NCBI GenBank assembly: GCA_029263075.1
Contig: JAJCYE010000047.1
Span: forward strand, 1-34,782
Origin: Actinomycetes bacterium
Lineage (GTDB): Bacteria; Actinomycetota; CADDZG01; JAHWKV01
Length of the DNA: 34,782 bases
Direction: 5' to 3'
Part shown: in pieces, positions 1 through 34,782 of the stretch
Layout of the letters: each line of letters opens with the position of its first letter
Position numbering within the stretch: the stretch's first letter is position 1
The notes under the pieces: generated by a model
The model's input: only the letters and a program-made list of their open reading frames with translations
The model's database searches: none
What the model was told of the DNA's origin: nothing
Made by a program: the position numbers and the translations under genes

Positions 1-507
1 TCGTTCGCCCGGATCGACCACGCCTCGGTGGCAATGGGGGCGGCGATAGTCCCCGCCTACGACAACGAGTCGCCGGTCGCGGCCAATGCTGTGGTAATCA
101 CCCGGGTGGTGAACGCCACCGGAGTCTTCGGGTACTCCCTATCGATCCAGAAGGGCAACAACCTGGTGACCAACCCGGACCCCGGAACCTGGTCTGAGGT
201 CTCGGTTGCCGGTATCGGACTGGGCGAGGAGCCGACCTCAATCACGATCACCCGCTTTGCCAAACCCACCAAAGACGGACCGGCGTTGACCGTCCCCGTC
301 CTTGGCCGCGAAGAAACCCTGGCGCTGGTTGGGATCGCGGCTGCGGTTGAGCAGGCGTACTGCGCCGCCGACCCCACCTATTACCCGGGCGACTGCGGCT
401 TCGTGGTGGTGGACAGCGACAAACCGAAGTCGCTCGACATGGAGTTCAAGCTGCTGGAGAACGGGCAGTTCGTCTGCAAGCAGGTCCGCGAGTTTTCCGG
501 GCGCTGA
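1..507 (+). CDS. C-terminal part of a hypothetical protein, 5' truncated by window start
   Basis: Open frame continues upstream of the M at 28 to base 1 (SFARIDHASVAMGAA...), stop after ...REFSGR; no family recognised. Confidence 0.6.
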   Translation, partial: SFARIDHASVAMGAAIVPAYDNESPVAANAVVITRVVNATGVFGYSLSIQKGNNLVTNPDPGTWSEVSVAGIGLGEEPTSITITRFAKPTKDGPALTVPVLGREETLALVGIAAAVEQAYCAADPTYYPGDCGFVVVDSDKPKSLDMEFKLLENGQFVCKQVREFSGR

Positions 508-521
508 TTTCGCCGGGAGGT

Positions 522-3389
522 TTACTGCGGGGAACTCTGACGCCCGGCCAGGATCGGCTTGAGGAACCGGCCGGTATGGGATCCCTCCGCGGCCGCCACA
601 TCCTCTGGGGTTCCTTCGGCGACGATGGCTCCCCCACCGCTGCCCCCCTCCGGGCCCAGGTCGATGATCCAGTCCGCAGTCTTGATGACATCCAGGTTGT
701 GTTCGATCACCACCACCGAGTTCCCCTTGTCCACCAAGCCGTGCAGGACCTTCAACAGCTTTGAGATGTCCTCGAAATGCAGGCCGGTGGTGGGTTCATC
801 CAGGATGTAGAGCGTCTTGCCCGTGGCCCGCTTCGCCAGTTCGGACGCCAGCTTTACACGTTGGGCCTCGCCGCCGGACAGGGTGGGTGCCGGCTGGCCC
901 ATCTTCACGTAACCCAGTCCCACGTCGACCAGGGTTTCTAGATGCCGGGCGATCCGGGGGATCGGCCGGAACAACTCCAGGGCCTCTTCGATGCTCATCC
1001 CCAATACCTCGGCGATGGTCTTGCCCTTGTAGTGCACGTCCAGGGTGTCCCGGTTGTACCGCCGGCCCTTGCAGACCTCGCAGGTGACGTACATGTCGGG
1101 CAGGAAATACATCTCAATCTTGATCTGACCGTCTCCCTGGCAGTTCTCGCAACGCCCGCCTTTGACGTTGAACGAGAACCTACCCGGCTGATAGCCGCGC
1201 ATCCGGGCCTCCTCGGTCTGGGAGAACAGGGTCCGGATGCTGTCGAAGACGCCGGTGTAGGTGGCCGGGTTTGACCGCGGGGTCCGCCCGATGGGCGACT
1301 GGTCGATGTCGATGACCTTATCTATGGCCTCCAGCCCCTCCACCTTCTTATGGCGTCCCGCCAGATGTTTGGCGTCCCGGAACAGATGCCGGTGGACCGC
1401 CCGGTACAAGATCTCGTTTACCAGGGTGGACTTACCCGACCCCGACACCCCGGTCACCGCGGTGAAAACCCCCAGCGGGAACCGGACATCCAGATCCTTG
1501 AGGTTGTGCTCGTGGGCCCCGACCACGGTCAGGGCCGCCTCTCCCGGGGTCCGGCGCGTCCCGGGGACGTCGATCTTCAACCTTCCCGACAGGTACCCGC
1601 CGGTCAGGGAGCCCTTGGCCTTCAGCAACCCCTTTACCGGTCCGGCGTAGACCACCTCACCGCCGTGCTCCCCCGCCCCCGGACCGATGTCGACCACGTA
1701 GTCGGCCACCGCAATGGTCTCCTCGTCGTGCTCCACAACTATCAGGGTGTTGCCCAGGGCCTTTAGCCTCAACAATGTCTCGATCAGTCGCTTGTTGTCC
1801 CGCTGGTGGAGCCCGATCGAAGGCTCGTCCAGGATGTACAGCACCCCGACCAGCCCGCTGCCGATCTGGGTTGCCAGCCGGATGCGCTGGGCCTCTCCTC
1901 CGGCCAGAGTGGCCGCGGAGCGCTCCACCGACAGGTAGTCCAGCCCGACGTCGATCAAAAAACCCAACCGTTCGTTGATCTCTTTCAGTACCCGGTCGGC
2001 GATGGAGTGATCACGCTCCGAGATTTCCAGTGACCCCAGGAACTTCTCCGCATCCAGGATGGCCATCCGGCTGACCTCCCAGATGTTCTTGTCGTTAACC
2101 AGAACCGCCAGCGCCTCCGGTTTCAGCCGGGCGCCTCCGCACGCCGGGCAGGGAACCTCACGGAAGAACTGTTCTATGCGCTCCCGGGCAAACTCGGACT
2201 CCGTCTCGGTCCGCCGCCGCTCCAGCCAGGGGACCACCCCTTCGAAGGTCGTGTGGTACTGGCGGACCCGGCCGTACCGGTTCTTGTACTTGATGAAGAC
2301 CTGCTCCTCGCCGGTCCCGTGGAAGATGACGTTGCGCTGTTCGTCGGTGAGTTCGCCCCAAGGGGTGTCGACCGAGAAGCCGAACTTTTCGGACACCGCG
2401 TCCATCATGCGGATGAAGTACTCAGCCTTGGCGGTGGACCAGGGCCGGATGGCGCCCGTGGATATCGACAGGTCCTCGTTAGAGACAATGATCGAGGCGT
2501 CGACTTCCAGGTGGGTCCCTAGTCCGTCGCAACGGGGACAGGCGCCGTAGGGCGTATTAAAACTGAAGTTGCGGGGCGCCAGTTCATCGAATGAAAGGCC
2601 GCAGTTCAAGCAGGCAGCGCTTTGTGAGTAGCCGATTGTGCGGTCTTCGTCGACCAGGTCGATCGAGACCAGCCCGTCGGCCAGCCCTAGGGCGGTTTCA
2701 ATGGAGTCGGTCAGGCGGCGCTCGATGCCCTCCTTGAGGACCAACCGGTCGACCACCACCTCGATGTTGTGTTTGTAATAGCGGTCGAGGCGGTGCTTCT
2801 CAGACAGGTCGACGAGATCTCCGTCGACCTTGGCCCGAGCAAATCCCTTCTTCGCCAGGTCCTCCAAGAGGGCTTCGTACTCGCCCTTTTTCCCCTGAAT
2901 CAGCGGCGCCAGAACTTGAAATTTGGTTCCCATCGGCAACTGCATGACCTGGTCCACAATCTGCTCCGGCGTCTGCCGGGCGATGGGCTGCCCGCAGTTG
3001 TAGCAATGCTGTTTGCCTATGCGGGCAAACAGCAGACGCAGGTAGTCGTAGATTTCGGTGATGGTCCCCACCGTCGACCGCGGGTTGCGGGAGGCCGACT
3101 TTTGGTCGATAGAAATGGCCGGCGACAGGCCCTCGATGAAGTCGACCTCGGGCTTTTGCATCTGTCCCAGGAACTGCCGAGCGTAGGACGAGAGGCTCTC
3201 GACGTAGCGCCGTTGTCCCTCGGCATAGATGGTGTCGAACGCCAGTGAGGACTTGCCGGACCCGGAGATCCCGGTAAACACGATCAGGGCGTCGCGCGGC
3301 AACTCAAGGTGGACGTCTTTGAGATTGTGTTCCCGTGCACCACGTATCACCAGGTCGGTGGCCGCCCCGGCCCGCTTCTTAGTGGTCAT
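522..3389 (-). CDS. uvrA: UvrABC system protein A (excinuclease ATPase subunit)
   Basis: [28 protein letters not shown], two ABC signatures ([24 protein letters not shown]), zinc-binding CxxC motifs. Confidence 0.98.
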
Positions 3390-3454
3390 GGGCGCCGGAC
3401 CCCCGCCGGGGGCCTTGGTCTTTGTCCTGCTGCCCAGGTCGCGAGGGTTGCTGA

Positions 3455-3470
3455 TCGATCATATGTTCGA
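3455..3470. promoter_or_regulatory. Putative LexA/SOS box upstream of uvrA
   Basis: TCGATCATATGTTCGA; minus strand reads TCGAAC-ATAT-GATCGA, one mismatch from the actinobacterial/Bacillus-type TCGAAC-N4-GTTCGA palindrome; about 66 bp upstream of the uvrA start. Confidence 0.7.
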
Positions 3471-3496
3471 TTCTGGCACACTGTCGGTTGGGCGTC

Positions 3497-4015
3497 TTAT
3501 TCGGACGCCTCCTCCTGCTCCCGCAGCTTGGCTTTGGGCTTGGCCTGGCCGGTGGCCGCCAGGTGCTTTTTGGTGGCATAACGGTCCCCTAGGGCCGCCG
3601 CCAGTCCCGGCAGGATGATTGCGACCACCGGGGTCAAGGGACTCACAAATACTGCGGCCAGGGCGATGGAACCAACCAACCCGGCGAACCCCCAGGCGGT
3701 GAGCCACTTAAAGGAACTGATCCCGCTGGAACCACCGAAGCGCAATGCCACCCGGACGCCGAAGTAGACCCCGATCGCTCCTCCCAGTCCGGCGCCCAGA
3801 GCGACCAGGGCCGGAAGGGTGTCCCCCGCATCGGTGAGGGCGCCGACCACCCCGCCCACGGCTCCCCCGAGCATGAGGTTCAAGCCGGTCATGGCGGACA
3901 CCATGGCCATCAGGAGGACACCTCCGCCGCGGCGAGGGATGGCCGGGTTCGGTGAGGAAGTCTTGTGGCCGTTGGTGTTGGGGTCGAAGTGGCCGTTGGT
4001 GCTCGGATCAGGCAA
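3497..4015 (-). CDS. Hypothetical integral membrane protein
   Basis: 172 aa, several hydrophobic Gly/Ala/Val-rich segments; TTG start overlaps the uvrB stop by 8 bp. Confidence 0.7.
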
Positions 4016-6011
4016 GTGCTTTCAGCTCCCTTTTGAGGTCGGAAACTTCATCCCGCAAACGGGCAGCGTACTCGAATCGCAAACTCTTGGCGGCCTCGTG
4101 CATCTCAGACTCCAGCGATTGGACCAACCGGACCAATTCGTCCTTGGGCAAAGACAACTCCTCCCGGGAGCGGGACCGGCGGCCCCTGCCTTTGGGCAGC
4201 GGCGCGGACCCGGACTCGGAGGCACCCAGCAGGATGTCGGAGATGTTGCGGCGGATGGTTGAAGGGTTGATGCCGTGTTCGGCGTTGTAGGCCAGTTGGA
4301 TTTCCCGCCTCCGAGTGGCCTCCGAGATTGCGGCCCGCATGGAGTCCGTGACGTTGTCCGCGTACATGATGACCTGCCCTTCGACGTTGCGGGCGGCCCG
4401 GCCCATCGTTTGGATCAAAGAGGTCTGCGAGCGGAGGAAGCCCTCCTTGTCGGCGTCGAGAATGGCCACCAGCGCGACCTCTGGCAGGTCCAGGCCCTCC
4501 CGGAGCAGGTTGATGCCCACCAGGACGTCGAACTCCCCCAGCCTCAGGTCCCGCAAGATCTCGATCCGGCTGATGGTGTCCACGTCGGAGTGGAGGTAGC
4601 GCACTTTCACTCCCGACTCCAGCAGGTAGTCGGTCAGGTCCTCCGCCATCCGTTTGGTCAGCGTGGTCACCAGCACCCGTTGCTCTTTGTCCACGCGTAC
4701 CTTGATCTCATTCAGGAGATCGTCGATCTGACCTTTGCTCGGGCGGATGCTCACCTCGGGGTCGGCCAGGCCGGTCGGCCGGACGATCTGTTCCACCACC
4801 CGGCTGGAAACCTTCAATTCGTAGGGGCTCGGCGTGGCCGACATGAAGATGGTGTCGCCCACCCGTTCGATGAACTCGTCGAAGCGCAGGGGGCGGTTGT
4901 CGATTGCCGAAGGCAGGCGAAAGCCATGTTCCACCAACACCTGTTTACGGCTGAGGTCCCCTTCGTACATCCCGTGGAGTTGGCCGATGGTGACGTGGGA
5001 CTCATCGATAACCGTCAGGAAGTCGTCGGGGAAGTAGTCGAGCAATGTAAAGGGCGGCGACCCGGGGCTGCGGCCGTCGATGTGGCGGGAGTAGTTCTCG
5101 ATCCCGTTGCAGAATCCGATCTGCTCCATCATCTCCAGGTCGTAGTCGGTTCTCATCCGCAGCCTCTGCGCCTCCAGCAGTTTGTTCTGCCCCTCCAGTT
5201 CCGCCAGACGATCTTTGAGCTCCGTCTTGATCTGGCCGACCGCCCGCTCCATCCGCGGCCCGGACGCGACGTAGTGGGAGGCCGGGAAGATGGTTATCGA
5301 GTCCTCGTCACCAATGCGCTCGCCGGTCAGCGGGTCCAGTCGGATCAGGCGTTCGATGGTGTCGCCGAACAACTCCACCCGGACCGCGGTTTCCTGGTAG
5401 GCCGGGAAGATGTCCAGGGTGTCCCCCCGGACCCGGAACTTGCCCCGGATGAAGTTGAGTTCGTTTCTTTCGTAAGCCATGTCGACAAGGCGGCGCAGGA
5501 TTACCGCCTGCGGGTAGTCCTTCCCCAGCGCGAGCCTGAGGAGTTGGGACTCGTACTCCTGGGGCGAACCCAGTCCGTAGATGCAGGAGACGCTGGCCAC
5601 GATGATCACGTCCCGCCGGCTGAGCAGCGCCGCGGTGGCCGAGTGCCGGAGCCGGTCGATTTCGTCGTTGAGTGACGAGTCCTTCTCGATGTAGGTATCG
5701 CTGGAGGCGATGTAGGCCTCGGGCTGGTAGTAGTCGTAGTAGGAGACGAAGTACTCCACCGCGTTGTGGGGAAAAAACTCCTTCATCTCGTTGGTCAACT
5801 GGGCAGCCAGGCTCTTGTTGGGGGCAATGATCAGGGTGGGCCGCTGAGCTTTGGCGATAACTCCGGCCATGGTGAAACCCTTGCCGGACCCGGTGATGCC
5901 CAACAGCGTTTGGCGGGCCAGGCCTTGGTTCAGTCCTTCGTACAGCCCTGCAATAGCCTGCGGCTGATCACCGCTCGGCTCCCAGTCCGAGACAACCTTA
6001 AATTCAGTCAT
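4008..6011 (-). CDS. uvrB: UvrABC system protein B
   Basis: [20 protein letters not shown] start at 6011; [11 protein letters not shown] beta-hairpin, [18 protein letters not shown]; Walker A reads [10 protein letters not shown]. Confidence 0.97.
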
Positions 6012-6804
6012 GCTCTCGCAGGTCTCCGCCTCCGGGGGTTGACGCTCCCCCAACTGCGGAGATGCCCAACATGGCTATCAGTTGGTCCAGGGTGTCGATC
6101 CGAGCCCCTCCGAAGTTGGGGTGGTGACCCTTACGGTCGATCAGGACCGCGGCCATTCCCACCGCCTCGGACGCCTCGACGTCCAGCTTGGGGTGGTCTC
6201 CGACGTAGAGGCTGTGTTCGGCCGCCATTCCGGATCTATCGAGCGCCAGCCGGAAGATGGCCGGGTCGGGCTTCTCTACGCCCTCCCTGCCGGATATGAC
6301 CATGTAATCGAAGAGGTGAGCGATCTCCATATCGATCAACATTCCCTCCAGCCACTCCTCGAAGTTGGAGATGAGCCCCACCACCAGGCCGGCCTCGCGG
6401 CACGCCTTGATAGTGGGGATACATTCGGGGAACAGGCGGTAGGAGTCGTATCGGGTAAACCGCTCGTAGAGAGCGTTAAAGATGCTGCGGTCCGGGTCCG
6501 CCACACCCAGGCGGTCCAGGGCCTCCCCGTAGATGCGTCCCCAAAAATCCAGCGAGGCCTCCCGGGAGACGGACCACATCTTGACCGCCATGCGGTCCAT
6601 CACGGCGGCGAAGCTGGGGGCCATCTCGGTAAAGGTGGCCTGGACCGTTTCCGCGGCCACGTAGTGGCCGCGTTCACCGAGAACCAGGGCGAACAACTCG
6701 GGGTGGGATGGATGGGGCGCGAGCAAGGTCTCGCCGGCATCGAAGAAGACGGCCTTTAGGTTCGAATTTGCGGCTCGGAGGCCGGAGTTGTTCTTAATGG
6801 ACAC
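6004..6804 (-). CDS. HAD-superfamily hydrolase (REG-2/HDHD3-like)
   Basis: [12 protein letters not shown] motif I, LISNFEEW motif [22 protein letters not shown] motif IV; GTG start; its stop overlaps the uvrB ATG (ATGACTGA). Confidence 0.85.
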
Positions 6805-6820
6805 TTGTCTACAGCTTAAC

Positions 6821-6839
6821 TAGGACAGGGCTTGTCCTA
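6821..6839. promoter_or_regulatory. Inverted repeat upstream of the HAD-uvrB operon
   Basis: TAGGACA-GGGCT-TGTCCTA, perfect 7-bp arms, 16 bp upstream of the HAD start codon. Confidence 0.5.
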
Positions 6840-6890
6840 CTCAATGATTTTGCCGGGTACCCGGAATCGGGGACCGTCGACGCTGAAATC

Positions 6891-7706
6891 TCATGGATCC
6901 AGCGTGGCCCGCCCTCTCAGCAGGCGGTGATCCGAAAGCGAAGTTTTCACCGTCGACGCCGAAAGCCCGCAGAAGTGAGCGGCGTCAACGAGGATGTAGT
7001 CGATCTTGCGCCTACCGCAGGTAGCCGCCGGCCGTTCGTGGTCGACGTCGACAAAAGCACCTTCCGGCCCGGTGAACCGTTCGAGGCAATCCGGGGTTGC
7101 GTTGAAGTCGCCGCCGAAAATCACAACCTTGCCGGTAGCCGCCCGATCCGCCTGGATCCGGGCCAGTTCGGCCAGTTGCCGCCGGTTGAATTCGGTGTAC
7201 CGGCCTCCCGGGACCAGGTGGGCCGACGAGATAGTCGCCTCGACGCCGCGGAGGGCAGCCGTCATGGAAACCGCCCCCCGCTGCTCTTTGACCCGCGGCG
7301 CGTTCGGAAGTTGGATCGTCTCGGGACGGCCGATACCCACTCCCCTCGACATTACGGCGTTGCCGTACCACCGCTCCGCCGGTCTGCCCGGGCATCGGCT
7401 GTGTCCGGAAGTGGCCCCGAAGCAGGCGGATGTAGTAAATCCGGAAAGATCCAACCGATCCCACAGCCGGTCGATTTGCGCCAGGCAGGCCTCGTTCAAC
7501 AAGCAGACATCCGGCTCGAAATCCAGGATCGAGTCCCGAAGCACGTCCACCAGGCTCCCAACATCACCCTCGTTGCAGGCGCTGCCGCACATGTTGAACT
7601 GGAGGAGCCTGACTTCGAAGGGATTCGTAGGCGTTGGCCGGGGTGGCGCCAACTCGTCCCACCGTCCCCATCGCCAGACCCCCGGTCCGGTGGGGGTTGG
7701 GGGCAA
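6891..7706 (-). CDS. Endonuclease/exonuclease/phosphatase-family protein
   Basis: RLLQFNMCGSACN..., LNEAC, IFGGDFNATPD, KIDYILVD, SLSDHRLLRGR; listed ORF start (7988) lies inside coaE, so a TTG at 7706 just downstream of the coaE stop is more plausible. Confidence 0.75.
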   Translation of the reverse strand: MPPTPTGPGVWRWGRWDELAPPRPTPTNPFEVRLLQFNMCGSACNEGDVGSLVDVLRDSILDFEPDVCLLNEACLAQIDRLWDRLDLSGFTTSACFGATSGHSRCPGRPAERWYGNAVMSRGVGIGRPETIQLPNAPRVKEQRGAVSMTAALRGVEATISSAHLVPGGRYTEFNRRQLAELARIQADRAATGKVVIFGGDFNATPDCLERFTGPEGAFVDVDHERPAATCGRRKIDYILVDAAHFCGLSASTVKTSLSDHRLLRGRATLDP

Positions 7707-7714
7707 GTGCTCGC

Positions 7715-8359
7715 CTAGCTGCCGGTGCCGGTGCCGGCAAACAGAGGGCGGTCCGGATCGATCTTCTGCAGATGGGCCCACATCTGGTCGACCGATTGCT
7801 CCAGATCTTCCAGACTGCCGACGTTGTCGATGACGTAGTTGGCGCGGGCCCTGCGGTCGTCGCGGTTTGCCTGCGAAGCGATTCGCTGCTCCGCCTCCTG
7901 GCGGCTCAGGCCACGGCCGCCCATCAAACGCCGGTACTGAAGTTCGGGGGGGCTGTCGACCACCACCACCGCATCGATCTCCAGCCACTCCAGTGCTTCT
8001 TCGTAGGTTTCGGCGAGGAGGGCGGCTTCGAAGACGATTATCCGGCCCGGTTTCTGGCCGCGGACGCGCTGGTGAATCTCCTCATAGATGCGCGGGTGCA
8101 TGATGTTGTTCAGGTCCCGACGGGCCGCGGGATCATCAAAAACAATGCGCCCGAGGGCCGCCCGGTCGAGCCAGCCATCCGGTGTGATGACTTGGTCTCC
8201 GAAGCGCTCCCGGATCTCGGCGAGGGCCGGCAGTCCGGGTTCGACTATTTCGTGGGCCACGGCGTCGGCATCTATCACCAGAGCGCCCTTGCGGCGAAGA
8301 ATTTCCCCAACCGTCGACTTGCCGGAGGCAATGCCTCCGGCAAGTCCTATGACGGGCAT
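7715..8359 (-). CDS. coaE: Dephospho-CoA kinase
   Basis: MPVIGLAGGIASGKSTVGEIL, DADAVAHEIV, typical length and motifs. Confidence 0.95.
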   Translation of the reverse strand: MPVIGLAGGIASGKSTVGEILRRKGALVIDADAVAHEIVEPGLPALAEIRERFGDQVITPDGWLDRAALGRIVFDDPAARRDLNNIMHPRIYEEIHQRVRGQKPGRIIVFEAALLAETYEEALEWLEIDAVVVVDSPPELQYRRLMGGRGLSRQEAEQRIASQANRDDRRARANYVIDNVGSLEDLEQSVDQMWAHLQKIDPDRPLFAGTGTGS

Positions 8360-8369
8360 GTTGGGGTGT

Positions 8370-9893
8370 TTAGGTTCGGTCCCGCTTCATGCCCTCGACG
8401 ATGGATTCGAGAGACTCCTCGAAAGTGTCGGGGGCAGAGTCCAGCAGTTCGCCATCCAACGCAGCAGACGAATCCGGAGCAGCGGCGGTTTCGGCGGGCG
8501 CGGGCGCAGCTTCCGCTGCCGCCTTGGCCGCCGCAGCCGCAGCGGCTGCCTTGGCTTCGTCCATTGCCACTCCAATGGCGGTTCTGGTGTCCACCGGAGG
8601 GGGCGGAGGTGCCGGAGCGGCCGGCGGCCGCGGTGCGGCGACCGGTTCCGGCTTCTTGACGGCCGGGGCCTCGGCTGCGGGTTCCAGTTCGAAATCCGCT
8701 GCGGGAGCAGCAGCATCGGTACCGGCGCCAGCGGGCTGGTCCGGCTGTACCGGTGCCTGGCCCCCTGCTCCGGCCTTCAGCGAAAGGCTGATCCGACGGC
8801 GATCCAGGTCCACGTCGATAACCCGGACCTGAACCTCCTGCCCAAGCTGGACCACCTGCTCGGGAAGCTCGATGTGAGACTCCGAGAGCTCCGAGATGTG
8901 GGCCAGGCCTTCGATGCCGTCCGCCACCTTGATGAACGCCCCGAAAGGCACCAGCTTGGTGATGGTTCCGGCAACAAAGTCCCCTGTGCCGTGCGCTCTT
9001 GCGAACGCCTGCCACGGGTCTTCCTGGGTGTTCTTCAGGGAAAGCGAAACACGATCGCGCTCGGGCTCGACCGACAGGACCTCTACTTCGATCTCCTGGC
9101 CGACCTGAACAACCTCGCTCGGGTGGTCAACGTGACGCCACGAAAGTTCGGACACGTGAACCAGACCGTCAACACCGCCCAGATCAACAAACGCCCCGAA
9201 GTTGACCACCGAAGAAACGGTGCCGGTGCGGCGTTCGCCGACTGTGAGGTTGGCAAGGAAGTCCTTGCGCTGTTCGAAGTGTGCTTCCTCCAGGTAGGCC
9301 CGGCGGGACAGAACCACGTTATTGCGGTTCTTGTCGAGCTCGATGATCTTGCACTCGAGTTCTTTGCCGACGAACTGCTGGAGATCACGAACCCGGCGCA
9401 ACTCCACCAGGGAAGCCGGGAGGAAACCGCGCAGGCCGACGTCCACGATAAGGCCGCCTTTGACCACCTCGATAACGGTGCCCTTGACGATTTTGCCTGC
9501 TCGCTTGTACTCCTCGATCCGGCCCCAAGCACGCTCGTACGACGCGCGCTTCTTGGACAGGATGAGCCGACCTTCTTTATCTTCCTTTTGGAGAACCAGG
9601 GCTTCGATCTGCTCGCCCAGGGATACGATTTCTGAAGGATCCACATCGTGGCGAAGTGAAAGCTCACGGGCGGGGATCACGCCTTCGGACTTGTAGCCAA
9701 TGTCGACAAGGACTTCTTCCTTGTCGATTTTTACGATGGTGCCGCTTACCAGGTCCCCGTCCGAGAACGGTTTGATGGTTGCGTCGATTGCTGCAATGAG
9801 ATCTTCGATGGAAGAACCGACATCGTTGGTGGTGATGTCGTTGCTCTGAGGCATCTCACGGCTAGTCGAACCTATGCCGGAAAGTGTTGACAT
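8370..9893 (-). CDS. rpsA: 30S ribosomal protein S1
   Basis: Repeated S1 domains (GTVSSVVNFGAFVDLGGVDGLVHVSELSW, GTITKLVPFGAFIKVADGIEGLAHISELS); ATG at 9893 with AAGGAG 7 nt upstream; Ala/Pro-rich C-terminal tail. Confidence 0.96.
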   Translation of the reverse strand: MSTLSGIGSTSREMPQSNDITTNDVGSSIEDLIAAIDATIKPFSDGDLVSGTIVKIDKEEVLVDIGYKSEGVIPARELSLRHDVDPSEIVSLGEQIEALVLQKEDKEGRLILSKKRASYERAWGRIEEYKRAGKIVKGTVIEVVKGGLIVDVGLRGFLPASLVELRRVRDLQQFVGKELECKIIELDKNRNNVVLSRRAYLEEAHFEQRKDFLANLTVGERRTGTVSSVVNFGAFVDLGGVDGLVHVSELSWRHVDHPSEVVQVGQEIEVEVLSVEPERDRVSLSLKNTQEDPWQAFARAHGTGDFVAGTITKLVPFGAFIKVADGIEGLAHISELSESHIELPEQVVQLGQEVQVRVIDVDLDRRRISLSLKAGAGGQAPVQPDQPAGAGTDAAAPAADFELEPAAEAPAVKKPEPVAAPRPPAAPAPPPPPVDTRTAIGVAMDEAKAAAAAAAAKAAAEAAPAPAETAAAPDSSAALDGELLDSAPDTFEESLESIVEGMKRDRT

Positions 9894-9900
9894 CTGAAAC

Positions 9901-9960
9901 TCCTTATTTGCCCATTTAAGGGCAGGGGTACTCCACGACACTGTCGTGGGCAAATTAGAG
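9901..9960 (-). ncRNA. Structured rpsA 5' leader (candidate cis-regulatory RNA)
   Basis: mRNA sense TTTGCCC ACGACAGTGTCGTGG AGTACCCC TGCCC TTAAAT GGGCAAA TAAGGAG; CCACGACA/TGTCGTGG perfect arms and two alternative partners for GGGCAAA. Confidence 0.45.
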
Positions 9961-10118
9961 TTTAGTTGAAAACCCCAACGGCCGCATAGGTCGGAGTAAC
10001 ATTCTCTGCAAGCGACGTCTCTCGCCCGGCACTGATGCAACTGGGCCCTGGGCCAAGGAGGTAGCTTCTCACCGATGATCATCAAACGCCGCCGTGGATC
10101 CCGGGAGATCCCTAACCA

Positions 10119-12125
10119 TTGAGTCCTTCAATCAATGTCCCACCTCCGGGCAACCCCCGACCCGGAGATCGCACTCCGGTCACTCAGACGCGCCCGGCAT
10201 CCGGCACCGACCGCCTGGAGGAGAAGATTTCTTCGCTGGCGTCGGCCATCAGCCACTGGCAGAGCGACCTTGACAGCGTCGCGAGTCGTTCTTCCCGGCT
10301 GGAGGGCGCATTTACGGTTTTGCTTACCTCTTTGGAGGGATGGAAGAGCGACATCCGTGAGGTTGCCAGCCGGACCGAGTCCCGGGTCTTGCGAGGCCTG
10401 GAGGTAATCGACTCCCGAATTTCCCGGGTGCAACCCGGGGCTGCTTCCACCGAGGGTGCAGTGCTGGAAGCCATCGCCGGCTTGGAAAAAGGCTTCAACG
10501 AGCGGATCCAGATGCTCGAGAACGATATCGCCGGACTCGGAGTCTCCAGCGGTTCCACCGCAGGGTTTGAGGCGCTCAACCGGCGTCTCCAGGGAATCGA
10601 AAAAAGGATCCCAGCACCCGATGCGGCACTGTCGGGACGCCTGGCCGCCAGCTTTGAAATCCTTGAACGTCGCCTGAACTCCATTGAACAACGGATCTCC
10701 GCCCCGCCCGCGGACGGCGGATTGTCCGGCAAGATGGCCGACGCCTTCGAAGTAATGGAGCGTCGCCTCCAGGCGATCGAACAGAAGATTCCTAAAAGCG
10801 ACGAGGGCCTTGCGGCCCGGATTTCCGGGAGCTTCGATTCCCTGGAGCGCCGCATCAAGACAATCGAACAGACGGTAACGGCGCCCGACACCGAGGTCCC
10901 GGCGAAGTTGGCGGCAAGCTTCGAGTCGCTGGAACGCCGCCTCAGCGAGATCGACCAAAAGGTTGCGTCGCCCGGCGGGCAGATTCCGCCCAAGCTGGCC
11001 GAGTTCCTGGGCAACCTGGAGAGCCGGCTCTTCGAGAGCCAGCAGGCCCTTACCCGCAAGCTCGAGGTGGTGCGATCCGAGACCGACGCCACCAGCGCCA
11101 ACCAGATCCGCCATTTGGCTGCGGTGGAACAACAGCAGTCCGCGCTGATCCGGCGCCTGGAGAGCCTTGCCGACCAGGCCCCCGAAGCGGCCGGTTCCGA
11201 ACAACTGGACCGCTTGGTTGAGGGCCAAAAGCGCCTGGAAGAATCGATCGCCTCCGCGGATGCCGAGAATCGGCAGAAGATCGGTGCCGGTCTGACGGCG
11301 TTGGAGTCCCGACTGAACGAAAGCCGGACCGCTCTGGCCGCCAAGCTGGAAACGGTGCTGAGCGAAGCCGACGAGAACAACGCCACCCAGCTCAGATACC
11401 TGGGAACCCTGGAAGAGCTTCAGGCCGGCATCGCCAAGCGGGTTCAGGGGTTGGAAGCCGTCATCTCCAACCCGCTGGACGCCAAGCAGTGGGAACGACT
11501 GGCAAAGGGGCTGGAGTTCTTGGACGTCCGGCTGGCTCAGAGCTTCGAGGCGGTTACCAACCGGATCGACAACGCCCTGGGGAGCCTGACTTCCACTCTC
11601 GACGGCCGGACCGCCTCAGGGCAGGAGGCGAACCTCAAGAGCGCCGAACGGCTGTGGCGGGCCCTCCGGGGACTCGAGGATCAGATCACCAGCTCCTACC
11701 AGCTGGTCAGGCAGAGCCAGGAAAGACTGGAAGGGGCAACCCAAAACGTCGGATCCGCTCTCGAGGAGCTACGGGCCGTACACGGCGCCCGGGCGAGCCA
11801 CACCGAAAAGTTGGTCATGGAGGGCATGGAGAACCTGGACGGTCGTTTTGCTCAGAACCTGCTGAATATCTCCGAGCAACTGGGGAGCGCCATCTTTGCC
11901 CTCAACCGGGCTACCGAGGAGTGGCGAAGCGACCTGGCCAACTCCACCGAGGAGTCCGAAGAGCGCCTTTCCGCCCGCGTCACCCAGGCGGAGGCGAAAC
12001 TGGCGGCGGAACTGAAGAAGGGGCTGGAGGCTCTCGGGCGCCGGGAAGAGCGGATGCTTGCGTTGATTCTGGGCGGCGGGGCCGCGGCTGTACCGGCTAA
12101 CCGGGAGTTGGACGGCCCGCAGTAG
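10119..12125 (+). CDS. Large coiled-coil repeat protein of unknown function
   Basis: 668 aa, heptad-like, tandem SFE.LERRL..IEQ.. repeats; TTG start. Confidence 0.8.
   Translation: MSPSINVPPPGNPRPGDRTPVTQTRPASGTDRLEEKISSLASAISHWQSDLDSVASRSSRLEGAFTVLLTSLEGWKSDIREVASRTESRVLRGLEVIDSRISRVQPGAASTEGAVLEAIAGLEKGFNERIQMLENDIAGLGVSSGSTAGFEALNRRLQGIEKRIPAPDAALSGRLAASFEILERRLNSIEQRISAPPADGGLSGKMADAFEVMERRLQAIEQKIPKSDEGLAARISGSFDSLERRIKTIEQTVTAPDTEVPAKLAASFESLERRLSEIDQKVASPGGQIPPKLAEFLGNLESRLFESQQALTRKLEVVRSETDATSANQIRHLAAVEQQQSALIRRLESLADQAPEAAGSEQLDRLVEGQKRLEESIASADAENRQKIGAGLTALESRLNESRTALAAKLETVLSEADENNATQLRYLGTLEELQAGIAKRVQGLEAVISNPLDAKQWERLAKGLEFLDVRLAQSFEAVTNRIDNALGSLTSTLDGRTASGQEANLKSAERLWRALRGLEDQITSSYQLVRQSQERLEGATQNVGSALEELRAVHGARASHTEKLVMEGMENLDGRFAQNLLNISEQLGSAIFALNRATEEWRSDLANSTEESEERLSARVTQAEAKLAAELKKGLEALGRREERMLALILGGGAAAVPANRELDGPQ
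10563..11003 (+). repeat. Five tandem 29-31 aa (87-93 bp) coding repeats
   Basis: Units start at 10563, 10650, 10743, 10830, 10917: GFEALNRRLQGIEKRI / SFEILERRLNSIEQRI / AFEVMERRLQAIEQKI / SFDSLERRIKTIEQTV / SFESLERRLSEIDQKV. Confidence 0.85.
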
Positions 12126-12128
12126 GGC

Positions 12129-14846
12129 TCAGGCCTTGGCGTCGGCCCAGTTGGGCCCCCAGGCCAGATCAACCGGAAGGGGGACCGAAAGTTCCACCAC
12201 GTCCTCCATCGCCTCACGAACCGTTACCGCCACCTCCTCCACTTCCCCTTCGGGGACTTCAAAGACCAGTTCGTCGTGGACCGTTAGGACCATGCGGGCG
12301 TTGCTCCCGCCCAAAGCCCGGTCCGCCTTCACCATCGCCAGCTTCATGATGTCCGCAGCCGACCCCTGCAGCGGGGCGTTCAGCGCCTGGCGCTCCCCCA
12401 GGCCCCGCACCCGAGGGTTGCGGGACTTGAGTTCCGGAAGGTACCGGCGCCGGCCGAGCATGGTGGTGGTGAAGCCGTCTTCGGTGGCCCTGGCTACCAC
12501 GTCATCCAGGTAGGTGCGGATCTCCGGGTAGGTGGCAAAAAATCCGTCGATGTAGGTGCGGGCCTGGTCGACCGGAATCCGCAGGCGTTGCGACAGGCCG
12601 AAGGGCCCCATGCCGTAGGTCACCCCGTAAGACACCATCTTGCCGATGCCCCGCTGGGCAGAGGTCACTTCCGAGGGATCGATGCCCAGTGCCTTGCCGA
12701 TCGAAAGGCGGTGGATGTCGTCTCCCCGGGCGAACGCGCCGGAGAGGGCGCCGTCGCCGGAGAGGTGGGCCAGGATCCGCAGTTCTATCTGCGAGTAGTC
12801 GGCCACCACCAGCAGGTTCCCGGCCTCGGGGACGAACGCCCTACGGATCTGTTTGCCCTCTTCGGTACGGATGGGGATGTTCTGCAGGTTGGGGTTTTCC
12901 GAACTCAGGCGTCCGGTGGTTGCGACGGTTTGGTTAAAGCGGGTGTGCAGCCGGCCGGTGTTGGGGTCGACGAGCCGGGGCAGGGCGTCGATGTAGGTGT
13001 TCTTCAACTTTGAGATCTCGCGGTGCCGCAGGATGTTCTCGATGATCGGGTGCTCTTCGATCAAAGATTCCAGCACCTTGGCGTCGGTAGAAAAGCCGGT
13101 CTTGGTCTTCTTCCCCGGTTTCAAGCCCAGGCGATCGTAAAGAACGGTCCTAAGTTGCGGAGGTGACCCGATGTTGAAGGGCCCCCCGGCCAAGCCGAAA
13201 ATCCGGTGCTCCACCGAGTCCAACTCCTTGGAGAGGTGCAGGGACATCTCCTCCAGATAGTCGGTGTCCAGACGAACGCCCGCCCGCTCAACTTTGGCCA
13301 GGACCCTGGTCAGCGGGATCTCCAGGTCGGCGAAAAGGTCCCACACCCCTCGCTGTTCGAGTTGTTCGCTCAGCACCTCCACCAACTCGGCGGTGGCGAT
13401 GGCTTCCAGTCCCGGTCCCGAAACGTGGTCCACATCGTTGCCGGCATCCATAAGCAGTGACTGCTGCCCTTGTTGGTCGGCGAGAGGGGTGTCGTCAAGC
13501 TTCAGTTCCCGGTCCAGGTAGTGCCGGGCCAGTTCGTCCAGCCGGTAGGTACCCCGAGCCGGATCCACCAGGTAGGCCGCGATCTCGGTGTCCATGGAGA
13601 TCTCCTTCGGCACAATACCGACGGTGGCCAGCCGTTGGAGGGCGTCTTTGACCCCGTGGGTGGCCAGGCCGCGGCTCTCGAAGGCCGGTCGCAAGGCCTG
13701 CCACACCGTCTCCGCCGGAAGCGGGCCGTCGTGCAGACGGATCACCTGGGCGCCTGCCGGGGTGGAAAACGCCACGGTCTCCGCCGCCTTGCGGCTGTTG
13801 GAAGGATCTCCGAGCAGGCGAACGACGATCGCCTCTTCCCTGTCCAGTTCTTGGACCAGGGATTCCAGGTCCTCCGGGGTGGAGACCTCCACCGCAGTCC
13901 CCTCGAACCCGGTCGCGGCCGCCACGGCCTCCGGGTGGTCGGCGGCCAGCCGGTCGTACAACACCCTGAACTCCAGTGAGTCGAAGAGTTGCCTGATCTG
14001 GTTGAAGTCCCAATCCCCCATGGTGAGCTGGTCGAATGTGGCGTTCAGGGTGGCTTCGGCCACTCCTTGCGACTTCAGTTCATCCGGAGATCGGAACCGG
14101 AAGAACGCCTTGTTCTCCAGCAGGCGCTGGGCGGCCTCCCCCAGGTTGGTGCGAAGTTTGGGCGTCAGCTCATCCAGGTGCTCAACCACGTTTTCCAAAG
14201 ACCCGTAGGTCCGGATCAGCTTGGCGGCGGTCTTCTCGCCCACCCCCGGGACCCCGGCGATGTTGTCCGATGGGTCTCCCCGCAGGGCGGCGTAGTCCAG
14301 GTACTGAGGGGGCTCGAAGCCGTACTTCTCCCGGAAGGCTGCTTCATCGAAAACTATGGTCTCGGAGATCCCCCGGACGTTGCGGATCACCGTGATGCCG
14401 GGCTGGACGAGTTGGAAGAAGTCCCGGTCGGCGGTGAGGATGTTGACCTCCACTCCCTCGCCGGCAAGGCGGGTTGCGAGCGCGGCAATGATGTCGTCCG
14501 CCTCCACGCCCGCGCTCCGAAAGATCGGGATGCCCAGGGTCTCCAGCACCTCGTGGATCAACCCGATCTGGGGCCGGAACTCGTCCGGCGCCGCGATCCG
14601 CTGCGCCTTGTACTCGGGGCGCAGAGCGATCCGTTCTACCGGGGCCCCCATATCGAAGGCGGCGACCACGTGGCGGGTGCCCAGGGTCTGCATGGCCTTG
14701 ATCAACATAGAGGTGAAGCCGAAGACGGCGTTGGTGGGCGTGCCGCTTTTGGTCCGCAGTTCCGGTGGGAGTGCGTAGAAGGCTCGGTAGGCCAGAGAGT
14801 GGCCGTCCAAAAGGAGAACTTTGCGTTTGCTCCGAACCCCACTCAC
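12129..14846 (-). CDS. polA: DNA polymerase I
   Basis: LLLDGHSLAYRAFYALP 5' nuclease domain, VVADYSQIELRILAHLS, GKMVSYGVTYGM, VLTVHDELVFEVP. Confidence 0.97.
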   Translation of the reverse strand: MSGVRSKRKVLLLDGHSLAYRAFYALPPELRTKSGTPTNAVFGFTSMLIKAMQTLGTRHVVAAFDMGAPVERIALRPEYKAQRIAAPDEFRPQIGLIHEVLETLGIPIFRSAGVEADDIIAALATRLAGEGVEVNILTADRDFFQLVQPGITVIRNVRGISETIVFDEAAFREKYGFEPPQYLDYAALRGDPSDNIAGVPGVGEKTAAKLIRTYGSLENVVEHLDELTPKLRTNLGEAAQRLLENKAFFRFRSPDELKSQGVAEATLNATFDQLTMGDWDFNQIRQLFDSLEFRVLYDRLAADHPEAVAAATGFEGTAVEVSTPEDLESLVQELDREEAIVVRLLGDPSNSRKAAETVAFSTPAGAQVIRLHDGPLPAETVWQALRPAFESRGLATHGVKDALQRLATVGIVPKEISMDTEIAAYLVDPARGTYRLDELARHYLDRELKLDDTPLADQQGQQSLLMDAGNDVDHVSGPGLEAIATAELVEVLSEQLEQRGVWDLFADLEIPLTRVLAKVERAGVRLDTDYLEEMSLHLSKELDSVEHRIFGLAGGPFNIGSPPQLRTVLYDRLGLKPGKKTKTGFSTDAKVLESLIEEHPIIENILRHREISKLKNTYIDALPRLVDPNTGRLHTRFNQTVATTGRLSSENPNLQNIPIRTEEGKQIRRAFVPEAGNLLVVADYSQIELRILAHLSGDGALSGAFARGDDIHRLSIGKALGIDPSEVTSAQRGIGKMVSYGVTYGMGPFGLSQRLRIPVDQARTYIDGFFATYPEIRTYLDDVVARATEDGFTTTMLGRRRYLPELKSRNPRVRGLGERQALNAPLQGSAADIMKLAMVKADRALGGSNARMVLTVHDELVFEVPEGEVEEVAVTVREAMEDVVELSVPLPVDLAWGPNWADAKA

Positions 14847-14871
14847 GATCTTCCGACTATAGTACGTAGCG

Positions 14872-15537
14872 ATGTCGGCACAGGTTCCCCAAGGCGCTCA
14901 GGAGTATCTCGAATGTATTTTCGAGATGGAGGAAGAGGGCGCCGTGATTCTTCAGGCCCGCCTCTCCGAAAGGCTTGGGGTCACCCCCGCCACGGTCTCC
15001 CAGGCGGTCAAAAGACTGGCCTCTGAAGGCTTGATCGACATTGAGGACCGCAAAATTTCGCTTACGACCACCGGCGTCGAGGTGGCCACCCCGCTGGTGC
15101 GCAGGCACCGCCTGGCCGAACGGCTCCTGGTCGACATCCTGGAGATCCCCTGGTACCGGGCCCACGAAGAGGCGCATGACTGGGAACACGTCATCTCGCC
15201 CGAGGTAGAGCAGAGGATCCTGGATAAAACCGGCGCCACCACCTGCCCGCACGGTAACCCGATCCCCGGCATGACCCCGCCCTACGACCGCTCCAAACTG
15301 GTCGCGCTGACCGATCTGGCGATCGGCGACTGGGGAACCCTCTGCCTGCTCAATGAGGACGTGGAGCTTGTCACCGGCATCCTGCAGTACTTCCAGGAGC
15401 ACAACCTGATGCCCGGCGCTACGTTGAAGGTTTCCGCCATCGGCCCGGACGGCACGCGCACGCTGTCGGTTGACGGCAAGACCGCCTCGCTCGGCCCCAG
15501 TTTGGCCGACAACCTGTGGATCGAACCCGGCAACTAA
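14872..15537 (+). CDS. DtxR/IdeR/MntR-family metal-dependent transcriptional regulator
   Basis: QARLSERLGVTPATVSQAVKRLASEGLI HTH; RRHRLAERLLVDILEIPWYRAHEEAHDWEHVISPEVEQRI; FGNPIPG-like HGNPIPG; C-terminal FeoA/SH3-like part. Confidence 0.93.
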   Translation: MSAQVPQGAQEYLECIFEMEEEGAVILQARLSERLGVTPATVSQAVKRLASEGLIDIEDRKISLTTTGVEVATPLVRRHRLAERLLVDILEIPWYRAHEEAHDWEHVISPEVEQRILDKTGATTCPHGNPIPGMTPPYDRSKLVALTDLAIGDWGTLCLLNEDVELVTGILQYFQEHNLMPGATLKVSAIGPDGTRTLSVDGKTASLGPSLADNLWIEPGN

Positions 15538-15592
15538 ACCCCACACGCTTTCGCTCTTTTAAGCGCGCTTGTGGCTTGACACAGACCATCCT

Positions 15593-15643
15593 TAAGGTAT
15601 AGCTAATACCCTTAGTTAGCAGAATCTAAGACCAAAGACCTAA
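15593..15643. promoter_or_regulatory. Promoter region with DtxR-like half-sites upstream of the cupredoxin lipoprotein
   Basis: TTGACA at 15576-15581, TATAGC -10-like at 15598-15603, GGTAT-AGCTA-ATACC, CTTAG-N10-CTAAG, AGACCTAA at 15636-15643. Confidence 0.5.
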
Positions 15644-15653
15644 GGGGGATCCA

Positions 15654-16217
15654 CTGTCATCTAACCTGTCCGCGGCCGGACCGCAACCCACCCGACGATC
15701 GCAAACGGTGCGGGTTGCCCTGCGCTTGTCCTCCCTGCTCCTGTTGCTGGCCGCCGGTTGCGGTCAGGACGAAGGCGCGGAGGTCCGCAATATCGGGGAA
15801 AGCGATGTCTCTACCGCCGTCGCATCCGGATCCGGTTCGGGCTCGTCGTCGGGATCCTCCGCCGCCTCCGGTTCAAATTCGGAAGCAGCCCAGGCTCCCG
15901 CCTTCACCGAAGCGGAGGCCACCTCGACCCTCAACTTCAATCTGGTTGATTACGAGTTCGAGGGACCGACCGAGGCGGTGGGGCCCAAGGTCCTGTTCAC
16001 CGCCAAGAACACCGGTACCCAGAGCCACGAACTTGAGATCCTTGACTCCGAGGGCGAAGCCCTGGGAGAGATCGAGGAGTTTGCTCCCGGCGCCAACGCC
16101 GATCCGCTGGCCGTGGAACTGTCGCCCGGCACCTACACACTTCAATGCATCCTCGAGAACGACGAGGGCGAGGTCCACAAGGATCTCGGGATGGTTGCGA
16201 CGCTGACCGTCACCTAG
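15654..16217 (+). CDS. Cupredoxin-like lipoprotein (plastocyanin/azurin-type)
   Basis: Lipobox LLAAGC, Ser/Gly linker, QSHEL and YTLQC-x9-H-x4-M candidate copper ligands; start is either CTG 15654 (AAGGGGG 5 nt upstream) or GTG 15708. Confidence 0.75.
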   Translation: MSSNLSAAGPQPTRRSQTVRVALRLSSLLLLLAAGCGQDEGAEVRNIGESDVSTAVASGSGSGSSSGSSAASGSNSEAAQAPAFTEAEATSTLNFNLVDYEFEGPTEAVGPKVLFTAKNTGTQSHELEILDSEGEALGEIEEFAPGANADPLAVELSPGTYTLQCILENDEGEVHKDLGMVATLTVT

Positions 16218-16237
16218 GCCTGATCGGTCGCCCCCGC

Positions 16238-17593
16238 TTATCCGAATCCGGGCGGGGACTCCTCCACGCCGCGCCCCCGCACGGCGTGGAGGACTACCGC
16301 CAGGCTGAGCAGGATCCAAAGCCCATGGAGGGCCCAGTCGCCGGGATTTAGTGCGACGTAGTCGGGAAGCAGCCGGGACCAAACCCGGTAGATCGGGTTG
16401 CCCGTCTCGTAGAAGTCCACAACCATCGTGCGTCGCCCGCCCCAACCTTCGGCGAACAGCCACCCCAGATTGAAGATCCCGGTGACGCCGAGCGCGGCCA
16501 CCACCCCCAACCGGGGGCGGGTAGAGGCCCAAACCGCAACCGCGATCACCGCGGCCGGGAGCACCACCACCACCTGCCGGCCGGGCCACCACCATCCGTG
16601 CATCGTCAACGCCAGGTAGGTGGCGCTCAGCCACCCGGCCACCAGCGGCAAAGCGACCGCGTCCCAACCGGCAGGGCGCCTACGGACCAGCGCGGCCAAG
16701 GCGGGAACCATAAGCAGCCATGCGGGCTGCCACGCCGCCAGGCCGAACCGGCGGTCCACCACGAGGCCGATCAACCTGCTGGTCCGGGCGGCGAAGTCCG
16801 GTGCTACGCCCATCACGCTGAACTGCCCGGTTCCGGCGAAGTGTTCGCCGGTGGCGTACACGGTCAGGCCCCCGTACCAGGCCAGGTGGGCGGCCAAATA
16901 GGCCACGCCGGCAACCGCCAACGCGCCGGCAACCAACAAAGACTCCCCTCGCCTGCCGGCCCGGTAGAGTCTCCACAGAACAAGCAAAGCCAACACCGCG
17001 GCCACCGGTATGAACTTGGTCCCCAACCAGACCAGCCCCACGGTCCCGGCCACGAACGCCCCCAAGGCCCGTCGGTCCAATGGGCCGGTGACACAGGCGA
17101 TCCCGGCGGTCACGGCAAGAGCGGCGGGCACCTCGGGGTATATCTGGCTCCCGTAGACGGCAAACGGGGCGGATACGGCGAAAACCCCGACCACCAGCGC
17201 AGCCCTGCGAATGGGAACCCCGAACCGCCGTACCGCGGTCCACACCAGCAGAGCCCCAAGCAGCCCGGCGAACAGGGCGAGGGTCAGCTTGGCACCCAGC
17301 CAGCCGCCGGCAGCGGCCCCCGGCACCAGGATCACCGGCAGCAAGGGGTCGTGCGGGCTGACCATCCGGCCGCCCTCCAGGACCTTGGCCTGGGGCTTGA
17401 GCCGCACCTCGTGGAAAGCCCGGTACCGCTGGGCGGCGATCTCGTCCGAGACGTCCAGGGAGCGGTCTTCCGCCAGGCTGAGAGCGGTGAGCAGATATTC
17501 GGGCTCGTCGGCGGTTATCCGGGCTCCGTAGGAACTCCGGACGGGCGCGCCCAGGGCGGCCGCCCCGGCCCCCAGGACGAACACCAAGAACAT
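16238..17593 (-). CDS. Polytopic membrane protein, GT-C/ArnT-PMT-like glycosyltransferase
   Basis: 451 aa, many hydrophobic helices; N-terminal ITADEPEYLLTALSLAEDRSLDVSDE acidic loop typical of GT-C enzymes. Confidence 0.65.
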   Translation of the reverse strand: MFLVFVLGAGAAALGAPVRSSYGARITADEPEYLLTALSLAEDRSLDVSDEIAAQRYRAFHEVRLKPQAKVLEGGRMVSPHDPLLPVILVPGAAAGGWLGAKLTLALFAGLLGALLVWTAVRRFGVPIRRAALVVGVFAVSAPFAVYGSQIYPEVPAALAVTAGIACVTGPLDRRALGAFVAGTVGLVWLGTKFIPVAAVLALLVLWRLYRAGRRGESLLVAGALAVAGVAYLAAHLAWYGGLTVYATGEHFAGTGQFSVMGVAPDFAARTSRLIGLVVDRRFGLAAWQPAWLLMVPALAALVRRRPAGWDAVALPLVAGWLSATYLALTMHGWWWPGRQVVVVLPAAVIAVAVWASTRPRLGVVAALGVTGIFNLGWLFAEGWGGRRTMVVDFYETGNPIYRVWSRLLPDYVALNPGDWALHGLWILLSLAVVLHAVRGRGVEESPPGFG

Positions 17594-17663
17594 GGCGATT
17601 CCCAGCCTGAGCCGGTCGCCGGGGTCTTCCCTGTGTGAGTTGATATGGTTATCCTAAGCATCG

Positions 17664-17683
17664 ATTGTAGGCAGACCTAAGTT
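17664..17683. promoter_or_regulatory. DtxR-like operator in the divergent GT-C/fbpA intergenic region
   Basis: ATTGTAGGCAGACCTAAG; 17668-17680 TAGGCAGACCTAA is 12/13 identical to 22172-22184. Confidence 0.55.
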
Positions 17684-17769
17684 CAGTCCATTTGATCCAC
17701 AACTGCCAAGCGTAGGGGATGACACCTGCTACCCGGTGACGGGCCCCGGCCCGGCGAGGAGGACTTTTT

Positions 17770-18783
17770 TTGATCGGCAAGACGCGGCTGGCTGCGGTCC
17801 TGATCGTCCTGGCGCTGACGACCCTGGCCGCATGTGGCAGTGGATCGTCCGAAGAAACGGTCCGCGTCTATTCGGGCCGTCACTACGGAGAAGAGGAAAC
17901 CTTCAAGAAGTTCTCGGCGGAAACCGGGATCTCGGTGGAGTTCCTTTTTGGTAGCGACGCCGAACTGAGGGAACGAATCGACGCCGAGGGCGAGAACACC
18001 CAGGCGGACGTGTACATGACCGTCGACGCCGGAAACCTCTACCTGGCCGCCGAGGAGGGCATCTTTCAGCCCCTGGACTCCCAGGTGCTCGACGACGCGA
18101 TCCCCGAGAACTACCGGGACCCCGACAACCTGTGGTTCGGACTGGGCGTGCGGGCCCGGACGATCGTCTACAACCCGGACAAGGTCAAGCCGGAAGATTT
18201 GTCGACCTACGAAGATCTCGCCGACCCTAAGTGGAAGGACCGCCTGTGTATGCGGGACTCCTCCAACGTCTACACCCAGTCCATGGTCGCCAGCCTGATC
18301 TCCCATCATGGGTACGAGGGCGCGGTGAAAATCCTCGAAGGATGGGTGGCCAACGACACCGAGATCCTGGGCAGCGACATCCTGGTGCTCCGGACCATCG
18401 AAAAAGGTGGCTGCGACGTGGGGCTGACCAACCACTACTACCTGGCCCGCCTCCTGGAGGACGACCCCGCTTTCGGCGTGAAGCTGTTTTGGGCCAACCC
18501 GCTGGACCGTGGGGTTCACACCAACGTTTCGGGGGCCGGCGTGGTTAAAAACTCCGACAACCCAGATTTGGCCCGCAGGCTGCTGGAGTGGCTGGCCACC
18601 GACGGCCAGACGAGTTTTGTTTCGGGCAACCATGAATACCCCGCCAACCCGGGCGTGGAACCGGACGCCCTGTTGCTCGACAACTTCGGCAACGATTTCA
18701 AGCGCGACCCGCTGGGTGCCGCCGAGTACGGTTCGTTGAACGCTCAGGCGATCAGAGCGATGGACGAGGCCGGCTACGAATAA
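17770..18783 (+). CDS. Fe(III) ABC transporter substrate-binding lipoprotein (FbpA/FutA-like)
   Basis: LTTLAACGS lipobox, VYSGRHYGEEETFKKFSAETGI, GLTNHYYLARL Tyr pair; TTG start with GAGGAGG. Confidence 0.92.
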   Translation: MIGKTRLAAVLIVLALTTLAACGSGSSEETVRVYSGRHYGEEETFKKFSAETGISVEFLFGSDAELRERIDAEGENTQADVYMTVDAGNLYLAAEEGIFQPLDSQVLDDAIPENYRDPDNLWFGLGVRARTIVYNPDKVKPEDLSTYEDLADPKWKDRLCMRDSSNVYTQSMVASLISHHGYEGAVKILEGWVANDTEILGSDILVLRTIEKGGCDVGLTNHYYLARLLEDDPAFGVKLFWANPLDRGVHTNVSGAGVVKNSDNPDLARRLLEWLATDGQTSFVSGNHEYPANPGVEPDALLLDNFGNDFKRDPLGAAEYGSLNAQAIRAMDEAGYE

Positions 18784-18835
18784 GCGGCCGGGGGTCCTCA
18801 ATCCCTCCCAAAAGGGCCGGCGTGGCTGGACCCTT

Positions 18836-20476
18836 CTGGTTACCGGTATCGCGTTGTTGGCCATCGCTCCGGTCGCGGTTATTGCCTGGAGCCTGCTCAC
18901 TCCCAGCGTCGAGGTCTGGCGGCACCTCTGGCAGACCCGCCTTCCCGACATGCTTGTCTCGACGCTCGGGCTTTTGGTGCTTGTCATCCTGGGAACCCTG
19001 GTCCTGGGAGGGGGGTTGGCGTGGCTGGTCTCCGGCTACGACTTCCCCGGCCGCAAGGCCCTCGCCTGGATGCTGGTGCTCCCGCTGGCAATGCCCGGTT
19101 ACATCCTGGGGTTCGTTTTTATGTCGACCTTCGGCTTTACCGGCCCGATCCAGGGTGGCTTGAGGTCTCTGTTCGGACCGGACGTGCCCGTGCCGGAGAT
19201 CCGTTCGGTCTGGGGGGCGGCCCTGGTCTTTTCACTTTCCCTTTACCCCTATGTCTATCTGCTCGCCCGGGCCGCTATGCGGGAGCAGGCCACCGCCAGT
19301 TACGAGGTTGCCCGGAGCCTGGGTTACAGCCATCTGAAGGCGGCGCGGAAGGTGATATTCCCGCTGGCCCGGCCGTCGCTCATCGCCGGCCTCACGCTGG
19401 TGACGCTGGAAACCCTTACCGACTTCGCCACCGTCATCTACTTCAACGTCCAGACGGTGTCGGTCGGCGTCTACCGGGTGTGGAAGGGCATGTTCGACCG
19501 GGACGCAGCCAGTGAACTGGCCTCTCTGGTTTTGATGTTCGCCCTAGCCTTGTTGCTCATCGAACGCACCATGCGGGGACGGGCTCGATACACCCAGCAA
19601 GGCGGAGGAAGCAGGCAGCTACCTTCCAAGAAGCTCTACGGCGCCCGGGGTTGGGCGGCAACCGGCGCCTGCATCGGAGTACTCACGCTGGCATTCTTCG
19701 CACCGGTGTTACAACTGGCCTGGTGGGCCGCCGGACAACTGGCCGGCGGAAAGGGAGCCGGTGACTCCAACTTCTTGAGCTACCTGACCAACAGCGCCGT
19801 GCTGGCGATAGGGGCAGCCGGCCTGGTGGCAGTGGTGGCGATCGGCGTCACCAACGCCCGACGGTTCTCCGGCACCCGGTATGTGAAGTCCATGTCGCAG
19901 ATGTCCACCGCCGGCTACGCCCTGCCGGGGCCGGTTATCGCCATCGGGGTCCTGCTGGTACTCGCCGGCGTGGACCGGGGGCTGGAGGCGATGGGGATCT
20001 CCATCCCCGGGCTGCTGGTCACCGGGTCGCTGGCCGGGGTCGTTTACGCCTACGTGGTCCGGTTTATGGCGCTCGGGGTGAACGGCATCGACGCCAGCCT
20101 GCAGAAGGTGCCGGAGGAGTTGACCCTGACCGCCCGGAGTCTTGGCGCGACACCGGCCCGGGTGATGCGCAAAATTCACCTTCCGCTCACCAAAACCGGG
20201 GTGGCGGTAGCGTTGTTGCTGGTGGGCATAGACGCCTTGAAGGAACTCCCGATGGTGCTGCTGCTCCGCCCCTTCGGGTTCGACACGCTGCCGGTCTGGG
20301 TCTGGCAGCTTGCCGCCGAGTCCCGATGGGAGTCGGCAGCGCTCCCATCGCTTACGATTATCGCCGCCTCGCTGGTGCCGGTGGCGCTGCTGACCCGAAG
20401 CCTCAGGGGATCGGACTCCGGCGTCGAACTGCTCCCGGATTCCGGTAAAGGAACCAAAGAACTGGCCCGGGTTTGA
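18836..20476 (+). CDS. Fe(III) ABC transporter permease, two fused permease domains (FbpB-like)
   Basis: Two EAA-type loops (YEVARSLGYSHLKAARKVIFPLARPSLIAG; LTLTARSLGATPARVMRKIHLPLTKTG); true start unresolved. Confidence 0.88.
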   Translation: MVTGIALLAIAPVAVIAWSLLTPSVEVWRHLWQTRLPDMLVSTLGLLVLVILGTLVLGGGLAWLVSGYDFPGRKALAWMLVLPLAMPGYILGFVFMSTFGFTGPIQGGLRSLFGPDVPVPEIRSVWGAALVFSLSLYPYVYLLARAAMREQATASYEVARSLGYSHLKAARKVIFPLARPSLIAGLTLVTLETLTDFATVIYFNVQTVSVGVYRVWKGMFDRDAASELASLVLMFALALLLIERTMRGRARYTQQGGGSRQLPSKKLYGARGWAATGACIGVLTLAFFAPVLQLAWWAAGQLAGGKGAGDSNFLSYLTNSAVLAIGAAGLVAVVAIGVTNARRFSGTRYVKSMSQMSTAGYALPGPVIAIGVLLVLAGVDRGLEAMGISIPGLLVTGSLAGVVYAYVVRFMALGVNGIDASLQKVPEELTLTARSLGATPARVMRKIHLPLTKTGVAVALLLVGIDALKELPMVLLLRPFGFDTLPVWVWQLAAESRWESAALPSLTIIAASLVPVALLTRSLRGSDSGVELLPDSGKGTKELARV

Positions 20477-21582
20477 ACAAAGGACTGCTTTTGCAACAAA
20501 CAGCGCCGCCACAAGACTCGGGCCCGGCCACCCCGGCCGTGGAGGTGCGCGGGGTCACCCGCCGGTTCGGGACGGTCACCGCGGTGGACGACGTGAGCAT
20601 CGAACTGCACTCCGGCGAGTTCCTTACGCTGGTCGGACCCAGTGGGTGCGGCAAGTCAACCCTTCTCCGCATGATCGCCGGGTTGATGGAGCCGGACTCC
20701 GGGGAGATCCTGCTCGCAGGACAGGTAGTCTCCTCCCCCGGCCTCTGGGTCCCCCCCGAAAAGCGAGCGGTCGGGCTGGTGTTTCAAGAAAACACCCTCT
20801 TCCCCCACCTCACGGTGGCCGGCAACATAGGTTTCGGGCTCGGCCGGCGTTCCAAGTCCGACACCGCCGCTCGGGTGGCCGAGGTACTCGAACTGGTGGA
20901 ACTGCCCGGGTACGGCACCCGTTTCCCGCACGAACTGTCGGGCGGTGAGAGGCAGAGGGTGGCGCTGGCCCGGGCGATCGCCCCGGAGCCGACCGTGCTG
21001 CTGTTGGACGAGCCGTTCGCCAACCTGGACCCCAACCTGCGGGCGCAGGTGCGGGCCCACACGGTGGATATCCTCCGGCGGGCCAAGGCGTCCGCCCTCT
21101 TCGTTACCCACGACCAGCAGGAGGCGATGTCGGTTGGGGACCGGGTGGCGGTTATGAACCAGGGCCGGGTGGAGCAGGTCGGGACCCCCAAGAGCGTTTT
21201 CCACCTCCCGCAGAGCCACTTTGTCGCATCGAGCCTGGGTGAGGCGTACTTCCTCCCGGCAACCTACTCGGGGAACGGGTCGCTGCATACCGAGGCGGGC
21301 CCCTGCGACTGCCCGCACGGCATGTCGCAAACCGAGATGGAGATCATGGTCCGGCCCCACGACGTGGCTTTCGTGGTGGACCCCGGAGGGGGCTCGGTGG
21401 TGACCTCGGTGGAGTTCCTCGGCGCGTTCCTTCTGTATCAGGTCGAACTACCCTCGGGCCGGCGCCTGCGGTGCCTGATGCCCCACACCGCGGAGGTGGA
21501 TACCGGGACCCGGGTCCGGGTGCACCTGGAGCACGGGCACGTCCCGGTGGTGCTGCCGGTTTCAACCAGAGGCCAGGCCTAG
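20473..21582 (+). CDS. Fe(III) ABC transporter ATP-binding protein (FbpC-like)
   Basis: GPSGCGKSTLLRMIAG, LSGGERQRVALARAI, LLLDEPFANLDP, FVTHDQQEAMS; TTG at 20473 or 20491. Confidence 0.93.
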   Translation: MNKGLLLQQTAPPQDSGPATPAVEVRGVTRRFGTVTAVDDVSIELHSGEFLTLVGPSGCGKSTLLRMIAGLMEPDSGEILLAGQVVSSPGLWVPPEKRAVGLVFQENTLFPHLTVAGNIGFGLGRRSKSDTAARVAEVLELVELPGYGTRFPHELSGGERQRVALARAIAPEPTVLLLDEPFANLDPNLRAQVRAHTVDILRRAKASALFVTHDQQEAMSVGDRVAVMNQGRVEQVGTPKSVFHLPQSHFVASSLGEAYFLPATYSGNGSLHTEAGPCDCPHGMSQTEMEIMVRPHDVAFVVDPGGGSVVTSVEFLGAFLLYQVELPSGRRLRCLMPHTAEVDTGTRVRVHLEHGHVPVVLPVSTRGQA

Positions 21583-21687
21583 ATCCGCCCTCCAAACTAT
21601 CTTTTGCGGTCGGCCCCGCGAGCTGCTCAGGCCAACCGGTAAACTTCGGGACCGGACCATCGTTGTCGACGGGACAGGACTTGTGCA

Positions 21688-22116
21688 GTGACGATTGAAG
21701 AAGAGCAACAAAAAGGGCTGGCCCTGTGGGCGGCCGACTGCGCCGAGCGGGCCCTGGCGGTCTTCGAACAGACCCATCCCAAAGATTTCAGGCCCCGCAA
21801 AGCGGTTGAGGCGGGCCGAGCGTGGGCCCGCGGCGACATCCCGATGTCGGCCGCCCGGGGGGCCTCATCCAAGGCCAACGCGGCAGCCCGGGAGGCCGAG
21901 GAGGACAGCCCTGCCCGGGAAGCCGCCCGTGCGGCCGGGCATGCAGCTGCGGCCGCACACAACCCCGGCCATACGCTCCACGCCGCCGCTTATGCGGTCC
22001 TTGCCCTCTGCGGAAGCGACGCCGAGGCGGCCGAACAGGAGCGGTTGTGGCAGTCGGGGCACCTTCCCCAAAACCTCCATCCCCTGGTGTACCCCGAGGA
22101 CGACGCGACCGAATAA
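21688..22116 (+). CDS. Imm-5-like putative immunity-family protein
   Basis: KGLALWAADCAERALAVFEQTHPKDFRPRKAVEAGRAWARG...AAREAEEDSPAREAARAAGHAAAAAHNPGHTLHAAAYAVLAL matches the remembered Imm-5-like domain pattern; GTG start. Confidence 0.7.
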   Translation: MTIEEEQQKGLALWAADCAERALAVFEQTHPKDFRPRKAVEAGRAWARGDIPMSAARGASSKANAAAREAEEDSPAREAARAAGHAAAAAHNPGHTLHAAAYAVLALCGSDAEAAEQERLWQSGHLPQNLHPLVYPEDDATE

Positions 22117-22147
22117 GTTCCCCGGCCGGCTTCTATCCGGAGCGTAC

Positions 22148-22184
22148 TTAGGCTAGGCTTCCTAGCTATGTTAGGTAGACCTAA
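22148..22184. promoter_or_regulatory. Two DtxR/IdeR-like boxes upstream of the flippase-glycosyltransferase gene
   Basis: TTAGGCTAGGCTTCCTAG (22148-22165; first 12 bases match TTAGGTTAGGCT at 11/12) and TTAGGT-AG-ACCTAA (22171-22184). Confidence 0.65.
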
Positions 22185-22205
22185 TGCGCTCGGTATCCGG
22201 GCCCA

Positions 22206-23960
22206 GTGATATTCACCCGACTGGCCAAGATGTTCCGGCTGCACATCCCGATGTGGCTGGCCTGGACCGCAGGCCTCGGTTTCACCGCGGTCAGCGCCTG
22301 GTTCATGCGCTTCAGCTTCGATCCGTCTTCTATGGCCACCACCTGGGACGCGGTAAAAGGGGCGCCGCTGGCCGTTTTGGCCGTGACGGCTGTCTACTTC
22401 GCCGCATTTGCCCTGCGGGCCATGGTTTGGCGCAGCGTGATCCCCCGGCTGAGTTTCGGACAGGCATTGGCGGCCATTCACCTGGCCATCGCCGGTAATC
22501 ACCTCCTCCCGCTCCGCCTTGGGGAAGCCCTCCGGGTGACCAGCGTGGTCAGGCGCACCCGGGTTCCTCTCCCCGACGCCACCGCCTCCACCATCACCCT
22601 CCGGGCCGCCGACGCCCTGGCGCTGGCCGGCCTGCTCCTGGTTCTCGGCCCCGGCCTGGCGCTTCCCCGGTTGGCCGGGGCCTTCGGCGTGCTTGGCCTG
22701 TCGCTCCTGGCGATCTTGGGCGGGGGGCTGTTTTGGCTCAGAAGGTTGCGCCGGGCAGGATCCCAGGGGCTAAGGATGCCCGGATCCTTCGCCGCGCTGG
22801 GATCCTTGACTGCCTGGCTGTTGGAGTCGGTCGTCATCTGGCAGGCCGCCCATTGGGCCGGAATTCCTATTAGTCCCACCGAAGCAGTGCTGGTGACCGC
22901 CGCCACGATCTTTTCGCAGGTACTTGCGGTGGCGCCGGGAGGCTTCGGCACCTACGAGGCGGCGGCATCCGGGATGCTGGTTCTCCTGGGCGGCCGGCCG
23001 GGTCCCGCCCTCGCAGCAGCCCTGACGGCGCACGCCCTCAAGACCGCGTACTCGCTCGCCGCCGGGGGCGTGGCGGCGTTTGCCCCGGCTCCCGGATTGT
23101 TCGGCAGGCTCCGCCTCCCCTCCCCGGCCCCCCTCCGACCAGCCGAGCCCCCTCCGGGCCCTGGGTCGCCGATAGTCTTCTTTCTCCCCGCCCGCAATGA
23201 GGAGGCCAACGTTGCGCAGGTGATCGCCAGGATGCCGGCGCAGGTCTGCGGGCACCCGCTGGAGTGTGTGGTCATCGACGACGGGTCCACCGACCGCACC
23301 GCCGAGGCCGCCGAGGCGGCGGGGGCTCGGGTGGTAGCCCTCACCGCAACCCACGGTTTGGGCGCCGGGGTACGGCGAGGCCTCGCCGAAGGGGTGGGCA
23401 GGGGTGCCGCGGCGGTGGCCTTCTGCGACGCCGACGGGGAGTACGACCCGGCCGAACTTGAAGCCCTGGTGGCGCCGATTTTGGCCGGCCGGTTGGACTA
23501 TGTCGCAGGTTCCCGGTTTTCCGGCGGCAGTAGGCGGATGAAGCCGCACCGGCTCGCCGGCAACCGCTTTCTGTCGGCAATCCTGTCGGTAATCGCCCGC
23601 CGCCGGATCCGGGACGGCCAAAGTGGATTCCGGGTCCTGTCCCACCACGCCGCGGCCGCCGCCGAACTGATCCACGACTACAACTACGCGCAGATCATCA
23701 CCCTGGATCTCCTCGGCAAAGGATTCAGGTACGGCGAGGTGCCTATCAGCTACAGCTACCGCACCCGGGGAAAGACCTTCGTGAGACTGCTCCCCTATTT
23801 AAAGGCCGTGGTACCGGCTGTCCTCCGTGAGATCAACGGCGCTCAGTCCTCAACCACATGGGCGGCGAACGACTCGGCCGAAGCCGACCACGCCGACGCG
23901 TCGAAGCCGCCGTCCGGACCGAGCGCCGCGGCGGCAGCCCAGCCCATCTCCAGCGCATGA
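22206..23960 (+). CDS. Fusion: LPG-synthase/AglD-type flippase TM domain plus DPM1-like GT2 glycosyltransferase
   Basis: N-terminal polytopic domain with NHLLPLRLGEALR and APGGFGTYEAAASG; C-terminal FFLPARNEEANVAQVIARMP...VVIDDGSTDRT...DADGEYDPAEL...GSRFSGG. Confidence 0.88.
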   Translation: MIFTRLAKMFRLHIPMWLAWTAGLGFTAVSAWFMRFSFDPSSMATTWDAVKGAPLAVLAVTAVYFAAFALRAMVWRSVIPRLSFGQALAAIHLAIAGNHLLPLRLGEALRVTSVVRRTRVPLPDATASTITLRAADALALAGLLLVLGPGLALPRLAGAFGVLGLSLLAILGGGLFWLRRLRRAGSQGLRMPGSFAALGSLTAWLLESVVIWQAAHWAGIPISPTEAVLVTAATIFSQVLAVAPGGFGTYEAAASGMLVLLGGRPGPALAAALTAHALKTAYSLAAGGVAAFAPAPGLFGRLRLPSPAPLRPAEPPPGPGSPIVFFLPARNEEANVAQVIARMPAQVCGHPLECVVIDDGSTDRTAEAAEAAGARVVALTATHGLGAGVRRGLAEGVGRGAAAVAFCDADGEYDPAELEALVAPILAGRLDYVAGSRFSGGSRRMKPHRLAGNRFLSAILSVIARRRIRDGQSGFRVLSHHAAAAAELIHDYNYAQIITLDLLGKGFRYGEVPISYSYRTRGKTFVRLLPYLKAVVPAVLREINGAQSSTTWAANDSAEADHADASKPPSGPSAAAAAQPISSA

Positions 23961-25219
23961 TGCGAGTTGTTGTGGGCGAACAGCCCATGGCGCCCGAGGG
24001 TCAGGAGGCCGGGGACGGACTCCGACCACTCCACCAACACTTCCAGGCAGTCTGAGTAGCCCAGGTCGTACACGGGATAGGCCGCAGGGACCCGCTTGAC
24101 CACCACCTCTACCGGATCGACTGCGGGCAAACCCATACCGGCCAGCGCCTCCCCCACCAGCCGCCCCAGGTCCCTGTCGTCAGTGCTCCAGATCCCGTCG
24201 CCGCTGGCACAAGGGATCTCAGCGCAGAGCACGGTCCGATCCGCCGGGTCGTCCCCGTCCCGGTAGTTTTTGGGCTCGGAGATGCGGGTTACCGGCGTGA
24301 ACCCCTGCGGTACGTAGTGGGCGTCGAACTCGGTGTAGCGCCCGACCCCCAAGACCAGGTAAACCAGAACCATCCCCCGCGACCGGAGTCGCCGGGCGGC
24401 ATCCAGGACCTGCTTGTCCGGGCACGGCTGGAAGAGGCGGGCCAGCACCGGAATCGGGAGGGTCGACCAGACGAACTCCGACTCGAACTGCTCCGCGCCG
24501 GCCGAAACCCTCAAGCCGCCCGAGCACTGTTCCACGCGGTCGACGGGTGTGTTCAACCGCACGTCCGCTCCGGACCGGGAGGCCGCCTCTGCCAGTGCTT
24601 CCCAGATCTGGCCAAAACCGCGGCGCGGGTAGTAGAAAACTCCTCCGGCTTTCCCGGACCCGGTCAACTTGCGGAGCAGCTTGCCGGCGGCGTTCCCTCC
24701 CACTCGCCGACGCGCCTGTTCTCCATGGATCATTTCGGGTGCCAGGCCCCACATCTTCCGGGCGTAGGGGAAGTAGAAGCGGTCGCACATTGTGGGCCCC
24801 AACCCGGCCAGGAGGAGATCTGCAAAGGTGTCGCCTTTGGCCTTGCGGAGCGGGGACAGAATCGCATCCCGGCCGGCGGCAATGGCGAAACTGGGCGGGA
24901 GGTTCCGGACCAGGTCTGCGGTCTGAAGTGGGAAAGCAATCCACCGCCCTTCCAGGTAGATCCGCCCATGCCGGGTCCGCTGCTGCAGGTCCTCCCCCAG
25001 CAACCGCTTTAACTCCTCCAGCAGATGGGGTTCGGTGGCCGGGTGCAGCCGGTGGCTGCCGTGGTCGACCATGACGCCTGCGACTTCGAAGCTTCCGGCA
25101 AGACCGCCCACCCGACCGGCCCGCTCCACAATGGTGACCTGATGGCCGGCCTGCGCCGCCCGGAAGGCGGCCCCCAGGCCCGCGGGTCCGGCGCCCAGAA
25201 TGGTGATGGTGGCTGTCAT
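23843..25219 (-). CDS. FAD-dependent oxidoreductase (protoporphyrinogen oxidase / UDP-galactopyranose mutase-like fold)
   Basis: TITILGAGPAGLGAAFRAAQAGHQVTIVERAGRVGGLAGSF dinucleotide-binding motif; RFYFPYARKMWGLAPEMIHGEQARRRV; C-terminal LLTLGRHGLFAHNNSHHALEMG. Confidence 0.85.
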   Translation of the reverse strand: MTATITILGAGPAGLGAAFRAAQAGHQVTIVERAGRVGGLAGSFEVAGVMVDHGSHRLHPATEPHLLEELKRLLGEDLQQRTRHGRIYLEGRWIAFPLQTADLVRNLPPSFAIAAGRDAILSPLRKAKGDTFADLLLAGLGPTMCDRFYFPYARKMWGLAPEMIHGEQARRRVGGNAAGKLLRKLTGSGKAGGVFYYPRRGFGQIWEALAEAASRSGADVRLNTPVDRVEQCSGGLRVSAGAEQFESEFVWSTLPIPVLARLFQPCPDKQVLDAARRLRSRGMVLVYLVLGVGRYTEFDAHYVPQGFTPVTRISEPKNYRDGDDPADRTVLCAEIPCASGDGIWSTDDRDLGRLVGEALAGMGLPAVDPVEVVVKRVPAAYPVYDLGYSDCLEVLVEWSESVPGLLTLGRHGLFAHNNSHHALEMGWAAAAALGPDGGFDASAWSASAESFAAHVVED

Positions 25220-25246
25220 CGGTTGGTCCGAGGTTAATACAGTGCT

Positions 25247-25275
25247 TTGACAGGTGGGCCCGCTGCAGCCACAAT
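25247..25275 (+). promoter_or_regulatory. Predicted sigma70-type promoter for gltB leader / small RNA
   Basis: TTGACA (25247-25252), 17-bp spacer, CACAAT (25270-25275). Confidence 0.55.
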
Positions 25276-25281
25276 TAACAA

Positions 25282-25358
25282 ACGGAAACTTTCATCTACA
25301 CCTTTTGGCGGAACAGGTAGGTTGAGCAACGGCGCTCGCTTTGGCGGGCGCTTTTTTT
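25282..25358 (+). ncRNA. Short leader RNA or sRNA ending in an intrinsic terminator
   Basis: Starts about 7 nt after the -10 and ends at the T-run; small CTACACCT/AGGTAG hairpin before the terminator. Confidence 0.45.
25332..25358 (+). terminator. Intrinsic (rho-independent) terminator/attenuator upstream of gltB
   Basis: GCGCTCGC-TTTG-GCGGGCGC (8-bp stem with one G-U) followed by TTTTTTT. Confidence 0.8.
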
Positions 25359-25453
25359 ATCCCCTGGTTCCCTCGGTGCCGGCGTCCGACGCCAGGAGTC
25401 AATTTTAGGACCGGCAGTGCCCAGGTCGGGCGCCGCCAGGAAAGGAGCCACCG

Positions 25454-28400
25454 CTGAACACTTCCCAGGGTCTGTACAACCCCCGTTACGAGCGCGATGC
25501 CTGTGGAATAGGCTTTGTCGCCGACACCGAGGGCAAGAGCAGCAGGTCGATCGTTGAGTCGGCCCTCTATTCACTGGGCCGGGTCACGCACCGTGGAGCA
25601 GTGGCCGCAGACTCCAAGAGCGGCGACGGCGCCGGCGTCCTTCTCCCCCTTCCCGCCAAGTTTTTTGCCTCCGAACTGCACTCCGACGCCGATCCCGACT
25701 TCATCGGTGTGGCCATGGCATTTGTATGGCCCCCGGGCCAGACCGGCCACCGATCCATCGTTGAGCAGACTTGCGTCCGGGAGGGCATCGGAGTTGTCGG
25801 GTGGCGGGAGGTCCCCACCGACCTCGGCTACATCGGTGAGCAGGCCAAGCAGATCCACCCGGGCATCGAGCAGGCAATCCTGCTGCGCCCCGTGGGCGTT
25901 AGCACCGCAGAGGCGGAACGCCGCTGCATCCGGGCCCGCAAGCGGGCCGAGAAGGCCTGCCGCGACGAGGGCATCCGGATCTACTTCCCCTCCTTTTCAT
26001 TCCTGACGATCACCTACAAAGCCCTGGTCGTGGCCGACCAGTTGGCCGAGTTCTACCCGGACCTGGCGCAGGACAACTTCACCGCCCCCTTCGCGATGTT
26101 CCACCAGCGTTTCTCCACCAACACCGCCCCCACCTGGGAGCGCGCCCAGCCGTTCCGGCAGAGTTGCCACAACGGCGAGATCAACACCATCGCCGGGAAC
26201 ATCAACCGGATGCGGGCCCGGGAGGGCCGCCTGGGCAAGCGCAACCTGCTGGAGGAGGAGTTGCTCCGCCCGGTTATCGACGAAGACGGATCCGACTCCT
26301 CGATGTTCGACAACGTGTTGGAGTTGCTGAACCGCGAAGGCCGCGACGTCACTCACGCCATGGCGATGTTGATCCCATGCGCCTGGGAGAAGCTCGAAGA
26401 CCTGGACGACGAGGTCCGCGACTTCTACCGCTACCACTCCTGCCTCATGGAAGCCTGGGACGGCCCGGCCGGCCTGGTCTTCACCGACGGGGTCAAGATC
26501 GGCGCCTCCTTGGACCGCAACGGCCTCAGGCCGCTCCGCTACTCGGTGTGCGAAGACGGTTTTGTCGCCTGTTCTTCTGAAGCGGGATCCATTTACACCC
26601 GCGGTCACGGCCAGGTGAAGCGGGGCAAACTCGGCCCGGGCCAGATGCTCCTTGTCGACCCGGCCGACGGCGGCTTCATCTTCGATCCGGTCAAAGAACG
26701 CCTTGCCAAGCGCAGGCCCTACGGCCAGTGGGTTGCCGAACACCTCACCCAGACCTCGTTGGTCGCCCCCGACCCCCAGGTACCGGCCGACCTGGTCCAG
26801 CGCCAGGTGGCCTTCGGCTACACCAAGGAGGAGTTCACCGTCATCCTCCGGCCGATGGCCTCGACCGCCCACGAGCCCACATCTTCGATGGGCGACGACA
26901 CCGCCCCGGCGGTCCTCAGTGAGTTCAACCGCCCGCTCTACAACTACTTCAAGCAGCGATTCGCCCAGGTGACCAACCCGGCCATCGACCACATGCGGGA
27001 ACGGTCGGTCATGAGCATCCGCACGCTCATCGGCCCCCACGACCCGGTCCTGTGGGAGCGCCCGGAAGGCTCGGCACTGCTGGAGCTGGACACCTTCTTC
27101 TTGTTTAAAGCTCTCGGCGGCTACCGCCTGGACGCCACCTTCGCGGTGGAGGACGGTGCCAAGGGCATGAACGACCAACTGGAGGCGATCTGCATCGAGG
27201 CCGAGCAAGCCGCGGTCCTCGGCAGCGGAATCCTCGTCATCTCAGACCGGGAAGCCGGGCCCGACCGGGCGCCGATCCCCATGCTGCTCGCGGTGGGCGC
27301 GGTCCACCAGAGGTTGATGAGCTCGGGAAACCGCACCCGTACCAGTCTGGTTGTCGAAACCGACGAAGCCCGTGAAGTCCACCATTTCGCCTGCCTGCTG
27401 GGCTATGGGGCAGAGGCTATCTGCCCTCGCCTGGCCCTGGAGTCGCTGGCCGACATCACCAACAAGGGCCGCCTGGGGGTCGACATCCCGGTGCAGGAGG
27501 CGCTTATGCGCTACCGCCTGGCGGTAGAAGAGGGCGTGCTGAAGATCATGTCCAAGATGGGCATCTCCACCACGGACTCCTACCGGGGCGCTCAAATCTT
27601 CGACGCCCTGGGCGTCGGCCCGGAGGTCATCGACCTGGCGTTCACGGGGACCCCGTCACCCATGAGGGGAATCGGGCTGGCTGAGATCGCCGACGATGTC
27701 CTCAAGCGCCACGAAAAGGGCTTTCAGATCGCCCCCAAGGTGCCGCACCCCGGCTACGTGAAGTACCGGGTCAACGGGGAGTACCACGCCACCAACCCGG
27801 ACGTGGTCGACAGCCTGCAGGAGGCAGTGGCCAACGGCGAATGGGACACCTACGCCAAGTTCGCGGCCCTGGTTGAACAGCGCCCGCAGACCGAACCCCG
27901 TGACCTCTTCAAGTTCAGGCCCTCTGCTCCCATCCCGCTGGAAGAGGTCGAGCCGGTTGAAAAGATAACCGCCCGCTTCTCCACCGGCGCAATCAGCCAC
28001 GGCGCAATCGGAGCGGAAGCTCACGAGACCCTGGCCATCGCCCTCAACTCGGTCGGAGGGTCGGCCAACTCGGGCGAGGGCGGCGAAGACCCCAGTCGCT
28101 ACCGCGACGAGCGGCGCTGCAAGGTCAAGCAGGTCGCATCGGGGCGCTTCGGGGTGACTCCGGAGTACCTTTCCTGGGCCGAGGAGATCCAGATCAAAGT
28201 CGCCCAGGGCTCCAAGCCCGGCGAGGGCGGCCAGCTTCCGGGGCACAAGGTGACCGAGGAGATCGCAGCCCTCCGCCACACCCGTCCGGGGGTTGCGTTG
28301 ATTTCCCCCCCACCCCACCACGACATCTACTCCATCGAGGACCTGGCCCAGCTGATCTTCGATCTCAAGCAGGTCAACCAGAAGTCGACAGTTTCGGTGA

Positions 28401-29815
28401 AGCTGGTAGCGGAGGCCGGAGTCGGCACCATCGCCGCCGGCGTCGCCAAGGCGTTGGCCGACGTGGTTCAGATCTCCGGGTGGGACGGCGGAACCGGCGC
28501 CAGCGCCCTTTCGTCGATCAAAAACGCCGGGCTTCCCTGGGAACTCGGGATCGCCGAAACCCAGCAGACGCTGATGATGAACGGCCTGCGTGACCGGGTG
28601 AAGATCCGGGTCGACGGCGGCATGAAGAGCGGTCGGGACGTGATCATGGCCGCACTGTTGGGGGCCGACGAGTACTCGTTCGGGACCTCTTTGCTGCTGG
28701 CCGAGGGTTGCATCATGGTCCGCGCCTGCCACCGCGACACCTGTCCGGTGGGGATAGCCACCCAGCGGCAGGACCTGCGTGCCAAGTTCACCGGCACCCC
28801 GGAGAAGGTCGCCCGCTACCTGATCTTCGTCGCCGAAGAAACCCGCAGGATCCTGGCGTCCCTGGGTCTGCGTTCGCTCGATGAAGCTATCGGGCGCATG
28901 GACCTGCTGGAAGCCGATCTCAAGAGCGATCGGGCCAACATGCTCGACGTCGGCCCGATGATGCACCAGGAGGAGGGGATCCGGCACTTCGTGGCTTCCC
29001 ATCCCATCCAGCAGCCGACCTCAGAACTGGGCGACAAGGTGTTCGACGCCTGCTTCAAAACCATCATGGAAGGCGGCGAGGTTGACGTCTCCTACCCCAT
29101 TCACAACAAGGACCGAACCATAGGCGCCCGGCTGGGCGGCGAGATCGCCCACGAACACGGGTTCAACCCACCTCCGGGCAAAGCTACCGCCCGGTTCGAG
29201 GGAGAGGCCGGCCAAAGCTTCGGCGCCTTCTTGAGCGACGGCGTCACCTTCATCCTCACCGGTGAAGCCAACGACTACGTCGGCAAGGGCATGGGCGGGG
29301 GCCGAATAGTGGTCAGAGCGCCCGAGAACGATGCCGGGGACCCCCACCTGATCGGCAACACGGTCCTCTACGGCGCCACCGGGGGCCAGTTGTTTGTGGC
29401 CGGCAAAGGCGGCGAACGGCTGTGTATCCGCAACTCCGGGGCCACCGCGGTGGTCGAGGGCGCCGGCGACCACGCTTGCGAGTACATGACCGGCGGCACC
29501 GTGGTCGTCCTCGGGCCCACCGGGTGGAACATGGGAGCCGGTATGACGGGCGGCCAGGCTTACGTCTGGGACCCCGAACTGCGCCTGCGGGCCCGGGTCA
29601 ACCCGGAACTGGTAGACCTGCACCGCCCCCGCCGCACCGACCTGGCGGAGCTGTTGGAGTTGATAGCCGACCACGCCGAACTGACCGGATCCTCCAAGGC
29701 GTACCAGCTTTTGGAGAACTGGGAGGCGGAATCCGAGCACTTCTGGCGCCTGGCGCCCAAGGCCGAGGTGGCGATGATCGAGAGCGCCCACGAGGGCTCG
29801 TTGGCCGGTAAGTGA
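25454..29815 (+). CDS. gltB: Glutamate synthase large subunit
   Basis: (CTG)NTSQGLYNPRYERDACGIGFVADTEG N-terminus with catalytic Cys; FHQRFSTNTAPTWERAQPFR; 3Fe-4S motif CIMVRACHRDTCPVGIATQ; AAAGGAG 6 nt before CTG. Confidence 0.95.
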   Translation: MNTSQGLYNPRYERDACGIGFVADTEGKSSRSIVESALYSLGRVTHRGAVAADSKSGDGAGVLLPLPAKFFASELHSDADPDFIGVAMAFVWPPGQTGHRSIVEQTCVREGIGVVGWREVPTDLGYIGEQAKQIHPGIEQAILLRPVGVSTAEAERRCIRARKRAEKACRDEGIRIYFPSFSFLTITYKALVVADQLAEFYPDLAQDNFTAPFAMFHQRFSTNTAPTWERAQPFRQSCHNGEINTIAGNINRMRAREGRLGKRNLLEEELLRPVIDEDGSDSSMFDNVLELLNREGRDVTHAMAMLIPCAWEKLEDLDDEVRDFYRYHSCLMEAWDGPAGLVFTDGVKIGASLDRNGLRPLRYSVCEDGFVACSSEAGSIYTRGHGQVKRGKLGPGQMLLVDPADGGFIFDPVKERLAKRRPYGQWVAEHLTQTSLVAPDPQVPADLVQRQVAFGYTKEEFTVILRPMASTAHEPTSSMGDDTAPAVLSEFNRPLYNYFKQRFAQVTNPAIDHMRERSVMSIRTLIGPHDPVLWERPEGSALLELDTFFLFKALGGYRLDATFAVEDGAKGMNDQLEAICIEAEQAAVLGSGILVISDREAGPDRAPIPMLLAVGAVHQRLMSSGNRTRTSLVVETDEAREVHHFACLLGYGAEAICPRLALESLADITNKGRLGVDIPVQEALMRYRLAVEEGVLKIMSKMGISTTDSYRGAQIFDALGVGPEVIDLAFTGTPSPMRGIGLAEIADDVLKRHEKGFQIAPKVPHPGYVKYRVNGEYHATNPDVVDSLQEAVANGEWDTYAKFAALVEQRPQTEPRDLFKFRPSAPIPLEEVEPVEKITARFSTGAISHGAIGAEAHETLAIALNSVGGSANSGEGGEDPSRYRDERRCKVKQVASGRFGVTPEYLSWAEEIQIKVAQGSKPGEGGQLPGHKVTEEIAALRHTRPGVALISPPPHHDIYSIEDLAQLIFDLKQVNQKSTVSVKLVAEAGVGTIAAGVAKALADVVQISGWDGGTGASALSSIKNAGLPWELGIAETQQTLMMNGLRDRVKIRVDGGMKSGRDVIMAALLGADEYSFGTSLLLAEGCIMVRACHRDTCPVGIATQRQDLRAKFTGTPEKVARYLIFVAEETRRILASLGLRSLDEAIGRMDLLEADLKSDRANMLDVGPMMHQEEGIRHFVASHPIQQPTSELGDKVFDACFKTIMEGGEVDVSYPIHNKDRTIGARLGGEIAHEHGFNPPPGKATARFEGEAGQSFGAFLSDGVTFILTGEANDYVGKGMGGGRIVVRAPENDAGDPHLIGNTVLYGATGGQLFVAGKGGERLCIRNSGATAVVEGAGDHACEYMTGGTVVVLGPTGWNMGAGMTGGQAYVWDPELRLRARVNPELVDLHRPRRTDLAELLELIADHAELTGSSKAYQLLENWEAESEHFWRLAPKAEVAMIESAHEGSLAGK

Positions 29816-30225
29816 GCGACGAAGAACCGACTCCCGAGGAGCTGAACGAGCGGGGCCGCGGCCCACTGATGTCCAGCATGGGCATCGAGTGGGTCGAGGC
29901 CTCCCCGACCCGGATTGTCGCCCGGATGCCGGTAGCCCCCAACTCGCAGCCCTGGGGAATGCTCCACGGCGGCGCGTCCGGCGTGCTGGTGGAGTCAATC
30001 GCCTCCCTGGGCGGCTATCTTGCCGACCCGACCAAGCTGGCGCTCGGGGTAGAGCTGAAGGTGAACCACCTGAAATCGGCGTCGAGTGGCTGGGTAACGG
30101 GGACCGGCAAGCCGTTGCACTCCGGGTCGACCCTGGCGGTATGGGCGGTGGAGATAACCGATGAGGAGGGTCGCATGACCGCCTTCGGCACCTGCACCGT
30201 TGCGCTCAGGGAGCGGCGGGACTAA
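29812..30225 (+). CDS. PaaI-family hotdog-fold thioesterase
   Basis: NSQPWGMLHGGASGVLVESIASLGG, GVELKVNHLKSA; GTG start overlaps gltB stop (GTGA). Confidence 0.88.
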   Translation: MSDEEPTPEELNERGRGPLMSSMGIEWVEASPTRIVARMPVAPNSQPWGMLHGGASGVLVESIASLGGYLADPTKLALGVELKVNHLKSASSGWVTGTGKPLHSGSTLAVWAVEITDEEGRMTAFGTCTVALRERRD

Positions 30226-30351
30226 GGCACCCCGAACGCGCCGGGCAAGCAGCCGCCCGGTCAGGTTCGCTCAGAACCGGGAGCCGGCAGGTCGCCGGAC
30301 AACCGGGGTAAAGCCGCTGCGCTCCCCTGCCCGAGGTTCTAAGGTGGTTCC

Positions 30352-31113
30352 ATGAAGATCCACGACCGGCGCTCCCCCGGCCCCAGCGAGCCTCCCGAGA
30401 TGAGCCTCATGGAACATCTGGAGGAGCTCCGGAACCGGCTCTTCAAGATCGTCTTGGCCTACGCCGTGTGCTGCGCCGTCGCCTGGTACCTGTATTCGCA
30501 AATCCTGGCCCTACTGATCGAGCCCCTAACCAGGCTGCCTATAGCCGACCAAATCCTGCGGGAAGGTCAGCTCATCTACACCGCTCCCACCGAGGCTTTT
30601 TTGATACGCCTGAAGGTGACCGCTTTCACCGCGATGATTTTTGCCCTGCCGGTGATCTTGTGGCAGCTATGGCGGTTCGTCACGCCCGGCCTGCACGCCA
30701 ACGAGAAGAAATACGCCCTGCCTTTCGTTTTTGTCTCCCTCCTCCTTTTTGGCCTGGGCGTGACCGTCGCCTTCCTATCTCTCCCCAAGGCCCTGGAGGT
30801 GCTCGCCGGGTTCGCCGGCAGTGAGTTGGTCCTGCTGCCCAGGGCCGCGGACTACCTGTCGTTCGTGTTGATCCTGATCGCGGCGTTCGGGTTTTCGTTC
30901 GAGTTCCCGATCATCCTGCTGGGCCTGACCCTTGTCGGGGTCTTGAGCAGCGCCAAACTGCGGGCCGCCCGCAAGATCGCCTGGGTGGTGATCTTGGTGC
31001 TCGCGGCGGTGATTACCCCCACGCAGGACCCGATTACGCTGATGATCATGGCGGTTCCACTGGGCCTGCTCTACGAAGGAACCGTGATCGCGGCCAGGTT
31101 GATGAAACGATGA
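30352..31113 (+). CDS. tatC: Sec-independent protein translocase TatC
   Basis: MSLMEHLEELRNRLFKIV, FLIRLKVTAF, FGFSFEFPIILLGLTLVGVLS. Confidence 0.96.
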   Translation: MKIHDRRSPGPSEPPEMSLMEHLEELRNRLFKIVLAYAVCCAVAWYLYSQILALLIEPLTRLPIADQILREGQLIYTAPTEAFLIRLKVTAFTAMIFALPVILWQLWRFVTPGLHANEKKYALPFVFVSLLLFGLGVTVAFLSLPKALEVLAGFAGSELVLLPRAADYLSFVLILIAAFGFSFEFPIILLGLTLVGVLSSAKLRAARKIAWVVILVLAAVITPTQDPITLMIMAVPLGLLYEGTVIAARLMKR

Positions 31114-31158
31114 GTCTGCGATGCGGGATACTTTGGTCAACCGATTGAAAAGGAGCAG

Positions 31159-31350
31159 ATGATGCCGAACCTCGGAGGCGGAGAACTGCTGGTAGTCGCC
31201 GCGGTGGTGATGCTGCTGTTCGGCGCCAAGAAGCTGCCTGAATTCGCCAAGTCCCTCGGCAAAGCGAAGGGTGAGTTCAAGAAAGGCCTAGAAGAGGATG
31301 AGTCCCCAACGGCTGAGGCCGCCAAGGGGAAGGACACAGACAAAGCTTAG
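31159..31350 (+). CDS. tatA: Sec-independent protein translocase TatA/E
   Basis: GGGELLVVAAVVMLLFGAKKLPEFAKSLGKAKGEFKKGLEE. Confidence 0.93.
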   Translation: MMPNLGGGELLVVAAVVMLLFGAKKLPEFAKSLGKAKGEFKKGLEEDESPTAEAAKGKDTDKA

Positions 31351-31387
31351 ACCCCGTACTACTTTCCCCCCCCGCACTCCTAGCGGA

Positions 31388-31417
31388 TACAATCCGGACC
31401 AATTAAGAAAATTGGTC
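31388..31417 (+). promoter_or_regulatory. -10 element and adjacent operator-like inverted repeat upstream of livK-type gene
   Basis: TACAAT at 31388-31393; GACCAATT-AAGAA-AATTGGTC at 31397-31417, perfect 8-bp arms. Confidence 0.6.
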
Positions 31418-31439
31418 TTCGTATCGAAGGGGGTTGGGA

Positions 31440-32720
31440 ATGAGGAAGCTCCGAGGAACCACTCTGGTATCCCTGCTGTTGCTAATGATGTTCGTGCTTG
31501 CTGCTTGCTCGAGCGACGACGGCGACAACGGCGGTGGCACCACGACAGCGTCCGGCGACTGCGACCCCTCGACCCTCGAACCGGCGGCGCCCCCGGCGTC
31601 GGCCGGCGGTTCCGGATCCACCTTCACCCTGGCCCAGGCGAAGCCCACCCTGACCATCGGGACCTTCGGTGACCGCACCGGCGATAACGCCAACATCATC
31701 ATTCCCTCCCACAACGCCATGGAGTTGGCGGTCAAGCAGGCCAACGAGTCCGGCGACCTTCCCGTGACCTTGGTCTTCAAGCCGCTCGACAACAAGAACG
31801 GCAGCGGCGACACCGCCCCGGCGGTCGCACAGCAGTTCATCGGCGACCCGAGCGTCATCGGCGTTCTGGGCGGCGGGTTCTCCGGTGAAGTAGCAGCAAC
31901 CGGCCAGCTGTTCAGTGACGCTGGCTTGTTGTACTTCACGGCCGTTGCTACCCGGCCCTCCCTGACCGACTCCGGCTTCCAGACCTTCTTCCGTGGCGTC
32001 GCCAACGACAACGACCAGGGCGCCGGGATCATCGAGGTCTTCGAGCACCTCGGCTGCAGCACCGTTGCCATCGTCGACGACAAGACCCCCTACGGCGCCG
32101 GCTTGGCCGACGTCGCAATCGAAAACGCAGCAGACGCCGACCTGGACGTCGTGTTGGAGGAGAGCATCGAGCCGACCACCGACTACACCGCTTTGGTGGA
32201 CTCGGTTGTCGCCCGGGAGCCCGACGCTCTGTTCTACGCCGGATACGCCGCACAGTTCCAACTCGTGGCCAAGCAGCTTCGGGAGAAGGGCTACGAAGGC
32301 ATCATCTCCTCCGGTGACGGAAGCAAAGAGGAGACGATCGGCGAGAAGATCGGTGCCGAAGATGCCGAAGACGTGATCCTCACCTGCCCGTGCCCGGACA
32401 TCAACATCTCCGAGGAGGAGGACGCCAAGGCGTTCGTGGCCGACTTCAAGGATGAGTTCGGCGAGAACCCGGGCATCTACGCCGCCGAGGGCTACGACGT
32501 GGCCAACGTCACCATCGAAGCCATCCGTGAGTGCGGCGCCGACGGCGCTGCCGGAATCACCCGGGCCTGCGTGGTCGAAAAGGTGAAGGAGACCAACTAC
32601 GACGGCGTGTCCAAGACCTTCGAGTTCGAGGACAACGGCCAGGTCAAGACCGGCGCAGTCTCGGTGTTCGTCATCCGGGATGGCAAGGTCGCCGAAGTCG
32701 GTACGGTCGACTCCCTGTAG
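31440..32720 (+). CDS. Branched-chain amino acid-type ABC transporter substrate-binding lipoprotein (LivK-like)
   Basis: LLLMMFVLAACSSDDG lipobox, periplasmic-binding type I fold sequence; ATG with GAAGGGGG. Confidence 0.92.
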   Translation: MRKLRGTTLVSLLLLMMFVLAACSSDDGDNGGGTTTASGDCDPSTLEPAAPPASAGGSGSTFTLAQAKPTLTIGTFGDRTGDNANIIIPSHNAMELAVKQANESGDLPVTLVFKPLDNKNGSGDTAPAVAQQFIGDPSVIGVLGGGFSGEVAATGQLFSDAGLLYFTAVATRPSLTDSGFQTFFRGVANDNDQGAGIIEVFEHLGCSTVAIVDDKTPYGAGLADVAIENAADADLDVVLEESIEPTTDYTALVDSVVAREPDALFYAGYAAQFQLVAKQLREKGYEGIISSGDGSKEETIGEKIGAEDAEDVILTCPCPDINISEEEDAKAFVADFKDEFGENPGIYAAEGYDVANVTIEAIRECGADGAAGITRACVVEKVKETNYDGVSKTFEFEDNGQVKTGAVSVFVIRDGKVAEVGTVDSL

Positions 32721-32757
32721 AACAAACCGACCAAGGCAAGACGTAGTGAACGAGCAG

Positions 32758-32787
32758 TTCAAGGAGGGCCTTCGGGCCCTCCTTGAA
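32758..32787 (+). other. Perfect 13-bp hairpin with UUCG tetraloop between livK- and livH-type genes
   Basis: TTCAAGGAGGGCC-TTCG-GGCCCTCCTTGAA; no following T-run. Confidence 0.85.
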
Positions 32788-32813
32788 TACCCGGAGGCAT
32801 CATTCCCGACTGC

Positions 32814-33773
32814 CTGACCTCCGACCTGCCCTTCCGGCTGGCCGGCGGCCTTTCTACCGGCGCGGTCTACGCGATGATCGCCCTTGGCTACACCCTGGTT
32901 TACGGGGTGTTGCAACTGATCAACTTTGCCCACTCCGAAGTCTTCATGGTGGGCAGCCTCGGGGCGTTCCTCACCGTGGGTTTGCTGGCCCCGGATGGCG
33001 GGGCTACCACCCAGGGGCAGGGGGCACTGATCCTGATCGCCGCCTTCATCCCGTCGGTCATCTTGGGCGGCCTGACCGCGGTGGCCCTGGAGAGGGTGGC
33101 CTACCGGCCGTTGAGACGGAGGAACGCGCCCCGCCTGGCGTACCTGATCAGCGCCATCGGGGCATCCTTGTTCCTCTCCAACAGCGTGCGGATCTGGCGG
33201 GGGCCGAACTTCGAAACCTTCCCCCGCAGCATCAAGTCCCGGATCGTCCTGGACCTGGGCGACACGTTCTTCACCGGCATCCTGCCCCAGTCCTTCCAAC
33301 GGGTGAAGATCCAAAACCGCGACATCATTGTTTTTGTCATCGCCATGCTGGCGATGGTCGCCGTCGACCAGTTCATCAACCGCTCCCGGATGGGCCGGGG
33401 TATCCGGGCGGTGGCGCAGGACGCCGAGACCGCGGGACTGATGGGCGTGAACATCGACCGGGTCATCACCGTCACCTTCTTGATCGGCGGGATGCTCGCC
33501 GGGGCCGCCGGCCTGCTGTTCGGTTGGTCATTCGGGGTCACCCGCTTCCAGATCGGGTTTCTGCCCGGCATCAAGGCGTTCACCGCTGCCGTTTTGGGAG
33601 GTATCGGCAACATACGGGGCGCCCTGTTGGGCGGGTTGATGCTGGGGGTATTCGAGAACGTGGCCGCCGGGTGTTTCGGGGTCCAGTGGCGGGACGTCGT
33701 GGCGTTTTTGATCCTGGTGCTGGTATTGCTCTTCAAACCCACCGGGCTGCTGGGCGAAAAGATCTCCTCGTGA
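32814..33773 (+). CDS. Branched-chain amino acid-type ABC transporter permease (LivH-like)
   Basis: LTSDLPFRLAGGLSTGAVYAMIALGYTLVYGVLQLINFAHSEVFM; listed ATG 32874 truncates the conserved N-terminus. Confidence 0.9.
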   Translation: MTSDLPFRLAGGLSTGAVYAMIALGYTLVYGVLQLINFAHSEVFMVGSLGAFLTVGLLAPDGGATTQGQGALILIAAFIPSVILGGLTAVALERVAYRPLRRRNAPRLAYLISAIGASLFLSNSVRIWRGPNFETFPRSIKSRIVLDLGDTFFTGILPQSFQRVKIQNRDIIVFVIAMLAMVAVDQFINRSRMGRGIRAVAQDAETAGLMGVNIDRVITVTFLIGGMLAGAAGLLFGWSFGVTRFQIGFLPGIKAFTAAVLGGIGNIRGALLGGLMLGVFENVAAGCFGVQWRDVVAFLILVLVLLFKPTGLLGEKISS

Positions 33774-34782
33774 CCGGAGATGGGTCGATCCCGGCGGAGG
33801 TTGCCCGCAACGGTGCGGTCAACCGCGGGGGCGCGAACCGGTTGAGGACCAACGTCATCCTGGGCGTGGTCGCGGTGGCGGCCCTTGTGGCCCCCCAGTT
33901 CGTCTCCCTGGCGTCGCAGGAGATCCTGGTCAACATCGCTACCTTTTCCCTGCTGGCGCTCGGGCTGAACGTCGTGGTGGGGTTTGCCGGGCTGCTCGAC
34001 CTCGGCTACATCGCCTTTTACGCCACCGGCGCCTACGCCTGGGGCATCCTTTCGGGGGCGGGTCAGATCAAGATGGCGTTCACGCAGACCGAGTTCTGGT
34101 TGGAGTGGGGCTTTTGGATCGTGCTTCTGCTGGTGATTGCCATCAACATGGGCATTGGGGTGATGCTGGGTTCCCCCACCCTGCGGCTACGGGGCGACTA
34201 CCTGGCGATCGTCACACTCGGGTTCGGGGAGATCGTCCGGATCGTGGCCAACAACCTGGACAGCGTTACCGGGGGCGCCCTGGGGATCACCCAGATCCCG
34301 CACCCCCGGATCCCGTTCACCGACTACAACTTCGGGCTTGACCCCGTCCCCTACTACTACCTGCTGCTGGTGGTGTTGGTCCTGGGAACCATCGTGATCC
34401 GACGCCTGGATCACTCCCGGATCGGGCGTGCCTGGGTGGCTATCCGGGAGGACGAGGTCGCGGCCGAGGCGATGGGCGTGCCCACCCTGAAAATGAAGTT
34501 GCTGGCGTTCGCCATCGGGGCGGTTACCGCCGGTATGGCCGGTGTTGTGTTTGCATCGAAGTCCAACTACGTGGCGCCGACCTCCTTCGACGTCTTCGCC
34601 TCGTTCCTGGTGCTGTCGGCGGTGGTGCTGGGCGGCATGGGGAGCATCCCGGGCAGCCTGGCCGGGGCGTTCGTCATCGTCGGGATCCCGTCATTCCTCC
34701 AACTCAAGTTCCCGCACCTGGACGAGTACCGCTACTGGTTCTTCGGGGTCATCCTGGTCACGATGATGGTGTTCCGCCCGCA
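33770..34782 (+). CDS. Branched-chain amino acid-type ABC transporter permease (LivM-like), truncated at window end
   Basis: Open frame not in supplied ORF list (no stop before window end): VTGDGSIPAEVARNG...NIATFSLLALGLNVVVGFAGLLDLGYIAFYATGAYAW...SPTLRLRGDYLAIVTLGFGEIVRIV...; GTGA overlap with preceding gene. Confidence 0.93.
   Translation, partial: MTGDGSIPAEVARNGAVNRGGANRLRTNVILGVVAVAALVAPQFVSLASQEILVNIATFSLLALGLNVVVGFAGLLDLGYIAFYATGAYAWGILSGAGQIKMAFTQTEFWLEWGFWIVLLLVIAINMGIGVMLGSPTLRLRGDYLAIVTLGFGEIVRIVANNLDSVTGGALGITQIPHPRIPFTDYNFGLDPVPYYYLLLVVLVLGTIVIRRLDHSRIGRAWVAIREDEVAAEAMGVPTLKMKLLAFAIGAVTAGMAGVVFASKSNYVAPTSFDVFASFLVLSAVVLGGMGSIPGSLAGAFVIVGIPSFLQLKFPHLDEYRYWFFGVILVTMMVFRP

Follow-up and report, generated by a model that had tools for sequence, protein, structure and literature searches.

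Tandem DtxR/IdeR-type boxes at a strict 23-bp spacing as a probable iron operator in an actinomycete genome

Genes and paired boxes of the island

The window (the whole 34,782-nucleotide stretch analysed here) contains a block of genes centred on iron uptake, all on the forward strand except one. It opens with a gene for a DtxR/IdeR-like iron-dependent repressor of 221 aa (14872-15537; PF01325, PF02742, PF04023), the presumed binder of the boxes described below, followed by a cupredoxin-like lipoprotein gene (15654-16217) with weak Cupredoxin_1 and EfeO-like matches. On the reverse strand lies a membrane glycosyltransferase gene (16238-17593), named GT-C-type in the original prediction; its product has no Pfam match, and an orthologue is conserved within the genus as well as in G008 and G010. 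Divergent from it runs fbpA (17770-18783), encoding a FutA-type Fe(III)-binding lipoprotein whose closest solved structures, 7li0, 6g7n and 2pt1, are Fe(3+) substrate-binding proteins (E 1e-76 to 1e-84). This is followed by fbpB (18854-20476; fused two-domain ABC permease, PF00528), fbpC (20473-21582; ABC ATPase, PF00005 and TOBE_2) and a fusion of an LPG-synthase-TM (flippase) domain with a GT2 domain (22206-23960; PF03706 and PF00535).

The original prediction took the 8-mer AGACCTAA as a motif shared by three island promoters. Its copies at 15636-15643, 17673-17680 and 22177-22184 are as described and are the only ones in the window (3, where 0.32 are expected; one shuffle of 100 yields as many), and the extended form TAGG(C/T)AGACCTAA is likewise present at 17668 and 22172. 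As the unit of the motif, however, the 8-mer was dropped: phylogenetic footprinting shows paired 14-bp palindromes instead, of which AGACCTAA is only the right half-site; at fbpA and at the flippase gene it belongs to box 2. In alignments of orthologous promoters the conserved unit is TTAGG-N4-CCTAA, present twice per promoter with a start-to-start distance of exactly 23 bp; footprinting with three congeneric genomes and G002 gives the box as TTAGGNNNNCCTAA with the same offset. Pairs start at 15593/15616 (cupredoxin lipoprotein), 17644/17667 (GT-C / fbpA) and 22148/22171 (flippase-GT2). Single boxes are imperfect, with up to 3/10 mismatches.

At the cupredoxin-lipoprotein promoter, box 1 (15593-15606; TAAGGTATAGCTAA) has 2/10 mismatches, three congeners keeping TTAGGTATAGCTAA, and box 2 (15616-15629; TTAGCAGAATCTAA) follows 23 bp from it (tandem model E 1.2e-4). 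A putative forward-strand promoter (15576-15603) would combine TTGACA at 15576-15581 with TATAGC at 15598-15603, the latter within box 1; TTGACA/T is kept in four genomes, whilst a sigma-70 consensus scanner called no promoter, the positions being a reading of the alignment. The gene probably starts at a CTG at 15654, judging by the conservation of this in-frame codon after AAGGGGG in four genomes; the first start of the ATG/GTG/TTG type is at 15708. The forward-strand AGACCTAA copy at 15636-15643, named for this gene in the original prediction, is not conserved in G003, G004 or G005, the relatives reading GATCAAAGG, GATCAAAGG and GACCAAAGG. Since it also merges with the ribosome-binding site AAGGGGG, it is regarded as a coincidence.

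The intergenic pair between the GT-C gene and fbpA lies 51-87 bp upstream of the GT-C start. Its box 1 (17644-17657; TATGGTTATCCTAA) reads TCAGG(T/C)TATCCTAA in three congeners, and box 2 (17667-17680; GTAGGCAGACCTAA) again lies 23 bp away, the tandem having 3/20 mismatches (E 2.3e-5). At the flippase-GT2 promoter, box 1 (22148-22161; TTAGGCTAGGCTTC) is degenerate in its right half and appears as TTAGG(C/T)TAGGCTTC in four genomes; box 2 (22171-22184; TTAGGTAGACCTAA), 23 bp from it, is perfect (E 2.5e-5). The same layout recurs in G003-G005, G008 and G010.

Specificity and distribution of the 23-bp spacing

When offsets of 14-60 bp were scanned, the window yielded three tandem pairs, all at 23 bp, and none at any other offset. 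Dinucleotide-preserving shuffles (300) gave a mean of 0.06 pairs with all these offsets summed, and none contained three pairs sharing one offset; the tandem pair is thus far beyond chance in the window. Across ten island loci, offset 23 accounts for 18 pairs, with 0-3 pairs at each other offset between 14 and 40.

The genome was then searched by patterns and by a model of the pair, the training sites of which included the three in the window; in the genome itself the model returned exactly three sites, the three island promoters. Enrichment across the genome and conservation in orthologous promoters had both been proposed as checks, and each came out in favour of a regulon: the tandem pattern (<=3/20 mismatches) has 1-3 matches in each of the six family genomes and none in any reversed control, and the box is kept in orthologous promoters across genus, family and class. 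A reversed-motif control gave 0 across 24 genomes. Single imperfect boxes are uninformative, because with <=1 mismatch the reversed control (49) outnumbers the real matches (16) in the genome. A 15-bp pattern, TTAGGN5CCTAA, was rejected as noise, matching fewer times than its control.

Outside the genus, 11 of 20 fbpA promoters carry the 23-bp pair against 0.005 expected from shuffles, including that of G025, a member of another class. Further tandem pairs precede FhuF (G016), a ZIP transporter (G007), and the cupredoxin lipoprotein and flippase-GT2 genes (G008, G010), and single perfect boxes precede sufB and sufD. Multiples of the same period also occur: in G006 and G007 boxes come in threes, at 0/23/46, and the siderophore NRPS cluster of the present genome (MbtH, ornithine/lysine monooxygenase, NRPS and binding proteins) has two promoter regions in each of which boxes stand 46 bp (2x23) from one another; no further pair at that distance occurs in the genome (control 0). 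All three island promoters have tandem pairs, and the regulon extends beyond the island. A phylum-wide search with a degenerate pattern showed paired boxes outside the class with spacings other than 23 bp (within 17-45 bp); in G118 and G272 such a pair precedes an fbpABC operon. The 23-bp rule therefore typifies this class, although G025 follows it as well. The canonical 19-bp box TTAGGTTAGSCTAACCTAA (<=3 mismatches) has no match in any of the six family genomes; in certain other families of this class it matches once or twice.

The regulator and the proposed mechanism

Taken together, the idea of a regulon of DtxR type with a variant operator is supported, in that the box is the DtxR/IdeR consensus, is conserved, and precedes iron and Fe-S genes. 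The 14872 product has the domain architecture of DtxR/IdeR (winged HTH, metal/dimerisation domain, FeoA/SH3-like domain), and among PDB entries it is most closely related to M. tuberculosis IdeR and to DtxR. It scores 144.7 bits against NF053665, the curated NCBIfam equivalog for actinobacterial DtxR, below the cut-off of 290. The ancillary-site ligands His79, Glu83 and His98 and the SH3 Glu172 are kept, and Gln175 is replaced by Glu, as in most homologues aligned. In the primary site, Glu105 and His106 are kept and both sulfur ligands are replaced (Met10 by Glu, Cys102 by His). Fe2+ specificity is not assured, because Met10 and Cys102 are replaced; nor does the protein carry the MntR signature (Asp/Asn at 10, Glu at 102), having Glu and His. 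It is the genome's IdeR-like paralogue, and its own promoter has no box; the other DtxR-family gene (contig C96) is MntR-like, with Asp and Glu ligands and a different palindrome, TTTAGATGCGTCTAAA, upstream. Two Fur-family genes are also present, one of them adjoining the siderophore cluster.

We consider it likely, at a probability of roughly 80%, that the motif is an iron-regulon operator bound in tandem by an IdeR-like repressor, most likely the 14872 product, with one dimer per box. In such a mechanism the protein would bind TTAGGNNNNCCTAA as one dimer to each 14-bp box, the box centres being 23 bp apart, with box 1 over the presumed -10 and box 2 over the start region just downstream. With metal plentiful (most likely Fe2+), two dimers would sit side by side, mutually aiding binding, and would exclude RNA polymerase from the cupredoxin lipoprotein gene, the GT-C / fbpABC pair and the flippase-GT2 gene; with iron scarce, these genes would be expressed.

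Other readings can be set against this mechanism. The boxes could serve another metalloregulator, either the MntR-like paralogue or a Fur-family protein, with 14872 merely a neighbour; both types are encoded, and the position of a Fur-family gene beside the siderophore cluster would suit such a role. This is nonetheless unlikely, given that the box is the DtxR/IdeR consensus, that the MntR-like protein has its own palindrome and MntR-type ligands, and that the genes served are those for Fe(III), siderophore, FhuF and Suf rather than for manganese. The box sequence is, we presume, not Fur-type. Chance or inherited similarity, whereby AT-rich promoters yield TTAGG-like words that are kept by relatedness, could account for the modest enrichment of AGACCTAA alone, one of its three copies being fortuitous; it is very improbable as an explanation of an exact spacing common to three unrelated promoters, absent from the reversed controls and persisting in other families and in another class.

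A slightly less favoured alternative to a different regulator is that the pair activates at high metal. Activated promoters such as those of M. tuberculosis bfrB and B. subtilis mneP typically carry several DtxR-family boxes: genes repressed by IdeR mostly have a single box and activated ones more than one (PMC10317159), and MntR activates mneP through a four-site array (PMC11275975). Against this, the targets here serve uptake and should be silent at high iron, and in all three promoters box 1 overlies the presumed -10, an occluding position; in repressed IdeR genes the box likewise lies on the -10 or start site (PMC10317159). We therefore infer repression, activation being improbable.

Relation to known DtxR-family operators

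No earlier description of a DtxR-type operator with a 23-bp layout was found in the open-access literature. On balance, and with odds somewhat better than even, these data suggest that DtxR-family control takes a form of its own across the lineage, in which: 1) a strict 23-bp lattice of single-dimer half sites (two or three boxes, the middle one sometimes weak) stands in place of the overlapping 19-bp box; 2) the primary metal site of the repressor lacks sulfur ligands; and 3) the flippase-GT2 and GT-C glycan genes are also under iron control. With no false matches in the reversed controls, the spacing offers a highly specific way to look for iron regulons among uncultured actinobacteria, and it links an uncharacterised flippase/glycosyltransferase set to iron.

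The canonical box TTAGGTTAGSCTAACCTAA shares its CCTAA repeats and its protein family with the boxes described here, but its two dimers overlap at a 5-bp offset rather than standing 23 bp apart, and the expectation of a spacing unlike that of the 19-bp box holds, with a period of 23 bp. M. tuberculosis bfrB, as relayed in PMC10317159, resembles the present promoters in having multiple boxes (four IdeR boxes in one promoter); in that account they lie upstream of the promoter and activate a storage gene, whereas the genes here are for uptake. A parallel to the proposed arrangement is found in the MntR arrays of B. subtilis mneP/mneS and E. coli mntS, where weak tandem sites are occupied by adjacent DtxR-family dimers that bind cooperatively through dimer-dimer contacts (PMC11275975). 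Those arrays have 18-bp sites 1 bp apart (a 19-bp period) with another site sequence, respond to manganese and, at mneP, activate (PMC11275975); the present sites do not follow that layout, having a 23-bp period, iron genes and an IdeR-type sequence.

In Saccharopolyspora erythraea, a single IdeR dimer binds a 14-bp half site in vitro at the nuo promoter (PMC8464063; reviewed in PMC10317159), and this half site is the same TTAGGNNNNCCTAA as the boxes here (PMC8464063). Whether other species have it, and what it does there, the authors left for later study (PMC8464063, PMC10317159). The half site itself is known; what is new, as far as the open-access literature shows, is its strict array at 23 bp. 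The S. erythraea site is isolated, whereas those described here come two or three at a time in iron promoters, strictly on a 23-bp lattice. Half sites would here be the normal operator, arranged in fixed-phase pairs, and the question of their function can therefore be tested directly with 37-bp and 60-bp DNAs.

Tandem boxes in the island promoters

The original prediction read AGACCTAA, shared upstream of three island genes, as the mark of a putative DtxR-type regulon whose operator may be variant; the DtxR interpretation is supported, with its motif corrected. The three copies are present in the sequence, but the motif unit was redrawn by aligning orthologous promoters of the GT-C/fbpA region, flippase-GT2 and the cupredoxin lipoprotein (from the same-genus genomes G003, G004 and G005, plus G002, where available). 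This alignment gave a 14-bp palindromic box, TTAGG-N4-CCTAA, occurring twice per promoter with starts 23 bp apart: at 15593/15616 before the cupredoxin lipoprotein, 17644/17667 at GT-C/fbpA and 22148/22171 before flippase-GT2. The AGACCTAA copy at 15636 was rejected as a conserved element: it shows no conservation and lies directly beside the cupredoxin gene's ribosome-binding site.

That gene probably starts, judging by sequence, at a CTG (15654-15656), where AAGGGGG-atcca-CTG is conserved and in frame across four genomes and no ATG, GTG or TTG is usable. In G005, dtxR and the cupredoxin gene are separated by an inserted methyltransferase-like gene (L126, contig C38, about 1479-2130), and the box pair remains with the cupredoxin gene. 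An Imm-5-like putative immunity protein gene (21688-22116; PF21805, E 2.6e-35), absent at the same spot in G003 and G004, lies between fbpC and the flippase operator.

At up to 4/20 mismatches, the window holds three pairs, all at offset 23, and none at other offsets within 14-60; 300 dinucleotide-preserving shuffles averaged 0.06 pairs in total over offsets 14-60, with no single offset ever reaching three. Across ten island loci there were 18 pairs at offset 23 versus 0-3 at each other offset. Searched through the six whole family genomes with up to three mismatches, the tandem pattern gave 2, 2, 3, 3, 2 and 1 matches, all in island-gene promoters or, in G001, the promoter of its separate fbp operon, and its reversed control none. 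A sequence model of the pair found exactly three sites in the window's own 2.4-Mb genome, the three island promoters, which demonstrates specificity and not discovery because those sites were in its training set; one site outside that set, in G002, lies at the 5' end of a nucleotide-sugar epimerase-like gene, just before its start or across it. Among 24 class genomes, further tandem matches occurred in G007 (three), G008, G010 and G016, with zero for the reversed control.

Outside the genus, fbpA promoters carried the 23-bp pair in 11 of 20 cases at a looser threshold and 8 of 20 at a stricter one, with 0.005 expected from shuffled promoters. Family f3 often has an extra perfect box 14-17 bp further upstream, its distance variable, and the downstream pair stays at 23 bp; G006 and G007 carry a triplet of boxes at 0, 23 and 46, and G025, from a different class, also has the 23-bp pair. 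Elsewhere in the phylum, paired boxes are spaced differently (17-45 bp), and two such pairs precede fbpABC operons.

Genes served

The closest proteins of known structure to FbpA are FutA-type Fe(III)-binding proteins. Tandem boxes also precede an FhuF-like protein (G016), a ZIP-type transporter (G007), and the cupredoxin lipoprotein and flippase-GT2 in G008 and G010, whilst single perfect boxes lie upstream of fbpA in G019 and G021 and of sufB and sufD genes. The regulon extends past the island, since two promoter regions of a siderophore-type NRPS cluster in the same genome (contig C135:9820-29909; L216, L217) each carry boxes 46 bp apart, or 2x23, the only two matches to that pattern in the genome (control zero). 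The cluster encodes MbtH, a lysine/ornithine monooxygenase, two Peripla_BP_2 proteins of Fe-siderophore type, a phosphopantetheinyl transferase and a Fur-family gene; its 5,095-aa ORF is judged to be the NRPS from the ORF start and context.

A perfect single box on contig C34 (12651-12664; L187:4652) lies upstream of two genes, one for a 465-aa lipoprotein at 69 bp and a sugar-kinase-like one at 84 bp, and may mark an additional regulon member. The G002 site at the start of the nucleotide-sugar epimerase-like gene (C301; L182:3196-3232) is a flippase-type tandem box, and at L019, too, there is an epimerase-like gene, divergent from flippase-GT2; together these hint at an iron-linked glycan pathway.

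The candidate regulator and its metal

The product of gene 14872 belongs to the DtxR family, has three domains and falls short of the NCBIfam DtxR equivalog cut-off. The gene adjoins polA, as it also does in G001, L019/G008 and L020. The protein's ancillary metal site and primary-site Glu105/His106 are retained, with Glu replacing Met10 and His replacing Cys102. In IdeR the sulfur ligands Met10 and Cys102 confer a preference for Fe2+, and the corresponding MntR residues are Asp/Asn and Glu (PMC10317159); with Glu at 10 and His at 102, the 14872 protein thus matches neither pattern, and we infer iron from the genes served and not from the ligands. The L019/G008 orthologue has Glu, Glu, Glu and Lys at its primary metal site, with Lys in place of His106 (...AEDWEKVMT...); the way metal is sensed may therefore be different again in that family, though its operators keep the 23-bp spacing.

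The 14872 protein is the likely, unproven binder of the boxes, since the genome also holds two Fur-family genes. A second DtxR-family protein of the genome has MntR-type ligands (L132, contig C96, about 780-1530, minus strand). Just upstream of this MntR-like gene lies a palindrome, TTTAGATGCGTCTAAA, which differs from the box and is a candidate for a separate manganese operator.

Proposed mechanism and known systems

IdeR binds in vitro as one dimer per 14-bp box (PMC8464063). In 3/3 promoters box 1 spans a presumed -10 hexamer (TATAGC, TATCCT, TAGGCT; positions inferred) and box 2 lies downstream, so the simplest reading is that, at high iron, regulator on the boxes would occlude RNA polymerase. 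Because 23 bp corresponds to roughly 2.2 turns of B-DNA, adjacent dimers would lie on similar faces, perhaps in direct contact, as in the MntR array, or bridged by SH3 domains, a speculation already raised for IdeR (PMC8464063); either would account for fixed spacing despite varying boxes.

The 14-bp half site is already known from IdeR. No description of a 23-bp array of such sites was found in the open-access literature, the six family genomes lack the canonical 19-bp DtxR/IdeR box, and the MntR array has a 19-bp period (PMC11275975) in contrast to the 23 bp here.
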